Positions 1-58,499 of a DNA stretch of 58,499 bases are shown one piece after another. The first letter of the stretch is position 1; each line of letters starts with the position of its first letter. The position numbers and the translations under genes were made by a program. Under the pieces are notes generated by a model that made no database searches, had not been told where the DNA came from, and worked only from the letters and a program-made list of their open reading frames with translations. The DNA comes from a virus, in IMG/VR virus record IMGVR_UViG_3300038701_003495, positions 1-58,499 of that record; one strand, 5' to 3'.

Positions 1-1
1 A

Positions 2-127
2 TGCTGCCCGGCCGGTGAGGGCGTCGTGATTCGAGTCTGTCGTGATAGTTTGATTGGCCATCGCTAGTTCCGGTCGTGACGTCTAGAAAAATTTCCTCTT
101 CGAAAAACGTCGAGCTATTGCCTCCGG
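2..127. repeat. Left copy of terminal direct repeat
   Basis: These 126 bases are identical to 58374-58499, and base 1 (a) differs from base 58373 (c). The repeat covers the first 61 bases of the large gene that starts at 58433, so that gene's start appears twice. Such an overlap normally means a circular or circularly permuted genome assembled into one contig, and a length near 127 fits an assembler k-mer. A true short terminal repeat is less likely. Confidence 0.9.
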
Positions 128-151
128 TGCAGGTGACTGTGTAGGCGACCA

Positions 152-1807
152 TCACGCATCGCTGTTTCTAACCGCAGTGACGGAACCACCCGAACTGGTA
201 AGCGAGCCCGTGGTTTCGAATGGCTTGATAGGCGTCACCCCACCATCACGGACCCTCACGAAGAGGGTCCTCGTGCTGTCGAAAATAGTGGTGAAACTCT
301 CACTTACAGCGGCCGCCAGCTTGTCGATGTAGCTCACGAACAGATTGTTGCCAGCCGTTGCGTTGTCGCTCGAAAAGTCAGTTGAAGCGATGGTGAACGT
401 GCTGCCCGTGTAAGATGTATAGGCAACACGTCGGTAGATGCCCGAATCAAGCTGGATACGAATCGTGCCCGACGCCGGCGTGTCCGTTGGAATGGTGGAG
501 TCGCAAACCACCGACGTTTCCGCGCCACCCGAAAGAGTCGTGTCGAGTGTTAGTTGGTCCAGGTCGAGACCACCCGAACCGTCTTCAGGCCCAACGAGGA
601 CCCGGTCTTCACCGGAGGCTAGGCCCGCCACCGAGAAGGTGACGTTGTTGGGTGGCGAAATCTGAGAGTTGGTGAGGTCAAATACTTGGTCAGCGGCTGA
701 CAGGTCGGCTGGCTGTATCCCAACCCCGTAGGCCCCGATGATGCTAGAGCCGGTATAGGTGCCAAGGAAGCAACGCTTGTTCACCGACCTTGCCGTCACT
801 GTTCCTGCGGTAGCTGTTGCACTCGAGGTACCACCAGTAACGGTGTTCGCATTGGGGGCCACCCCGGTGAGGAGCTGAATCCAAAGCGTCCCGGTGGTCC
901 CGTTGTCATCGAGAGCGAGAAGGAGCCCGGTTCCAGCCGTCGCACCGCTGCCCCAAGATAGAACCTCATCCTCTTGGAATGGCCCGCCGCTTTCGCTGGA
1001 GTAGTCCACCTCGTGGGTGATGCCCCTAAAAAGTGCACCGTTGATGCCGTGGATTGTCTGGGCTGTTCCGCGACGCGTAATCCACTTGGCTCGCTCGTAG
1101 AGGTCGGCGATCGACTGGCTGCCCTTGTCCCACTGAGAATAGTAATTCTCGTCGGAGCCATCGGCATCAACATCGAGCCCCTGGTATCCCTCCGTGTTGG
1201 CGATGGTGCCCCATCCCGAAATCGTCCCAGCGACGGTCTGGTTGTTGAGGTCGGGTTCGGTGCTAATTGCGGCCGTGCTGTTGCCCTCGCCCAGCGTAGC
1301 GGTGAACTCGTCGTAGGTATCACCAAGCTCGCGCGCGAAGACGCGAATCCGCTTGCCGTCGATGTCGCTACCGCCCGTTCTCGTCTTCACAAGGATGCGA
1401 AGCAGAATCGATTGAGAGGCATCCTCGTTAAGCCCAGTCCCCCAGAAGCTGGTCAGTATGGCGTTGTTTTGAACCACTTGCAGCTCGGTACCCGACTCCA
1501 CCGAACCAACAACCACGAGCCCACTGTAGAGTGTGTCGCCACCGTCTTGAGAGATCGAGCAGTCGTATAGGCGCTGCGCCACGGTGTCGTCGATGTTGTA
1601 CGGCGCATTCAGCGTGAAGATCTTGTCGGTTGACCGTTCCGCAGGTGTCTCGCTCGTGATGTCGAGCAAGTCGTCACCAGAAGCAATGGCGTCATCCGCG
1701 AGCCCGGAAAGCCATCGGTAAAACTCTAGTCCCGTGTAGGTACTTGAACCGGAAACGCTGCGAATGTCGCCGTCTGCCTGAATCTCGAAATCGTCGCCAA
1801 TAGCCAT
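152..1807 (-). CDS. Putative virion structural / adhesion protein, 551 aa
   Basis: I do not recognise a named domain. The protein is rich in Gly, Ser, Thr and Asp and low in Lys and Cys, typical of beta-structured tail fibre or adhesin proteins, and long proteins of this look are common at the end of phage tail operons. It follows the YD-repeat gene after 2 bp. Its TGA stop at 152 overlaps an ATG (TGATG). The next clear gene in the circle starts at 58433 (equal to 61). Its place downstream of the lysis genes suggests a host-range cargo protein carried on the virion. Confidence 0.75.
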   Translation of the reverse strand: MAIGDDFEIQADGDIRSVSGSSTYTGLEFYRWLSGLADDAIASGDDLLDITSETPAERSTDKIFTLNAPYNIDDTVAQRLYDCSISQDGGDTLYSGLVVVGSVESGTELQVVQNNAILTSFWGTGLNEDASQSILLRILVKTRTGGSDIDGKRIRVFARELGDTYDEFTATLGEGNSTAAISTEPDLNNQTVAGTISGWGTIANTEGYQGLDVDADGSDENYYSQWDKGSQSIADLYERAKWITRRGTAQTIHGINGALFRGITHEVDYSSESGGPFQEDEVLSWGSGATAGTGLLLALDDNGTTGTLWIQLLTGVAPNANTVTGGTSSATATAGTVTARSVNKRCFLGTYTGSSIIGAYGVGIQPADLSAADQVFDLTNSQISPPNNVTFSVAGLASGEDRVLVGPEDGSGGLDLDQLTLDTTLSGGAETSVVCDSTIPTDTPASGTIRIQLDSGIYRRVAYTSYTGSTFTIASTDFSSDNATAGNNLFVSYIDKLAAAVSESFTTIFDSTRTLFVRVRDGGVTPIKPFETTGSLTSSGGSVTAVRNSDA

Positions 1808-1809
1808 AT

Positions 1810-2217
1810 CTAGCTCCGTGTCACCGACGAGAGATTCCCGTCGTCATCATACTCTAGTGCTGTGGTGTATTTTCCATCGGTTACCTCCGTGAGGTTCCCG
1901 TTGTTGTCGTAGAAATAGTTCAGTGTCTCGGCATCATCGTAGGCCTTGGCCACGAGGTTCCCGTCGTCGTCGTACGACAGGCGAGCGACCGTGGGCCCAA
2001 TCTCTCGAAGTCTCTTGACCGGCAAGTAGGGGTTGTCGTTGATGACGCCAGGCGAGTTCCCATCGACCTCGACCACAGTTGTCTCGGGGACTGTGACCTC
2101 AACGACGTTGACTTCTTTTGTCACTGACACGTCACCGCCTGACGACTCAGCGATTACCTGCACCTGCTCGACGGAAACCGAGATGAGCGGTGGGCTATCG
2201 GCACAAACGCTCGTCAT
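1810..2217 (-). CDS. Small tail protein with RHS-like YD repeats, 135 aa
   Basis: The N-terminal half is Val/Thr/Glu-rich and probably beta. The C-terminal half carries three tandem Tyr-Asp-x-x-Gly-Asn-Leu motifs about 20 residues apart (YDDDGNL, YDNNGNL, YDDDGNL), the signature of YD repeats in RHS proteins and wall-associated proteins. Here they form only a short strip with no toxin domain. The start overlaps the upstream stop by 4 bp. The likely role is a fibre or spike segment. Confidence 0.75.
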   Translation of the reverse strand: MTSVCADSPPLISVSVEQVQVIAESSGGDVSVTKEVNVVEVTVPETTVVEVDGNSPGVINDNPYLPVKRLREIGPTVARLSYDDDGNLVAKAYDDAETLNYFYDNNGNLTEVTDGKYTTALEYDDDGNLSSVTRS

Positions 2218-2564
2218 GCAGAAACCCGATGGTCAAGAATGAAGTCGCTGGGGCCGATCAAGACCTTCCTCACTGAACCCATATTGATTGCGATCTCGTA
2301 GATGCCACGAAGACCATCCGCCTCCCAGGCTGAAGTGTCCGCGTTGGCAAAGGTGAGCGTTAACTCGCCCGCCGTGCCGTTGGTCACAACGATGTTGCCG
2401 GAAAAGTCGAGTAATTCAGTGGACCCCACCGCCTTCGTCTTTCGCACCTTAGCCTCGAATGTCGCACCAGTGATATCGATCGCCCCACCACTCACCTTGT
2501 ATCGAAATATTTCGACGTGCTGTGTTCCTGCGGTGAAACAGATGGTGTGCCTGTTCGATTGCAT
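2214..2564 (-). CDS. Tail-fibre-like beta protein, 116 aa
   Basis: Unnamed family. The pattern (hydrophobic strand, GAAIDITGATFEAKVR-like stretch, then strands ending in a conserved-looking ILDHRV tail) resembles the N-terminal sandwich domains of baseplate or fibre proteins, and the 97-aa gene at 5983-6276 has a similar design. The ATG shares a base with the upstream TAA (TAATG at 2564), so translation is probably coupled to the spanin gene. Its role is inferred from position among tail fibre genes. Confidence 0.65.
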   Translation of the reverse strand: MQSNRHTICFTAGTQHVEIFRYKVSGGAIDITGATFEAKVRKTKAVGSTELLDFSGNIVVTNGTAGELTLTFANADTSAWEADGLRGIYEIAINMGSVRKVLIGPSDFILDHRVSA

Positions 2565-3001
2565 TACCGCCCCCCGATCCACAGGCCGACGCCAGCGCCG
2601 ACCGCGCCAAAGAATGCAGCCACAGCACCAGAGATCCCAATAACCTCAAGCGTCGACCAAGACGTTGCGGGCTCAACCTCAAGAACGCGGGCCGCCATTT
2701 CGGCACGGGCCACACGAAGATTTCGCTCGACCGCCTTTTTGCAGAGGCCCGGGTATTGGTCCAAGCGTAAGAGGCGACGGTGTATGTCGTCGGCGAGCAG
2801 AGGTGGCATCACAGTCGAGTCACCACGCTTGCATGGCGGTGACTTCAGATCACCGTTCACGTCGAGACACTTGTGTCGCGGCAGTGCCGACTTGATCAGT
2901 GGCACCGGTGGACAGTCGACGTCACTCACCGCGGCGGTCGAGGTAGTCGCCAAGAGAACTGTCAGCAGCGGCAGCGACAATTTCACGATCTGATTCTTCA
3001 A
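2564..3001 (-). CDS. Putative outer spanin subunit / secreted lysis protein, 145 aa
   Basis: A TTG start at 3001 is preceded by GGAG seven bases away. It gives a positively charged N-terminus (KNQIVK), a hydrophobic core and a TSTAAV signal-peptidase-like site. The gene overlaps the i-spanin gene by 80 bp in another frame, as Rz1 genes overlap Rz. Unlike Rz1 it has no lipobox. It contains four Cys in the mature part and ends in a Gly/Ala-rich hydrophobic segment (IGISGAVAAFFGAV) that could be a second membrane anchor. It could be an unusual o-spanin or another envelope protein. Confidence 0.55.
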   Translation of the reverse strand: MKNQIVKLSLPLLTVLLATTSTAAVSDVDCPPVPLIKSALPRHKCLDVNGDLKSPPCKRGDSTVMPPLLADDIHRRLLRLDQYPGLCKKAVERNLRVARAEMAARVLEVEPATSWSTLEVIGISGAVAAFFGAVGAGVGLWIGGR

Positions 3002-3170
3002 GTTCTCTCTCCGCGTCCTTCTTTGCTTCGACCTTTTCCCGGTCAGCGGTTTCTCTTGCCAGTTTGGCTGCCTGCTTGAGATGCCCGACGCCCCTTCGCC
3101 CAAAGACAAAGCCGGCGGCCAAGGCCCCAAGAGTTGCGACCAGCGCCACTACTCCTGCGACTACGCTCAC
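2922..3170 (-). CDS. Putative inner-membrane spanin (Rz-like), 82 aa
   Basis: An N-terminal transmembrane segment (about residues 2-24, SVVAGVVALVATLGALAAGF) is followed by a highly charged Lys/Glu helix (about 30-65), the plan of i-spanins, which link inner and outer membranes in the last lysis step. It overlaps the holin-like gene by 4 bp and the signal-peptide gene downstream by 80 bp. The layout endolysin, holin, Rz, Rz1-like supports the call; sequence alone would not. Confidence 0.65.
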   Translation of the reverse strand: MSVVAGVVALVATLGALAAGFVFGRRGVGHLKQAAKLARETADREKVEAKKDAERELEESDREIVAAAADSSLGDYLDRRGE

Positions 3171-3496
3171 GTCTGTTTCACGCCGATACGCTCATCTTTG
3201 CCAAGAAAGGTCTGGCGAGTGAGCTTGTGGACGTGGCCAACCGCGAACCCGAGAACGCAACCGAGAAGTATTCGCTCGCCCACCCCCATCGATTCGTGCT
3301 CGACCCCAGGTATCCACATCGCACCGATGCAGAGAACAATCGGCAGAAGCGGCGCCACCCGAGCGAACGCGGCCGAGTTGTTAAGCTCTGGAGCCGCCTT
3401 CTTGAGACTTCCGATCAACGCCCAAACGGCCGTCATCAGAATCAGGTTAGAGGGTCGCATCAGAATATCGACCAGTACGGTCGTGCCCATTTCCAT
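3167..3496 (-). CDS. Putative holin, 109 aa
   Basis: The protein has hydrophobic segments at about residues 6-27, 46-62 and 75-90 and a charged C-terminus (KLTRQTFLGKDERIGVKQ), matching small phage holins with two or three membrane helices. It lies 1 bp after the amidase gene and directly before the spanin pair. By analogy it permeabilises the inner membrane to release the amidase. Confidence 0.65.
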   Translation of the reverse strand: MEMGTTVLVDILMRPSNLILMTAVWALIGSLKKAAPELNNSAAFARVAPLLPIVLCIGAMWIPGVEHESMGVGERILLGCVLGFAVGHVHKLTRQTFLGKDERIGVKQT

Positions 3497-3497
3497 A

Positions 3498-4100
3498 TCA
3501 CTTGCTCACTTTCTGTTGGTGTAGTTGGAGCATTTCGCAAACGCCCAATCTCAAAACGCAAACGAGCTGCTCTTGAACGGTCTCGTCTTGAAGTTGCTCC
3601 CAGTTCACGGGGTTGCTCAGGTAAAGCAGCTCCGCCAAGACGGCGTCGGCAGCGAACCATCCCAACACAGCCCGGGGAGCCTGCAGCCAATCGTCTTCAG
3701 CGATAGCCGGGTCATCGTAGGCAGCAATCACCGTCGTTCGGCGTCTATTGTCGAACTCCCGTGGAAGCGCTCGAGCCATAGCCGCGCACACCGACTCGGC
3801 ACGGCTGTTGCCAGGCCAGTGGTAGAACTCGACGCCGTGGCAGGCCTCGTTTCGATGTGCATTGTTGTGCAGCGACAGGACCCAATCGGCTTGGTGCGCT
3901 TCCTCTGCCCACTGCCTTTCTCTTGGGCTGAGACTGGCGTCGGTCTCTCGATCCATCACCGCATCGACGGGGAGGTCTCCCAGCGACGCAATCAGACGAT
4001 GCCCGATTTCGAGAACAACGTTCTTCTCCATGACGCCCTCTCGGACGGCGCCACTCTGATTCCCGCCGTGACCGACGTCGATTAACAGCCGCATATTCAT
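3498..4100 (-). CDS. N-acetylmuramoyl-L-alanine amidase endolysin (Amidase_3), 200 aa
   Basis: The enzyme cleaves the amide bond between muramic acid and the peptide stem. The Amidase_3 zinc ligands are visible: DVGHGG (His11), a Glu in VMEKN (Glu25) and SLHNN (His78). A C-terminal Glu in LAELLYLSNP fits the catalytic position of the family. There is no signal peptide and no wall-binding domain, so it is a single-domain endolysin that needs a holin. It overlaps the upstream coiled-coil gene by 4 bp and heads the lysis group. Confidence 0.9.
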   Translation of the reverse strand: MNMRLLIDVGHGGNQSGAVREGVMEKNVVLEIGHRLIASLGDLPVDAVMDRETDASLSPRERQWAEEAHQADWVLSLHNNAHRNEACHGVEFYHWPGNSRAESVCAAMARALPREFDNRRRTTVIAAYDDPAIAEDDWLQAPRAVLGWFAADAVLAELLYLSNPVNWEQLQDETVQEQLVCVLRLGVCEMLQLHQQKVSK

Positions 4101-4411
4101 AACTGCTCTTCGTCCTCTCCGACGATAGCGTTCCGAATCATCAACGTCGCTTCTTCGATCGACTGAGTGGCCCGTTCTAGTGAGGCAAGCCGAACCTCTG
4201 TCTTTTGAGCAACGCCGAACAGCCTCGACAGGGAATCGGAAATGATTCGAGTCTCTTCTTTCAGTTCTCGGAGAATCGCAGCCAAACCGGCCGAGCTCTC
4301 ACGGTCCGAGTATTGTTGGCGACGGAACGACTCGACTTTGGAACCCAGAAGCTTAACCTTTCGGTCGACTGCGTTGATGTCGTCTTTGGTGGCTATTTCA
4401 CTCTTCGCCAT
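4097..4411 (-). CDS. Coiled-coil protein of unknown function, 104 aa
   Basis: No family is recognised. The sequence is nearly all amphipathic helix with heptad-like spacing (about residues 8-95) and no membrane segment or Cys. It sits between a membrane coiled-coil gene and the amidase with 4- to 14-bp overlaps, so it is co-translated with the lysis genes. It might be a lysis regulator or a virion assembly factor. Confidence 0.65.
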   Translation of the reverse strand: MAKSEIATKDDINAVDRKVKLLGSKVESFRRQQYSDRESSAGLAAILRELKEETRIISDSLSRLFGVAQKTEVRLASLERATQSIEEATLMIRNAIVGEDEEQL

Positions 4412-4742
4412 TTCGTTTCCTTCCTAGAGTCGTGCTCATCCACGGTTGACGGACCAGCCATTGCCAAATCAGAAGCGCCAGAATGATCACCCCCGTCGCT
4501 TGCCATTTCCACGCGTCGAGAGCCTCGACCCTCCCCTCAATTTTGAATAGGCGAACCTCGAGCCGGCTGGTGACCTCTTGAGCAACGAGAAGCCGGTCGA
4601 GCTTGCCGTTGATCTCCTTAAGTTCGGCCTTTCGAGCTTGGTCGCTTATCTCCGAACCACGGCGGTATTCCTCCAAAGACGAGACGCGCTCGCGCACCGA
4701 ACCAGCGGAGAAAAACGAGACCACCAAGAGCATGTGAATCAT
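4398..4742 (-). CDS. Membrane protein with coiled coil, 114 aa
   Basis: The ATG at 4742 overlaps the preceding stop as ATGA. There is a hydrophobic N-terminus (IHMLLVVSFFSAG), a charged coiled coil (about 20-75) and a second strong membrane helix (about 82-100, GVIILALLIWQWLV). This two-anchor plan next to lysis genes resembles antiholin-like or accessory lysis proteins. No family is named with confidence. Confidence 0.65.
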   Translation of the reverse strand: MIHMLLVVSFFSAGSVRERVSSLEEYRRGSEISDQARKAELKEINGKLDRLLVAQEVTSRLEVRLFKIEGRVEALDAWKWQATGVIILALLIWQWLVRQPWMSTTLGRKRNGEE

Positions 4743-5986
4743 TGCCAACTGTTCCCTTCTTCAACATCGGGGTCGTAGTCAGCCCCGGTAGTTGTTAGCG
4801 ACGAGACGTAGGCTTTGTTTCCAAGTACGCGGAAGTTCGAGGGGTTCGAATTGCACTGGATTCCGTGCCGAGTGTCGATGAAGTTGCAGTCGAGAATGGT
4901 AATGTCGTCACACGAAGTACCACTACCGATAATTACCCCATCGGGCGCGCCTCCGGTCCCAGTGTACGTGTCACGAACGGTCAACCGCTCGACCCAAATG
5001 TCGTTGTTGGTGCCCGCAGCTACCTGGAATCCCGCACCTACATCCTCGCAATAGTTGTCGATAATCTTGATGTTCTCGCAGTTCCCGTGCACAGCAATCG
5101 ACGACCAGGCCGGCAAGTCTCCGCCCCCACCTCCTACAAGTCTTGAGTTTGTCTTGAGGTGGTTCCCACGAATCAGGCCGTTGGTGTTGTCACCGAGCTT
5201 GACGAGCTTTCGTTCGATGTTGGTGAGGACGTTTCCGATGAGTTCAAAGTCGGTATTCGAGCCCATCAAGAAACCTCCCGCGTTGGCGGAGGTACCGACT
5301 AGGCCACCTGTCCCGAGACGGTTGGCGCGATTGTCGCGTGCGTAAACCCGGGTTCCGTGCTGCAGGTACCCGATCTCAAGATAACAGTCTTCAGCATCGC
5401 ATCGAGTGAGATGAACGTCATCGACATACCACGAGCCCGCACAGGCTCCGTAGACGTTTCGAAAGAAGATGTCCTCCATGACCAAGCCACCGAGGTCATA
5501 GACTTCACCATCGGCCCTAATGCCTGCACGCGCACCCCGGCCTCCGCCGGCGGGATTCCATGAATCCGAGAACCCCGAAGCATGGTGGGCTAGGCGGTTC
5601 CCATCCATCGTGAAGCCGCCCCTGAATGTGACGTCGACCCCAGTGACATTGAACATCGCGTTCCAGTCGCCAAAGTTTACCTGAGGCTTGTGTTTGAACG
5701 TCACGCCTGGCGAAGCGATCAGGTTGGTCCCCGCCTTCACGTCGATTTGCTCGATGAGGTAGGTACCTGGACGCGCTACCACCAGCGTACCGCCACCTGC
5801 CGGAAGCGCGTCTATTTCGGCCTGGATGAACGCAGAGGCATCAGTGACACCATCGTTGGGTGCACTCGAGTAGCGCTCGTAAGAGCGATTGATAGCGCCA
5901 CCGATTCCCGCCCTGAGAGCAATTCTTGACTGCTCGGAAGATATCGAGAAGCTCGACGGTGGCTGCTTGATCAGAATGCTGCTCAT
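4739..5986 (-). CDS. Pectate-lyase-like tailspike, 415 aa
   Basis: After a short N-terminal attachment segment comes the standard opening of pectate-lyase-3 beta-helix proteins (APNDGVTDASAFIQAEID, then PAGGGTLVVARPGTYL), followed by repeated short strands with Asn ladders (IRGNHLKT, IIDNYCED, ILDCNFID, VLGNKAYV) up to the C-terminus. Such trimeric beta-helix spikes bind and often cleave surface polysaccharide. Asp and Glu residues in the helix could be catalytic but cannot be assigned. It overlaps the 97-aa upstream gene by 4 bp. Confidence 0.85.
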   Translation of the reverse strand: MSSILIKQPPSSFSISSEQSRIALRAGIGGAINRSYERYSSAPNDGVTDASAFIQAEIDALPAGGGTLVVARPGTYLIEQIDVKAGTNLIASPGVTFKHKPQVNFGDWNAMFNVTGVDVTFRGGFTMDGNRLAHHASGFSDSWNPAGGGRGARAGIRADGEVYDLGGLVMEDIFFRNVYGACAGSWYVDDVHLTRCDAEDCYLEIGYLQHGTRVYARDNRANRLGTGGLVGTSANAGGFLMGSNTDFELIGNVLTNIERKLVKLGDNTNGLIRGNHLKTNSRLVGGGGGDLPAWSSIAVHGNCENIKIIDNYCEDVGAGFQVAAGTNNDIWVERLTVRDTYTGTGGAPDGVIIGSGTSCDDITILDCNFIDTRHGIQCNSNPSNFRVLGNKAYVSSLTTTGADYDPDVEEGNSWQ

Positions 5987-6276
5987 TCGAAGACCCTCGG
6001 GACGAGAATCTTGAAGCCTCGAAATGTCTGCACCCCATCAGAGCCATCATCTGACTTGATGCGGGCTTCGTGGATGCCTGGGACCAAATCGTCGGAGGCG
6101 ACTTGAAAGTGAAAGCTACCTGCGGACGCATCATCAATAACCCCGGCAACTTCGAGGAGTGTGTCGCCCTGCATCACTTGCAAGGTCAGCGAGTACCCAG
6201 TGAGGTCCACACCGTCCCAAGTGACGTCGATTGTCGGGAGCGTGTCGCCCTCAACTATTTCGAAGATAGCTTCCAT
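5983..6276 (-). CDS. Small beta-sandwich tail/baseplate protein, 97 aa
   Basis: The sequence reads as a short beta domain (FEIVEGDTLPTIDVTW, then DLTGYSLTLQV, then GIHEARIKSDDG), a design common in phage fibre-attachment or upper-baseplate domains. It immediately precedes the beta-helix spike with a 4-bp overlap, so it may be a spike adaptor or chaperone. The function is inferred from pattern and position. Confidence 0.65.
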   Translation of the reverse strand: MEAIFEIVEGDTLPTIDVTWDGVDLTGYSLTLQVMQGDTLLEVAGVIDDASAGSFHFQVASDDLVPGIHEARIKSDDGSDGVQTFRGFKILVPRVFE

Positions 6277-6283
6277 GTTGATA

Positions 6284-7546
6284 CTAGGGCGCGTAGGAAC
6301 TCAGGGCGACTGAGAAGCGCAGCGAGGCTGTCGAGGCGTCGTCAAAGCTGCCCGTGAATATGGCCAAGGCGCACACCAGGTCACCGGTGATTGTGAAACG
6401 GTTGAGTGTGTTGGTGCTTGACCCTAGGCCCCCCCAGAACGCGCCGTCCTGGCTGAATGATGGTCTGTAGAAACCTACTGAGAACTGCTCCCCCGCTGTG
6501 CTGTCGGTCGAAAGCATGTAGTAGCGAATCTGAGAGGCTTCTAATGGCCTTCGAAAGCAATACGTTCCGTAGGCCCGGCTAACCACTGCGTTGCCATCGG
6601 GGACCAGAACACTCGAAATCTGTTGAGGCACAAATTTTGGTTCTACAGACCCCGTCTTAAGGTGCCCCAGAAGCGAAACATCTGCTGTGCTCGTGCTTCG
6701 TGGATTGTAAACCACGACCTCGAGTTCATCGCCTGCGGCAGGAAGAGGAGGCAGCGGTATTCGATAGAACGCCGATCCGATGCCAGGAAACAGATAGCCA
6801 TCATAGCGCCACTCGCCAAGCTGGCTACGCCAACGAACGAACAGTTCAACGGGCAAAGCCTCTCCGGTTGTGTTGTAGGCAACGTCCACTGGCCAGGCAC
6901 CGCCACCTAGCCATACATCGAGATAGGTCGGCTGAGACGAGCGCCCGATCACCTTAAGGGCAGACCCCGCGTTCTCTGAGCGATTCGAGACCAGAATCAC
7001 CTCAGTCGAGGCCGCCAGCGTATCGTTGTCGTAGGAAACCATCGCGATGGTCTTATTGTCACCGACGCTTGCAACACCCTCGGCACTCTCTTGCCAAGAG
7101 CGCGTGCCTTCGACGGTCGCCGTACCCGACCCATCGTCTGGATCGTCGACGTGGCAACGGGCCCAACGCTTCTTGATCGACCAACGAGTGCTTAGGATCT
7201 TTCGTCCACCAACCGAGTCATAGTCGGCGAGGAGAAACTCGCGTTTGTCGGGCGCGCAAGACGACACGGCTAGGCCTGGGTCACACACAGTAACAACCGC
7301 CCATTTGCTCTTGTCGTCGGACTCATCGCACCAAATACGAACCGCCCTCGAGGTTCCCGGCTTAACGGTGACCGTGAGCGACAGCGTGTTCGTCACGTCC
7401 ATCTCTGCCATGTCGATCGGCAACGTATGGGGAGTCGCCGAAAGCGACGCCGCCGTAACACCGGTCTTCGCGGTCGTCACCAGGACCGAGGAGTCGGTGA
7501 CGCCGAAAAGAAGCGCCCCAAGGGTTAGAAAGGTCTTAAGGTTCAT
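6284..7546 (-). CDS. Putative tail fibre/receptor-binding protein with hydrophobic N-terminus, 420 aa
   Basis: The ATG at 7546 is chosen because it lies just after the upstream stop at 7563. The start KTFLTLGALLFGVTDSS looks like a signal peptide or membrane anchor, which is odd for a virion protein. The rest is beta-rich with no named domain, and has four Cys in the first 110 mature residues. It lies between two fibre-like genes in the tail region. It could be an exported or virion-membrane-interacting protein. Confidence 0.65.
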   Translation of the reverse strand: MNLKTFLTLGALLFGVTDSSVLVTTAKTGVTAASLSATPHTLPIDMAEMDVTNTLSLTVTVKPGTSRAVRIWCDESDDKSKWAVVTVCDPGLAVSSCAPDKREFLLADYDSVGGRKILSTRWSIKKRWARCHVDDPDDGSGTATVEGTRSWQESAEGVASVGDNKTIAMVSYDNDTLAASTEVILVSNRSENAGSALKVIGRSSQPTYLDVWLGGGAWPVDVAYNTTGEALPVELFVRWRSQLGEWRYDGYLFPGIGSAFYRIPLPPLPAAGDELEVVVYNPRSTSTADVSLLGHLKTGSVEPKFVPQQISSVLVPDGNAVVSRAYGTYCFRRPLEASQIRYYMLSTDSTAGEQFSVGFYRPSFSQDGAFWGGLGSSTNTLNRFTITGDLVCALAIFTGSFDDASTASLRFSVALSSYAP

Positions 7547-7562
7547 AGTAGCTGCTCTCTGT

Positions 7563-8303
7563 CTAAGGGTTCTCAACGTCGACCTGGAAATCGACAATCG
7601 TGTGTTTGCGATTCGCTCCGGCAACGTCCCAGATGCCAACCAGAGAAATGGTCAGGTCGGTATCCGTGACATCGACCTCAGTGACGCTGTCGTCCGATGC
7701 GCTGGGCTTAACGAGCTGTGTTACCGCTCCGGCGTCGCCTTCCGCGTTCATCACGCCCCCCACCGCGAGTTTTCCGGGCGAGCCGATGGACTTGATGCGA
7801 GCCCTTCCTTGAATGACGACCCACTGCCTCTCGGTGCCGGAGGTGAAGCTGTCTTCGTAGTCGAGCGGGTAGAAGGTGCTGCCGGCGTTCATCCAAAGCC
7901 CAAGTTCGAAGTCACCGCCGTCGGTCGACTCGATCATGACAACGGCATGGAATCGAATCGTCATGCCGGCATAGAGGTCAGGCACGGTTATGGTGCCGAC
8001 TCCGGTTCCACCGATCACCTCAGAGGTGAAGTTGCTGCTCTCCCCGGCGTCGGCCTCTAGCAGCTCAATGGTGTGCTCATTCATGTCGTCCAGAACGGTA
8101 CTGAGCTGATCGTTTGTGCCCTTTACCAGCGCTTGCCCGCCGTACGTCTCGATGGCGTTGCTCAATTCCTCTTGAACGGCGTTGAGCCAGTCATCGGTGA
8201 TCACAGTCGCAGGTGTCGGTACCGATGGGTCGCCGTCGGTAAACCCGTCTTTGCCTGACCCGTGCAGGTCCACATCGACGTCTGATCCATCTATTCTGTG
8301 CAT
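7563..8303 (-). CDS. Putative tail fibre protein, 246 aa
   Basis: The N-terminus resembles many fibre proteins: a short polar start, then TPATVITDDWLNAVQEELSN, a common motif in tail fibres next to the baseplate. The remainder is beta-rich with alternating polar residues. It lies 12 bp after the gp48-like gene, where Mu encodes its fibre. Confidence 0.65.
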   Translation of the reverse strand: MHRIDGSDVDVDLHGSGKDGFTDGDPSVPTPATVITDDWLNAVQEELSNAIETYGGQALVKGTNDQLSTVLDDMNEHTIELLEADAGESSNFTSEVIGGTGVGTITVPDLYAGMTIRFHAVVMIESTDGGDFELGLWMNAGSTFYPLDYEDSFTSGTERQWVVIQGRARIKSIGSPGKLAVGGVMNAEGDAGAVTQLVKPSASDDSVTEVDVTDTDLTISLVGIWDVAGANRKHTIVDFQVDVENP

Positions 8304-8315
8304 TCTGTCTGGTCC

Positions 8316-9791
8316 TTAACTTGAGGTGTCGAAAACGATTGTTGGGTTGCCGGCTAGAAACCATGGTCCGCTCGGCATCTTGGCTGCCGCGTTGACACCG
8401 GAAAGGTAGAGGCTCGGCGACCTGTCCACCCAGGTGAGTCCATCGTCGAAACTTACGAATAGCTCGTCGTCAGAGGACCAAAGCAACATCGTGCCTTCAG
8501 CCTCGATGAAGCCTCGCCAGTCACCGCTTGTGGAGGGTGGCGTCTCAAACTCAGACCAAGTCTCGGCGTCGGTGCTTTCAATGAACGCCCCGCTTTGACC
8601 AACCGCGAGCCATCGACCGTTGATGAAGTGAACCTCTGACAGGTAGCCGAGCCCCGAGGGTGCTGTTCGTGCAGTCCAAGTTGAACCATCGGCTGAGGTC
8701 TGAATCTTGCCTGTGTCAGAGCCTGCACCGACTGCGACAAACAACGAGCCATTCCAGTTGATGTCGCGAACGTCGGTGATGCCGGAGTCTAGAGTCACGG
8801 CGGCCCATGACGTCCCGTCGGCGGCTATCGCGACCTCGTAGGCCCCAGCGTTGTCGTTACCGAAGGCATAGAAGTCAGTATCCAGAAACCTAACGCCGTT
8901 GACGTTGTTGAGACCAGTGCCGAAGGTATAGGTCGTGTAGCTCGCGCCCTGGTCGGTGCTCACACCACAGCCCAGGCGCTCCACACCGACCACCACATCG
9001 CCTGATGGGTCGTAGGCAATGCCGCTAATGTTGCTCCCGATATCCTGAATCGCTGACCAGGTTGCGCCGCTATCCGTGCTGAGGCACATCCAGTCGTCAC
9101 CAGCCGCCACCAGCTTCGTGGTGGAATCGAGATGAACAATCGAGCTGAACTCATCGACACCCTGCTCAGACCACGGTCGACGGTCGTCGTTCGCAACGCA
9201 CCAGTTAACCACGGCCGCCACGGTGTGGAGCGGCTTCGACACGTTGTATTGGCATTGAAGGTGCTCGTCTTGTGTGGACTCAAGCGGAACGACCATCTCG
9301 AAACGAAAGAGAAACTCGAAGGCCCAGCACCGGTCACCGGCCAGGGCAACGCCAGCTCTAGGAGGCTGATGAATGCGCACCTCGCGAGAGCTAAACCCTA
9401 GGTCATCGGCAAGCGACTCGAAGAACGACAGAGACGAGTCGCCTCGCCCGCGGATACGAGCCAACAGCAGCGTTCGGCGCCCTGCCTCGGTATCAGGTAC
9501 GTCGCATTCGCCGGGAAGGCCGAAAGCGGTCTCCCAGTCACCAAGAAGCTCAAGTGTGAGTCCCGGGTCAGCCTCCCTTAAAAGGTCCAGCGCTCGGAGG
9601 TGAACGCGCCCAAACTCGTGTGAAAGACCTCGCAGCAGGGAGTGAATCTCGGTGCCCACATCCATGAGCCACATCGCGCCTCGAGGCATCAAGGCCTTCA
9701 GCGACGCGAGGTATTCGTCGGTCATCAGATCAGCGTGACCGATAGCGGGAGCGCCAACGCCACCACCTGCTATGAGGTTACGAAGCGGCAT
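8316..9791 (-). CDS. gp48/YmfQ-like baseplate protein fused to a BNR-type beta-propeller, 491 aa
   Basis: Residues 20-190 look like the DUF2313/YmfQ (Mu gp48) baseplate protein: DEYLASLKALMPRG at the start, a helical middle with DWETAFGLP, then LLARIRGRGDSS. Residues about 200-490 contain repeated Asp-box-like motifs (STDSGATWS, STDQGASYT, SADGSTWTA, SFDDGLTWV), the mark of sialidase/BNR-type propellers. A fibre-connecting baseplate protein thus carries a possible glycan-binding head. The start overlaps the previous stop (TAATG). Confidence 0.75.
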   Translation of the reverse strand: MPLRNLIAGGGVGAPAIGHADLMTDEYLASLKALMPRGAMWLMDVGTEIHSLLRGLSHEFGRVHLRALDLLREADPGLTLELLGDWETAFGLPGECDVPDTEAGRRTLLLARIRGRGDSSLSFFESLADDLGFSSREVRIHQPPRAGVALAGDRCWAFEFLFRFEMVVPLESTQDEHLQCQYNVSKPLHTVAAVVNWCVANDDRRPWSEQGVDEFSSIVHLDSTTKLVAAGDDWMCLSTDSGATWSAIQDIGSNISGIAYDPSGDVVVGVERLGCGVSTDQGASYTTYTFGTGLNNVNGVRFLDTDFYAFGNDNAGAYEVAIAADGTSWAAVTLDSGITDVRDINWNGSLFVAVGAGSDTGKIQTSADGSTWTARTAPSGLGYLSEVHFINGRWLAVGQSGAFIESTDAETWSEFETPPSTSGDWRGFIEAEGTMLLWSSDDELFVSFDDGLTWVDRSPSLYLSGVNAAAKMPSGPWFLAGNPTIVFDTSS

Positions 9792-10198
9792 TACCCAAGG
9801 CCTACCTTGAGAGAACCCGAGACGAACCGGACCGTGGTGTTGTTGACAACATCGAGCGACGATTCGTCACCCTCAGAATCAACAACGGGCCCAAAAGCGA
9901 GCAAGTTGCCACCCGATGAAGCATCCCAAATGGCCCACCCAACAACGGTTCCCCAGGAACCACCCGACTCAGGAAAGGTCAGTGTCGCACTGCTGCTGCG
10001 GTAGTCGACGCCATTGGCATCGGTCGAGTTCGCCCAAGAGCTGGTTGCTACCCGCGCGTAGTCCGTCCCTGAGGCCTCAACGAGGCCCGTACCGTCCCTG
10101 TCCGTGGGCACCGTCGTAAGCAGGCCCAGGTAGACATCGGACGACGCAGGAAGAATCGACTCGATAGAGTAGTGTGAAAGCCCTTGCTTAGCTGCCAT
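9791..10198 (-). CDS. Phage tail/fibre-associated protein, 135 aa
   Basis: The sequence has a familiar phage pattern: YLGLLTTVPTDRDGTG, a YARV motif, a FPESGGSWGTVVGWAIWD block and GGNLLAFG near the end, seen in small structural proteins of many tailed phages. GGAG lies six bases before the ATG. It sits between the J-like baseplate gene and the gp48-like gene, so it is probably part of the baseplate rim or fibre connector. Confidence 0.7.
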   Translation of the reverse strand: MAAKQGLSHYSIESILPASSDVYLGLLTTVPTDRDGTGLVEASGTDYARVATSSWANSTDANGVDYRSSSATLTFPESGGSWGTVVGWAIWDASSGGNLLAFGPVVDSEGDESSLDVVNNTTVRFVSGSLKVGLG

Positions 10199-10207
10199 GT
10201 CGTGCTC

Positions 10208-11251
10208 CTATGCCCATGTGATTGTTCCAAGGGTTGGGAGTTCATTAGCGGCATGCGTGACGTTGGCAGCCGGCAAGGTAACCGTGTGGTCGGTCTCGCC
10301 AGCGGCTATCGAGATGGCCTCGTTTATCTGAGACAGCAGTAGCGTCGCTCCCGGTTCTGCAGCCCGGAGAATGAATGCCTCAAGCTCAGACTCGACAGCC
10401 GACCTAACCTCGGCGGTGTCAGGGGTAACCGAAATCGTTGGGTCAAGCGGCGCTGCAACCGGTGCGACAACGGTTACCGTCGCCGTGATAGGCGCAAGAC
10501 CGTTAATGTAGCTCTGAACCTCGGCGACCTTCGAAGGCGAAGGTATGATGCTCGACTCGCCGTCAACAGCGAAGTAAACCGTGACGTAACCAGGGGTCCC
10601 AACCTCCCAGGCTCGGGTGACTCCGTCGACCTCGAGGGCCCAATTGACGTAGTCCCCTGCCCCGCCGCCGAGAGCAGGCTGACGCATTCGAGCTAGTACC
10701 CTGGCCCTTAGTGCGTCCGTGCTTTCGGCCTCCGCACCGCCAGTCAAACCACTGAGGCCAACAACGGCGTCTGGGTCGAGGTTGGAAATCGGTGACACTA
10801 TCGACAGCGTCGAAGACGGCTCAGTGTTCCCGTCGCTGCCGAGTTCCACGGCCGTTACTGCTATCTCAGCGGAACCAGAAGCGACTGTTGCAACCGCATC
10901 CGTTGCAAACTCAACGCCATCTACTCGAGCGAACAATGTGCCCGACGGAATCGAGGTGCCGTTCGTTCCGGTCACCGTGATAGTTCCCGACGCGTACTCT
11001 GGGTCGTTCGGCGTGACGCCAACGATAGTCGCCCAGCGCTTGACGGTGTTCGCGTCTCCCGTGTCCGGCAGGAGCTGCTTCGAGAGAAAGAGCAGATGCC
11101 CGTGGAGCCCATGAGCGAGGCCCGCCAAAGCCCAGGCCACGGCGTTCTCGAACGAAAACCTGAGACGGGCGTCAGAGCCCGGCATTCTCAAGTTGATGTC
11201 GGAAATGGCTCGGTCTGCGAGGTTTCTCAGCGTGGGTCTATCAAAGGGCAT
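10208..11251 (-). CDS. Baseplate J-like protein (Mu gp47-like), 347 aa
   Basis: Wedge protein of the contractile-tail baseplate (Baseplate_J family). Visible features are the N-terminal RPTLRNLADRAISDIN segment, the GTSIPSGTLFARVDGVEF motif, GGAEAESTDALRARVLARM, and a C-terminal TVTVVAP strand with an ERSAVESELEAF-like helix. Length matches the family (about 350 aa). It overlaps the gp46-like gene by 11 bp. Confidence 0.93.
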   Translation of the reverse strand: MPFDRPTLRNLADRAISDINLRMPGSDARLRFSFENAVAWALAGLAHGLHGHLLFLSKQLLPDTGDANTVKRWATIVGVTPNDPEYASGTITVTGTNGTSIPSGTLFARVDGVEFATDAVATVASGSAEIAVTAVELGSDGNTEPSSTLSIVSPISNLDPDAVVGLSGLTGGAEAESTDALRARVLARMRQPALGGGAGDYVNWALEVDGVTRAWEVGTPGYVTVYFAVDGESSIIPSPSKVAEVQSYINGLAPITATVTVVAPVAAPLDPTISVTPDTAEVRSAVESELEAFILRAAEPGATLLLSQINEAISIAAGETDHTVTLPAANVTHAANELPTLGTITWA

Positions 11252-11687
11252 CGAACTGCACCTCCCACGCCGCGGTCCAGGGTGAGTATTCCATCGGGCG
11301 AAACACCTTCACGGTGAACTGCAACCAGTCGAGAGACCGGCCTCGAAGGGTTGTCACCTCGATGAGACGAGCAACCCCATCGTCGAGCATCCACTGCAAG
11401 GCTTCTTCGATGTAGTTCTTTGCGAGATTCAGATTTGCGCGGGTGGCCACCGACCGACGCAGTGTCCACAGCCTTGAACCGATGGGTCTCTCGGCGAACG
11501 TGTCGGCCCACCAGCCACCTTGGCTGACGTCCTCAAGGTCGTTGCCAACCGTGTCGGCCCTTCGATCAGTAAACAGCGAAACCAGAACCGCAGTCGATAG
11601 AGGTTGCCCGAGCACTGCGTTCCCCCCGTTGCGAAGGAAGTCGCCACGCATCAGGCGGTTGTCGTATGTCATTTGCACGGCGGTCAT
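11241..11687 (-). CDS. Baseplate wedge protein (Mu gp46 / GPW_gp25-like), 148 aa
   Basis: The features are a short RLMRGDFL opening, a SLFTDRRAD loop, a GSRLWTLRR motif and a C-terminal FRPMEYSPWTAAWEVQ-like end, as in Mu gp46/P2 W-like proteins that join the spike to the J-like wedge. It lies between the spike and J-like genes in the exact Mu order, with 4- and 11-bp overlaps. Confidence 0.88.
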   Translation of the reverse strand: MTAVQMTYDNRLMRGDFLRNGGNAVLGQPLSTAVLVSLFTDRRADTVGNDLEDVSQGGWWADTFAERPIGSRLWTLRRSVATRANLNLAKNYIEEALQWMLDDGVARLIEVTTLRGRSLDWLQFTVKVFRPMEYSPWTAAWEVQFDAL

Positions 11688-12295
11688 TTGGCTTTGACCT
11701 CCGTGGCGGCTATCTCACCTACGGGAACACCTGGGACGCCTTGAGCTGCGGGCGCGCTAATTGTGCCGACAGTCGTAGTGGCCTGTTCAGTCGCCGTTGT
11801 AGTGTGGATGTGCGCCCCATAGACACCCATGAACGCGTTGAGTTCAGACTTCAGCTTCTCCAGTTCTGCTTTGGTCGCTGGTGCCAGCGCCACGGGGTCA
11901 GTCGGGTCAGTGCCAAGATGCACCTCGCCATCGTCCTTGAGGTAAACCCGCTTGCCGTTGTGAGATGTGTAGAGCGCAACCTCACCCTCGTTAAGGCCAG
12001 TCGGCCGGTTCTCTCGATCTTCGGTGGCGACCACTATTCCGTGGGACCGGTTACCCCCAACGAAGACGGCGACCCCTTCAACGCCTGAGCCAGGCACTGA
12101 AGTGAAGCCGTACTCCTGGAACCGCTCGACGTCGTCTCGCACTTCGTCGGCAAGCAGCGAAACCTGCAGAGTCTGCGCTTTTGTATCATCGTTGATTACC
12201 GTGAGAATCGCGCGACCGACCATGAGCATCACTCTTCGATGCATCGGTGCCGCAAGCTTTCGAAATACCCGCTCGATTTGGTGAAAGGTCGTCAT
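11684..12295 (-). CDS. Baseplate spike protein (Mu gp45 / gpV-like), 203 aa
   Basis: Central membrane-piercing spike. The N-terminal RRVMLMVGRAILTVINDD OB-fold is followed by LLADEVRDDVERFQEYGFTS, which is typical of gp45. A repeating polar beta segment follows (GLNEGEVALYTSHNGKRVYL) that would form the triple-stranded needle. The C-terminus (AAQGVPGVPVGEIAATEVKAK) is low complexity, and no iron-binding HxH tip is seen. It lies directly after gpP-like with a 4-bp overlap. Confidence 0.9.
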   Translation of the reverse strand: MTTFHQIERVFRKLAAPMHRRVMLMVGRAILTVINDDTKAQTLQVSLLADEVRDDVERFQEYGFTSVPGSGVEGVAVFVGGNRSHGIVVATEDRENRPTGLNEGEVALYTSHNGKRVYLKDDGEVHLGTDPTDPVALAPATKAELEKLKSELNAFMGVYGAHIHTTTATEQATTTVGTISAPAAQGVPGVPVGEIAATEVKAK

Positions 12296-13341
12296 CCGTA
12301 CAGACCTCCACCCGAGGGTTTGGGCGCTGGCGCGTCGTAGATATCGAAGGCCTTCTTGCTCGTCAGCTCCAGAACGGCCGTAGTGCCGATCCCGAGCGAG
12401 CGCTCGAGGGCCACCGAAACAACCAGTAACTCTTCGTCGATATCGTAGCGGTCGTCTTTGACCTTAGCGATCACGTTCGGCGCCCAGAGCTTGTCTGCGT
12501 TGTCACGCCATCCTTGCACCCTGTAGGTCAGCCTTCGCGCCTTGCCAGCACGCGTATTCCGCTCCCAGGTGACTCGCTCTTTGAGTTCTCGACCCGAATC
12601 TTCGTTCTCCGCCATGAGAATCGTAGGGCGATGCAGACCGACCTGAGTATCTTCGATGGTGCGCTTGATTTGAGCCGAAGACGCCCCGTTGAAGTCGTCG
12701 TCACCCGATGCCTGGGTCTTCATCGTGTAGCTCGAGAACCTGTCCCTAAGCGAACGCATGCGGCTGCCCTCAAGAACGTTCACGCCTCGCTCGATAACCG
12801 TTTCGGTTCGGCGGCTGCCCGCACGGTCAAACACCAAGCCACCGGACGAGTTGGTAAGAAGTAGCAGCCCCCTCATCCTTGCAGCCCGCGCAAGCGATTC
12901 GTAAACGGTCTCACCTTCTTGAAGCGAGAACCGCCGAAACGCCTTGCCAGGATTAACGTTTGCGACAACTGAGACGCCGAAGGGTTGGCAGAGGTCTTTG
13001 GCAATTCTTGTCAGGGGAGCATCGCGCCACTGGCCCGAGCCCTTGATTGCAGAACAATCAACGAGCTGGCCGGTCTTGCTGCGGCCAGCTATGTCGGAAG
13101 TAGAGCCGCGTGAGTCATATCGATCGTTCGCGTCATCAACATAGCCGTCAATCACGTTCTCGTCGTCGAGCGTCACCTGAACCGGGTCGCCCTCGACAAT
13201 AGGCAGAGGGCCACCGTCTTGCGTGGCCTCTGCCGTGTACTGAACGCGGAAGTTCCCGGCGAGCTGCTCGATCGAGGTTCGGACCGAAACGCTCTGCCAG
13301 CCCTGGTAGACGAATCCATTGACTATCAAGCCGACGCTCAT
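12292..13341 (-). CDS. P: Baseplate hub protein (Mu gpP / gp44-like), 349 aa
   Basis: Hub of the baseplate, related to T4 gp27. The family start (a short strand, then YQGWQSVSVRTSIEQLAGNF) is present, with VDDANDRYDSRGSTSDIAGRS in the first domain and RLTYRVQGWRDNADKLWAPN near the end. Length matches Mu gpP. It is flanked by gpN-like and spike genes with 4-bp overlaps. Confidence 0.92.
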   Translation of the reverse strand: MSVGLIVNGFVYQGWQSVSVRTSIEQLAGNFRVQYTAEATQDGGPLPIVEGDPVQVTLDDENVIDGYVDDANDRYDSRGSTSDIAGRSKTGQLVDCSAIKGSGQWRDAPLTRIAKDLCQPFGVSVVANVNPGKAFRRFSLQEGETVYESLARAARMRGLLLLTNSSGGLVFDRAGSRRTETVIERGVNVLEGSRMRSLRDRFSSYTMKTQASGDDDFNGASSAQIKRTIEDTQVGLHRPTILMAENEDSGRELKERVTWERNTRAGKARRLTYRVQGWRDNADKLWAPNVIAKVKDDRYDIDEELLVVSVALERSLGIGTTAVLELTSKKAFDIYDAPAPKPSGGGLYG

Positions 13342-14624
13342 GACACCGTCACCTTCAAAGGCTGCAGACCAGGAACTCGAGCAGGGTTCGAAATAGAGTT
13401 CCTTCCGACTATCTCGGCCTCTCGTGTGGCATCACCGTAGAGGTCATAGGCGATCACGAGGCTTGGCTGTGTCGCCTTGGGCGTGTGCTCTACGAGCGTC
13501 GGGAGCGATTGCCCAATCTCGTTCATTCGCGCGTAAAAGGCGTCTCTGAGGTCGACGAGGGCCGACCAGACATCATCGTCAGCGTCGAGCAAGAGTTCGT
13601 TCAAGCGCTCTACAACTTCATCGCGAGAGCGCGTGACAACGTCCCTGCTGTTGAAATCGATCTGAACTAGGGCCCGTGCTCCCTCAATCGCAGCAACACG
13701 CTTGTACATCGTTTGCAACGCCGCCTGGTTCTGTCGCTCGACCTCTTTTTGACTGGCCGAGACCGTAGAGGTCACCGGAACGAGGGACGCGCTATCGGTC
13801 GTTACGTCCCTAAACACCTGAAGCAATCGGTCGGCCCTGAAGTCACCGAACAATGGCCCGGTTGTAAGAGCAGCAGCGAAACGCTCATCGAAGGTAGCTA
13901 CCTCGTCGGCAATCGTCACGATTCCACTGTAGACGGCGCCAGCAACGCCTTGGATAGCGCTCACCAAGCTCAGTGGCGCTTGAATCAACGCTGAGGCCTC
14001 TTCGACGAGGTTGTTGATAGCGCTGGCAGTGTCGTTGACTACGGACACCGCCGAACTCGCCACTGCCCGGGCTTCTCGAACGCCATCAGTAAGCGTTCCG
14101 ATCGCCGATACCGCCGCCGAGCGAACTTCTTCGATCACTCCTGATACCGAGAAGTCCTCCTCGAACTCAGCCGCGGTGGCTTCAATGGCGGCGTCAGCTT
14201 CCTGCTCAACGATAGGCGTCAGGCTTGGAAGAGCCAACGTAAGCGCATCGTCTGAAACGTTTGCGAGTTCGAGTTCGAAACGCGCGATTCCGCCCTCTCT
14301 GGTCGTCTCTCGGACCCGAACTGGTGAGACGACCTGTGCATTGAACTCGCCCCAGTAGGGATGAACAAGTCGACCTGGTCCCTTGCGCTCAAACTCGGTC
14401 CGAAGGAAGTCGCGGTCAACGTCATACTCAGGACCGAGCACATAGCAGGTCAGCGAGAAGCGTCTTGAGACACGCCCCTCGTCTTCGACCGCAGGTGTGT
14501 CGCGCCCAGGGTACTCGTGCACGACCGTGCGGCGACCGATGGTCGACTCGGCCGACTCGACGAAGAATTCGACTCCGCGAAACGAGCCCTTCCCTTCGAG
14601 GAATAGATTCTCCGACCACGCCAT
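13338..14624 (-). CDS. N: DNA circularisation / baseplate protein (Mu gpN-like), 428 aa
   Basis: The N-terminus has the DNA_circ_N features: a GSFRGVEFFVESAES block, then GRRTVVHEYPGRDTPAVEDEG and SRRFSLTCYVLG. The rest is helical. The family name is historical; in Mu the protein is part of the tail hub between tape measure and baseplate. The gene lies between the tape measure and gpP-like genes, and its ATG shares a base with the tape-measure stop region at 14624. Confidence 0.9.
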   Translation of the reverse strand: MAWSENLFLEGKGSFRGVEFFVESAESTIGRRTVVHEYPGRDTPAVEDEGRVSRRFSLTCYVLGPEYDVDRDFLRTEFERKGPGRLVHPYWGEFNAQVVSPVRVRETTREGGIARFELELANVSDDALTLALPSLTPIVEQEADAAIEATAAEFEEDFSVSGVIEEVRSAAVSAIGTLTDGVREARAVASSAVSVVNDTASAINNLVEEASALIQAPLSLVSAIQGVAGAVYSGIVTIADEVATFDERFAAALTTGPLFGDFRADRLLQVFRDVTTDSASLVPVTSTVSASQKEVERQNQAALQTMYKRVAAIEGARALVQIDFNSRDVVTRSRDEVVERLNELLLDADDDVWSALVDLRDAFYARMNEIGQSLPTLVEHTPKATQPSLVIAYDLYGDATREAEIVGRNSISNPARVPGLQPLKVTVS

Positions 14625-16318
14625 TACATGGCCCCAACGGCGGCATGGCCAGAATCAACATAGAAGTCTATCGGTCCGCTGCTCTCTGGGGCCCCGCCAG
14701 GAAGCAATCCGGGTGCTAGCTTTACCACGAGCTCGGCGTTAGCCGCCTTTGCGGGGGCACCAGCGTTGGCGGATGCGGCATTGATGCGTGGGCTATCAAT
14801 CAGACCAAGGTCCTTACCGAGAGATTGAAAAAGGCCGTCCATGTCCGTGGCGTCGGTCCAGGTCTTCCAGAGACCTTGTTCGCCTACGGACATCTTAATT
14901 CCGTCCAAGACCTCCCCAAAGTTCAGCGCATCCCAGTGCTTCACGAGCTGCTGAATAGCGAGAGACACAGCGGCAATGGCTGCCGCCACAGCAAGGAAGG
15001 GCGCCGCCGCCAAAGCAGCGGGCTTCAACATCCCCCAAAGCGCAACAGTGCCGACCTTCAAGGCAGGAATAATCCTTGCCCACATGCCAGCAGCAAGAAC
15101 CGAAACGTTCGTGTTGAGGAGGGCCATAGTCGCGGCATTTGCGCCGAGCGCGGGAAGCATTCTCAACACGAGAGCGGCAGTCGTCCCTGTCACTGAGAGC
15201 AATAGCCCCCCAAGTGCAATTACTAGCTGGCCCACAGCAACTATAGCGCTGGCGTTCATCGCGACCGCGACAGCGATGAGTGCGTTCTTCCAACCACCCA
15301 GACCATGAACGAGTTGCTGCACGTTCGGAATCAGTGAGCCTCTGACCCAACGGGCGAACTCTTTACCCGATTTGAAAATGCTCTTGAAAGCTTCGGAGAC
15401 TCGCGCCGCCCAAGCATCAAGTTCACCTGATTTTGTCAGGAGCTCAAGTCGGGCCGAAACAGACCTGAGGCCGTTCTTGATGAAGTCAAAGAGCCCCCCT
15501 TGCATGACCGAAAGCTTGAACTTGGTCCACGTAACTCCGAGATTCGAGACTAGGCCCGAGTAGGTATCCATAGCCCTGACCGACGCACCATCGGACATCG
15601 CGCCCATGGTATCGATCAAGAGAGATATTTCCTTTCGTCCCAGTTTCCCAGCGCTAGACATCTTCTGCAAGGCAGGCACAGAGCGTCCCATCGCCTTGGA
15701 AAGAATGTCCCAAACAGGAACGCTTCGCTCCTGAAGCTGCATAATTTCCTCACCCTGCAACTTCTGCTTGGTCCAGGCCTGACCGAGCGCGGTGACGATT
15801 CCCTCTAGTTTCTCTTGGCTAAATCCAAGCTTCGACGTTTGGTCTACAAGCGACTTCATCTGCCCGCCCATGGGGTTCATCCCAAAGGCTCGCATTTTAG
15901 CGAAGGCTTTTGCGGTTCCCTCGATTGTCATCGGCGTCTGGGTAGAGAAGTCCATGATCCAGCTCATCGCTTTCTTGCCTGCCTCAGACGAACCCTCCAG
16001 CGACTCTAGCTGTACCCTGAGATTCTCGAACTCAGATGCCGTGTCTAAGAGCTGGGTCTTAAAAAAGACACCACCAAGGCCCCCAAGAACTGCACCACGT
16101 TTAGCGACCTTGCTGAGTTCGCCGCCGAGATTCCGCATGGCGTTGCGAGTCGTTCCAGCCGACTTACGAAGTCGCTCTAACCCCAAGGATGGTGCAAGCA
16201 ATGCGTTCGGACCGCCGGCTGTCGCGCCTAATTGAGAAAGAGATCCACGAATCCGACGCACGACCTTCGTCACGCCGTCAAATGCGCGAATCCTGATCGA
16301 TGCGTTCAAGTCCGTCAT
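14624..16318 (-). CDS. Tail tape measure protein, 564 aa
   Basis: This protein sets tail length and is ejected at infection. The N-terminal half carries the TIGR02675-type tape-measure core (LSMASEFENLRVQLESLEGS-like region, SWIMDFSTQTPMT, QLQERSVPVWDILSKAMG). Hydrophobic helices lie at about residues 340-460 (VAVAMNASAIVAVGQLVIAL and others). At 564 aa it is short, which predicts a short contractile tail. It follows the frameshifted chaperone gene by 3 bp. Confidence 0.9.
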   Translation of the reverse strand: MTDLNASIRIRAFDGVTKVVRRIRGSLSQLGATAGGPNALLAPSLGLERLRKSAGTTRNAMRNLGGELSKVAKRGAVLGGLGGVFFKTQLLDTASEFENLRVQLESLEGSSEAGKKAMSWIMDFSTQTPMTIEGTAKAFAKMRAFGMNPMGGQMKSLVDQTSKLGFSQEKLEGIVTALGQAWTKQKLQGEEIMQLQERSVPVWDILSKAMGRSVPALQKMSSAGKLGRKEISLLIDTMGAMSDGASVRAMDTYSGLVSNLGVTWTKFKLSVMQGGLFDFIKNGLRSVSARLELLTKSGELDAWAARVSEAFKSIFKSGKEFARWVRGSLIPNVQQLVHGLGGWKNALIAVAVAMNASAIVAVGQLVIALGGLLLSVTGTTAALVLRMLPALGANAATMALLNTNVSVLAAGMWARIIPALKVGTVALWGMLKPAALAAAPFLAVAAAIAAVSLAIQQLVKHWDALNFGEVLDGIKMSVGEQGLWKTWTDATDMDGLFQSLGKDLGLIDSPRINAASANAGAPAKAANAELVVKLAPGLLPGGAPESSGPIDFYVDSGHAAVGAM

Positions 16319-16321
16319 CTA

Positions 16322-16764
16322 CTATCCCTTAGGGTGGTATCGACGCGCCTCCTCATGCCAAAGCAGAAGCTCGTCGACGGTCATCTTGCGAAATTCTGAA
16401 AGCTGCCAACCGAACGTGTAGGCAATGTCAGCTACCGCCCCCCTCCAGTTCTTGATCGCTTTCCCTTGGTGAAGTGCTCCACGGCGAAGCTGATTTTCTC
16501 AGCATCGGCAAAGTCTACACGTCGAATCACGGCCAAAGGTTCACCCGAAACACCCGCAGCCAAAACCACGGCCTGGCTAACATCTCCGCCAGCCCTATCC
16601 GCCGCTTCCATGTCAGCAAGGGTAAGGCGACGTGAAAACACAATCTCGTCGATCATCTCCTTGCCCTTCTTGACCGGATAGTCGAGTACCACCGTGACGC
16701 TGCCGTCTTCGTTGAAAACAACACCGTCAAGTTCTTCAGACTCACTTGTGAACGCATCGCTCAT
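16322..16764 (-). CDS. Tail assembly chaperone, -1 frameshift fusion, 147 aa
   Basis: The upstream frame stops at 16432 just after a run of G residues on the coding strand (ACT GGA GGG GGG CGG TAG, about 16449-16432). Moving to the -1 frame removes the stop and adds 38 residues (AVADIAYTFGWQLSEFRKM, then DELLLWHEEARRYHPKG), ending at TAG 16322, three bases before the tape measure ATG. The extension resembles the GpE-type chaperone tail and has no good start of its own. Tail chaperones of this kind are widely made by programmed frameshifting; Mu is reported to use -2, so -1 here would differ. Confidence 0.7.
16432..16764 (-). CDS. Tail assembly chaperone, unshifted product (Mu gp41-like), 110 aa
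   Basis: A small acidic protein (VVFNEDGSVTVVLDYPVKKG, then FSRRLTLADMEAADR) in the exact place of Mu gp41 between tube and tape measure. It is the abundant short form, while the longer form arises by frameshift at its last codons. It is expected to coat the tape measure during tail assembly and be absent from virions. Confidence 0.88.
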   Translation of the reverse strand: MSDAFTSESEELDGVVFNEDGSVTVVLDYPVKKGKEMIDEIVFSRRLTLADMEAADRAGGDVSQAVVLAAGVSGEPLAVIRRVDFADAEKISFAVEHFTKGKRSRTGGGR

Positions 16765-16806
16765 GTCGCCCTACCTTGCTTGGGGTTTAATTGGTCTCGG
16801 AAATCG

Positions 16807-17157
16807 TCAGAGAAGTTCGGCGGGCTGCCCTGAGAACTCCATTGCAACGTCGCCCTCACCACCGGTTAGCTCAGCCGGCTTTGTGCTGAACGCGTCTCGA
16901 ATCATGTAGGTGTCACCGGTGTCGGTTTCGAACTCGAGGGTGGTATCAACTGAGTTCTGCAACCCAATGAGGTCGTCACCCCCAGCGTGAGCAAGGGTGA
17001 ACTCGCACATCGAAGGCACAAGCTTCTCGGTGAAGCCGTAGACCTTGTTGCCGGTCTGCGCTGTGCGTTCCTTGCCGCCAAGAGAGAGCTTGGCCCCCTC
17101 CTTCGACCGCATGATTTCGCCGTCGACCTTGATCGTGACAATTCCTGTGAGCTTCAT
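16807..17157 (-). CDS. M: Tail tube protein (Mu gpM-like), 116 aa
   Basis: Inner tube of the contractile tail. The family pattern is clear: KLTGIVTIKVDGEIMRSKEGAKLSLGG-like opening split over two strands, then KLVPSMCEFTLAHAGGDDL and DTGDTYMIRDAF. Length matches Mu gp40 (about 118 aa). It is 20 bp downstream of the sheath gene. Confidence 0.92.
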   Translation of the reverse strand: MKLTGIVTIKVDGEIMRSKEGAKLSLGGKERTAQTGNKVYGFTEKLVPSMCEFTLAHAGGDDLIGLQNSVDTTLEFETDTGDTYMIRDAFSTKPAELTGGEGDVAMEFSGQPAELL

Positions 17158-17177
17158 GTCGTTCTCCTAGATGCCTG

Positions 17178-18671
17178 CTAGAGCAGGAACTGAATCTGTC
17201 CGGCGAACACGCGGAACTGGTTGACGAGGTCTGGGCTCATGCGAACATCGATGCGGTTTGGGTCACCGCTGTTTCGCTCAACGATGAGGTCTTCTTTGAA
17301 CTGCTCGAAGTCCTCGACAAGAGCTCGCCCCTCCCACTCACGAAACAGGCCGATAAGCTCGGCACGAATCGAGTTTGGGGTGACGACGGCCTGGCCTGGG
17401 TCGTACAGCGTACCGTTGTCGGCCAGCTTGTGACGCGGGTATTTGAGCCCGATTCTCGTTCGAACCTCATACCGAAGCTGGGCGAGGTTACGAACGGTGG
17501 TCTCGTCGAGGTACGAAGGGTCTACAATCGACAGCGCATTGGTCTGGTAGGTCGTGATCAACCGCTCGATGCGCACGGTTCCACCTGCGTCGACGTAGTG
17601 GGTCGAGACCCCGTCGGTTAACAAGATGTTGCGCTCTTCTCGCGTGAACTGGTGAGACGGCTCAGGTGGCAACACGCCTGGCAAAGGCAAGGTCTGCCTT
17701 GGGCGAGCTGGGTCCTTCTGCGTTTCGGAGGCACTGACGGCGGCAACGACGGCCGCAGCGACATAATGAGGCGTCGGCGAGTTTCCGCCAGAGCCCCCCA
17801 CTTCGAATAGCGTGACGGGATACAGGTTGAGGCCGTTCCCGAGGGTGGTCAACGTCGACTGGTTGCCAACAGCCGCAACGAAAGCGTGGCCCTCTTTCTG
17901 AACCATCCCGCCCCATCGGGTGAGTAGTTCGGCGCCAAGCTCCTCGATGTCGGCTTCGACGTTAGAGGCCATAGCGATGGTATCGTACTGAACGTCGCCC
18001 ATGGCGGTGATGGCAGTCGAGAGGTCTGGGTCGGCTGAGCCTGTGGCGCCGGCGGCGACTACAATGCTCACGAGCCCCGCGGGAATCTGCTCGCCCTGCT
18101 GGTAGTTCAAACGCACGTCGAGGCTATTGCCAGCCACGCCGCCATTTCGTGCCGTCAACGTCACCACGTTCGTGGCCAGCCCCGAAGTAAAGGGCATTCG
18201 GGCGTATTCAGGGTGAGTCTGAATCGCGGTGTGGATGGCGTAGGCAACATCGTCTTGGTCGGTGCCCGAATCGATAGGCACAGCAATCCTGTGCCCTGCG
18301 ACGTACACGTAGACCGTACCAGCGGCCGTCGTGGTTGCGGTCGCAACGGTAATGGTCTTCGTGGCGGCCACGGCTGAACCGTTGTCGTCTAGAGCGATGG
18401 CCCAAAGCTCAGTCGTACGATTCGCCTTCTTGAAGGCTCGGCACATTTCAGCAAGCTGAGAGCCAACACCAAAATATGCCTCGGCAGCGTCGGCGGAGGG
18501 GACCAAGGTCGGCACGCCTTCTGCTACCGTCCCGGCCGAAAGTCGCTGTCCGATGGCCAGCGCCTTGTGAGGCTTCGCGGGAGACCCTTGGACCGCCCTC
18601 GAGTTGTCGATTTCGATGTACTGGCCAAAGGTCCGCACATCGAGGGGAATCTCGTTGAAGCTGATGCTCAT
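17178..18671 (-). CDS. L: Contractile tail sheath protein (Mu gpL-like), 497 aa
   Basis: The sheath contracts to drive the tube into the host. Hallmarks are the N-terminal SFNEIPLDVRTFGQYIEID, SPAKPHKALAIGQ, and the C-terminal sheath domain (NILLTDGVSTHYVDAGGTVR, RLITTYQTNALSIVDPSYLD, FREWEGRALVEDFEQFKEDL). Length matches Mu gpL (495 aa). Its presence establishes a myovirus morphology. Confidence 0.96.
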   Translation of the reverse strand: MSISFNEIPLDVRTFGQYIEIDNSRAVQGSPAKPHKALAIGQRLSAGTVAEGVPTLVPSADAAEAYFGVGSQLAEMCRAFKKANRTTELWAIALDDNGSAVAATKTITVATATTTAAGTVYVYVAGHRIAVPIDSGTDQDDVAYAIHTAIQTHPEYARMPFTSGLATNVVTLTARNGGVAGNSLDVRLNYQQGEQIPAGLVSIVVAAGATGSADPDLSTAITAMGDVQYDTIAMASNVEADIEELGAELLTRWGGMVQKEGHAFVAAVGNQSTLTTLGNGLNLYPVTLFEVGGSGGNSPTPHYVAAAVVAAVSASETQKDPARPRQTLPLPGVLPPEPSHQFTREERNILLTDGVSTHYVDAGGTVRIERLITTYQTNALSIVDPSYLDETTVRNLAQLRYEVRTRIGLKYPRHKLADNGTLYDPGQAVVTPNSIRAELIGLFREWEGRALVEDFEQFKEDLIVERNSGDPNRIDVRMSPDLVNQFRVFAGQIQFLL

Positions 18672-18674
18672 GGT

Positions 18675-18884
18675 CTACTCCTTCGAATCTTTCGTGGTCT
18701 TCTTGGTGACCGACTTGGGTTCAGGCTTCGCGCTGGCCTCTACGACAGACCCTTCCTTCAGGCGCCGTCGCCAGTAGACGCTGTCTTTGACCTGCTGCCC
18801 TTCGGCACGCATGAAAGACCCGCCGTCGGCGGCAGGCATTCGAACCTTCATGCCCTCTTGCGGTTTGACGAAAATGCGATTCAT
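18675..18884 (-). CDS. Mu gp38-like small protein (DUF2635), 69 aa
   Basis: A short basic protein with the DUF2635 pattern (IFVKPQEGMKVRMPAADGGS, then VYWRRRLKEGSVV) and a Lys/Ser/Thr tail. Its position between gp37-like and sheath genes is conserved in Mu-like phages. The role is unknown, probably head-tail joining or sheath folding. It overlaps the upstream gene by 4 bp. Confidence 0.88.
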   Translation of the reverse strand: MNRIFVKPQEGMKVRMPAADGGSFMRAEGQQVKDSVYWRRRLKEGSVVEASAKPEPKSVTKKTTKDSKE

Positions 18885-19423
18885 GCTGGCCCCTCCAGGG
18901 TAATCGTGTCGGTGGTGGGTTCAGTGTCGGCAGTGGCCCCAACGTCGTACTCGGCGTGAAGCGTTAAGAAATCATCGAGGGAGAGTTCGACGTTTCGTTC
19001 GAAAAGAACCCGCTGACGCCAGCGAACGGCCCACATGCTGACGCCTAACTTGTCGAGAGACGTGCTGTAGAGATTTGTTGCCACGACGTCGGTTGGGGCT
19101 TTAGCGGCTGTATCGCTCCAAAATTGGTTCGGAACCTCTTCGAGGACCGTCTCAGCGAGATTCAGCGCGACGACATCACGCGGTCGGCGCTCCTGAGATG
19201 ACGCCACGCAGAAAATCGCAAACACCGCGTCACCTAACCGGCGTGACCCCTGAACCTCGTTCTTCGGAACCCCAAGGCACGTCACGGCCAACGCTGGCGA
19301 GCGCGCACCTAGTCGTTTCACCTCGTCGACGTTCAGCGCACCACCGTGCTCAACGACATGGAGTGATGGGCTTAGCTCCCGCATGTGCGCGGCGATTGCC
19401 TGGCGAACTCCCGACAAACTCAT
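18881..19423 (-). CDS. K: Mu gp37-like protein (DUF1834), 180 aa
   Basis: The plan matches DUF1834: an N-terminal helix with a His-containing LSPSLHVVEHGGALN strand, then LGARSPALAVTCLG, and a C-terminal NLYSTSLDKLGVSMWAVRWR. Family members sit before the sheath gene and probably terminate the tail or join head and tail. Confidence 0.85.
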   Translation of the reverse strand: MSLSGVRQAIAAHMRELSPSLHVVEHGGALNVDEVKRLGARSPALAVTCLGVPKNEVQGSRRLGDAVFAIFCVASSQERRPRDVVALNLAETVLEEVPNQFWSDTAAKAPTDVVATNLYSTSLDKLGVSMWAVRWRQRVLFERNVELSLDDFLTLHAEYDVGATADTEPTTDTITLEGPA

Positions 19424-19896
19424 AGCAAACCGTCCAGGTAGCTGGTGAGCATTCTTTCGATGTCGTCTCGGTTTTCGTTGCTCAGGCCCAAGAACTCGCG
19501 AGGGGGAATGTTTCCTCGTCCGAACTGTTGCGTCGCCGCATAGGCCAAGTTGGACCCGACCAGCACGTCATCGCCTTCGAGTTGGTATTGAATTGAATCA
19601 AGAAGATCACCGCGAAGCTGAAGCATCGAGTGACCACCCGCCTCGCGAAGTGAGCCCTCGTGCGGCTCATGCGAAGACGCGCCGTGCTGACTGCCTGCAT
19701 ATTTGCTGCTCCACTCCGGCCAATCGACACCGTCGGGGCTCCGCTTCTCTTCCTGGATGCGGCGACGAGTCTGTGACTCAACTTCTGCGCCAACGCCCTC
19801 GAGTATGTCTCGAACATTGAGAGAAGACAGCGCACGCAGTCGGGAGTCGATCCGTGAAAGACTGCCGCCATCGTCGATTGAGATACCGACGCTCAT
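19420..19896 (-). CDS. G: Virion morphogenesis / tail completion protein (Mu gpG-like), 158 aa
   Basis: Phage_tail_S-type protein. The core motifs are VESQTRRRIQEEKRSPDGVDWP, the Gly/Ser-rich loop with HSMLQLRGDLLDSI, and the terminal AATQQFGRGNIPPREFLGLS, which is the most conserved block of the family. It overlaps both neighbours by 4 bp. Confidence 0.92.
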   Translation of the reverse strand: MSVGISIDDGGSLSRIDSRLRALSSLNVRDILEGVGAEVESQTRRRIQEEKRSPDGVDWPEWSSKYAGSQHGASSHEPHEGSLREAGGHSMLQLRGDLLDSIQYQLEGDDVLVGSNLAYAATQQFGRGNIPPREFLGLSNENRDDIERMLTSYLDGLL

Positions 19897-20318
19897 ATGA
19901 TCGACCTCAGGCTGTTGCGTGTGAACAGGCGGGTTTCGGCCGTAGACTGCGGCAGATCTTCACTAGCTTCATCTTCTGCCTCGACAGCCGTCGCAAGCGT
20001 CGCCTTGCCAGCAGAAACATCGCGAAGCCATCGAATCGCGTCATTGTAGCGCTCGCGCTTCTCGTCGGTTCTCTCAAGGCCGGGGCTGCTGCGATAAATC
20101 GCGATATCGATGCAGATTTGCTTCAAGAACTCAGGCGCAGGCGACACAGGTGTCTCGTAGCGCTTGGCCAGATAGGTATCGATTTCGCTCGAGGCCTTAT
20201 CGAGCGCCGAGCCGAACGCACTGGTGTCTGCCTCTCCGTCAGAGTCTCTATCGACCGAGGTGACAACGTATTCGTCGCCATACAGCTCGGTCGCGTCTGA
20301 AAGAGAAGCATAGGGCAC
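19893..20318 (-). CDS. J: Mu gp36-like head-tail connector protein (DUF1320), 141 aa
   Basis: DUF1320 pattern: MPYASLSDATELYG start, DKASSEIDTYLAKRYETPV in the middle and DIAIYRSS followed by ERYNDAIRWLRDVSAGK. The start is GTG at 20318, with GGAGG five bases upstream inside the previous gene. It is an adaptor that docks on the portal. Confidence 0.9.
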   Translation of the reverse strand: MPYASLSDATELYGDEYVVTSVDRDSDGEADTSAFGSALDKASSEIDTYLAKRYETPVSPAPEFLKQICIDIAIYRSSPGLERTDEKRERYNDAIRWLRDVSAGKATLATAVEAEDEASEDLPQSTAETRLFTRNSLRSII

Positions 20319-20657
20319 TTAAGCCTCCGCTTCCTCAACAACGAGGAACTTGGGATTCGATGCCTTTAGCTCAGCCACTTGGGCGTCGCTCAGCTTATCG
20401 AGGGGAACGAACTTGGGCTCCAGCGTGAACTTTTTGCCGATACGCCAGAACCCACGCTGGCGAGCAGACCGAACGAGGAAGCCTTTCTGCTTGGCCCGAG
20501 GCTGTGCCTTAGGCTTCTCGGCCTGCGGCTTAGGCTCTGCAGCCTTCTCTTCCGAAGCAGGAAGCTTGGCCTCTTCAGGCTTCGCCTCCTCCTTCGCTTC
20601 GGGCTTCTTGTCAGCCTTAGGCTTCTCGGCCTGCGGCTTGGGCTTTCCTCGCGCCAT
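20319..20657 (-). CDS. Mu gp35-like protein with Lys/Pro/Glu-rich N-terminus, 112 aa
   Basis: The ATG at 20657 has GGAGG five bases upstream. The first 60 residues are Lys/Glu/Pro/Ala repeats with KPQAEKPKA present twice. The C-terminal 45 residues form a compact domain (RGFWRIGKKFTLEPKFVPLD, then LSDAQVAELKASNPKFLVVE) resembling HI1506/gp35-type proteins found after the capsid gene in Mu-like phages. The role is unknown. Confidence 0.8.
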   Translation of the reverse strand: MARGKPKPQAEKPKADKKPEAKEEAKPEEAKLPASEEKAAEPKPQAEKPKAQPRAKQKGFLVRSARQRGFWRIGKKFTLEPKFVPLDKLSDAQVAELKASNPKFLVVEEAEA

Positions 20658-20729
20658 CGTTTCCTCCAGACAGGGCTTCTTGGCCGAGAACACTCCCGGC
20701 ACAGTCAATCGAATCTACTCAGATGAAAA

Positions 20730-21611
20730 TCAGAGCATGTAAGGCGAAACGTGAACGTCAACCGCCTTGTAGAGAGGGTTCGTTGCGCCGTTCGCGAGTT
20801 TCTCCGTCAGGATTAGGCTTCGGGCAGCCGCATGGTTCGACGGACCACAAACCAAAAGGTTTGGCTTCACACCGAGAGGCCGACCCTCGTCTGATTTCAG
20901 CTCCATCATCGCCTGCTGATAGGCGTCGAAATTGGTCTGGTTGAGCGTGTTCTTCGAACCATAGGCGAGCTGCCAAAGTCCGAAACCAGCGTTGACGCGA
21001 GCATCGACGCCGTAGACGAACTCTTTGGTCTTGAAGACGTGCTCGTCGCTCATCTTGGTAAACGCCTGAAACTTATAGTCCTGACGCTTCTGGAAGATCA
21101 TCGGCTTGAGGGGTCGCTTGGTGTCCATCAGGCACCACAGGTTGCCACCGCCAGAACTGTCGTAGTTGCTAGCAACACCACCCTTGACGGGATGGTTTGC
21201 ATCGAAGAAGGGCTGACCATCGTAGCAAAGCTCCGACTCACCCAAGAGAAGCAACGCGAAGATGATTTCGTCAGGATGCACCTTCGCGGCGTACCCCATC
21301 TCTTCGAAAAGAGTCGAAAACACACCGTACTGGTCATCGTCGATCTTGTTGCGACTAACGCCGACCGTCGACTCGAAGTCTTCGTTCTTCACAGAGTAAT
21401 CATGAGTCGCCATGCTCTTGATGATGCGATCGCCAATCCACTTCCTCAGCTTGGGGAATTGGCCAAGAAAGGCGTAGAGGTTCGATTCGCTTGAGCTGGG
21501 TACCAATGTGGCGATGCTTTGCCACTCAGTCTCGCCGAGCTTTAGCCCCTTCTTGAATGCCGCGTTGTACGACTGAAAAAGGGTCGCCAGGTTGCTGGTG
21601 TTGATGATCAT
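20730..21611 (-). CDS. T: Major capsid protein (Mu gpT-like), 293 aa
   Basis: Mu-like major head subunit. Diagnostic pieces are the SYNAAFKKGLKLGETEW start, SNLYAFLGQFPKLRKWIGDR, DYSVKNEDFESTVGVSRNKI and GQPFFDANHPVKG. Length (293 aa) is close to Mu gpT (305). It is preceded by decoration and protease/scaffold genes in the usual order. Confidence 0.95.
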   Translation of the reverse strand: MIINTSNLATLFQSYNAAFKKGLKLGETEWQSIATLVPSSSESNLYAFLGQFPKLRKWIGDRIIKSMATHDYSVKNEDFESTVGVSRNKIDDDQYGVFSTLFEEMGYAAKVHPDEIIFALLLLGESELCYDGQPFFDANHPVKGGVASNYDSSGGGNLWCLMDTKRPLKPMIFQKRQDYKFQAFTKMSDEHVFKTKEFVYGVDARVNAGFGLWQLAYGSKNTLNQTNFDAYQQAMMELKSDEGRPLGVKPNLLVCGPSNHAAARSLILTEKLANGATNPLYKAVDVHVSPYML

Positions 21612-21677
21612 GGCCGGTGTTCTCCTTGTTTATTCGACCAGTGGTAGGTGCGAACTGTTCTTCCGGTTACCCGGCTC

Positions 21678-22520
21678 TTAGGTTTCGATGAGGAAAGACA
21701 CGTCGGCGAATGCGTCGGTGTCAGTGTTTGTGCCACCCACCAACACCTCAAGGGTGTCGCCGGCTGCGACAGTGTTTGCCGCCGAAGGGGAAGCGCTGTC
21801 TTTGTCGCCGATGGCGGACCCGGACTGAGCGATGGTGATTGCTCCGTCGGTAATGGGTGTGCCGTCGATTCGAGAGGTCAGCGTTGCGTCACCGCCGGCA
21901 AGGGCAGCGCCACCAAGTACGGACCTCATACTCTCGACCGTACCCGCGACTTCAACGGGAATGCCGTAGAGGGTCGCGTCGGCACCTACGACGTTGGTAC
22001 ATCGAACGCCGAGCTGCACCTTGTTGGCGCCAATGTTTGCGCGAGAGGTGGCAGCCGACCCAACATCACTCAAGTTGTTTGCGGCGGTTAGGCCGGCAAC
22101 CAGAGCTGTTGGAGGCGCGACGTCAACGAAGACACCGTCGGCGTCAACGTCTCGAATGTAGCCTGCCCGGCTTCGAGTGCCGGTACCATCGGTCTTCGCC
22201 ACGGTCTGGTCGTCGACGATGTAACACACATCGCCAATCTCGGCCTTGGTGATTTCGTCCGCACCAGCACTGTTTTCGAACTGGAAGCAACCCGAATCAA
22301 CTTCGACCTGGAGGGCACCAGCCGCCCCAGTGTTGTTGACGTGCTCCTTGGCGCGGCCTGCCGCAATCTTTCCCGTGGCGGTCGTACCGGGCTCGCAGTT
22401 GCCCGAGCTATCGAGCACAACAAGAGCGCCCGCGAAAATCTCGGTAGCCGCAGCCACATCGAAATTGAAGTGCTCTCCATCTCGCTTTGGGGTCTTTCGG
22501 TCGGCGGTAAGTGCAGTCAT
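21678..22520 (-). CDS. Putative capsid decoration protein with two beta domains, 280 aa
   Basis: The N-terminal half (AGALVVLDSSGNCEPG, then GRAKEHVNNTGAAGALQVEV) resembles DUF2190-like capsid cement proteins. The C-terminal half (about 160-280) is a separate beta domain with DGAITIAQSGSAIGDKDSAS and a TLEVLVGGTNTD segment, often found fused to virion proteins for external display. It lies between scaffold and major capsid genes. Confidence 0.75.
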   Translation of the reverse strand: MTALTADRKTPKRDGEHFNFDVAAATEIFAGALVVLDSSGNCEPGTTATGKIAAGRAKEHVNNTGAAGALQVEVDSGCFQFENSAGADEITKAEIGDVCYIVDDQTVAKTDGTGTRSRAGYIRDVDADGVFVDVAPPTALVAGLTAANNLSDVGSAATSRANIGANKVQLGVRCTNVVGADATLYGIPVEVAGTVESMRSVLGGAALAGGDATLTSRIDGTPITDGAITIAQSGSAIGDKDSASPSAANTVAAGDTLEVLVGGTNTDTDAFADVSFLIET

Positions 22521-22586
22521 GTCTCTTTCCTCTCAGTGGCGCTTAGGCCGAGGGTTTCCAGGTTTGGAGGTTGGATAAGTGTCGGG

Positions 22587-23171
22587 TCAGTCTTGCTCGG
22601 GGCTGCCGGCGAGGAACTCTTCTTTGGTGAGCCCACAGCGACGCGCGATGGCAATTTGTTCGGGAGTGGCACCGTTCGATGCAGCGCCGCCCTTCGGCTT
22701 GTCGTCGAAGTTGCTTTGGTCAGGAGCGACCACGGGAGCCGACTTGACGAACTCTCGGAATCGCTCAAGCCCTCCCTCTGCGCTGCACTGGGCCCGGTGG
22801 TAGTCGGAGGTGGCTGGCGTGATTTTGCCGGCCTTCAGCGCGGCCTCAATTTCACAATCGATTTGCTTGTTCATCGCCTCCTGGCGGTCAGCAGCGATTG
22901 TCTCCTCGGCCTTTGCGGCACGAGCGAGCGCCGTGTCGTAGTCGGCTCGAGGCACGAACTTGTCGAGTGATGGCTGAGCGCTTCGAGCGAGCGCGAGCTC
23001 ACCCTCGGTCGAATCCAGCTTCTTCTGCAACTCCCCTAGCTCTTTTTGACTTGAGGCAAGGGCGGTCGCGGCGGTTGTGTTGCGCTCCATGAGAGCACGA
23101 CAAGCGGCAACGGCCTGGTCTTCGGTGGTCGACTCGTCGAGTCCAAGGAGTTCCAAAAGCTTCTTGAGCAT
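22587..23171 (-). CDS. Nested scaffold protein (internal start of gpI gene), 194 aa
   Basis: An in-frame ATG at 23171 (residue 170 of the protease gene) follows AAAGAGGG about four bases upstream and begins LKKLLELLGLDE, exactly where the protease domain ends and the scaffold starts. In Mu the scaffold gpZ is made from an internal start of gene I. By analogy this ATG would give free scaffold in excess over the protease. Confidence 0.55.
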   Translation of the reverse strand: MLKKLLELLGLDESTTEDQAVAACRALMERNTTAATALASSQKELGELQKKLDSTEGELALARSAQPSLDKFVPRADYDTALARAAKAEETIAADRQEAMNKQIDCEIEAALKAGKITPATSDYHRAQCSAEGGLERFREFVKSAPVVAPDQSNFDDKPKGGAASNGATPEQIAIARRCGLTKEEFLAGSPEQD

Positions 23172-23678
23172 GACGCCCTCTTTCTTCGTGTCCCGCTGGG
23201 CCAAAGCCGCCATGCGGAGAGCAGGATTGTTTGTTAACGACGCGGACACGATTTGAACTGCTCGCCCGTTGTCGTCGTGAATAAATGCCGGTGATAGGTA
23301 TCGGTACTCTTTGGACGTGACCGAGGCGGCGCCCCGCTCCGTCCACTCAACTCGTCCCCAGATAGAGCCCTCGCGGGCTTCCATCTCCACGATCCAACCA
23401 GCCGCGGGGGCCTCGTCACCGTACGCACCCTTGAGCTGCGTCGAGTGCTCCCAATCCAGGGGGATGTCGTTGGGGTCAGCGTTGAACGCGTCAATCACGA
23501 CCACGGGGTCTGGGTTCGAAAAGACCCGACCGTCTACCGCTTCGATTCGTTCGCCAGCAGGAAGAAGCTGCACCCATTCAGGTGGCTCTCCTTCGGCGAG
23601 ATGAATCTTGCACAACGAAACTGAGCGAGCCGTGAGTTCACTGCTGTCGCAAAGTGCTATGCGGGAGAGGACGGGCAT
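22587..23678 (-). CDS. I: Prohead protease with scaffold domain (Mu gpI-like), 363 aa
   Basis: The N-terminal protease domain (residues 1-165) shows the Phage_Mu_I pattern (LLPAGERIEAVDGRVF, DWEHSTQLKG with the catalytic-type His, EWTERGAASVTSKEYRYLSP, SASLTNNPALRMAALAQRD). The C-terminal part is a helical, charged scaffold with a coiled coil. It would process the scaffold during head maturation. It lies upstream of the decoration and capsid genes. Confidence 0.93.
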   Translation of the reverse strand: MPVLSRIALCDSSELTARSVSLCKIHLAEGEPPEWVQLLPAGERIEAVDGRVFSNPDPVVVIDAFNADPNDIPLDWEHSTQLKGAYGDEAPAAGWIVEMEAREGSIWGRVEWTERGAASVTSKEYRYLSPAFIHDDNGRAVQIVSASLTNNPALRMAALAQRDTKKEGVMLKKLLELLGLDESTTEDQAVAACRALMERNTTAATALASSQKELGELQKKLDSTEGELALARSAQPSLDKFVPRADYDTALARAAKAEETIAADRQEAMNKQIDCEIEAALKAGKITPATSDYHRAQCSAEGGLERFREFVKSAPVVAPDQSNFDDKPKGGAASNGATPEQIAIARRCGLTKEEFLAGSPEQD

Positions 23679-23715
23679 TGAGCGACATCGTAGAAGCGCC
23701 CGATCTCACTGTCAC

Positions 23716-23741
23716 GGTAAAGGTAGTAAAGGTAGTAAAGG
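23716..23741. repeat. Nine-bp tandem repeat upstream of the protease gene
   Basis: GGTAGTAAA is repeated head to tail, with TAAAGG recurring at 23718, 23727 and 23736. It lies in the only noncoding gap (23679-23789) of the head region, 40 bp before the protease start on the minus strand. A 7-bp GC stem (GCGCGGC/GCCGCGC) lies just upstream on that strand. It may be an activator site or an mRNA element; no clear -35/-10 is visible. Confidence 0.5.
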
Positions 23742-23789
23742 AAAGTTTTTGCGCGGCGCCCAGACTGGCCGCGCCACCCGCCGCGTTAC

Positions 23790-24014
23790 TCAATATATTC
23801 CAAAATCTGGACTACTTAAGTCTTTGCCCGAGTCTTTCAGCTCTCGAACCTCGTCAAGGTCGATGGAAAAGTAGCCTGTCAGCGGGTGCTGCTGCACCGA
23901 ACAGAGAACACTGCGAGGGTCACCAGCCACCGACCAACGGCACCACCGGTAGACCGTGTTGTAGTGAACATCCAACGTCCGCGCGACGACCGCCGGTGAC
24001 ACCTTCTTGCCCAT
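23790..24014 (-). CDS. Small helix-turn-helix protein, 74 aa
   Basis: The second ATG (24014) is preferred, with GGAGG seven bases upstream and a TGATG overlap with gpF. Residues 5-40 (SPAVVARTLDVHYNTVYRWC) form a helix-turn-helix of the excisionase/MerR-like type, followed by a strand containing DLDEVRELKDSG. Finding a DNA-binding protein between gpF and the protease is unusual. It could be a late regulator or a DNA-contacting head factor. Confidence 0.7.
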   Translation of the reverse strand: MGKKVSPAVVARTLDVHYNTVYRWCRWSVAGDPRSVLCSVQQHPLTGYFSIDLDEVRELKDSGKDLSSPDFGIY

Positions 24015-25117
24015 CATGACGCCTCCTTGAGCTTTCGAATCTCTTCTTTGGTCTCTTTGACTGAGAGTGGCTTCCGAGACGGAGAGCGAACCGGGGCCAG
24101 CGTTGGCCTTTGCTCGAGTCTCGATAGTGCCTTCAGGTCTGCCTCGTTGAGGGTCTGGCCGACATCGCGCTTGTACCACGCGACATAGTCCTTCTTGTTG
24201 TCGGTGAGCCCGAATTGCTTCGACACCCGGTCGAATACCTGGGTCGAAGATAGCTTCCCCTCTCGAATCAGCGACCGGAACATCGAACCGGCGTCGGGGT
24301 GTTGGGCGGTTGGCCCTGGGGCTGAGCGCTCCGCTCGCCGCTCAAGCAAGCGCTGACGCGTTGTGTACGCCCGGTGCTTCCCGAAGTTGTAGTTGAAGCT
24401 AGCGTGCACGCCCTTCGGCACGAGGTCGACCGTGCCTTTGGTTGGTCGCACAACCTCACGAAGTTCAACTCGAGGCCTCTCCGTCTCCCCGCCACGTCGC
24501 TCAGTCGCTGGTGCACTGAGTTGAATCACATGACAAACGCACCCCCAGCCGTTGGGTGGGTAGTACGCATCCCAGAAGGGATCGTCGGCGGGCAAGAGCG
24601 TCCCCTCGAGGTCGACGTGCTCAGGCCGATGCCTGACCGCTGGACCGAGCGCGTACAGCAGGTTTGGATGAGTCTTCTTCGTCCGCTCGATTCGATCCCA
24701 TTGCCCCGCTGCTCGAGCAGTTCGCATGTTGGTCTTGTAGATCGTGAACAGGCGGTGGGGTTTCTCCCTCCCCTTCGCATAGGCCGACCAACCGCTTCGG
24801 TCGAACACATCCTTTGTCTGTGCGGCCCACTGTTTGAAGGTCAGCCCGTTTCGGAGCGCGTCGGCCACAGAGTCCTGAAGGTCTTCGAGAATGTCGACCT
24901 CCATCACCTTAGCCACCGTGAATGCGTAGGCATGCTCTTCGGCCCAAACCTCATCGTGGTTGAAGCTTGGACGAAGCCCCTTGCTTTCAAAGTACCGAAG
25001 GGCCTCATCTGGCACCGGACCAGGGCGCTCGTCTTCGCTCTCAGCAAGTGCGAGTCTGGCCGCCTCCTCAATTGGGTGACCAGCCAGGCGCAAAGCTCTT
25101 ACCCTGGCCAGGGACAT
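24014..25117 (-). CDS. F: Minor head / head morphogenesis protein (Mu gpF-like), 367 aa
   Basis: Phage_Mu_F domain: FTIYKTNMRTARAAGQWDRI, HPNLLYALGPAVRHRPEHV and the diagnostic DPFWDAYYPPNGWGCVCHV block that holds the paired Cys of the family. The C-terminal third (after about 250) is a basic region found in longer homologues. The start shares a base with the portal gene stop (25117). Confidence 0.93.
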   Translation of the reverse strand: MSLARVRALRLAGHPIEEAARLALAESEDERPGPVPDEALRYFESKGLRPSFNHDEVWAEEHAYAFTVAKVMEVDILEDLQDSVADALRNGLTFKQWAAQTKDVFDRSGWSAYAKGREKPHRLFTIYKTNMRTARAAGQWDRIERTKKTHPNLLYALGPAVRHRPEHVDLEGTLLPADDPFWDAYYPPNGWGCVCHVIQLSAPATERRGGETERPRVELREVVRPTKGTVDLVPKGVHASFNYNFGKHRAYTTRQRLLERRAERSAPGPTAQHPDAGSMFRSLIREGKLSSTQVFDRVSKQFGLTDNKKDYVAWYKRDVGQTLNEADLKALSRLEQRPTLAPVRSPSRKPLSVKETKEEIRKLKEAS

Positions 25118-26802
25118 CAGACGACCTCGTCGGTGGCGTCACCGAGGCCACGAGTTCGGAAGGTGAAGGACGCAATGCTCTGTACGAGCGCTGTCCTGTC
25201 CGCGCCTTCAAGCAGCTCATTTGCCTTCGAGAGGTACTCGTCGAACGAAGTTGCCGATGAAGCTAGCTCGACGAGCGGGTCGACCACCGGGCCCATCGTC
25301 TTTCGCCAATCAGAAGCGGCCCGACGCGCAAGCCGCCCCACTTCGTCGTCGTCCTCCCTCATGAGAGCCACGAAGGTCTGCTCCCACTCTGAAAGTGTCT
25401 CGCCCTTGGCTGCCCTGTGAGCAAGCTGCAGAGCAAAGGCCCGCTGCTCTCGGTTCAACGCTGCATCGTCAACGACCTCTTGCTCTTGGTCTTGGTCTTC
25501 TTCCGTCTCCTCCTCTTCGGCGGTGGCATCCTGTTTCGCTTTTGCAGGTGCAACCTGCCGACCCAAAACCTCTGCCCCATCATCGGGCTCTGGCAAACCG
25601 AACTTGTCTCGAATCACCGACGACTCGATTCGCAGTCCTCGGTCGATGAACGGCGGCAGTGCCTTACTCAGCATCACGAGGTCTTCCGACTCTTCGTGCA
25701 CGAGACGCACCTTCGGGTACTCCCGGCGGGAGCGTTCGCCAAAGTTCAGGTCGATCAGCGGCTTCACCAGGTCTCGGCGAATCGTTGCGGCCAACTGCTC
25801 GGCGTCGTCGGTCTTGATGTCCTGCCGAACGCGGTCGTGCACCTCAGCTTGAGCCATGCTCGAGCCGTCGTCGGTGGTCATTGTCTGACCAAGCACACCC
25901 TTGCTCACCTGCGAGTCGAGCCAATCGGCAAGGCCCTGGAAGAGCCGCTCTCCACCAGACGTCGACTTTGGCTCAACAAGGTCAATCATCATCGAGTCGG
26001 GGATTATCGCGCTGGCGTCGATGCCAATATTTGCAACAGCGCTCAGCAACTTCGACTTTTGTTCAGCCGTAGCACCGGGCCCGTATTTACCGATTCGAAT
26101 CGGCATTCCGAACACCTCGCAGAACGCGAGCCAATCTTTGAGGGCGTAGCCCTTGCACATGAACGCCACGAGAGCGAGACGCGCCAGCCCTCCTCGAATC
26201 GGCAAGCCCATCTTGATACTGGGCCGATGCTGAATGAACTTGTAGGCGACCAGCGGCACACCTTCGGCTTGGTTCGACTCGTCGAGCATGCGCAGTTTTT
26301 GGCCCGTCTCACGATCAAACCTGAAGAATCGAGGGTCGCGCCATTCGTAGCCAGCAGGCTCCCAGCGTTTACCAGAGCGGTCCCACATGATTTCGCAAAC
26401 GCTATAGCTCTTGCCCAGCGCGTCGAGCAGCGCCTTAATCATAGGCTTCACTCCGTCGTCACCTAGGATGTCAGACACAAAGTCCGCCTGCTCAACGTCT
26501 TTGTCGTCGTCCGAGTACGACTCCACCACCAAAGACAGGCCAGCCACCGCACTCTTTCGAGTGCCCAGTACCGACTGGTAGTGCAGGTCTCGCTCCTCCA
26601 TCTCTTCGGCGAGCGTGAGATAGTCGTTCGCGTCGCCGGCATCGACACTCGCAACGATCTGCGCGAGACGTTGAGGGGTGAGGCCAAAAGCCACCGAATC
26701 ATGCCAAACCGATCGAACTCCCGACAGGCTGGGCGCCGCTGCCTCTTTTGTCAGCTTGGTGATTCTTACGGGCTCGCCGCGATGGTCGTAAATGGTCGTC
26801 AT
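25117..26802 (-). CDS. H: Portal protein (DUF935, Mu gp29-like), 561 aa
   Basis: The portal forms the DNA gate of the head. DUF935 hallmarks are HYQSVLGTRKSAVAGLSLVV, EIMWDRSGKRWEPAGYEW, CEVFGMPIRIGKYGPGATAE, and LGQTMTTDDGSSMAQAEVHD. The C-terminal part has an acidic TAEEEETEEDQDQEQE linker and a helical end. It overlaps the terminase gene by 4 bp. Confidence 0.96.
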   Translation of the reverse strand: MTTIYDHRGEPVRITKLTKEAAAPSLSGVRSVWHDSVAFGLTPQRLAQIVASVDAGDANDYLTLAEEMEERDLHYQSVLGTRKSAVAGLSLVVESYSDDDKDVEQADFVSDILGDDGVKPMIKALLDALGKSYSVCEIMWDRSGKRWEPAGYEWRDPRFFRFDRETGQKLRMLDESNQAEGVPLVAYKFIQHRPSIKMGLPIRGGLARLALVAFMCKGYALKDWLAFCEVFGMPIRIGKYGPGATAEQKSKLLSAVANIGIDASAIIPDSMMIDLVEPKSTSGGERLFQGLADWLDSQVSKGVLGQTMTTDDGSSMAQAEVHDRVRQDIKTDDAEQLAATIRRDLVKPLIDLNFGERSRREYPKVRLVHEESEDLVMLSKALPPFIDRGLRIESSVIRDKFGLPEPDDGAEVLGRQVAPAKAKQDATAEEEETEEDQDQEQEVVDDAALNREQRAFALQLAHRAAKGETLSEWEQTFVALMREDDDEVGRLARRAASDWRKTMGPVVDPLVELASSATSFDEYLSKANELLEGADRTALVQSIASFTFRTRGLGDATDEVV

Positions 26803-28298
26803 AGGATTCCTCCAGATTGTGAGCGAAACCCTCGCGGGCCTCTTGTTGGTCGAGCGTCGTTCTTGTTTGCGGCTTCATAATCGTACTCGCCGATTTCCAA
26901 ACGGCTAGCGTAATATCCGGCCGCATACGCGATGCCGGCGTCACCGTGGCGTGGCTTTGCCTTCTTGTCCTTTGATGCCGTCTTTACTTTCGGCAGCTTC
27001 GGGATGCCGTTGATTTTCTTGAACTGCGACAGGTCCACGAGGTGGTCAGCATCTTTGGCTATCTCGAGTTGGTTGTCTTCGAAGGCCTGCTTGAAGGGTG
27101 GCAGATGCTCGGCGTACCACTTCTCGCTCATATGAATCTGCTCGATACGGTCTTGGCCGTACTTCTGAGAAGCGACCTCCGCCAGGAAGGCGCCGTTGCC
27201 GGTGGCATCAAGGGCACCCTTAAAGAACCTCGGCAGCCTGTCGACGATAAAAAAGAGCGCCTGTCGCTGCTGCTCGAACGGTACGTTCGCGAGTTCTACC
27301 GCAAAGGGAAACTTGCGGCGCAGGTCTTGGGTCAGGTAGCCCGGAACAATCACCGTGCGGTCGGATACACGCCCAAAGTCCTCGCCAAAAAAGTGAAGCT
27401 TGTCTTGAGGCAATTGCTTGAGCAGCGGTTCGATGTGCTCTTTGCACCAAAGGTCGACATGAGCTTCGCGTGCTGTGTCCGACCAGTGGGTGAACTCGTC
27501 GGGAACGTCGAGACGAACCACCGACCCTGGTACCATGCAGGCCTCGATCATCTTCGTTGATAGGTAGGTGCCACCAGACCGAGCCGGCACACAAAACAAC
27601 TCTTCCTCAGCGTCCTCGGCGTACCAGTCGACCAGCTCCTGCCGCCAATCGGCCTCAGCTTCTGGACTCCACTCCTTGCCATTGACGAGACAGATTCGCT
27701 GGTAGAGACCCTCCTCAAGCGCATCGTCGAGGGTGACCCGGTGCACCGAATAGGGTCGCTTCCCCGACTTCGATTCTTCAAGAATCTTGTTGTAGTGATT
27801 GTCGACGCCGTTGTGGGTGCTGATTATGTCAACGCGAGCCTTGCCTCCCCACATCAACACCGCCATCGCGGCTTTGATGAGCCCTTCGAGGTCGTCATGA
27901 AATGCCGCCTCGTCGAGAATGATATGCCCGCGTTTGGCACGAAGGTTGGTGGGCCTCGAGCTTAGCGCGGTCACACGCCACCCAGAAGCGAACCGAATCG
28001 CGAAGGTAAGAATGTCCTTCCCCTCGTCGTTGAAAACGTCTTCCTCCATTTCGCTACACGCGATATTGAACTGCCGGGCCCAGAAAGCGCAGTCCCGAAT
28101 AAACTCCTGCGCCATGTCTTTGTTGTAACCGACGTACCACGAGTCGCACCCGTCCTCTTCCGAGGCCTCAAGCGCGCACTCACTCGCGCAGTTCCACGAG
28201 AATCCAATTCGCCGCGACTTCTCAGCGATTCGAACCTGGCTTTTATCCTCTTGCCAGGCCTGCTGATAAGGCAGCAGAACGTGTGGGACGGCGCTCAA
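26799..28298 (-). CDS. E: Terminase large subunit (Mu gp28-like), 499 aa
   Basis: ATPase/nuclease that packages DNA. A TTG start at 28298 has GGAG seven bases upstream. Visible are LLPYQQAWQEDKSQVRIAEKSRRIGFSW (split: the R-rich ATPase opening), a Walker B-like HIILDEAAFHDDL, the coupling STHNGVDNHY, and the nuclease aspartates in FFGEDFGRVSDRTV, LDATGNGAFL and RHGDAGIAYA. Length and order match Mu-like gp28. Confidence 0.95.
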   Translation of the reverse strand: MSAVPHVLLPYQQAWQEDKSQVRIAEKSRRIGFSWNCASECALEASEEDGCDSWYVGYNKDMAQEFIRDCAFWARQFNIACSEMEEDVFNDEGKDILTFAIRFASGWRVTALSSRPTNLRAKRGHIILDEAAFHDDLEGLIKAAMAVLMWGGKARVDIISTHNGVDNHYNKILEESKSGKRPYSVHRVTLDDALEEGLYQRICLVNGKEWSPEAEADWRQELVDWYAEDAEEELFCVPARSGGTYLSTKMIEACMVPGSVVRLDVPDEFTHWSDTAREAHVDLWCKEHIEPLLKQLPQDKLHFFGEDFGRVSDRTVIVPGYLTQDLRRKFPFAVELANVPFEQQRQALFFIVDRLPRFFKGALDATGNGAFLAEVASQKYGQDRIEQIHMSEKWYAEHLPPFKQAFEDNQLEIAKDADHLVDLSQFKKINGIPKLPKVKTASKDKKAKPRHGDAGIAYAAGYYASRLEIGEYDYEAANKNDARPTRGPRGFRSQSGGIL

Positions 28299-28302
28299 AC
28301 AA

Positions 28303-28737
28303 CTACTCCGACAGGCCCGAGGTGAGCGTGAGCCCGTCGACCCCTTCGATTTTGGAGTCCACGTCGAACACTATCTTCGCAATACGGCCGTGCTCTTCGT
28401 CGTCGTGATACGAAAACACGGCCTCGACGATTGCTCGGTGCTCGCCGCTGTGCCCTGCCTGAAGCCTGCACCGGTGCGTTGGGTTGATGAGAGCCGGGCA
28501 GCGCAAGAACACATGCTCGAAGAATGGCTCCATCTGTGCCACGAGCCCTGGTCGGTCGTTGCGAGGCACATCCATCCAGGTCGCCGCCCAAGCATGGGAC
28601 CGAAGGCGCCAAAGCATCTCAGCCTCGTCTCGGCCACATGCATAGCCGCGAGAGTGCATTGCGACCACGAGCTCAGCGATGTCTTCCGGCACCCCCGGAA
28701 TCCATCTATGGTCGGAAAGGTCGGGTTCATCACTCAT
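28303..28737 (-). CDS. Conserved-looking protein with Cys/His residues, 144 aa
   Basis: The ATG at 28737 overlaps the preceding stop as ATGA. The N-terminal half is helical (DIAELVVAMHSRGYACGRDE), and the middle carries CPALINPTHRCRLQAGHSGEH, a possible metal-binding cluster. It is an unnamed family, set directly before the large terminase in the packaging part of the string. Confidence 0.75.
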   Translation of the reverse strand: MSDEPDLSDHRWIPGVPEDIAELVVAMHSRGYACGRDEAEMLWRLRSHAWAATWMDVPRNDRPGLVAQMEPFFEHVFLRCPALINPTHRCRLQAGHSGEHRAIVEAVFSYHDDEEHGRIAKIVFDVDSKIEGVDGLTLTSGLSE

Positions 28738-28967
28738 GGCCGCGACCCCGAGCTCACGGGCACCAACAGCACTCGCTGAACGCTGCAGTCGTGGCCCACC
28801 TTCACTGCCTTTTCGCATTCGAGCTGGGCATTCCTGCGAGACGTCGTGATGTCGTGAAGCGATAGGCGGTCACGCCAAGCTTCGGTGCTCGCAGCACAAT
28901 TCACCAACCACCTCGCATCCGTAGCCCTCTGCACACCCCAGGCCGGGTAATTCTTCGTGACCTTCAT
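28734..28967 (-). CDS. Small protein of unknown function, 77 aa
   Basis: Chosen start ATG 28967, with GGAG six bases upstream and an ATGA overlap with the metallopeptidase-like gene. The sequence has KNYPAWGVQRATDARWLV at the front and a Cys/Lys-rich centre but no domain that I recognise. The overlaps on both sides argue that it is a real gene of the packaging cluster. Confidence 0.65.
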   Translation of the reverse strand: MKVTKNYPAWGVQRATDARWLVNCAASTEAWRDRLSLHDITTSRRNAQLECEKAVKVGHDCSVQRVLLVPVSSGSRP

Positions 28968-29353
28968 GGGAACTCCACCGCTCGAGCATCGACTTCGAAG
29001 GGGTTGTCGCGGTACCCGAAGACGAGGGTCAGAAGCCCGTAGGCAATGGGAAACAAAGCCCCCAGCGCCACCCACTGACGGCAATGCCTCATCTCATGGT
29101 CGACAATGCGGGGGTAGGCATCATCCCAGTCAGGCCGCTTGATTACCGCAGCAAAGGGCATCGCATGCCCCACCCAACCTGACCACATCCACGCCCAAAG
29201 GTGCCATCTTTTCCCCGGACCAAAAACTACACCCCAACGGCGCTTCTCTTTGAGACGGATAAGCCCCAGGCCCCACGCCGGTAGCAGGTAGAGCAGCCAG
29301 ATAGGAATGGCCACAGGCGACAGCCATATCACGGCAATAATCTTTCTAGTCAC
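28964..29353 (-). CDS. Membrane protein with HExxH motif, 129 aa
   Basis: A GTG start at 29353 overlaps the small-terminase stop as GTGA, with GGAG eight bases upstream. Membrane segments lie at about residues 4-27 (IIAVIWLSPVAIPIWLLYLL) and 93-110 (ALFPIAYGLLTLVFGY). Between them is IVDHEMRHCRQWVALG, whose HEMRH matches the zinc-peptidase HExxH pattern. Small membrane proteins of this kind occur in phage packaging and lysis regions, but no substrate is known. It might be a lysis or envelope protein. Confidence 0.7.
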   Translation of the reverse strand: MTRKIIAVIWLSPVAIPIWLLYLLPAWGLGLIRLKEKRRWGVVFGPGKRWHLWAWMWSGWVGHAMPFAAVIKRPDWDDAYPRIVDHEMRHCRQWVALGALFPIAYGLLTLVFGYRDNPFEVDARAVEFP

Positions 29354-30024
29354 TTCCCACTCTCCACTTTCAGCCCTAGTACCTGGGCTCGAATAAAGTC
29401 CGCGGTCTCCGACGACAGGCCGGCTTTGGCCTCGACCTGAATCGGCTTGCCGTCTTTGCCCCCGACCTCTCCCTTCACGAGCTTGGTAAACATCTCGAGG
29501 TGCTGCCCGATGAGCTTCAATGACCCCACCTTGTCCCATAGCTTGATTTCTTCCTCGACCAGCTCGAAGGGCGCTTCGCCGTCCGCACCACCGATGAACT
29601 TCTTCTTGCGCTTGATTGAGGACACCGCGCGTCGGGACGCCACTGGCACCCCCTCTTTGACCTGCAGCTCACCATTTTCGTCGATTTCGTAGTTGCTGAT
29701 ATCGCTGAAGGCGAGTATGGCTAACTCCCGAACCACGTCATCGGCCGCAACCTCAGTGCGCTCGGCCCTCTCCTGAACAGCCGTCGACAAAGCCGCCTGA
29801 ATGTTAGGATAAGACAACAGCGTGCTGCCTTGCTGGCGCGCGGTCTTTTTGCTGTACCCAGCTCGAATCGCAGCCTGTGTGCCGTTCAAATCGATGATGT
29901 ACTCGCGTACAAAGGCCTTCTGCCTCTCGCTGAGAGCCTTCTTGGCCGGGTCCTCTTTCTCTTTGGTCTTTCTAGCCTTGCGCTTCTTCGCTGGTGCCTT
30001 CTTTGCCGCCTTCTTCTTAGCCAC
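29350..30024 (-). CDS. Terminase small subunit, 224 aa
   Basis: The second of two adjacent GTG codons (30024) has GGGAGG six bases upstream. After a Lys/Ala-rich tail comes the terminase_2 pattern: ALSERQKAFVREYIIDLNGT, QAAIRAGYSKKTARQQGSTL, LLSYPNIQAALS. This helix-turn-helix would recognise phage DNA for packaging. The C-terminal half is charged and would contact the large subunit. Mu-type packaging genes therefore follow the replication genes directly. Confidence 0.92.
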   Translation of the reverse strand: MAKKKAAKKAPAKKRKARKTKEKEDPAKKALSERQKAFVREYIIDLNGTQAAIRAGYSKKTARQQGSTLLSYPNIQAALSTAVQERAERTEVAADDVVRELAILAFSDISNYEIDENGELQVKEGVPVASRRAVSSIKRKKKFIGGADGEAPFELVEEEIKLWDKVGSLKLIGQHLEMFTKLVKGEVGGKDGKPIQVEAKAGLSSETADFIRAQVLGLKVESGK

Positions 30025-30343
30025 CACTGACCTCCCTTGAACCGATTTCCGCGACCGCCTGCGATATCGCAAAACGGGTGTGCTTCGACCGGCGATAGTT
30101 TTCGGTGAGCAATCGACTGACCTCGGCCGTTTTCCTTTTGGCGTGACGCTGGCGCTTGAGGCGCTGCTCGGCCGCCTCGAGAATGCGGCGGCGCTCGTTC
30201 AGAACAAGCAGCCTCGCACGCAAACCACTGTAGGTCTCCTCAAGCTTTTCGTCACTTCCATTCTTGAGGGCGTAGGGAGACAAGCCCAAGGGGCCAACGT
30301 CTGGCTTTACCAACGCGGGGAGTTCAACGACGTCGTCACTCAT
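30017..30343 (-). CDS. Helical protein of unknown function, 108 aa
   Basis: After an Asp/Pro-rich start (VVELPALVKPDVGPLG) the protein is one long basic helix (about residues 28-95) rich in Arg and Glu. No family is named. The stop codon overlaps the start region of the small terminase by 8 bp, and the start overlaps the upstream gene by 4 bp. Confidence 0.75.
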   Translation of the reverse strand: MSDDVVELPALVKPDVGPLGLSPYALKNGSDEKLEETYSGLRARLLVLNERRRILEAAEQRLKRQRHAKRKTAEVSRLLTENYRRSKHTRFAISQAVAEIGSREVSGG

Positions 30344-30654
30344 CGTTTGGCCCTCCGCAATCGAGCCTTCGCGTTTCGGATGTCTGCCTCGAGGCGTTCA
30401 AGCTCAGACTGTTTCGAGTTCAGCTTGCGCAAAATTCGGTCAATCGCGGCGGTGTAACGCTCCCACCGGTCGCCCAACCAAACCAAATGCGCGAATGGGT
30501 CGAGCCGTGCGTTGCACGACGAGCAGATAACCTCGCGCGCGTCCACATCGACACAAACGTAGTTGTGCTCACAGGAGCGGTCGGGCCTTTTGACCCTGAA
30601 GAGTTCCTGCTTCTCCACCATCTCGAGATGCTTGGTGAAATCGATAACCGTCAT
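30340..30654 (-). CDS. Zinc-binding small protein, 104 aa
   Basis: Residues about 28-50 carry Cys-x-His, then CVDVDAREVICSSCNARLDP, giving a plausible four-ligand zinc site. A coiled coil rich in Arg/Glu (about 62-103) follows. It is similar in plan to short phage proteins placed between replication and packaging genes. The function is unknown. Confidence 0.75.
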   Translation of the reverse strand: MTVIDFTKHLEMVEKQELFRVKRPDRSCEHNYVCVDVDAREVICSSCNARLDPFAHLVWLGDRWERYTAAIDRILRKLNSKQSELERLEADIRNAKARLRRAKR

Positions 30655-30878
30655 GCTGGAACTTCTTTCCCCAGCGGAGTGGCCACAAGCTCGCCCACGA
30701 TGGGCTCACGGTTGACCGAGACGTACCGACTGTCGCCCGAGTCGGAGTCAACGAGAACCACCCGAACAAAACCTCGCGGGGACCTCCGCAACGCGGCCCT
30801 GATTTCCTCGCGCCCTGCTAGGTTGTTTTGAATCCACTGCGGTTCTTCCTCAGCGGCGCGTCTTCCCAGTCCGAACAT
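30651..30878 (-). CDS. Small protein of unknown function, 75 aa
   Basis: The ATG at 30878 shares its first base with the upstream stop (TGATG), which fixes the start. An N-terminal helical part (RREEIRAALRR-like) precedes beta strands (GFVRVVLVDSDSGDSRYVSV). A longer reading of this frame upstream lacks a start consistent with the overlaps. No family is known to me. Confidence 0.7.
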   Translation of the reverse strand: MFGLGRRAAEEEPQWIQNNLAGREEIRAALRRSPRGFVRVVLVDSDSGDSRYVSVNREPIVGELVATPLGKEVPA

Positions 30879-31117
30879 CACGATGCCTTTCCGTACTTCT
30901 GAGCCGAGAGGTTTCGAGACGCCCACGCCTCGAGCTTCGTGCAGGTCACGTCGACGAGGGTCTGGCTTCCCGTTGATGCTGCTTCGGCCACCTGGGCGTC
31001 GAATCTTCGAATCACGGCATGGTCGATGCGAGCCCCCTTGAACCAAAGCTCGTTGATGGTCTCCATCGATTGGCGAATGCGCTCCGCGCATTTTCTCTTT
31101 CGGTGTTCGAGGTTCAT
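30878..31117 (-). CDS. Small helical protein of unknown function, 79 aa
   Basis: A mostly helical protein (RKRKCAERIRQSMETINELW, then QTLVDVTCTKLEAWASRNLS). It overlaps the DnaC-like gene by 4 bp and the next gene by 1 bp. It may act with the replication proteins, judged by position alone. Confidence 0.7.
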   Translation of the reverse strand: MNLEHRKRKCAERIRQSMETINELWFKGARIDHAVIRRFDAQVAEAASTGSQTLVDVTCTKLEAWASRNLSAQKYGKAS

Positions 31118-31773
31118 CGGAGGCTCGCCCCCTCAAGGCCGACGAACGCGTGGGTCGTGGCCTCCCTGATTCGGTCGACAATCCTCTCGCCATAGCGCTC
31201 GCGAAACTCCGACGCGTTCAAGTTGGTGGTGAGGATGGTGCGCCGGTTGTTGCTGTAGCGCTGGTCGAGCAACTCATCGAGACGGCTGTACCAGTAGCCG
31301 TTCGCGTCGCCATACTCGGTCCCAAGGTCGTCGATGACGAGCGGTCCGACTTTGCCAACTCGGTCGATGGTGCCATCGTACCCGCTTACTCGAGCGAGCT
31401 TGCCGGCTGTCCACCAGCACGGGAATGCATTCGGCACGTCCCGCCGGTCCCGCGCCTCATGGGCCAACCACCAAGCGGCGGCAATCGACTTGCCAACCCC
31501 CGGGGGGCCGCTGAGCACGAGGCACCAGTCCGAAGCTGAACGCGACTGCCACGCCTTCACGGCCTGCACGCCCTCGGTCACCCTGGGTCTCTCGCTGAGG
31601 ACGTCGAGCACCCTGCGTGGAACCGCCCAAGACTCGGCAACGCGAAGACGAAGCCGTCGCTCGCTTTCCTCGATCTCCGCCTCGATGGCGTCGATTTCCT
31701 CAGCCGACATCGCGTCGGCCTTGGCTCTGATTTTCCTGACCACCGCATCGGGGTCAAAGTCGAACTGGTCCAC
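31114..31773 (-). CDS. DnaC-like helicase loader ATPase, 219 aa
   Basis: AAA+ ATPase that would load the host replicative helicase at the phage origin. Walker A is GPPGVGKS (89-96), Walker B is PLVIDDLGTEYGD, the sensor I block is RTILTTNLNASEF, and the arginine-finger region is ERIVDRIREATTH. The N-terminal helical part replaces the helicase-binding domain of DnaC. It overlaps the initiator-like gene by 20 bp. Confidence 0.9.
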   Translation of the reverse strand: MDQFDFDPDAVVRKIRAKADAMSAEEIDAIEAEIEESERRLRLRVAESWAVPRRVLDVLSERPRVTEGVQAVKAWQSRSASDWCLVLSGPPGVGKSIAAAWWLAHEARDRRDVPNAFPCWWTAGKLARVSGYDGTIDRVGKVGPLVIDDLGTEYGDANGYWYSRLDELLDQRYSNNRRTILTTNLNASEFRERYGERIVDRIREATTHAFVGLEGASLR

Positions 31774-32629
31774 TTTCGTGCTCCTTGCTTGGGGGTGCGT
31801 AGCCTCGTCGAATGTCCTTCTTGCGGGGTGAGCCGCGGGAACGGTTCTGAATGGGCTTTCGGTCTCGTTCGGAGACCAGGATTGTCAGGAATAGCCCCGG
31901 GTTCGGCCTTCCGTTGCGAGACTCTGCCTTTGCCTTCGCGTAGGAAATCTCTTCCTCGCCGAACGGAGCAGCGGCCATGAGGGTGGGCATGTGCTTCGGG
32001 CTAACGCCCCCAGCGTTGGCCCATCCCGACCAGCTCTGCAGCCGGGTGTTGAGTTCCCCTGCGCTAACCGACCGATCGTTTTTCCCGTTTTGCAGAGCAG
32101 GAGAAGAATGCACAGGCTCTGGAACAGGCACAGGCTCAGGCTCAGGCTCTGGGGCATCGACTTTTTGCTTTTTAGCATTGGTTTTCGATGCTCGGAGCAT
32201 GCTCGTAGCATCCGATTCCGTGCTCGTTGCATTGCTCGATTCTAAATTAGCATTGCCGTGGGCATCATTGCCGCCCCATCGTGCTTCGGCTGCAGCCCTC
32301 GCCTTGGCTTGACGCTTTGCTTTGTTGGCAAGCCAGGATTGGTGCTTGGCCCAGTTGTGCAGCCGATAGTTTTTCTCTGTTCCGTCGACAAGGCGAAGTT
32401 CGACAAACACGGTAAGGAGTTCGTCAGCGTCTCCCTGCCAGTCGACCTCATCGGCGATATCTTCATTGGAGAGACCCTTGAGATTCCCATCGGGCTTGCA
32501 GTCAGCGGCGTGAGCCCAAAGGTCCTCGATGGCGAGAACGCCATCGGCACCCAGTCGGCGGCGAAGTCGCTTGCGCTTGCGGTGACCACGCCATGATGTG
32601 GCGATCCTGAAGTCACTGTCTTCAATCAT
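31754..32629 (-). CDS. Replication initiator-like protein (DnaD/O type), 291 aa
   Basis: The N-terminal domain (residues 1-120) has a winged-helix look with LGADGVLAIEDLWAHAADC, LSNEDIADEVDW and RLVDGTEKNYRLHNWAKHQ, as in phage replication proteins paired with DnaC. A PEPEPEPVPVPEPV linker (about 155-170) separates it from a C-terminal helical tail (LNTRLQSWSGWANAGG). It is likely to recruit the loader encoded next. Similar O-type proteins often have the origin inside their own gene. Confidence 0.8.
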   Translation of the reverse strand: MIEDSDFRIATSWRGHRKRKRLRRRLGADGVLAIEDLWAHAADCKPDGNLKGLSNEDIADEVDWQGDADELLTVFVELRLVDGTEKNYRLHNWAKHQSWLANKAKRQAKARAAAEARWGGNDAHGNANLESSNATSTESDATSMLRASKTNAKKQKVDAPEPEPEPVPVPEPVHSSPALQNGKNDRSVSAGELNTRLQSWSGWANAGGVSPKHMPTLMAAAPFGEEEISYAKAKAESRNGRPNPGLFLTILVSERDRKPIQNRSRGSPRKKDIRRGYAPPSKEHESGPVRL

Positions 32630-33401
32630 TACTGAGTTCCTCGGCCGATAGATCGACCCATTCGCGAAAGTCAGTGATCGATTTAATCGTCTTTGCGATC
32701 TCCTTGATGCGGTCGAGGCTGTAGCCGTTGCTACGAATCTCCCTCAGCCCCGTAAGAAACTCTCGGTCGTACCTTCCTTCATAGAAGCTCATACGGTTAC
32801 GAAGAATGCCCCGCGCATAGCACAGTTCTCTTATTCCCGGGTCGTCATCCGATTTCGACAGAATCCAAGCGAATTTGGGAAGGTCAGCCCAAGCACGCTG
32901 CGCACTGTCGTGAGACCCATCAACATGCTTCTCGACGGCCTGACGCATGGCTTTGACCACAGATGCTGAACCGTACTTAACAATCAACGTTCTGAGCTTG
33001 GAACGTGCCCCTTCCCTCAGTTCGGTCCCGGGCACAATTTCACCCCAAAATTCAGCAATCGAATTGACCTCTTGCGATGTGTGGTCGACAAGAGACTTTT
33101 GCCATTCAAGCATCATCTCAAGTTGCTGGCGTCGTTCTTCAAGTTCGTCGAGCTGGGCCTTTTTTTTCGCCACAACGCTAGAATCGTCAATCGTCCTTGC
33201 GCCTTTGCCTAGATTGCATTCGACACACGAGGTGATCAGGTTAAGCAGATCATCATCCCCGCCGTGGGCGACGGGGTGAATGTGGTCCACATGGAGCACC
33301 ACTTCGGGCGCAGACTTGCCGCAGTACTGACAGGCGAACGAATCTCTTTTGAATATTTCAAACCGGGTCTTTTTCCCCAGCGCCTTCCGTTTCTTTGCCA
33401 C
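32622..33401 (-). CDS. HNH endonuclease, 259 aa
   Basis: The GTG at 33401 (AAGGAG seven bases upstream) is chosen over a GTG at 33551, because HNH proteins of this class begin directly with KKRKALGKKTRFEIFKRD. The HNH core is clear: CQYCGKSAPEVVLHVDHIHP and NLITSCVECNLGKG, with two CxxC zinc pairs. A coiled coil and a helical domain follow (after about 85). This start leaves a 146-bp noncoding gap upstream, as if the gene were inserted. Confidence 0.88.
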   Translation of the reverse strand: MAKKRKALGKKTRFEIFKRDSFACQYCGKSAPEVVLHVDHIHPVAHGGDDDLLNLITSCVECNLGKGARTIDDSSVVAKKKAQLDELEERRQQLEMMLEWQKSLVDHTSQEVNSIAEFWGEIVPGTELREGARSKLRTLIVKYGSASVVKAMRQAVEKHVDGSHDSAQRAWADLPKFAWILSKSDDDPGIRELCYARGILRNRMSFYEGRYDREFLTGLREIRSNGYSLDRIKEIAKTIKSITDFREWVDLSAEELSND

Positions 33402-33423
33402 TTTTCTTCTCCTTGATGTGGCC

Positions 33424-33468
33424 CCGGCCCCGATCCCCATCATGGAGAAGTCGAAGAATCGGGGCCGG
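33424..33468. other. Perfect 11-bp hairpin in the leader of the HNH gene
   Basis: CCGGCCCCGAT (33424-33434) and ATCGGGGCCGG (33458-33468) are perfectly complementary with a 23-nt loop. The hairpin lies in the 146-bp noncoding stretch between the HNH start and the preceding stop. There is no T-run after it on either strand, so it is not a classical terminator. It could be a processing or pausing site. Confidence 0.6.
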
Positions 33469-33547
33469 ATACCACGGACGAAAGGAGCTACCCTTCGCCC
33501 AAAATTTGCGATCAGCGAGCCGCGGGACCCGGTGAAGAGACCAGACC

Positions 33548-34063
33548 TCACGAATCCCCCTCCATAAGCTCCGAAAAGTCGAAATCGACCCCGACGACGT
33601 CGGTGATCGAAACCTGCTCAGTCGCCCACGCTTCGACTTCGTTGTTGAGCAGCTCGACCCAGGCGGGAACCGTCACCTTCCCGAGCACAAAGCTGCGCCC
33701 CAAATTGGTCGGGCGCCAAATGCCACTGGTTCGTTTTTTGCCGTCGGCTTCGGTCGCTTGCTCGAGCAAACCCCAGTGCGCCACGGTACCAAGTTGATTC
33801 GTTCGGATTACCCATCGAGGCGCCCTCTTTGGAACGTCAATCCAATCCTCGGGCGTGCGTTGCTGTCTGACGAGCCAAGCCACAGCGGCGCCCATCGTCT
33901 TATTGAGCTTGCGGCGGTATATCTTCGCAAGCCGCCCACAACAGGGACAGTTCGCCCCATCCTTCGCACGTCGCAGAAGGTCGGCCCGTGCTTGCTCCAT
34001 GGTGAGCGCTGCCGGGCGCTGAATGGGTGCATCTAATAGATTGAGCTGGGCGGCGGTCATCAC
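33548..34063 (-). CDS. Phage protein with CxxC zinc-finger-like motif, 171 aa
   Basis: NCPCCGRLAKIYRRKLNK (about 38-55) shows a CxxC pair and basic residues. The later part (TPEDWIDVPKRAPRWVIRT, LGTVAHWGLLEQAT) resembles conserved phage proteins of the replication region. It has a 4-bp overlap with the methyltransferase. The role is unknown, possibly nucleic-acid binding. Confidence 0.75.
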   Translation of the reverse strand: MMTAAQLNLLDAPIQRPAALTMEQARADLLRRAKDGANCPCCGRLAKIYRRKLNKTMGAAVAWLVRQQRTPEDWIDVPKRAPRWVIRTNQLGTVAHWGLLEQATEADGKKRTSGIWRPTNLGRSFVLGKVTVPAWVELLNNEVEAWATEQVSITDVVGVDFDFSELMEGDS

Positions 34064-34725
34064 TGTCCTCCCAGGACCAGTTGCTCTGGTTGAGCTGTGT
34101 TAGATTTCGACTCGAGTCGTTCATCGACTTCGAGCCCCCACGAGGCCCACCCTTCGCGTCGTCGACGTGAGAACATCTCGACGCGAGGACCAGGGCTTAC
34201 CTTCTCGAATACTTCGAAAGATTCGTCGGGCTTGGCGCTATGCTCGCCTCGTGGAGCGAAAATCACCGAGGGCGGCGCAACGTCGGGAAGCTGTGTCTTG
34301 CCTCGAGTCGCGAACAAGCAAAGCTCGTGTGAACCTCGAAGGTATTGACCGAGTCCGATTTGAAGCGACTCGGGCAGATAGTCGGGGGCTATCTCGAACG
34401 AGAAAGTGCCCATGGTTGCGGCATTGATGACTTGTTGCTGGTGCCCAGGGGGAATCTTGAAGGTGCTCTTGATGCCTCTAACTTTCACCCACACCATCGT
34501 GCGCACGTAGCGGAACCCAAGGCGGTCGATGAGACCGAGGGCGTCTTGCAAGTAGTTATCGGTGGCCCAGCACCAAAGATGGGCGTCAGGCGCGAAATCG
34601 ACGCCGCTTCGAAGCAATACCTTAGCTATTTCCGGGGTGGACATAAGGGGGTAGTGATGCTGGGCCCCACGCCCCCCGCCGCCGTATTCCTCCCATGGAG
34701 GGTCCATCACGATGCAGCGGTTCAT
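34060..34725 (-). CDS. MT-A70 family adenine methyltransferase, 221 aa
   Basis: It transfers methyl to the N6 of adenine. The catalytic DPPW motif is at residues 8-11 and a SAM-region-like AHLWCWATDNYL is at about 47-58, followed by YVRTMVWVKV and a C-terminal SRRRREGWASWGLEVD. It may protect phage DNA from restriction or modify host DNA. Its stop overlaps the next start by 4 bp. Confidence 0.9.
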   Translation of the reverse strand: MNRCIVMDPPWEEYGGGGRGAQHHYPLMSTPEIAKVLLRSGVDFAPDAHLWCWATDNYLQDALGLIDRLGFRYVRTMVWVKVRGIKSTFKIPPGHQQQVINAATMGTFSFEIAPDYLPESLQIGLGQYLRGSHELCLFATRGKTQLPDVAPPSVIFAPRGEHSAKPDESFEVFEKVSPGPRVEMFSRRRREGWASWGLEVDERLESKSNTAQPEQLVLGGQ

Positions 34726-35010
34726 TCACCCCACCTCACTTTCGACGTGGACGAAGTCCGGGCGTGTCGCGCAGACCGCACCGGGTGGGGCTTCTCGCTC
34801 CTCTGAGGACGAACCATAGGGGGTCAATTCGAGCGCGCGGTCTCTGATGAACCGGGTTCGACCGATTGGCTCGAGGCTTGAGTGCTTCCCCGCTCTAACG
34901 CCAAAGACTTCGACGACGAGCGCGAGTGCTGCCGCTCTCGTAGTTTCGCGCAGTATCGAGAACACCGGTCGCCCTCGCTCGCAAAACACGAATCGCCCCT
35001 TCTCAATCAT
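34726..35010 (-). CDS. Protein of unknown function, 94 aa
   Basis: Unnamed. It has a beta start (KGRFVFCERGRPVFSI), then helix, and a polar acidic end. The start overlaps the CII-like gene by 4 bp (ATGA) and the stop abuts the methyltransferase ATG, which together support a real coding region. Confidence 0.65.
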   Translation of the reverse strand: MIEKGRFVFCERGRPVFSILRETTRAAALALVVEVFGVRAGKHSSLEPIGRTRFIRDRALELTPYGSSSEEREAPPGAVCATRPDFVHVESEVG

Positions 35011-35378
35011 CGCAACCCCAGCTTTCTCTCGACGAGTTCGGCGAGTTCATCAGCGAAGAGCTCGCGTAAAACGTGGGGCAACCTCTCGACGACCTGCTCG
35101 GGAGTCGTCGGTGGGTCGAGTTCGGCTTCCTCAGCAATTCGAATCAGACCGCGTCGGTCTGCCCGCTTGAGGGCAATCATCTCCGAAGGTCGGATGTAGT
35201 TTCGGTTCTTCTCTTCGAGCTTGAGGCCAACGCTGCTCTCGTGGCATCCCCACAAGTCGGCGATGGCTTTGTGTCCAAGGTCTGCCGCCACTGCCTTGCA
35301 GGCGGCCCGAATTCTCGCGGCGGCAAGGGCATCACGGTCGTGGTCGACCAGCGGCAAAACGTACTGATTCAGACCCAT
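35007..35378 (-). CDS. Putative CII-like transcription activator, 123 aa
   Basis: Residues about 24-70 contain a helix-turn-helix (KAVAADLGHKAIADLWGCHE, then SSVGLKLEEK), followed by a helical tail (about 85-123, ERLPHVLRELFADELAELVE) that could oligomerise. GAGG lies six bases before the ATG. It is the second gene leftward of the switch, the place of cII in lambda, and a perfect TTGC-N6-TTGC direct repeat lies only 24 bp upstream of its start. Similarity to lambda CII itself is not evident, so the call rests on context. Confidence 0.6.
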   Translation of the reverse strand: MGLNQYVLPLVDHDRDALAAARIRAACKAVAADLGHKAIADLWGCHESSVGLKLEEKNRNYIRPSEMIALKRADRRGLIRIAEEAELDPPTTPEQVVERLPHVLRELFADELAELVERKLGLR

Positions 35379-35401
35379 GCAATGCCTCGCAATGGATAGA
35401 C

Positions 35402-35434
35402 TTGCAGACCCTTGCAGTCTCTAGAGTGTAAACT
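35402..35434 (+). promoter_or_regulatory. Lambda pRE-like CII-dependent promoter
   Basis: TTGC (35402-35405), six bases, TTGC (35412-35415) is the lambda CII recognition pattern, with the -35 region between the repeats. Exactly 17 bases after the six-base gap is TAAACT (35429-35434) as -10. The promoter reads rightward, antisense to the Cro-like gene and toward the repressor, as pRE does in lambda. Confidence 0.6.
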
Positions 35435-35470
35435 CGTGCACATGTTGAACTCGTTTCGAATGTGGGGGAA

Positions 35471-35722
35471 TCAGGCTGCCGTGTGGGCTTCTTGCGAGCG
35501 CCATTGTCGCCAGCTTTGCCACTGGTCCTCGGTGACTGCCCCGCGGGTGGCTCTAGTGATCGCCATCCGAGTACCGGTCGATGGGAACCGCGAGCCCGTG
35601 GACCATCGAGAGATGTCGCTTTGGGTCACGGGCCAGCCGCGGGCGACAGTCAGAAGCTCCGCGAAGTCTTCCTGTGTGAGTTCGGGGCGTGAATCGAGGT
35701 ACTGCTTGAGGGGATTGGTCAT
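35471..35722 (-). CDS. Cro-like repressor, 83 aa
   Basis: A small helix-turn-helix protein (TQEDFAELLTVARGWPVTQS, DISRWSTGSRFP) divergent from the repressor and first in the leftward string. The ATG at 35722 lies about where transcription from the adjacent promoter would begin, so the mRNA may be leaderless; there is no Shine-Dalgarno sequence. It would bind the 35734-35778 operators and turn down repressor synthesis. Confidence 0.75.
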   Translation of the reverse strand: MTNPLKQYLDSRPELTQEDFAELLTVARGWPVTQSDISRWSTGSRFPSTGTRMAITRATRGAVTEDQWQSWRQWRSQEAHTAA

Positions 35723-35728
35723 GCGCAA

Positions 35729-35778
35729 TATTTATGACTATAGTCATTCGCACGCAAGCACATTATGACTAAAATCAT
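35729..35778. promoter_or_regulatory. Switch operators and leftward promoter
   Basis: Two operator-like sites lie between the divergent regulators: ATGACTATAGTCAT (35734-35747, a perfect 14-bp palindrome) and ATGACTAAAATCAT (35765-35778). The leftward promoter reads TTGCGT (35757-35752 on the minus strand), a 17-bp spacer and TAAATA (35734-35729), so the first operator occupies the spacer. A weak rightward promoter may use TAGTCA (35741) and TATGAC (35764). An in-frame ATG at 35765 lies within the second operator, so it is an unlikely repressor start. Confidence 0.65.
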
Positions 35779-35830
35779 AAGCCTGCGAAAACGCTTGCGA
35801 TCTGACCACGCGAGACTGCAAAACAACGAA

Positions 35831-36238
35831 ATGACTTCCGGCATTTCAGGGAACGCTAACGACAGAGTGCTTCAAAAAGTGCGTGCTCTCATGGCGGAGC
35901 GTGGCTTGAAGCAGATTGAGGTTTCACGTGGTTCGGGGGTGGGCCAGGGTCTCTTGTCTCGCTATCTGGCAGGGAAAAAGAAGACGATCTCGGTCGATAC
36001 CATCGAGAAGTTGAGCGTCTTCTTTGGCATTCGACTTCTGGAGGACGCGCTACCTCCTACCACCGAAAGCCTCGATCGGTACCTCGAGTCCGTTTACGCG
36101 AAGGACGACAAAGTGACCGACGAGGAGATCGTTCACCTAAGGCGTCTGGGCGGGGCCTTCGTCGGCCCTGATGACTCCGACCCGAATCCTCGCGCGTGGT
36201 CAAAACTTCTTGAAGCGATAAGAATGCGGTCGTCCTGA
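35831..36238 (+). CDS. CI-like prophage repressor (XRE family), 135 aa
   Basis: An XRE helix-turn-helix covers residues about 10-60 (RVLQKVRALMAERGLKQIEV, GLLSRYLAGKKKTISVDT), followed by a short helical C-terminal part. No LexA-like Ser/Lys peptidase is present, so induction would not use RecA-stimulated cleavage of this protein. The start is uncertain: ATG 35831 is preferred, while ATG 35765 lies in an operator. It is divergent from the Cro-like gene. Confidence 0.75.
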   Translation: MTSGISGNANDRVLQKVRALMAERGLKQIEVSRGSGVGQGLLSRYLAGKKKTISVDTIEKLSVFFGIRLLEDALPPTTESLDRYLESVYAKDDKVTDEEIVHLRRLGGAFVGPDDSDPNPRAWSKLLEAIRMRSS

Positions 36239-36409
36239 TACTTCCTGAATTGCCTCCCGTATTGCTCGCCGGTCTGGAGTAGCCCCAGCAAAAAAAACCA
36301 GAGCGTTTTCGACATCGACCACAGCGCGCTTGTTTCCAAGGTCTGCAACAAGAACAACGCTGTACGACCTCCCGTCCCATTCCACCTCGCAATCCTGTCC
36401 GTTCGCCAT
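36200..36409 (-). CDS. Small protein of unknown function, 69 aa
   Basis: The ATG at 36409 has AGGGGGAG nine bases upstream. It is a beta-rich start (DCEVEWDGRSYSVVLVADLG) with a basic C-terminus. Its end overlaps the end of the repressor gene by 39 bp in convergent orientation, so the two messages are antisense to each other there. It probably belongs with the lipoprotein gene upstream. Confidence 0.6.
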   Translation of the reverse strand: MANGQDCEVEWDGRSYSVVLVADLGNKRAVVDVENALVFFAGATPDRRAIREAIQEVSGRPHSYRFKKF

Positions 36410-36577
36410 TTTCAAACGCTCCCCCTGCCACTTAAGGGAGCTAGCAGTACCCTCTGACAGAACAGCCGTTCAGTGCGTCCGTTTGTCGGATTTATCTGAT
36501 AGCGACGATCATCCTTGAAGTGCCGGATTCATCAAACGAAGAGACGCGACGTGCTATTCCACTCCCATGCGGTTTAC

Positions 36578-37246
36578 TTAGGGGCTGACCCAGCGAACAA
36601 TGATGTTTTCGACTACATAGATGTCGGCGAAGCTTCTTCCGTGGGACACTCGAAACACATTCGCAGTTTTTCCAGAGGGAAGTAGCTGCTGGCCTGCCTG
36701 ACGTATTTCGTCAGGGTAGGGCCAGCACGACCTCCACCGCCGGAACGACTTGCCGACCTGCGGACGCTGCTCGAACCGTTTGCCACATCTTTTCTTGAGT
36801 TTGGCGATCCGGCCGTCTTCCGCCTTCTGACGAGCGAGTTCTTCAGCCTCGGCGAGAGCCCGCCTCTTGTTTCTTTCGGCCAATTCAGCAGCGGCGGCCT
36901 CTCGGTACTTTGTCGCTATTCGCTCGCTTTCTTCGCGACGTCGCGCTTTTTCTTCTGCCTCAGCCTTTGCTTCCTTGTCTTGCCTGGCGGCTATCTCCTC
37001 TCGTCTCTTCGCCTTTGCTTCCCTTTCTTTTCTGGATTCCTCCTTGATGGCCGCAATTTTTGCACGATTGGTTTTCGCTTTAGCTAGCCGCGCCTTGCAT
37101 TCAGATGCCCTCATTCGCAAGTAGGCCGCTTCCCCATTCGCGTACTTGCCGATTGGGCACTTCACCTCCGAATCCTTTTTTCTCGGCCAATTCGTTGAAC
37201 ATGAAGCGATCCAGGCCGCGCAAAACAACAACATCCATGGTCTCAT
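36578..37246 (-). CDS. Coiled-coil lipoprotein, 222 aa
   Basis: The N-terminus has a short signal with a lipobox-like WIASC (Cys16), and GGGGGAG lies upstream of the ATG. The body (about 40-160) is a long Ala/Glu/Lys/Arg helix like TolA or periplasmic stalk proteins. The end (about 170-222) is a compact domain with SFRRWRSCWPYPDEIRQAG. It lies next to the repressor and apart from the virion genes, which suggests prophage-time expression and a surface role such as superinfection exclusion. Confidence 0.7.
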   Translation of the reverse strand: MRPWMLLFCAAWIASCSTNWPRKKDSEVKCPIGKYANGEAAYLRMRASECKARLAKAKTNRAKIAAIKEESRKEREAKAKRREEIAARQDKEAKAEAEEKARRREESERIATKYREAAAAELAERNKRRALAEAEELARQKAEDGRIAKLKKRCGKRFEQRPQVGKSFRRWRSCWPYPDEIRQAGQQLLPSGKTANVFRVSHGRSFADIYVVENIIVRWVSP

Positions 37247-37349
37247 TTTGTTCTCCCCCGGTGAAAAAAACCTTCAACACCCAACCCCACAAAACCGAAC
37301 AAAATCAAGGGAGATGAGGTTTTCAGTGCCAACCGAAGCACACAGGCAA

Positions 37350-37399
37350 ATGACTATCGACATTTTTATCTTGACTAAATTATATCGATAGTCATAACG
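37350..37399 (+). promoter_or_regulatory. Early rightward promoter with flanking operators
   Basis: ATGACTATCGA (37350-37360) and its inverted copy TCGATAGTCAT (37385-37395) flank TTGACT (37371-37376). A -10 of CATAAC (37393-37398, 16-bp spacer) overlaps the second copy. The half-sites match the switch operators 1.6 kb away, so the repressor probably silences this promoter too. AGGGAGG follows at 37414 before the ATG at 37426. Confidence 0.65.
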
Positions 37400-37425
37400 T
37401 CATTCTCGTGACCAGGGAGGTCCCA

Positions 37426-37743
37426 ATGACGCAACTGACTACGAGCCAAGCTCGCGACAAAATCCGCGAACTGCTCAAACAAGCCGAAGCATACGAGGCG
37501 GACAGCGATGTGACTCTCGAAGAGACACACGAGCGCATGTACGCAATCTACGATGCAGCAGCGACTCATCTTGGTGAGCTGCTCGACAACCACGACGAGG
37601 CGCTTGGCCGAATCCAAGACGCCGACCCGGCAGGGCTTGATCGCAGCGACTACGTAATGTCGGTCGAGGACGACGAGACTCGAGGCGCTCGCATCGCACG
37701 GGAGATTAAGTCGTTCGCCGAATCGCTGGGGGTGGCGCCATGA
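37426..37743 (+). CDS. Early acidic helical protein, 105 aa
   Basis: The ATG at 37426 has AGGGAGG nearby (37414-37420); a GTG at 37408 lies upstream of that site and is not used. The protein is helical and acidic (ARDKIRELLKQAEAYEADSD), with no domain that I know. It is the first gene of the rightward early string and overlaps the DUF3560 gene by 4 bp. Confidence 0.75.
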   Translation: MTQLTTSQARDKIRELLKQAEAYEADSDVTLEETHERMYAIYDAAATHLGELLDNHDEALGRIQDADPAGLDRSDYVMSVEDDETRGARIAREIKSFAESLGVAP

Positions 37744-38300
37744 ATACTCGGCGAGAGCGAGCAGAGCGACGTTTGCAACGACGCGAGGAATGGGCCGAAA
37801 AAGCTCGAGCACGCAGTGAGGCCGCGCACTCGGCAGTCAGGGCAACTGCCGACGGTGTCCCGTTTGGTCAGCCAATCCTCGTGGGTCACCACTCAGAGGC
37901 CAGGTCGAGACGAGACGCGGCACGGATACACAACGGCATGGAACGCGCAGTTAGAGAGGCAGCCCTCGCCGAGCATCACGACCGCAAAGCTTCAAATATC
38001 GAAGCACGCCTCGAATCGACTATCTTTTCAGATGACCCGGACGCCCTTGAGCGGCTGGCGGAAAAGATAGCCAATCTAGAAGCAGAGCGCGACCGCCGTA
38101 AGCTGGTGAATCGCCTCTACAGGAAAGGCGACGCTGAGGGGCTCTCGGAACTTGGCCTGACTATCGAGGGCCTGAAGGCTGACATGAAGAGATTTTGGGC
38201 TGACCGCCCTTACCCTTCGTACAGCTTGAGCAATATCAGCGCGAACATTCGCCGCCTCAAGCAACGGGTCGAAGCCATTCGAGGCGGTGCAGCATCATGA
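37740..38300 (+). CDS. DUF3560 domain protein, 186 aa
   Basis: Family pattern: RRLQRREEWAEKARARSEAA, then the diagnostic GVPFGQPILVGHHSEARSRR and ARIHNGMERAVREA, followed by a coiled coil. DUF3560 proteins are common in phages, plasmids and actinobacteria, and their function is unknown. It is linked by ATGA overlaps on both sides. Confidence 0.88.
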   Translation: MNTRRERAERRLQRREEWAEKARARSEAAHSAVRATADGVPFGQPILVGHHSEARSRRDAARIHNGMERAVREAALAEHHDRKASNIEARLESTIFSDDPDALERLAEKIANLEAERDRRKLVNRLYRKGDAEGLSELGLTIEGLKADMKRFWADRPYPSYSLSNISANIRRLKQRVEAIRGGAAS

Positions 38301-38545
38301 CCAAGTGCAACTGCTGCGGCGTCACGCTGACCATCGAAGAGTGGCTCGATCTGCCGCGCATCGACGAACTCATGTGCGATGGCGACGGCGGCTGGCTTGA
38401 GCTCCGTAATCACGAATGCGGGTCGACCTTGGCGGTCCCCTACCCTTACCGCGAATCGCTCTCCTCCATGGGAAGCACCAAGCCGGGCGGGGGGCGCTCT
38501 CCCCTGCACCCCTCGTCCGGCGAACCTTTTGGAGTGGCGCTATGA
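38297..38545 (+). CDS. Small zinc-binding protein, 82 aa
   Basis: CNCCGVTLTIEEWLDLP at the start and NHECGSTLAVP in the middle give a CxCC...C pattern seen in short phage zinc proteins. The last 30 residues are Gly/Pro/Ser-rich and probably disordered. It overlaps both neighbours by 4 bp. Confidence 0.75.
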   Translation: MTKCNCCGVTLTIEEWLDLPRIDELMCDGDGGWLELRNHECGSTLAVPYPYRESLSSMGSTKPGGGRSPLHPSSGEPFGVAL

Positions 38546-38736
38546 CCCACCGCAACTACCAAAAAAACCTACAGGAGCTTCGCGATTTGCGTCTGCTCCT
38601 CAAGGAAGCCCGCACGACAATCGTCCATCTACTCGCCGTAAAGCGTCAAATCGTGGGCGACACCACCGACAGGGCGTTCAGGCTCGTCGGGCGAATCGAC
38701 GAGAAAATCGAACCCAAAAAGAATCGCAAAGTTTAA
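38542..38736 (+). CDS. Small basic helical protein, 64 aa
   Basis: The ATG at 38542 overlaps the preceding stop as ATGA. The protein is a basic helix (QKNLQELRDLRLLLKEARTT, then FRLVGRIDEKIEPKKNRK). There is no known family. It lies just before the probable recombination gene. Confidence 0.65.
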   Translation: MTHRNYQKNLQELRDLRLLLKEARTTIVHLLAVKRQIVGDTTDRAFRLVGRIDEKIEPKKNRKV

Positions 38737-38750
38737 CCAGGGAGAAACCA

Positions 38751-39800
38751 ATGTCAGCATCACAAGCTATTCAGAAGAGAGAGCCTCAACAGGTTACTCA
38801 GAATCCTATCAACCTGCTTTTTGAGCAGTTCGGCGAGGACCAATACAACGTGTTGGCGCCAGTGACTCACATGGCGGGACAACCGCCCGGCACTCGTCTG
38901 TCGGTGAGTGAGGTACGCGTCAATCCCGACCCGAAGGCCCGGGAGGTGTTTTCGATCGCCGGTGGGCAAATGCTCATAGGCAAGCCCAAGCTAGACCAAA
39001 TCGCCGCCGCCGCAGGTATCTCGTGGTTTGAAGAGCGGCAAGTGGATGGGGGGTCGCACCCTCACCTCGTGCAGATGATGGTTAGAGGTCGCATCACAGA
39101 CTTCGACGGCGTGACGCGAGAAATCACCGGCACGAAGATGATCGACCTACGTGAAAGCGTCGACGGCGTGCCGGGCAAGGACTACGAGGAGATTGTCGAC
39201 AAGGCCAGAGCCGGGAACCGTGACCCAAGCCGTCAGATTCGCGAGGCACGAAAATTCATCGCCGAAATCGCCGCTTCAAAAGCCAAGAATCGAGCTATCG
39301 CGTCGGCTCTAGGCATCAAGCGTTCGTACACCAAGGAGGAGCTTCGGAGACCGTTCGTAGTGCCGAAGTTGGTCCTTGACCCAAGCAGTGCGCACGCTCG
39401 CGATTTGATACTGGCAAACGTCGGTGGTGCGACAGCGGCTCTTTACGGCGCCAAGGCACAGGCCAACGTTGTTGATGCAGACTTCGAAGAATCCGCCCCC
39501 ACGGCTCTCCCTGGTCCAAAGGGCGGAATGGAGGGGGGCGTCCCGGCGCCCCCCTCCGAACTTCGCCACGACTCGAACGGCGAGGTTTTGGGGGACGAAG
39601 AGGTCATTCGAATCGTCAAGGAGTCCTGGGTCAAGGCTAAGGCTGCTGGGATGTCCGGCGCTGACTTCAAGGGACTATGTCAGGCCCAGACCAGCAAAGG
39701 CCGCAAGGAAGACATGACCGCAAGCGAAGCGCGCAAAGTGCTCAAGGCCGTTGAGGCGTTTGTGGCGAACATCGACGACGACGACGACACGCCTGTCTAA
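38751..39800 (+). CDS. Probable recombination-associated phage protein, 349 aa
   Basis: The ATG at 38751 has AGGGAG six bases upstream. The central block (residues 65-215: QMLIGKPKLDQIAAAAGISW, IREARKFIAEIAASKAKNRA, SALGIKRSYTKEELRRPFVV) resembles proteins found beside SbcCD-like nucleases in other phages, where a single-strand annealing or recombination-mediator role is suspected. The C-terminal region is an acidic, disordered tail ending in Asp residues, like those of SSB-interacting proteins. The role is inferred from context, not from a named domain. Confidence 0.6.
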   Translation: MSASQAIQKREPQQVTQNPINLLFEQFGEDQYNVLAPVTHMAGQPPGTRLSVSEVRVNPDPKAREVFSIAGGQMLIGKPKLDQIAAAAGISWFEERQVDGGSHPHLVQMMVRGRITDFDGVTREITGTKMIDLRESVDGVPGKDYEEIVDKARAGNRDPSRQIREARKFIAEIAASKAKNRAIASALGIKRSYTKEELRRPFVVPKLVLDPSSAHARDLILANVGGATAALYGAKAQANVVDADFEESAPTALPGPKGGMEGGVPAPPSELRHDSNGEVLGDEEVIRIVKESWVKAKAAGMSGADFKGLCQAQTSKGRKEDMTASEARKVLKAVEAFVANIDDDDDTPV

Positions 39801-39877
39801 CTCAATATTCCACCCAGTGGAAACGGGCGAATGCCGGAGATGCCCTCTAGGCCGGCACCTAACGAATGGAGAACACG

Positions 39878-41047
39878 ATGCTTTTAGCGCACGTTGCGGA
39901 CACGCACATCACAGATAGAACGCCACCGGGGGCGATGGGCCTCGAAGAGCAAGTTGAGTCGCTCAAGTGGATTGGCCAAGACGCCCAAGAGCGAGGCGCC
40001 CAGGCGATACTTCACGCCGGCGATGTCTTCGACCGGCTTTCGACACCGACTGAGCGAAACGCGGCCATCGAAGTGTTTCAGGATTGGGCGAACCGGATGC
40101 CCGTGGTGGTGGTCTATGGCAATCACGATCGACCCGGTGACTTAGACTTCTTGGCTGAGATTCGAGCGAAGAACACCATCGAAGTCCACTCGCGGCCAGG
40201 GTTGTCGCTGGTTGGAAAAAGTGTCGTCGCGTGCCTGCCATGGCCTCGAAAAGCGCACGTCGTTGCCGCCCTCGGCTCCACGAGTGCGATGGACGTTTCG
40301 CAGGCCGTTATTGAGGGCCTGCAATCGATTCTCTCTGGATTTCGCTTCGAGTTTGAAGGCCAGGTGGGCTACCGACTCTTGCTTGCGCACGCAGAGCTTG
40401 GGGCGGCTTCGCTCGACAACGGCCAGCCGGTCATGGGGCGCTGCGACATCCCGCTGTCTGAGGCTGACCTTCTCGACACCCGGGCCGATGCCGTTCTACT
40501 CGGTCATATTCACAAAGGGCAGACTCTCAGCGATCGGATTCACTACCCAGGGAGCCCACGCCCAACCGCTTTTGGGCAGCATGGGCCGCACGGCTACACG
40601 ATGGTCTCGTTGGGTGAGAACCTCCCTCAATTCGAGCGAATCACTGCGCCACACCGAGCGATGGTCACCATCGAAGCTGAGTGGGGCAAGGGTGATGTCG
40701 CCCTGCGCACAGAAGACGGCAACTTGCTTGAGAACCACTACTTGGTGAAGTCCCCAGGCAACGACCAGTCCTTTCGCCTCTCCTACACGGTCGACGAATC
40801 GAACAGGTCGGCAGCACACGCGCAGGTCGAAGTGGCCCGTGATCGACTGCTCGCCGGCGGCGCCCACTTCGTCAAGATCGACGCTCGGGTTACCACGATT
40901 CACCGAGTTCGGTCTGAAGCGATCCGAGACGCCCGCACCACACACGACCGCGTCGAAGCTTGGTGGGCATCGCGCGAAGAGAGGCCGGGGTCGGCCGACT
41001 CCGTTCTGACTAAACTTTCTGAACTCGAAGAGGCGGTGGCAGCATGA
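39878..41047 (+). CDS. SbcD/Mre11-like nuclease, 389 aa
   Basis: Metallophosphoesterase subunit of a DNA end-processing nuclease. Motifs are HVADTHITD, LHAGDVFDR, VYGNHDRPGD, LLLAHAELG and LLGHIHKGQ, all metal ligands of the family. The ATG at 39878 has GGAG six bases upstream, while the ATG at 39866 has none. It overlaps the SbcC-like gene by 4 bp, so the subunits are co-translated. Confidence 0.92.
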   Translation: MLLAHVADTHITDRTPPGAMGLEEQVESLKWIGQDAQERGAQAILHAGDVFDRLSTPTERNAAIEVFQDWANRMPVVVVYGNHDRPGDLDFLAEIRAKNTIEVHSRPGLSLVGKSVVACLPWPRKAHVVAALGSTSAMDVSQAVIEGLQSILSGFRFEFEGQVGYRLLLAHAELGAASLDNGQPVMGRCDIPLSEADLLDTRADAVLLGHIHKGQTLSDRIHYPGSPRPTAFGQHGPHGYTMVSLGENLPQFERITAPHRAMVTIEAEWGKGDVALRTEDGNLLENHYLVKSPGNDQSFRLSYTVDESNRSAAHAQVEVARDRLLAGGAHFVKIDARVTTIHRVRSEAIRDARTTHDRVEAWWASREERPGSADSVLTKLSELEEAVAA

Positions 41048-43323
41048 AGGTCAAAGCACTCAAATTCGGCGGCATCGGTCGCTTCAGAGACAACGTCGAA
41101 GTCCCTATCGCTGAGCTTGGTGGTGCCGAGCTGGTGGCTGTCTGCGGCGGCAATGGCGCTGGCAAATCAACGATGCTCGAGATGATTCCGGGCTCGCTTT
41201 ACCGAATGACGCCATCGCGCGGCGCACTCGCAGCCATGGCCAACCGCAAAGACTCTTACACCGAGCTCACCCTCGAGGTCGCCGGCGAGACTTACACCCT
41301 CAAGGTCATGATCGATGGGGTCGCGCGCTCTCCGAAGACCGAGGCCTATGTGTTCGATGCGGACGGGCAACCGCTGACCTCGGGAAAGTCCAAGGAGTTC
41401 GACGCCGAGGTCGCAAGAAAGTTTACTTCTAGGGAAGTGTTCTTCTCCTCTGCCTTCGCGGCACAGACGAAGGAGGGCAACTTCTTAAGCCTACCGGCGT
41501 CACGCCGCAAATCGCTGTTTGCCGACCTCCTTGGCCTGGGTCGATTGCAAGAGCTGAGCGACGCCGCCGGCGAGCGCTCCCGGTCGAGCGAATCAGAGCT
41601 TGCACGTCTGCGCGGTCGAGCCGAAGGCTACGAGGCGAAGGCCAAGGGCCTGCCGGCGCTCCGCGACGAGCTGCGCTTTTCAACTGCAGCGCTCGAGGAA
41701 GCTGAATCGAAGGGCAAGGTCGCCCGCGATGAAAGAGCGGCGTACGACGCGACGCTGGCCGCGTGGTCGCAAACAAGGGACGAACTTAGCGGTGCCCATC
41801 AGGAAGCCGTGCTGAGGCTCCGTGACGCCGAAGGGTTGCAGCAGACCTACCTCGACGAACTCAAGCGAATCGATGAGCGGGTTGCCTCACTCGCTGGCGA
41901 GAAGATGGCCTTGTCGGCTCGGCTGAAGAATCGCTCGCAGCTCGAGACGATGGCCGAGGAGGCCAGCGACGCAGCCAACGACATCAAAGAGCTTGAGCAG
42001 GTCGAGGCTGCTTGGCAGGAGTACGACAAGCGATTCCTTGAATGGGAGCGAGACCACGACCGGCTCGCGGCTGCCCTTGTTGCTGCCCAAGCTAAGGAGG
42101 CTCAGGCGAAACGAGACCTCGAGCGAGTTCGACGCGAAGCGTCCTCGCTCGCCGAAGTCCCTTGCGGTGGTGATGGTCAGTTCGCCGGGTGTGAGCTCAT
42201 CCGCAACGTTGTTGAGGCAAGAACGAAGGTGCCAGAGTTCGAGGCTCTTCTTGAGCAAGCCACGCTCGCAGAGAGAGTCGCCGACAAGAACCTGCAGGGT
42301 ATCGGCAGTGGCCCCTCTTGTCCCAACTTAGATGAATCTCTTGCTGGCGTGCGTGTCAGGTTGATGACGTTGCGTGGCATCGTCGAGCAAGCTTCACGCG
42401 CAAAGGAAAAACTCGCAGGCCTTCGGGAGGTCGCCGACCGGCTCACCGCAGTCGAGGCTCAGATAGGAGAGCTCGGAGATGCCAAAGAGGTGGCCGTCAC
42501 ATCCCTGGCGTGCGCAACCGAAGAAGTCGAGCAGAAGAAGTCGACTTTTCACGCGACCCGAGTTGAGTGTGAGCGCCACGAGGCCGCCCGCCCTGCCCCA
42601 CCTCAACACGACCTCGACGCTTTGCGCGAGGCATGGTCTGAATCATCGAAGCGAGTCGAGCGATTGACGGCGGTAGTCGAGGACGCAGAAGCGGAATCGG
42701 AAAAGCTCAAAGAGGCCGAGCACGACATCAAGGCACTCATCGCCGAAGTCGACCAATGGAAGCACCTGCAAAAGGCCCTTGGTCGCGACGGTGTGCAGGC
42801 GCTCGAAATCGACGCAGCCGGGCCCGAGGTGAGCGACCTCACGAACGAATTGCTTCACGCCTGCTATGGCTCGCGGTTCACGGTGTCGCTTGAAACGACT
42901 CAACTCAAGGCTGACGGCAAGGGCACAAAGGAGGTCTTTGACCTGCGCGTGCTCGACAGCGAGCGAGGTACCGAGGGAAGCGCCGACCAATTGAGTGGCG
43001 GCGAGAAGGTGCTGGTAAGTGAGGCCTTGGCCCTGGCAATTGCAATCTACAACGCCCGTCGTTCGTCGGTGCCGCTTGAAGACTTGTTTAGGGACGAATG
43101 CGCTGGGGCCCTCAGTAGCAGCAACGCCGTGCGCTACATCGAGATGCTCCGCAAGGCGCTAGACCTCGGTGGGTTTCATCGCTGCTACTTCGTGGCTCAC
43201 CAGTCGGAGCTTTGGCCGCTGGCCGATTCAATCCTTGAGGTCAAGGACGGGACTGTCGCCATCGCTGACGCGCCCGACGTGGTCGTTGCGGCGCCGGAGG
43301 CCAACGAAAGCGAGGCGGCGTAA
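41044..43323 (+). CDS. SbcC/Rad50-like ATPase, 759 aa
   Basis: SMC-type partner of the Mre11-like subunit. Walker A GGNGAGKS is at 35-42, and the ABC signature is LSGGEKVLVSEALALAI, followed by a Walker B-like LEDLFRDECAGALSSSN near the C-terminus. Long coiled coils lie between, broken by VPCGGDGQFAGCELI, two Cys in place of the CxxC zinc hook. The pair would trim DNA ends for phage recombination or replication restart. Confidence 0.92.
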   Translation: MKVKALKFGGIGRFRDNVEVPIAELGGAELVAVCGGNGAGKSTMLEMIPGSLYRMTPSRGALAAMANRKDSYTELTLEVAGETYTLKVMIDGVARSPKTEAYVFDADGQPLTSGKSKEFDAEVARKFTSREVFFSSAFAAQTKEGNFLSLPASRRKSLFADLLGLGRLQELSDAAGERSRSSESELARLRGRAEGYEAKAKGLPALRDELRFSTAALEEAESKGKVARDERAAYDATLAAWSQTRDELSGAHQEAVLRLRDAEGLQQTYLDELKRIDERVASLAGEKMALSARLKNRSQLETMAEEASDAANDIKELEQVEAAWQEYDKRFLEWERDHDRLAAALVAAQAKEAQAKRDLERVRREASSLAEVPCGGDGQFAGCELIRNVVEARTKVPEFEALLEQATLAERVADKNLQGIGSGPSCPNLDESLAGVRVRLMTLRGIVEQASRAKEKLAGLREVADRLTAVEAQIGELGDAKEVAVTSLACATEEVEQKKSTFHATRVECERHEAARPAPPQHDLDALREAWSESSKRVERLTAVVEDAEAESEKLKEAEHDIKALIAEVDQWKHLQKALGRDGVQALEIDAAGPEVSDLTNELLHACYGSRFTVSLETTQLKADGKGTKEVFDLRVLDSERGTEGSADQLSGGEKVLVSEALALAIAIYNARRSSVPLEDLFRDECAGALSSSNAVRYIEMLRKALDLGGFHRCYFVAHQSELWPLADSILEVKDGTVAIADAPDVVVAAPEANESEAA

Positions 43324-43356
43324 TGTTCGAAGCCTATCACACTACAAGGAAAGACA

Positions 43357-43545
43357 ATGACTAGATTTTCATACACTGAGTTTTCAAAGCGTGCCGCTGA
43401 GCACGACAAAGATATCACCAGCGCGGCCAAGACGCTCGAGGCATCAATCGATGACCTCGAGCCGACGCGGGAGAAGGAGCTCGCGCTAACGAAGCTTGAG
43501 GAGAGCGTCATGTGGGCGCGCAAGGCACTTCGATACGTCCCCTAG
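43357..43545 (+). CDS. Possible Acb2/Tad1-like cyclic-nucleotide sponge, 62 aa
   Basis: AAGGAAAG precedes the ATG. The C-terminal motif EKELALTKLEESVMWARKAL resembles the hairpin helix of Acb2/Tad1-type proteins, small phage hexamers that bind CBASS and Thoeris signals. The N-terminal half (TEFSKRAAEHDKDITSAAKT) is a helix that would form the other arm. The match is by memory of the motif only, and a general phage helical protein is the alternative. Confidence 0.5.
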   Translation: MTRFSYTEFSKRAAEHDKDITSAAKTLEASIDDLEPTREKELALTKLEESVMWARKALRYVP

Positions 43546-43554
43546 TTTTCTTGA

Positions 43555-43626
43555 AGCGGGACCGCGTGGGCGGGACCAGGGCTCATAACCCAGGACCGGG
43601 CGGTTCGACTCCGTCTCCCGCTACCA
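43555..43626 (+). tRNA. CAU-anticodon tRNA-like gene, 72 nt
   Basis: AGCGGGA pairs with TCCCGCT, followed by ACCA. The T arm is GGCGG-TTCGACT-CCGTC. The anticodon arm is CAGGG-CTCATAA-CCCAG with one A-A mismatch, and the three G-C pairs next to the loop recall initiator tRNA. The segment between acceptor and anticodon stem is only 15 nt (about 19-20 is usual), so the D arm is shortened (CCGC-GTGG-GCGG). It may be a tRNA-Met, a CAU-Ile species, or a decayed copy. Confidence 0.65.
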
Positions 43627-43629
43627 AAC

Positions 43630-43752
43630 GACGCGGTCGGTGCTGCGACATGAAGCACTTTAGGGGGAACCCCACTGAAAGCCCCCGCCAGTTACAGAAG
43701 AGCGTGGGTGTGTAGCAAAAATAGCCGGGGAAGGACCGGCACCGCGTCACCA
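43630..43752 (+). ncRNA. Candidate structured RNA with 8-bp closing stem and ACCA end, 123 nt
   Basis: GACGCGGT (43630-43637) pairs perfectly with ACCGCGTC (43741-43748), followed by ACCA. Inside are GTGCT/AGCAC, GGGG/CCCC, CCCCGC/GCGTGGG (one bulge) and GCCGG-GGAAGGA-CCGGC just before the closing strand. The layout recalls a tRNA acceptor and T arm, but the T loop is not TTCRANY and the interior is too long. There is no ORF. It lies 3 bp after the tRNA-like gene and 23 bp before the next gene, so it could also be a leader element. Confidence 0.45.
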
Positions 43753-43775
43753 GATCGATTGAATGGAGTTTAGAT

Positions 43776-44345
43776 ATGCCCATGCAACCCTACAAAATAG
43801 CCGCCGTCGAGGGATGGCCCAAACAGGTCGAAGGCGACGTGGTGGCCCCCGGGCTTGCGGTCAGAGAAGACACGGCAAGCGACCGTGGCGTTTGGGTGAT
43901 TGATCACCTGCCCACAGGCCGGAGGCTTTCTTGGTTCGGGACTGAGGAAGCGGCGCGCATTGTAGCGGACAGCATGTCGAAGGCGTTCAGTTGGGACGCT
44001 GTGACTGGCCTCGCCGATTACCACGAGCGCGTGCCGAAAGAGGTTATCGAATACATCAATCAATATTTGGGGGCATACCGCGCTGCCCCGATGGGCGAGC
44101 CTGCACCAAAACCGCCGGCCGTTCGGGTGGCGATCACAATCGAGGTCAGCGCAACGTTCAGTGTTCGTGAACTTTGGCCCGACGGAGACTGGCCCGACGT
44201 CGTCGACGAAGACGCGGTTCGAACGGTGATCGAGGAAAGCGGTGGGGCCGAGGTAATCGTTAGGGACTGGGGTGATTTCGACTTTGATACCGAAATCATG
44301 GTTTTCCCAACGGTGTCCAAGCGGAGCAAGTCCGATGACCGCTGA
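43776..44345 (+). CDS. Protein of unknown function, 189 aa
   Basis: GGAG lies seven bases before the ATG. The N-terminal half contains beta segments (KQVEGDVVAPGLAVRED, then GVWVIDHLPTGRRLSWFG), and a Pro-rich linker (PMGEPAPKPPA) leads to an acidic second domain (ELWPDGDWPDVVDEDAV). No family is recognised. It overlaps the J-domain gene by 11 bp. Confidence 0.7.
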   Translation: MPMQPYKIAAVEGWPKQVEGDVVAPGLAVREDTASDRGVWVIDHLPTGRRLSWFGTEEAARIVADSMSKAFSWDAVTGLADYHERVPKEVIEYINQYLGAYRAAPMGEPAPKPPAVRVAITIEVSATFSVRELWPDGDWPDVVDEDAVRTVIEESGGAEVIVRDWGDFDFDTEIMVFPTVSKRSKSDDR

Positions 44346-44928
44346 AGCATTCCCCCTCCACTGGCCCGAAGGCTGGCCGCGCTGCGAAGAGTCGCGCCGA
44401 AGCCGGTACACCGTCGGCTATACTCAAGCGCTTAACCACCTGCTTGGCGAGCTTAGGTTGCTGGGCGCAGAAAGCGTTGTGGTGAGCACAAACATCCCCA
44501 CCCGTCGCGACGGCCTTCCTTACGCCAACTGGACGAGCCGCAAGATGGATGATTGCGGCGTCGCGGTCTACTTCTACCGAGACAGCAAACAGCAGGTCAT
44601 CGCCTGTGACACCTGGGACCGAGTCGTCGATAACATTCGAGCGGTTGGTCTCACTGTCGCAGCGCTTCGTGGCATCGATCGAGCCGGTGCAACAGAACTC
44701 CTTGACCGCGCCTTCAGCGGATTCAAGGCCCTGCCAGCGCCCGGCGAGACGTCGGGCATGCCTCAGTGGTGCGACGTGCTGGGCTGCGAACCCGGGGCCC
44801 CGCTGGCCGAGGTCAAACAGCGATACCGCGAGCTGTCGCGGAAGAACCACCCCGACCACGGTGGTGACCCTGGGGCGATGGCGATGGTCAATCGGGCTTG
44901 GGAGCAAGCTCAGGCGGTGCTGGGATGA
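44335..44928 (+). CDS. J-domain protein, 197 aa
   Basis: The ATG at 44335 overlaps the preceding stop. The C-terminal 55 residues form a J domain (WCDVLGCEPGAPLAEVKQRY, then RELSRKNHPDHGGDPGAM) with the HPD motif that activates Hsp70 ATPase. The N-terminal part has an INFIPTRRDGLPYAN-like stretch of unknown role (SVVVSTNIPTRRDGLPYANW). It may steer host DnaK to phage replication complexes. Confidence 0.85.
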   Translation: MTAEAFPLHWPEGWPRCEESRRSRYTVGYTQALNHLLGELRLLGAESVVVSTNIPTRRDGLPYANWTSRKMDDCGVAVYFYRDSKQQVIACDTWDRVVDNIRAVGLTVAALRGIDRAGATELLDRAFSGFKALPAPGETSGMPQWCDVLGCEPGAPLAEVKQRYRELSRKNHPDHGGDPGAMAMVNRAWEQAQAVLG

Positions 44929-45614
44929 CTTCTGTTTGGCAAGATGCGCCCGCGATTGAGTACCCAAGTTGGGCCAAGGTTCAGAAGACCAAGCACGGCG
45001 ACAAAGTCGACGGGTGCTTTATGCCTCGTCTGGAAAAGTACCGCGTCAGCGAATCGCGTCCCGTCTCCTACTCCTTTCGGTTCGATGAGAATTGGAACTG
45101 GGCAATCTTCACCATCAACGACGTCACCGGTGAGTTCTCAATTCAAAGCGACTGGGGCAACTGGTCGTATCGTTGGAATGTTAGCAACCTAGGGGGGTCG
45201 GCCTTGAAGAGCCCGCGACCGCTGACCGCCTTTCTGGCGAACCGCGACAGCGACAGCTATGTGGCGGACAAGCTATTTAGTCCCGACGAGAAGAGAAGGT
45301 TCGACTCAGAGGGGACAAAGAAGGCCCTGCGTGGGCACATTATATCGGAGCGACGAGACGGGAGCATCACTAGCGAGCAGGCCCGTGAGGCATGGGAGGC
45401 CGTCGACGATGCCGATTACTCGACCGAGAGAGACCTGGTCGACTCCGTTGAAGAAGCTGATGACGATAATCTGTTCGGCGAGGGCTCTTATGACATCTAT
45501 GAGCAATTCGTAGCCCACAAACCATGCTCCGAGTGGTTCATCGTTTGCTACAAGCTGCTGCCCTTCTTCTTTGACTACCTTCGGCGCGAAGTGCTCGCTG
45601 AGGTGGCGGCATGA
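44925..45614 (+). CDS. Protein of unknown function, 229 aa
   Basis: The ATG at 44925 overlaps the J-domain stop as ATGA. It has several aromatic-rich beta stretches (SYSFRFDENWNWAIFTINDV, DWGNWSYRWNVSN), then an acidic helical part and a C-terminal FFFDYLRREVLAEVAA. No family is named. Co-translation with the J-domain gene suggests a shared role. Confidence 0.7.
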   Translation: MTSVWQDAPAIEYPSWAKVQKTKHGDKVDGCFMPRLEKYRVSESRPVSYSFRFDENWNWAIFTINDVTGEFSIQSDWGNWSYRWNVSNLGGSALKSPRPLTAFLANRDSDSYVADKLFSPDEKRRFDSEGTKKALRGHIISERRDGSITSEQAREAWEAVDDADYSTERDLVDSVEEADDDNLFGEGSYDIYEQFVAHKPCSEWFIVCYKLLPFFFDYLRREVLAEVAA

Positions 45615-46144
45615 AGCTGAACCTCCCCGACGCCCGAGTCATTGCTGCAAAAGCCCTGCCTCACCTCGAAGGCTGGCGCGTTGTGGGCGGACAACCGGAC
45701 GTGCCCGAGCGGGTCATTGTCGAGAGCCCCATGGGCGAGCGCGTCGCAATCCTCGGCTACGTTTACGAGCACAAAGATAGGCTCGTGGCCACCGGAACAA
45801 TCCCGGTCGGCGTCGGTCACAAGCCCGTGTGTGTAGGCTGGGACAAGGTCCCGGTGGTGACCGTTGCGAAGTCGCGAGGGCCGCAGGCACTGGCTCACGC
45901 AATCGAGTCGCGATTGATGTCGAAGTTTCGACCGCTGTGGGCGAAGTGGCAACGCAAGGCCACCGAGTCGATAATCAGAGACGCGGCGAGCGTCGACCTC
46001 GAAGAGCAGCTCAAGGGCATGGTGGGTCGGCACCACACCGGGCGCCTGCATGTGACCTCGCCTGACCACGTCGAGTGGCGCCTGATGTTGACGGCCGCCG
46101 AGGCTGTGGCGGTGGCTCAGGTGTTGGGCAAGGTGGCCGCATGA
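45611..46144 (+). CDS. Protein of unknown function, 177 aa
   Basis: It starts by ATGA overlap. The plan is helix, beta strands (VVGGQPDVPERVIVESPMGE), a charged helix (KFRPLWAKWQRKATESIIRD) and a C-terminal Ala/Val helix. There is no known family. It lies between the 229-aa protein and the nuclease gene. Confidence 0.7.
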   Translation: MKLNLPDARVIAAKALPHLEGWRVVGGQPDVPERVIVESPMGERVAILGYVYEHKDRLVATGTIPVGVGHKPVCVGWDKVPVVTVAKSRGPQALAHAIESRLMSKFRPLWAKWQRKATESIIRDAASVDLEEQLKGMVGRHHTGRLHVTSPDHVEWRLMLTAAEAVAVAQVLGKVAA

Positions 46145-46500
46145 GCCGCGACATGGCGCAAGAAGCCGCGTGGGTTCTATCGGGCCTGGCTACACGCTCT
46201 ACGAAGGAAAGCGAAGTACAGGCGGCCATCGAGCGGGCACTCGAAGAGGCTGGGGTCCGGTACTCCCGAGAGGTTGTGCTTTGCCCAAAGTGTCGGCTCG
46301 ACTTCTACATCGATGGGCTTGCCATCGAAGTGAAGCTCCAGGGAACCGCGCCCTCGCTCATTCGTCAGATTCACCGCTACTCGATGCATAACGAGGTGCG
46401 TGAGCTGCTGGTGGTAACCAACCTTTCTCGCCTCACCCAAATGCCTCTCGAGCTCAACGGCAAGCCCGTTCGGGTGCAACGTGTGGGGTATGGCCTATGA
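46141..46500 (+). CDS. PD-(D/E)XK (VRR-NUC-like) nuclease, 119 aa
   Basis: The ATG at 46141 overlaps the previous stop. An N-terminal helix with a Glu (ESEVQAAIERALEEAGVRY) precedes CPKCRLDFYIDGLAIEVKLQ, giving the D-(x)n-ExK catalytic set, and a following helix with Arg/His. Small nucleases of this type are often coded just before SNF2 helicases in phages, as here, with a 4-bp overlap. Confidence 0.82.
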   Translation: MSRDMAQEAAWVLSGLATRSTKESEVQAAIERALEEAGVRYSREVVLCPKCRLDFYIDGLAIEVKLQGTAPSLIRQIHRYSMHNEVRELLVVTNLSRLTQMPLELNGKPVRVQRVGYGL

Positions 46501-48242
46501 GCGTCGCACGGAAGACCTACGGCACCGCGAAGCTTCGGGACGGACAGTGGCACATCGAATGTGAGCCGCACGTCGCTATCAGATTGCGGCGATTGTTTCG
46601 CAAGGCTGGACGCACGGGCCGCCTGAAGCTCGCAGCTACCGATGAGACCTCGCGCGATATTCTTTGGTTCACGCAGCGATATCCCCTCGAGGTGGAGCCC
46701 AAGGATGTGCTCGAGCAAAAGGCCCAGTCTTTCGATGAGCGCCTCGAGATGTTCGACTCGCTCCTGTGCGGTCGGTCCGACCCCCGTGACTTCGAGATGG
46801 CGCTACCGCCCCGGCACTACCAAAAGATCGCGGCCGAACTCGCGCTGCAGTCGGGGGGGCTTCTGATTGGCGACGACCTTGGGCTCGGCAAGACCGCCAG
46901 CGCCATCACGATGCTGACCCAGGCGGAAACGCGCCCCGCCCTGGTCGTCACCCTGACGCACCTGCCTCGCCAGTGGGCGCACGAAATCGAGAAGTTCGCG
47001 CCCGAGTTGAAGACGCACATCATCAAGAAGGGGACACCCTACGACATCACGAAGTCCAAACAGCGGAGGCTCAAGAACCAACCCGCCCTCTTCTCCGAAG
47101 CCGAAATGGCACCACGTTTCCCCGACGTTGTCATCGTGAACTACCACAAGCTGGCCGGGTGGGCGGACGCGCTGAAAGGGCGAGTGCGGTCGATAATCTT
47201 CGACGAGATTCAGGAGCTACGCAGAGAGACCAGTCAGAAGTACGAGGGGGCAACAACGCTTGCTGAGTCCTGCGAATACCGGGTCGGTTTGTCCGCGACC
47301 CCTATCTATAACTACGGCATCGAATTCTTGAACGTGATGAACGTGCTCCGCCCCGGGGCTCTCGGCTCACGCTCAGAGTTCATCGAGGAATGGTGCCAGT
47401 CCGCCTACGACATCAACAAGGCCAAGATAAAGAACCCGAAGGCCTTCGGAACCTACGTGCGCGAAGCGGGACTAATGGTGCGCCGCAGCCGCTCAGACGT
47501 TGGCCGTGAGCTGGCAGACTTAAGCAAGGCCATCCACTACGTCGACTGCGACGAAGCTGCGCTGCAGCGCCTGTCGAAGGGCGTCGCAGAGCTGGCTGAG
47601 ATAATCCTCAACAGTAGCCAGGCTTGGAATGAGCGAGGCCAGGCCGCCAGGGAACTCGACTGGAAGCTCAGGCAGGCAACGGGAATCGCGAAAGCGCCCT
47701 ACGTCGCCGACTTCGTGAAGCTGCTCGTCGAAAGCGGTGAGAAGGTGGTGCTCTATGGCTGGCACCGGGAAGTCTACTCAATATGGGAAGACAAGCTCAA
47801 AGACCTTGGGGTCGTCTTCTACACTGGCAGCGAAAGCCAGAACCAAAAGGAAGCAGCCAAGCAGGACTTCATCAACGGAAGCGCCCAGGTGTTGGTGATG
47901 AGCCTCCGCTCAGGCGCGGGTCTCGATGGCTTGCAGTCTTGCTGTCGAACAGTCGTCTTCGGCGAACTCGATTGGAGCCCCGGAGTTCATGAGCAGGCGA
48001 TGGGCCGGATTCATCGTGACGGGCAGACCGAACCAGTGGTGGCCTACTTCCTGGTCTCCGATGAAGGCAGCGACCCCGTAGTGATGGACGTGCTCGGCGT
48101 CAAAAAGGAGCAGGTCGACGGCATCAAGAGCCCCAACGCTGACGTACTCGAGCGACTCGAGACATCGGGCGACCGTGTGAAGCAGCTCGCCCAATCATAC
48201 CTAGCGAAGCGAACCAAAAACCAAGGCAAACATAATGAATAG
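46497..48242 (+). CDS. SNF2-family helicase, 581 aa
   Basis: Superfamily 2 ATPase. Motif I is DDLGLGKT (126-133), motif II is IIFDEIQEL, motif III is VGLSATPIYN, and motifs V/VI are VLVMSLRSGAGLDGLQ and EQAMGRIHRDGQ. The first 100 residues are a separate domain (CEPHVAIRLRRLFRKAG). The protein would remodel nucleoprotein or process DNA ends with the adjacent nuclease. Confidence 0.93.
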   Translation: MSVARKTYGTAKLRDGQWHIECEPHVAIRLRRLFRKAGRTGRLKLAATDETSRDILWFTQRYPLEVEPKDVLEQKAQSFDERLEMFDSLLCGRSDPRDFEMALPPRHYQKIAAELALQSGGLLIGDDLGLGKTASAITMLTQAETRPALVVTLTHLPRQWAHEIEKFAPELKTHIIKKGTPYDITKSKQRRLKNQPALFSEAEMAPRFPDVVIVNYHKLAGWADALKGRVRSIIFDEIQELRRETSQKYEGATTLAESCEYRVGLSATPIYNYGIEFLNVMNVLRPGALGSRSEFIEEWCQSAYDINKAKIKNPKAFGTYVREAGLMVRRSRSDVGRELADLSKAIHYVDCDEAALQRLSKGVAELAEIILNSSQAWNERGQAARELDWKLRQATGIAKAPYVADFVKLLVESGEKVVLYGWHREVYSIWEDKLKDLGVVFYTGSESQNQKEAAKQDFINGSAQVLVMSLRSGAGLDGLQSCCRTVVFGELDWSPGVHEQAMGRIHRDGQTEPVVAYFLVSDEGSDPVVMDVLGVKKEQVDGIKSPNADVLERLETSGDRVKQLAQSYLAKRTKNQGKHNE

Positions 48243-48432
48243 AATAAATAAGCGAAAGACAGGCGAGTCAGCCCATGTTCAGCGAGCGCGCTCTGACGTT
48301 GAGCGAGCACGAGAGCGAGTGCTCGGTAAGGTCGGCGGTGACCGGGAGAGTTGCGCACGAGTCGCGGCACTCATCGAAGCCGCGCGGCGCCTTGGGTCAA
48401 TCGAGGAGTCTGTTGCGAGGGCGGAAGCATGA
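48235..48432 (+). CDS. Small basic protein, 65 aa
   Basis: A basic helical protein (ARSDVERARERVLGKVGGDR) that overlaps the helicase gene by 8 bp and the next gene by 4 bp. No family is recognised. The overlaps suggest it is translated with its neighbours. Confidence 0.65.
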   Translation: MNRINKRKTGESAHVQRARSDVERARERVLGKVGGDRESCARVAALIEAARRLGSIEESVARAEA

Positions 48433-48914
48433 CAGCATCAGCCCTAGACCCCGCAACGCTTCGATGGGTGGCCGAGTACATCCAAGAGAAGGCCTTGCCC
48501 CTCGATGAATCAAGCCAATTGCGGTGGAAGCTGCTTGAGGTTGCCGGCTGTCTTCAGGGACGGGCGTTCGCCGTCTCCAATCACGAGACCGGGACCAATC
48601 GCTCAAAAACAACACCCACGCAGATCTACGCCGTGCAGCGTTTGGGCGACTACTACTTCTTCTTTGCCGAGGGATTGTGGAAGGAAGCACCCCTATCGTT
48701 CTTCAGTAACAGGAAGTCCGCTGAGGCGTTCATCAAGACGCGGCACCACCCCTGTCGAGTCGCCGCCTTTGACCTCGCACCTGCTACGGAAACAATCGGT
48801 GAGGCCTACAGGAAGGCGATTGAGAATCAACGAACGTTCTTTCGGTCAGTGGTCGGAGGCCACTCCACCGACTGCTCGCTCAAAGCGGCTATCGATAAGG
48901 CGGAAAAGCAATGA
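48429..48914 (+). CDS. Protein of unknown function, 161 aa
   Basis: The ATG at 48429 overlaps the preceding stop as ATGA. It has a helical start (ATLRWVAEYIQEKALPLDES), then a beta part with TPTQIYAVQRLGDYYFFFAE and a helical end. It has two Cys and no known domain. It lies in the short-gene tract before the integrase. Confidence 0.7.
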   Translation: MTASALDPATLRWVAEYIQEKALPLDESSQLRWKLLEVAGCLQGRAFAVSNHETGTNRSKTTPTQIYAVQRLGDYYFFFAEGLWKEAPLSFFSNRKSAEAFIKTRHHPCRVAAFDLAPATETIGEAYRKAIENQRTFFRSVVGGHSTDCSLKAAIDKAEKQ

Positions 48915-48991
48915 AGATTGAAATGAGGCAAGCCAGTCGGGTACGCGACGAGGTTCTCGGCGCCCTAAGAAACTCAGGCGGTAAGCAATGA
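48911..48991 (+). CDS. Possible microprotein, 26 aa
   Basis: ATG at 48911 to TGA at 48991. It overlaps the stop of the gene before and the start of the gene after, both as ATGA, filling the only gap in this chain. The sequence is basic with MRQASRVRDEVLGALRN. The overlaps are the whole case, and it could be a linker for reinitiation without function. Confidence 0.45.
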   Translation: MKIEMRQASRVRDEVLGALRNSGGKQ

Positions 48992-49224
48992 GCCAATGCA
49001 GGTCATGCGACGCCCCAATTATTTGGGCGGTCACCGAGAAAGGGAAGCGAATCCCATTTGACGCCGAGGCCGTAGTTCATAGCGAATGGACGCTCGCCTA
49101 CCGTGGCGAAACCGTGAGGGCGATTCGAGCCACCCCAATCGAACACCCACGGCCCCAGTGGCGAAGATTTCAGCCGCACTGGGCCACGTGCCCGAATGCG
49201 AAGAATCACCGGAAGAGTCGATGA
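48988..49224 (+). CDS. Small zinc-binding protein, 78 aa
   Basis: CRSCDAPIIWAVTEKGKRIP opens the protein, and HWATCPNAKNHRK closes it, giving a CxxC...HxxxC-like pattern of a small zinc ribbon seen in many phage proteins. It starts by ATGA overlap. The function is unknown. Confidence 0.78.
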   Translation: MSQCRSCDAPIIWAVTEKGKRIPFDAEAVVHSEWTLAYRGETVRAIRATPIEHPRPQWRRFQPHWATCPNAKNHRKSR

Positions 49225-49649
49225 AGCCGACCTCGTTTACAGACTCACGCGACCGGGCGCGCGAATTCGTTCACGCTTGGCTAGTCGCCGACTGTCGTCT
49301 CACGACCGAAGGCTGGAGGCTGCGCGAGCGTTCGCTTGATGCCCTCGCCGAGAGAATGGCCGAGGTTCTCAGCGGGCACTCGATGCGACCCGCCGTGCCG
49401 AGCCAAAACAGCGAAGCCCGGCAGCGCCTGAGAGATGGTCTCGTCACCATCGGGACCCCCAGGAAGGCGTCACGGCAGGCGCTCAACGAGCCGGACCTTC
49501 GGGCACCCGAGTGCCCCGCCTACACGAAATGCCTCGACCATGTCGTCGACCAGGGGTGGGAAAACTGGACGTGCCGAGGCTGTGACGGGCCTGGTGTCCG
49601 AGACGCTAGATCAGAATCACACCGAAAGCATCACAGGAGAAAGAAGTGA
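49221..49649 (+). CDS. Protein with C-terminal Cys cluster, 142 aa
   Basis: The ATG at 49221 overlaps the zinc protein stop as ATGA. The N-terminal part is helical (RAREFVHAWLVADCRLTTEG), and the end carries CPAYTKCLDHVVDQGWENWT followed by CRGCDG, a four-Cys zinc ribbon. It may bind DNA near the excisionase gene that follows with a 4-bp overlap. Confidence 0.7.
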   Translation: MKPTSFTDSRDRAREFVHAWLVADCRLTTEGWRLRERSLDALAERMAEVLSGHSMRPAVPSQNSEARQRLRDGLVTIGTPRKASRQALNEPDLRAPECPAYTKCLDHVVDQGWENWTCRGCDGPGVRDARSESHRKHHRRKK

Positions 49650-49837
49650 GCAGCGCACAGGATTTCGAATCACTTTGGACGGTCGACGATGTCGCCCGCT
49701 ATTTCCAGCGAAGCAAGAGCTGGGTCTATCACAAGGCCGCAGATGGCACGCTTCCGCGTCTGAACCTCGGAGGGACCTTGCGGTTCGACCCCGACGATCT
49801 GCGCGCTTGGGCGAAACGACAGAAGCCAAAGGGTTAA
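49646..49837 (+). CDS. Excisionase-like helix-turn-helix protein, 63 aa
   Basis: The GTG start overlaps the preceding stop (GTGA). The sequence is a typical HTH_17/excisionase domain: LWTVDDVARYFQRSKSWVYH, then LPRLNLGGTLRFDPDDLRAW. It lies two genes before the integrase, so it probably directs excision from the tRNA-Pro site, though regulators share this fold. Confidence 0.8.
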   Translation: MSSAQDFESLWTVDDVARYFQRSKSWVYHKAADGTLPRLNLGGTLRFDPDDLRAWAKRQKPKG

Positions 49838-49849
49838 CAGACCCAAGGG

Positions 49850-49892
49850 AATTGACCGCCGGCGGACGAATATAATTGACCGCCGGCGGACG
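49850..49892. promoter_or_regulatory. Two 19-bp palindromic repeats before the wHTH-integrase pair
   Basis: AATTGACCGCCGGCGGACG occurs at 49850-49868 and 49874-49892, a 24-bp period. Each holds the palindrome CCGCCGGCGG. They fill the 69-bp gap between the excisionase-like gene and the winged-helix gene. They could bind the 90-aa protein (autoregulation) or the excisionase. TTGACC can serve as a -35, but no well-spaced -10 is seen. Confidence 0.6.
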
Positions 49893-49906
49893 GAAGGTAC
49901 CAGACC

Positions 49907-50179
49907 ATGAGCCGCTCGTGTTATTACCGACGAACTGTACACTCCAGCCACAGCAAGGGCGGGCGAACCTCTCAGGCGATGATCGACCGAGAAGTCTCTC
50001 TCCTGAAAAGATACTTGGCGAAACCCCGAAGAGCGTCAGACATCATGGAGCAATACGGGTGGTCAAAACGGACCGCAATGCGACGAATGGCAGAGGTCGG
50101 TAGGGTTGTTCGGGTGACCCCCGTAAGCCTAAACGAATGCTGGTACGTGAACGCCCCAAAAAGCTGGGGAGACTTTTAG
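49907..50179 (+). CDS. Small winged-helix-like protein, 90 aa
   Basis: GGAAGG lies nine bases before the ATG. Residues about 25-75 look like a winged helix (EVSLLKRYLAKPRRASDIME, QYGWSKRTAMRRMAEVGRVV). It stops two bases before the integrase start, so it is co-transcribed and may regulate integration or bind the 19-bp repeats just upstream. Confidence 0.65.
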   Translation: MSRSCYYRRTVHSSHSKGGRTSQAMIDREVSLLKRYLAKPRRASDIMEQYGWSKRTAMRRMAEVGRVVRVTPVSLNECWYVNAPKSWGDF

Positions 50180-50181
50180 GC

Positions 50182-51375
50182 GTGGCTAACGTCTACAAAA
50201 TAAGAGGCAAATGGTGCCTCGACTACAAAGGACCCACCGGCAAGAGGAAGCGTTTCGTCTCCGAGGTCAAGACGAAGGCGGCGGCAAAACGGATGGCCGA
50301 GGACCTCGAGCGACGAGCGGAACGTCAAAGGCTGGGTCTCGAAGCGCTCCCGGCTGAAGACGGCGGTGGCACAGTTGGGGAGCTACTCGAGTGGTGGCTG
50401 AAGCACCACGTGGAGGGAAAGCCGTCGGCAAACCGCGAGGGGCCATTCTGCCGAAAGCACCTGATCAACTCAGAACTCGCATCAATCAGGCTCGTGGACC
50501 TTCAGGCGTCCGATGTTGAGGTGTTCCTCACTCGCAAGGCCAAGAGACTGAGCCCCCAGTCGCTGAATCACCTTCGAGGCTATCTTTCCCGGGCCTTCAA
50601 TCTTTCGATTCGTGAAGGGCGTTGGAAAGGCGCGAACCCGATTTCGGCCGTCAAGAAGCGGAAGGTCCCGAAGTACGTGGCCGATTTCCTTCGAGCAGAT
50701 GAGGTCCCGAGACTTTTGGCCGCTACATCTCGAAAGTACCGGCCCCTTTTTGCCTGTGCCATCTACACAGGAATGCGCCAAGGCGAGCTTGTGGCGCTTC
50801 GGAAAAGCGACGTTGACCTGGATTCTGGAATGATCACCGTTCGACGCTCACATGGCCGTGAAACAACCAAGGGTGGGCACGCAGACGTCATTCCTATCCA
50901 CAGCGAGCTGCAGCCCTACCTTGAGGAGGCGATTCGGCTATCTCCTTCCCAAATCGTTTTCCCCGATGACTTGGGGAACCAGCGCCCCGAAGCCCCAAAA
51001 CTGGTGCGAGTTCTTCGGCGCGCTCTTGGCAGAGCGGGTATCGTGACTGGCTACGAGCACCGATGCCGAAAGAGGGGCTGCGGCTACAAAGAACCCGCTG
51101 CGGACAACGAGCAGCGCTACTGCCCAAAACATGGCCACAAGTTGTGGGCTGTGGCTCACCCGCGCCCGCTGAGGTTCCACGACCTGCGGCACACGACGGG
51201 TACTCTGCTGATGCAGGCTGGCGCGAGCTTGGCGGCAGTCCAAAAGATCCTTCGTCACAGCGACCCGAAGATCACGACCGAGATTTACGGGCACCTCGAG
51301 CAGGACCACCTCAGGAAAGAGATGGAGAGGTTGACGATCGTGCGGGGAACAACCGACAATACCGAGAAGAATTGA
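50182..51375 (+). CDS. int: Tyrosine recombinase integrase with zinc-binding insertion, 397 aa
   Basis: A GTG at 50182, two bases after the preceding stop, is chosen. The arm-binding N-terminus (NVYKIRGKWCLDYKGPTGKR) and core-binding domain (about 60-165) precede the catalytic domain with Arg199 (GMRQGEL), Lys230 (TTKGGHADVI), HDLRH (His333, Arg336), LRHSDP (His359) and Tyr369 (TEIYGHLE). Between Lys and HDLRH lies an insertion with Cys295, Cys300, Cys314 and His317/319 (CRKRGCGY...YCPKHGH), a likely zinc knuckle. It acts at the adjacent attP. Confidence 0.95.
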   Translation: MANVYKIRGKWCLDYKGPTGKRKRFVSEVKTKAAAKRMAEDLERRAERQRLGLEALPAEDGGGTVGELLEWWLKHHVEGKPSANREGPFCRKHLINSELASIRLVDLQASDVEVFLTRKAKRLSPQSLNHLRGYLSRAFNLSIREGRWKGANPISAVKKRKVPKYVADFLRADEVPRLLAATSRKYRPLFACAIYTGMRQGELVALRKSDVDLDSGMITVRRSHGRETTKGGHADVIPIHSELQPYLEEAIRLSPSQIVFPDDLGNQRPEAPKLVRVLRRALGRAGIVTGYEHRCRKRGCGYKEPAADNEQRYCPKHGHKLWAVAHPRPLRFHDLRHTTGTLLMQAGASLAAVQKILRHSDPKITTEIYGHLEQDHLRKEMERLTIVRGTTDNTEKN

Positions 51376-51387
51376 GGTTTTCGCAGA

Positions 51388-51732
51388 ATGGGCCAGTACT
51401 GGATGTGGTCGAATACGACAAAAAAAATTCATCTTGAGCCCACCAACGTCAAAATCGCTACGTGCGAGGCGGTGTTAAAGGAGCTTCTTCGGCTGGCCTC
51501 CAACGAGTGGGCTGACGATATCGTTGTGCTCAGTCACGACGAAATGGAGAGGGAGGTGTACGAGCAGGACTGGCCAACGATAATCGTAAAGACCAGCAAA
51601 AGGTTCTGTGGCCGCTCGCCTGTGGACGAGGCGAAGAGGTATATAGAGCCAAGACCACTAACCGCCGATTCGGTTCGCCTGATGCTCTCGCAGCTAGATG
51701 AATGCATTTGCGACGAGGGCCTGAGCGACTAG
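51388..51732 (+). CDS. Protein of unknown function between int and attP, 114 aa
   Basis: GAGG lies ten bases before the ATG. It is a mixed alpha/beta sequence (KIATCEAVLKELLRLASNEW, then DDIVVLSHDEMEREVYEQDW). No family is recognised. A gene between int and attP would sit at the prophage end, and could be prophage-expressed. Confidence 0.55.
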   Translation: MGQYWMWSNTTKKIHLEPTNVKIATCEAVLKELLRLASNEWADDIVVLSHDEMEREVYEQDWPTIIVKTSKRFCGRSPVDEAKRYIEPRPLTADSVRLMLSQLDECICDEGLSD

Positions 51733-51795
51733 GCGTCCAATGCGGCGAAAAAACCCGAAAAACCTGTCACGATTCCGTCACGCCCAAAAACGAAA

Positions 51796-51812
51796 GGCCC
51801 GTAAAACGGGCC
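51796..51812 (-). terminator. Terminator next to the attP tRNA half
   Basis: On the minus strand GGCCCG-TTTTA-CGGGCC is followed by TTTCGTTTTT. It lies directly after the tRNA-Pro 3' half, so after integration it would end transcription of the rebuilt tRNA gene. Confidence 0.7.
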
Positions 51813-51818
51813 GTAAGT

Positions 51819-51868
51819 TGGTCGGGGCGACAGGATTTGAACTTGCGACCCCCTGCTCCCAAAGCAGG
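51819..51868 (-). other. attP: attP core: 3' half of tRNA-Pro(UGG)
   Basis: The minus strand reads as tRNA from the anticodon stem to the CCA end: CCTGC-TTTGGGA-GCAGG, GGGTC, GCAAG-TTCAAAT-CCTGT, CGCCCCG, A, CCA. This is 50 nt with every element of standard length. The anticodon is UGG. No D arm or acceptor 5' strand exists upstream, so it is not a whole tRNA. The T stem has one A-C mismatch and one G-U pair. It lies 443 bp after the integrase, where attP is expected. Confidence 0.88.
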
Positions 51869-52029
51869 CCTTGGGCGATCCAAACCGATGCAGAGCTTAG
51901 CAAGTCTTTGTTTTTGTTGAACTTCGCTCTGTGTGGCCGGCTTCGGTTTTCCAGGTTTTTGCAGCGTTTTGCATAAATTGTGGCACGAATCAGGCACGCT
52001 TGTTACTGTTTATTTACCTGCGGTAAGGG

Positions 52030-52057
52030 TTGAGCAGGACAATTCGGACCATATGGT
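52030..52057 (+). promoter_or_regulatory. Possible promoter of accessory genes beyond attP
   Basis: TTGAGC (52030-52035), a 16-bp spacer and TATGGT (52052-52057) precede the 70-aa gene with GGAG. Both hexamers match the consensus at four of six positions. The rest of the 350-bp gap (51733-52082) holds attP and its terminator; nothing else is seen apart from AT-rich stretches. Confidence 0.3.
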
Positions 52058-52082
52058 TAAGTGCAGGAAGGAGAAGGCACAG

Positions 52083-52295
52083 ATGAAGCGCAAAGCGAAA
52101 AACAAAGCGAAGCGAGAAGCATTCAGGGCCGGATTCTGGGATGTAATGAGCCTCGGTCCTTCTGACGTCGTTTATGGTCTGCCGCGCCCGAAGAGCGCCG
52201 ACGAAATAATTCGCTCAGCGTGGAGAAATACCGGGACACACCTGAAGAAGGCCATGGTTCGACATGAGCAACAAAAAGCGCCCCAGGAAAAGTAA
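52083..52295 (+). CDS. Small basic protein, 70 aa
   Basis: AAGGAG lies upstream of the ATG at 52083. A Lys-rich start (KRKAKNKAKREAFRAGFWD) is followed by PSDVVYGLPRPKSADEIIRS. No family is recognised. It overlaps the DUF2335 gene by 32 bp, so the two are probably one unit. Confidence 0.6.
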   Translation: MKRKAKNKAKREAFRAGFWDVMSLGPSDVVYGLPRPKSADEIIRSAWRNTGTHLKKAMVRHEQQKAPQEK

Positions 52296-52746
52296 GGCAG
52301 CCGTTCAGAAGAGCACCGCCAACAGGCTCAAAACTGCCGAGCTTCAAGAGGTCAAAGAAGCCCTCGAGCAGGCAAACATTTCAGGTGCGACCAAAGAGCA
52401 GGTCATGATCAGGGTCCGGGAAGACCGACTATGGCAAGGCCCGCTGCCTCCGCCTGAATCCCTAGGTCACTACGAACAGGTCCTGCCGGGATCTGCCGAC
52501 AGAATTCTCGGTATGGCCGAAGCCTCAATAGAACAGGAACACGCGCAGTTCATGGCGCAAACGCGAGTCATTGATAACGCCCACCGACGGGGTGCCTGGT
52601 TGGCCTCAGGCCTCCTGGCTTTGTTCCTTGGCGCGGGCACGGTTTCAGCGTTTTACGGGCACACTGCGTTTGCATGTGCATGTGTTGGTACAGGGGCAGT
52701 AAGCATCATTGCTAAGGCCATCACCGGGAAAGGTAAGGAGATTTGA
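52264..52746 (+). CDS. DUF2335 membrane protein, 160 aa
   Basis: The family block GPLPPPESLGHYEQVLPGSA, then DRILGMAEASIEQEHAQFM, is followed by two membrane helices (about 110-130 and 135-152: WLASGLLALFLGAGTVSAFY, TAFACACVGTGAVSII). DUF2335 proteins are small membrane proteins of unknown role, frequent in mobile elements. In the prophage this gene lies next to attP, away from virion genes, so it is a likely lysogenic cargo gene. Confidence 0.8.
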   Translation: MSNKKRPRKSKAAVQKSTANRLKTAELQEVKEALEQANISGATKEQVMIRVREDRLWQGPLPPPESLGHYEQVLPGSADRILGMAEASIEQEHAQFMAQTRVIDNAHRRGAWLASGLLALFLGAGTVSAFYGHTAFACACVGTGAVSIIAKAITGKGKEI

Positions 52747-52863
52747 TGGCTCTGGGTGCCACCGGGCTTCCCTTAGCGTCAAACGATGCTCTCGGACAAA
52801 CTAGGAACAAAACAGGAACGACGTTCGGACAAGGCAGACCTAAGGCATGGGATGATGCCACTC

Positions 52864-53080
52864 ATGACAAAGACCTTTATTGCATCCACGGACCTGATTG
52901 ACCTGAAACTAGCAGCGCGCCGGCTCGGGGTCAGCCGCAAGCTGGCTTGCGGCTGAAACAGATTTGGGGCGTCTGCCTGGCCTCAAGGCCGACAAGACCT
53001 ATCTCTACAATTGGAAAGCGCTAGAGGCTGCGCTTCTCGATCGTGCTCGATGCACAAGGGAAACGGCTTCGAAACTATAG
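52864..53080 (+). pseudogene. Frameshifted helix-turn-helix (excisionase-like) gene
   Basis: The first frame (ATG 52864, stop 52956) encodes LKLAARRLGVSRKL, half of an excisionase-type helix-turn-helix. The +1 frame continues from about 52946 with LAAETDLGRLPGLKADKTYL and YNWKALEAALLDRA, the second half, to TAG 53080. One extra base near 52944-52946 restores a single domain of about 70 aa. It may be a true decay or a sequencing error. Confidence 0.6.
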
Positions 53081-53151
53081 GAAAACCCACGGAAACTATA
53101 GAAACTATAGGAAAACCCCGGGCCCCACGGGGACCTAGTCGGGACCTAGTC
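53071..53151. repeat. Short direct repeats
   Basis: GAAACTATAGGAAAACCC occurs at 53071-53088 and 53101-53118, with a third GAAACTATAG at 53092-53101. GGGACCTAGTC is repeated in tandem at 53130-53151. Iteron-like spacing and noncoding setting (the 52747-53550 gap also holds the broken gene) suggest protein-binding sites or a relic origin. No gene is supported in 53152-53450. Confidence 0.6.
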
Positions 53152-53451
53152 GGGAAGCATTTCGACAAGACAAAGCACCGGACAAAAAGCCACTCCGAAA
53201 CGATTCAGACATCAATGATTTCAACGAGAATGGCCGGACACGATGACGGAAAATCTTCAGGGCAGCGCCTGGGCTATCGGCCTCAATCCCGGTCGCGAAA
53301 ATTAACATGCCCCTCGAGGGGGTGAATCAGGCGCAAAACGGCGCAATTTCGACCCCGTATCTGGCCAAGAGAGGTCGGGGTCTAGAGCGAAATACGGGGT
53401 TCAAAAAGTACGCGCCCTTTGCTCTTTTCTGTCGTTTTCTGTTTTTTACTG

Positions 53452-53526
53452 TTGCGTCCCGGGCACATTGTGCTAAGTTCAAATTGTCAGGTGGTCATCA
53501 CCTGATGCCGACCCGGCGGAACCGGG
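53452..53526 (+). promoter_or_regulatory. Promoter and two-hairpin leader
   Basis: TTGCGT (53452-53457), 16 bp, TAAGTT (53474-53479) makes a promoter. The leader then folds as CAGGTG-GTCAT-CACCTG (53488-53504) and CCCGG-CGGAA-CCGGG (53512-53526), followed by GGGGAG before the ATG at 53551. The hairpins could stabilise the message or regulate it. Confidence 0.5.
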
Positions 53527-53550
53527 AAATCCCAAGACGGGGAGAACAAA

Positions 53551-53856
53551 ATGTTCGAGTTACGAATACTCATTCCCCAGGCGGACAATGATGGCCGTCA
53601 GTTTTTGCCCAACCACCATGCTCAGTTCGAAGCGGTTCTGATCGACCTCTTCGGCGGCTTCACCAAATACGGTGAGGCTGTGGGCGGGTGGAAGGACGGC
53701 GAGCGCGTTTATAGCGACGCACTCACCGTTTACGGCGTTGCGGTTGCATCCATTGTGGATGCGGCCAAGGTTGCCGAAATGGCTGAGACCGCCAAGGCTC
53801 ACTACGAGCAATTGGCAGTCTACGTCACCTACCTCGGGCAAGCTGAGGTCATCTAA
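53551..53856 (+). CDS. Accessory protein of unknown function, 101 aa
   Basis: GGGGAG lies six bases before the ATG. FELRILIPQADNDGRQF, DLFGGFTKYGEAVGGW and GERVYSDALTVYGVAV resemble small proteins that I have seen in plasmids and environmental bacteria, with no assigned function. It has its own promoter, structured leader and hairpin terminator, so it is expressed alone and perhaps strongly. Confidence 0.72.
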   Translation: MFELRILIPQADNDGRQFLPNHHAQFEAVLIDLFGGFTKYGEAVGGWKDGERVYSDALTVYGVAVASIVDAAKVAEMAETAKAHYEQLAVYVTYLGQAEVI

Positions 53857-53863
53857 CCACCTG

Positions 53864-53885
53864 GCGGGGGGCTTCGGCCCCCCGC
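53864..53885 (+). terminator. GC-rich hairpin with TTCG tetraloop
   Basis: GCGGGGGGC-TTCG-GCCCCCCGC is a perfect 9-bp stem eight bases after the stop of the 101-aa gene. No T-run follows, so it may attenuate rather than fully terminate, or protect the message 3' end. Confidence 0.65.
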
Positions 53886-53927
53886 ATCTTGGCGCCCCTT
53901 CGTAGGGCATAGAAAGGACGGTGCAAA

Positions 53928-54716
53928 ATGGAGAGCTACACCAACCTGGCCGGGGAGGTGCTCGAATACGAGTCGCCGCCGGCGAAGGTCGCCGCGTTTT
54001 TGGCGAGGGTCATCGATGCAACACACGACCCCGGCGTCACCGAGGCAGCGATGACCGAGCTCGTCTATGGCCCCGAGAATCCAATTTTAGCCCAGGGAGT
54101 GCTCGAGCATCACGGCGTTGTAACCAAGGAGGTTTTCGAGAACCCCCTCTATCACGTCATGACCGATCTACTTGGGCGTAAGCGCGTTCAGGCGGGCACC
54201 CTCGACCCGCCGAAGGCGCGCGAAGAATACACGGTGACAATCGCCGAGGCTGCCGATCAGCTCGGGGTGCACCCTTCCGCCGTTCGCCAGGCCGTGCACG
54301 CCAAGACCCTCGACGCCATCAAGGTCGGCGGTAGCTGGCGGCTCAAGCCATCAAGCGTGGCCTCTTACCGGGTAAGCCGGCGATCACCCGCTGGGCGGTC
54401 GGAGCCGGTAGCAACCGCCGTGGTGGGCAGTGTCGATGGTGCGAGCTTTCGGCTCAAAATACTGGGCGGCAAACTCACTGAAACCGGGCGGCACGACCGA
54501 CGCGTCGAGGGCACGATTGATCGCTTCGATCGCATGGCCGTGATCAGCGGGCCCAAGGGCAAGTACCGTTTTTTCGAAATCGAGCCCGCGGCCACCGACG
54601 AGGCTATTGAGTTCGGGCCGTTCTTCGTCAAAGGTCGGTATCGGATTGTGACCAAAGAGAACAACCCACGTCGGGCAAGCGAAGCCTGGCGCGAGTTCGC
54701 AAAAAGTACGTCGTGA
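53928..54716 (+). CDS. Helix-turn-helix accessory protein, 262 aa
   Basis: AAGGACGG precedes the ATG. The N-terminal 90 residues (NLAGEVLEYESPPAKVAAFL, ELVYGPENPIL) form an unnamed domain, residues 97-150 are an excisionase-type helix-turn-helix (TIAEAADQLGVHPSAVRQAV, GGSWRLKPSSVASY), and the C-terminal 100 residues are beta-rich. It follows the hairpin of the 101-aa gene, so it may be its read-through partner or regulator. Confidence 0.72.
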   Translation: MESYTNLAGEVLEYESPPAKVAAFLARVIDATHDPGVTEAAMTELVYGPENPILAQGVLEHHGVVTKEVFENPLYHVMTDLLGRKRVQAGTLDPPKAREEYTVTIAEAADQLGVHPSAVRQAVHAKTLDAIKVGGSWRLKPSSVASYRVSRRSPAGRSEPVATAVVGSVDGASFRLKILGGKLTETGRHDRRVEGTIDRFDRMAVISGPKGKYRFFEIEPAATDEAIEFGPFFVKGRYRIVTKENNPRRASEAWREFAKSTS

Positions 54717-54854
54717 CCCCGCCCGGTGTTCGTCCGCTCCACCTGAGTGGTGGCCACCAATTGGGAGCACAAAGGCGCAATCCATCGGGTGGTTTTCACC
54801 GAAAACAATGCCCACAAAACGAATGAACAAATGGAAAGGGTTTAGGTTGACCTA

Positions 54855-55265
54855 GTGACATATCTAGAAGCCATCGCAAGTGAGTTCTTAAGGGCCGAGG
54901 AAAAGGAATGGCGCCGGGCCCGTGAAACCGGCGAACCGGAAAGACACGCCAGCGAAAACGAAGAGCTAGTCGCAGAGGTTCGGCTGTTGGTCCAACAGAT
55001 GAGTAAATCGCATGGGCCGCAGTTCTCAGAAGAACGTAACATCACCAACGTTTCACTCAGGAGTCGAGGCTCAAGCAGACGAAGACTTGTTTTTCTTTTC
55101 GACTTCCTTAGCGGACAGGACACAGAACCGCGGAGTGGCAAGATCGAAGTTTTGCCAATTTTTCATACAGAGCTTGAGACCAAAGCCCACCTCGCATGCA
55201 CCGTCGATGAACTGAAGCACGTTCACGAGTTCTTCTATCATCGTCTCACGAGTGACGTGATCTGA
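54855..55265 (+). CDS. Accessory protein of unknown function, 136 aa
   Basis: A GTG start with weak AGG upstream. The N-terminal half is helical and charged (EAIASEFLRAEEKEWRRARE), the C-terminal half mixed with LVFLFDFLSGQDTEP and HACTVDELKHVHEFF-like stretches. No family is known. It converges with the end of the minus-strand late string at 55378. Confidence 0.55.
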   Translation: MTYLEAIASEFLRAEEKEWRRARETGEPERHASENEELVAEVRLLVQQMSKSHGPQFSEERNITNVSLRSRGSSRRRLVFLFDFLSGQDTEPRSGKIEVLPIFHTELETKAHLACTVDELKHVHEFFYHRLTSDVI

Positions 55266-55377
55266 GGCATCACGAGAAAAAGAAACGGTGATTGGGGTGG
55301 CCTTCGGCAGGTCGCGAATGGTCCAATCGCTGGCCTAAGCGAATGGTTGTGAAAATGGCCGACAGGCTTGACGAGGT

Positions 55378-55884
55378 CTAAACGCTCGCCGCAAACGCAT
55401 TCTTCGCCGCAACCAGGGCCCGCTTTAGTCTCTCGCCCATCGAACCGGCGGCCACGTTGTCTTCGGCAACGGCGGCCCAAACCGCTGCGGCGTTCTCGTT
55501 GGCGGTGGGCACTGACCCACCCTCGGTCACCACCTGCAGACCCGCCGAGTTTCGCGAGCGAATCGAAACACCGTTCACCGTGGCCACGTCCGCGATGTTG
55601 TTGTTCGCGTTGAGTAGGTTTACGGCGTAGGAGCCGGCTTCGAAGGTCACCGTGTAGCCGTTGATGATTTCGACGGTACGCGCGAGCGTCACGCCTCCGA
55701 GTGTCACAGTCGTGTTGTGGGCGTGAGTTTTCGGGTAGGTCATGCCCGCCTCGCTGGCCTCGAGCGCAAGGAGATCCTCCCGGAAGGACTCGACATCTAG
55801 AGAGTAGACCGAGCCAGCGACAAGCGTTAGATCTGCCTGCGGGATTGTGATGACTTTGGTGCTCCAATCGATCGAAATAGCCAT
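55378..55884 (-). CDS. Phage virion protein (fibre-associated), 168 aa
   Basis: The pattern (ISIDWSTKVITIPQADLTLV, then HNTTVTLGGVTLARTVEIIN, GYTVTFEAGSYAVNLLNANN) is a familiar small virion protein of many tailed phages, often coded near the fibre genes. The C-terminal Ala-rich helix (AVWAAVAEDNVAAG) may trimerise. It is the last gene of the leftward late string. No clear terminator follows. Confidence 0.78.
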   Translation of the reverse strand: MAISIDWSTKVITIPQADLTLVAGSVYSLDVESFREDLLALEASEAGMTYPKTHAHNTTVTLGGVTLARTVEIINGYTVTFEAGSYAVNLLNANNNIADVATVNGVSIRSRNSAGLQVVTEGGSVPTANENAAAVWAAVAEDNVAAGSMGERLKRALVAAKNAFAASV

Positions 55885-55886
55885 GT

Positions 55887-58433
55887 CTATTCGTCCGGTG
55901 TCATAACGACGGTGAGATTGAGGCCGCTGCTTCCGATGGTCGCAACAACGGGAGAGCTTTTATAGTAGGGGCTCGATGAACCTTTCCTCACCCACCCCTC
56001 TATGCCTTGGTCTGACGTGTAGCCGTACGAAGCCGAGACCTGGCCGCTCGCATTCGTCAGGCCGTTGATGACCTCGACACCTGAGGAAGCTGGCCCCCCG
56101 CTATCGGTCAGCAAGTAAACCCGCGCGTTCTCAATCACCGAGTTGTCGGACCCGTCGCGCACCGTAACGTTCACATCGACGGGGGTCGTCAATGGGTACA
56201 GGTTGGATGCTTGTGCCGCCAACGTCGTCGTGGTCGAAAGGTAGAGGCCGTTGATGATGTTGAAGCTGCTCGAGCTGTCCGCAATCAGTCGAATCTTGAG
56301 CCCAAACCCTGCCGCGCTGATCGTCTCCCCACTGAGATTTGCTGACGTTGCCGCCTTGAAAGCACCGAACCCAGCGCCCGTGTCTAGACTGTATTCAGCG
56401 TGCCAGTTGCCGGTGTTGAAGCCATTCTCAACCGCGTCGAGCGCCTGGAAGCCAGTGTGCCCAAGGATTTGGTGGGGCCACGTGAACGTTATCTGGTCAC
56501 CTGCCGTTCGCATGTACAGGTCGCCGTCTTTTCGGAAGACGGGTGTTCCTGAGTCGATCGAAACATGGGGCGACGTGTTACCGTTGAGCCCAGTGAAAAG
56601 CAGGTGAATGCGGCCCTGTGTGTCGCTCGTAAAGACGTCGGCAAAAGTAGTCCCCACGACTGCCCCGAAGTCGACCTCCATGCCGGTCCCGCTATTCAGC
56701 GCCCCACTTGCACCATGACAGCCCTTGATGGTCATGTCTGACCCAGCGACGTTGTAGCGGCTCGCGTAGTCCACTGAGCAGTTTTCGAAAGTCACGCCCT
56801 GGGTGGTAGCGAACTCACCGAAGTATGCCGCGCCGAAATTTTCGAAGTAGATGCGCTGAAACAGGATGCCCTTGCAGCTTCCGTTGCAGTAGATGAGCCC
56901 GTCGCCCATACCGCCAAGGTCCCACTTGCTTGTCGGCACGCCGGCTGAATCCCTGACCGTGATGTCTGACGAGTCGAGGTAATAGAACGAGTAGCTGTCG
57001 GCCCCTACCCCGCCACTGATGATGCCAACACCATCGAAGACGATGCCCGAAGAGCCGCCGTTAATTTCGACCATGTTTGTTGAGTTCGTCCCGGTGACGT
57101 TACCCGTGGGGTTGTCACTGTATTCGAAATCGTTGACCACGAACCCGTTCGAGCCGGTCGCAACCTCGAACTCACCTCTAATGCACTTGATGCCGTTGAT
57201 GGTGACGTTGGAGCACGTTGTGAATCGTGTGTTGTCGGCGCTCGAATAGGTGTGGTCAGGGTCCGCCCCGAGGCACCGCACGTTATCGATCGTGATGTTG
57301 GCAGACGTTTCAAAGACAAGCACAGCCTGACCAGTGCCGGCGAATTGCGCGCCGAAGTCGCAATCGTCGATATCAATAGATACGCAGTCCAGAAGACGCT
57401 GACCGTTGGTCTGCGATGAGTAGCCGTTGCTTTGGACAAAGCCGCAGTCTTCGAGCACCACTGCCCCCAGCACTGCCGTAGCCAGGTCGCCGTCAGACCG
57501 GGGCACAGAACAGTGCTTGAGGGTGAGGTTGTCAGGCGCCCAAAACTCCATCTGGACACTCGAGGCATTGAGGTACTCGAGGTCGATGTCTGCTGTCGAT
57601 TGAATTGGCGCGAGCAAGATGTTTGCCGACGGTGTGCTGAAAACCTCCGTCGTCGGGCTGCCTGTTGTCGTGGTGCCAAGGTGAACATTTGGAATGCGCA
57701 GACGCGCCCCGCTCGCTGGCCTGCCCCCGTTGGTTGACGTTCCGAATGTTGCTGTCGACGAGCCCAGGGTCTGAGTGAAAACACGACCAAGGTCGCCAAC
57801 GCCGAAGTCCGTCAACGCCTCTTCCGTCCTAAGCCAGCGCTCGAAGACGCCTGTGCCGCTGCCTGTCTCGACCCAGATGCAGCACTGCTGCCCTGAGTGA
57901 GGCAGCGTGAAGGCCTGCGAGTCTGTGCCGTCACCGGTGCCTACCTCGTACCAATCGCCGCGAGTCCGAAGAGTGGCAAACCCAGTCATGCCCCAGTCTT
58001 GGTCTTCTCCAAAGACCTTGAGGAAACCCACGGCGACTGTGTCGAGTGTCGCCGACCAGCCACCGCTGGTGATTGTCTCGGTGGCAGAGAAGGTGCCCGA
58101 GAGCACCGTGAAGGTCAGGGTCCCTGCGGTGTTGTCGCCGCTATTCTGCTCGATGTATTTTGCTGTCGCCCCGCTCGTTCCCCCAGTTATGGTATCGCCG
58201 ATGGACGGCAGAGACCCCGACCCTGAAGAGTAGTCGATCTCTTGGACGCTCCGCCCGTCGATCAGAACGACGCCGTCGCTTAGGGTGATATCGCCCAGAA
58301 TGCCCATTGCTGTTGACGAAACGCATGAGTCGATCGTGAGCGTCGCACCGCTGTTGATCGTGATGTCCTCCCCTGCTGCCCGGCCGGTGAGGGCGTCGTG
58401 ATTCGAGTCTGTCGTGATAGTTTGATTGGCCAT
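55887..58433 (-). CDS. Large beta-helix tail fibre/adhesin, 848 aa
   Basis: After an N-terminal beta domain (ITTDSNHDALTGRAAGEDIT, then SIGDTITGGTSGATAKYIEQ) the middle (about 280-560) has dozens of short strands with Asn and Asp ladders (LKHCSVPRSDGD, VTINGIKCIRG, FENCSVDYASRYNV), a right-handed beta helix. The C-terminus (about 720-848) has a Big/Ig-like domain (VDVNVTVRDGSDNSVIENAR). It is probably a long receptor-binding fibre. The start lies in the terminal repeat. Confidence 0.85.
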   Translation of the reverse strand: MANQTITTDSNHDALTGRAAGEDITINSGATLTIDSCVSSTAMGILGDITLSDGVVLIDGRSVQEIDYSSGSGSLPSIGDTITGGTSGATAKYIEQNSGDNTAGTLTFTVLSGTFSATETITSGGWSATLDTVAVGFLKVFGEDQDWGMTGFATLRTRGDWYEVGTGDGTDSQAFTLPHSGQQCCIWVETGSGTGVFERWLRTEEALTDFGVGDLGRVFTQTLGSSTATFGTSTNGGRPASGARLRIPNVHLGTTTTGSPTTEVFSTPSANILLAPIQSTADIDLEYLNASSVQMEFWAPDNLTLKHCSVPRSDGDLATAVLGAVVLEDCGFVQSNGYSSQTNGQRLLDCVSIDIDDCDFGAQFAGTGQAVLVFETSANITIDNVRCLGADPDHTYSSADNTRFTTCSNVTINGIKCIRGEFEVATGSNGFVVNDFEYSDNPTGNVTGTNSTNMVEINGGSSGIVFDGVGIISGGVGADSYSFYYLDSSDITVRDSAGVPTSKWDLGGMGDGLIYCNGSCKGILFQRIYFENFGAAYFGEFATTQGVTFENCSVDYASRYNVAGSDMTIKGCHGASGALNSGTGMEVDFGAVVGTTFADVFTSDTQGRIHLLFTGLNGNTSPHVSIDSGTPVFRKDGDLYMRTAGDQITFTWPHQILGHTGFQALDAVENGFNTGNWHAEYSLDTGAGFGAFKAATSANLSGETISAAGFGLKIRLIADSSSSFNIINGLYLSTTTTLAAQASNLYPLTTPVDVNVTVRDGSDNSVIENARVYLLTDSGGPASSGVEVINGLTNASGQVSASYGYTSDQGIEGWVRKGSSSPYYKSSPVVATIGSSGLNLTVVMTPDE

Positions 58434-58499
58434 CGCTAGTTCCGGTCGTGACGTCTAGAAAAATTTCCTCTTCGAAAAACGTCGAGCTATTGCCTCCGG
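58374..58499. repeat. Right copy of terminal direct repeat
   Basis: This is an exact copy of bases 2-127. Joining the copies makes the minus-strand late gene string continuous from position 152 into the gene starting at 58433, with a 90-bp spacer. The unique genome length is then about 58,373 bp. Confidence 0.9.

Follow-up and report, generated by a model that had tools for sequence, protein, structure and literature searches.

Phage lambda carries the lysogeny-establishment promoter pRE, which is served by the activator CII (PF05269 Phage_CII; PHROG 191) and lies inside the first codons of cII. In the lambda sequence (NC_001416) pRE reads TTGC-GTTTGT-TTGC-N13-AAGTAT, and lambda CII promoters occur at two types of position, pRE and paQ. 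In phage 186, the gene for CII (PF06892, Phage_CP76) follows that of the lytic regulator, and the establishment promoter pE points backward from the start of the gene; its recognition sequence is an inverted ATGTTTG/CAAACAT pair, with no TTGC repeats. CII-like regulators of PHROG 725, present in the phage genome L032 and in Pseudomonas phage LC3I3, occupy the cII position before HNH and initiator genes; LC3I3 has a PF05269 CII, yet TTGC-N6-TTGC is absent from the stretch examined. Finally, sequence analysis of gp48 of Salmonella phage epsilon34 has described TTGCN6TTGC/T sites kept beside a CII whose N-terminal, DNA-binding half is weakly similar (PMC2629481).

The locus described here lies in a stretch of viral DNA of 58,499 nucleotides (IMG/VR record IMGVR_UViG_3300038701_003495), the whole of which is referred to as the window. 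It ends in an identical repeat of 126 bp (2-127 = 58374-58499), which probably marks the record as a circular assembly, complete at about 58.37 kb. The original prediction placed a lambda-type pRE in a phage with a Mu-type virion, and the virion is indeed of this type: PHROG matches, and tblastn matches in Mu-like phages, identify a Mu-like terminase, portal, gpF-type head protein, sheath and baseplate. The control and replication region, on the other hand, is lambda-like. Leftward, a cro-like gene is followed by genes for a 123-aa protein, a 94-aa protein, an MT-A70 methyltransferase, a PHROG 2693 protein, an HNH protein, a replication initiator and a DnaC-like loader (Table 1). Escherichia phage Louie is annotated with the order repressor, cro, CII, HNH, initiator and DnaC, its CII gene being lambda's own, and the order cI, cro and CII-family gene in LC3I3 is followed by the same HNH gene; by these two gene orders, the cII position is here taken by the 123-aa gene, just as PHROG 725 regulators take it ahead of these HNH and initiator genes. 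It is part of an overlapping operon, in which its stop codon overlaps the next start, and it has a GAGG ribosome-binding site. Unlike many other genes in this phage, neither the cro-like gene nor any candidate repressor start (35722-35831) has a recognisable ribosome-binding site.

Operator clusters flank the repressor gene on both sides, and that at 37350-37397 would, by analogy, be a second cluster such as that found at lambda pL. The rightward operon encodes SbcD and SbcC homologues, an HTH_17-like excisionase candidate, identified by visual inspection, and a tyrosine integrase. A phage-borne tRNA-Met gene (CAT anticodon; 43555-43626), the sole tRNA reported by ARAGORN, is found downstream of the SbcCD genes. 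Just downstream of int, the segment 51826-51900, read by eye, resembles the 3' half of a tRNA-Pro (TGG) gene and is probably the attP core.

Table 1. Features of the control and replication region of the window, in order of position.
Feature	Position	Strand	Remarks
DnaC-like loader	31114-31773	-	PHROG 50
Replication initiator	31754-32629	-	PHROG 9474
HNH protein	32622-33551	-	PHROG 16986; marker for finding lambdoid modules of like gene order
123-aa gene in cII position, proposed activator	35007-35378	-	Weak helix-turn-helix signal, no family match
Second TTGC-N6-TTGC, inverted relative to the first	35379-35392	-	Exact match; not mentioned in the original prediction
TTGCAGACCC-TTGC, direct repeat TTGC-N6-TTGC, candidate CII-type activator site of pRE	35402-35415	+	Exact match
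Candidate -10 hexamer TAAACT, 13 bp past second TTGC	35429-35434	+	4/6 matches to TATAAT
cro-like gene	35471-35728	-	Start 35728 or 35722; weak matches to PHROG 35 repressor, YdaS and P22_Cro models
Operator TTATGACTATAGTCAT between repressor and cro genes	35732-35747
Second operator TTATGACTAAAATCATAA	35763-35780		Overlaps -10 of candidate leftward early promoter
Repressor-like HTH_3 protein, proposed pRE target	35765-36238	+	Start possibly further in, near 35831
Operator-like inverted repeats 5' of rightward operon	37350-37397		Related to repressor operators

The complete element, 35402-35434 on the plus strand, reads TTGCAGACCCTTGCAGTCTCTAGAGTGTAAACT. Its two TTGC boxes are 10 bp apart, and 17 bp separate the N6 segment (35406-35411) from the -10 hexamer; the 13 bp between the second box and the -10 are also found in lambda pRE. 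Both the repeat and the TAAACT hexamer at 17 bp, as predicted, are thus real, with a spacing equal to that of lambda. The element is housed in a 92-bp gap between the stop of the cro-like gene (35471) and the start of the 123-aa gene (35378). Open reading frames and annotation confirm that it points toward the repressor gene and sits upstream of the cII-position gene; nothing resembling a terminator was found between the element and the repressor. As far as sequence can be tested, the element has every feature of lambda pRE: site sequence, spacing, location between cro and the cII position, orientation toward the repressor, and replication genes that come next. The pRE interpretation of the original prediction thus stands as regards geometry, orientation and gene position. 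The locus differs from lambda in that the site lies upstream of the cII-position gene rather than within it, the candidate activator falls outside the CII family, an additional inverted TTGC pair is present, and the phage has a Mu-type virion and no paQ or pI counterpart of correct geometry. Weighing all of the evidence given here, we see about an even chance that 35402-35434 forms the core of a lambda-type pRE and that the 123-aa protein, as a diverged CII-like activator, drives it. The lambda-like layout of cro, a promoter pointing back, the cII position and replication genes favours this reading; the match of the -10 at 4/6 positions and the unexplained inverted TTGC pair, which is foreign to lambda, weaken it.

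A rival explanation is that TTGC-N6-TTGC and a weak -10 fell in this gap by chance and that there is no activator-dependent promoter. On its own the motif is frequent (5 occurrences in the window versus 2.5 expected), and 294 potential CII sites have been noted for the E. coli genome (PMC5869508). The weak -10, the unrecognised activator and the many patterns examined in the first reading of the sequence also speak for coincidence. Against it stands the rarity of the full geometry, for which 0.005-0.02 occurrences are expected per window (N13, or N12-14): TTGC-N6-TTGC-N13-TAnnnT has an expectation of 0.01 in 300 order-2 Markov simulations and of 0.005 in a 12-Mb simulation, and relaxing the spacing to N12-14 raises this to 0.02-0.03. 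Restriction to the gap between the cro-like and 123-aa genes in the correct orientation contributes a further factor of less than 1%, which brings the chance of the full geometry within the gap or region, correctly oriented, to about 1e-5 to 1e-4, and the gene order fits as well. The remaining TTGC-N6-TTGC sites in the window (348, 51959 and 53333) were rejected as pI or paQ, having no TAnnnT at N12-14.

The same geometry was found in other phages. Fifty phage records (2.3 Mb) yielded 7 matches to TTGC-N6-TTGC-N13-TAnnnT and none to a reversed-pattern control; phage Louie (L012), which is outside those 50, brings the matches to eight. Half of the eight (L032, Louie, L087 and L090) are at canonical CII-promoter positions. 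In L032, TTGC-N6-TTGC-N13-TAAATT (6512-6544) lies across the start codon of the PHROG 725 CII-like gene, which has no Pfam match; in the promoter-like element L032 resembles the present phage. The match in Louie is antisense to an annotated Q-like gene, and L087 and L090 each have one match antisense to the gene at the Q position; these last two would, by position alone, be paQ sites. The other four matches have no obvious CII position, which lends some weight to coincidence, and because only 4/8 are canonically placed the pattern detects CII promoters fairly well but imperfectly. A TTGC-N6-TTGC in pRE orientation, with no -10, was also observed in L071 (806-819), just 5' of a 123-aa gene of the 186 CII type (PF06892). 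The identity of the geometry with that of lambda pRE, its rarity by chance and the empty reversed control argue for a pRE, as do the gene order of Louie and the marking of CII promoters by this geometry in L032, Louie, L087 and L090. We regard a purely fortuitous match as rather unlikely.

The 123-aa protein had been predicted not to resemble lambda CII, and the comparisons with family models agree. No Pfam family was found for it at E values up to 10, PF05269 has no match anywhere in the genome in six frames, and PF06892 matches neither the protein nor the six-frame translation at E <= 10. There was likewise no match to the CII PHROGs (191, 725 and 3638) or to solved structures, and an HMM built from eight CII relatives gave E = 0.94. 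A single-sequence structure model had a pLDDT of 50, too poor for a fold search. Profile alignment to the CII helix-turn-helix (GHKAIADLWGCHESSV) over 31 columns scored 22.6, versus at most 15.7 in 100 shuffles; with the same profile the protein ranks 27 of 461, and eight of the 26 proteins placed higher are the profile's own CII members. The failure to match PF05269, PF06892 and the CII PHROGs weakens the pRE reading, as does a helix-turn-helix signal that many unrelated HTH proteins equal or exceed, while the superiority over 100 shuffles and the precedent of epsilon34 favour it. The 123-aa product is, on its sequence, a probable HTH protein of no recognised family, CII-like by position rather than by demonstrable descent.

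No convincing relative of the protein was found in any collection searched, and tblastn against phages and plasmids at E values up to 10 returned none. A match in Streptomyces from the genome collection covers 39 residues outside the HTH, and a weak match in genome G049 (E 0.012) contains one internal stop; both were judged to be chance. Relatives in viral contigs of the 123-aa protein, the repressor, the DnaC-like protein, the methyltransferase and the terminase were not informative for the control region. Viral contigs, phage records, plasmids and the genome collection all failed to yield a control region related to this one.

Epsilon34 is a partial precedent for a site that is kept while its CII diverges, which makes the present case a variation on a known theme and not a new type; unlike the 123-aa protein, however, epsilon34 CII retains a clearly lambda-like C-terminal part. 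A bolder proposal, which we advance with considerable reserve, is that a lysogeny activator from a helix-turn-helix family outside lambda CII and 186 CII uses the operator and promoter geometry of lambda CII; the protein may have been exchanged over a retained site, or the site may have arisen twice. A genuine pRE might instead be served by another phage gene or by a host protein. The missing family match of the 123-aa protein, and the many small uncharacterised genes of this phage, leave room for such an activator. It is nonetheless a very improbable solution, given that in lambda, Louie and L032 the activator is encoded right where the site lies, and that PF05269 has no match genome-wide in six frames.

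The second TTGC pair (35379-35392) raises the question of whether the boxes serve as an operator. With it, the locus in full is GCAA-N6-GCAA-N9-TTGC-N6-TTGC, spanning the start of the 123-aa gene, and the boxes could be bound by the 123-aa protein as a dimeric HTH protein that represses or autoregulates its own gene, in which case the promoter geometry would be incidental. This four-box pattern was not encountered once in the 12-Mb simulation. According to its annotation and sequence, 186 CII acts on an inverted pair located where its own gene begins, and its HTH layout is similar: the HTH region of the 123-aa protein aligns with it ungapped over 46 residues (24% identity, score 19.7), although the protein has no PF06892 match. 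On the other side, the minus-strand pair includes the GAGG ribosome-binding site, runs directly up to the start codon and lacks a correctly spaced -10, so that this half of the element may be fortuitous. The four-box element was rejected as a recurrent regulatory element, since all of its 22 matches in viral contigs are inside genes; it may still be an operator of the 123-aa protein in the present phage. This explanation would also reduce the exact pRE geometry to a coincidence; we consider it unlikely.

The TTGC boxes were rejected as a site for the phage repressor or Cro, for the presumed operators differ in sequence; because the repressor operators are unrelated to them, the boxes need another protein. 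If the element is a pRE driven by the 123-aa protein, the leftward early transcript made after infection would yield the cro-like protein and the 123-aa protein. The latter would bind the TTGC repeats flanking the -35 region and recruit RNA polymerase. A rightward transcript starting at about 35441, antisense to cro, would then carry the repressor message and lead to lysogeny, and the repressor, once made, would close the early promoters at the ATGACTATAGTCAT operators.

The rest of the window offers one possible second target of the activator. This closest ungapped counterpart of the 33-bp core (23/33; 49934-49966, minus strand) reads TCGCCCGCCCTTGC-N13-TACAGT, with one box altered to TCGC, and lies between the excisionase-like and integrase genes; a score of 23 was reached in 1/60 simulated windows. 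It was rejected as pI because it is oriented away from int, and its use as a promoter antisense to the excisionase gene is speculative. No pI-like site of the right orientation was found before int, and this, together with the lack of a ribosome-binding site at the repressor gene, counts against the pRE reading.

The pattern TTGC-N6-TTGC-N13-TAnnnT picked out CII promoters in other phages, at pRE as well as at paQ positions, and its reversed control was clean. Judged from its genes and sites, a phage with a Mu-type particle has a lambda-like life-cycle switch with a likely copy of the lambda lysogeny-establishment promoter, while the adjacent gene, expected to encode the activator, falls in no recognised family. 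If this is true, the geometry of the CII operator outlasts or outpaces the sequence of the protein recognising it, and pRE-like sites could thereby reveal lysogeny activators that homology searches have missed.
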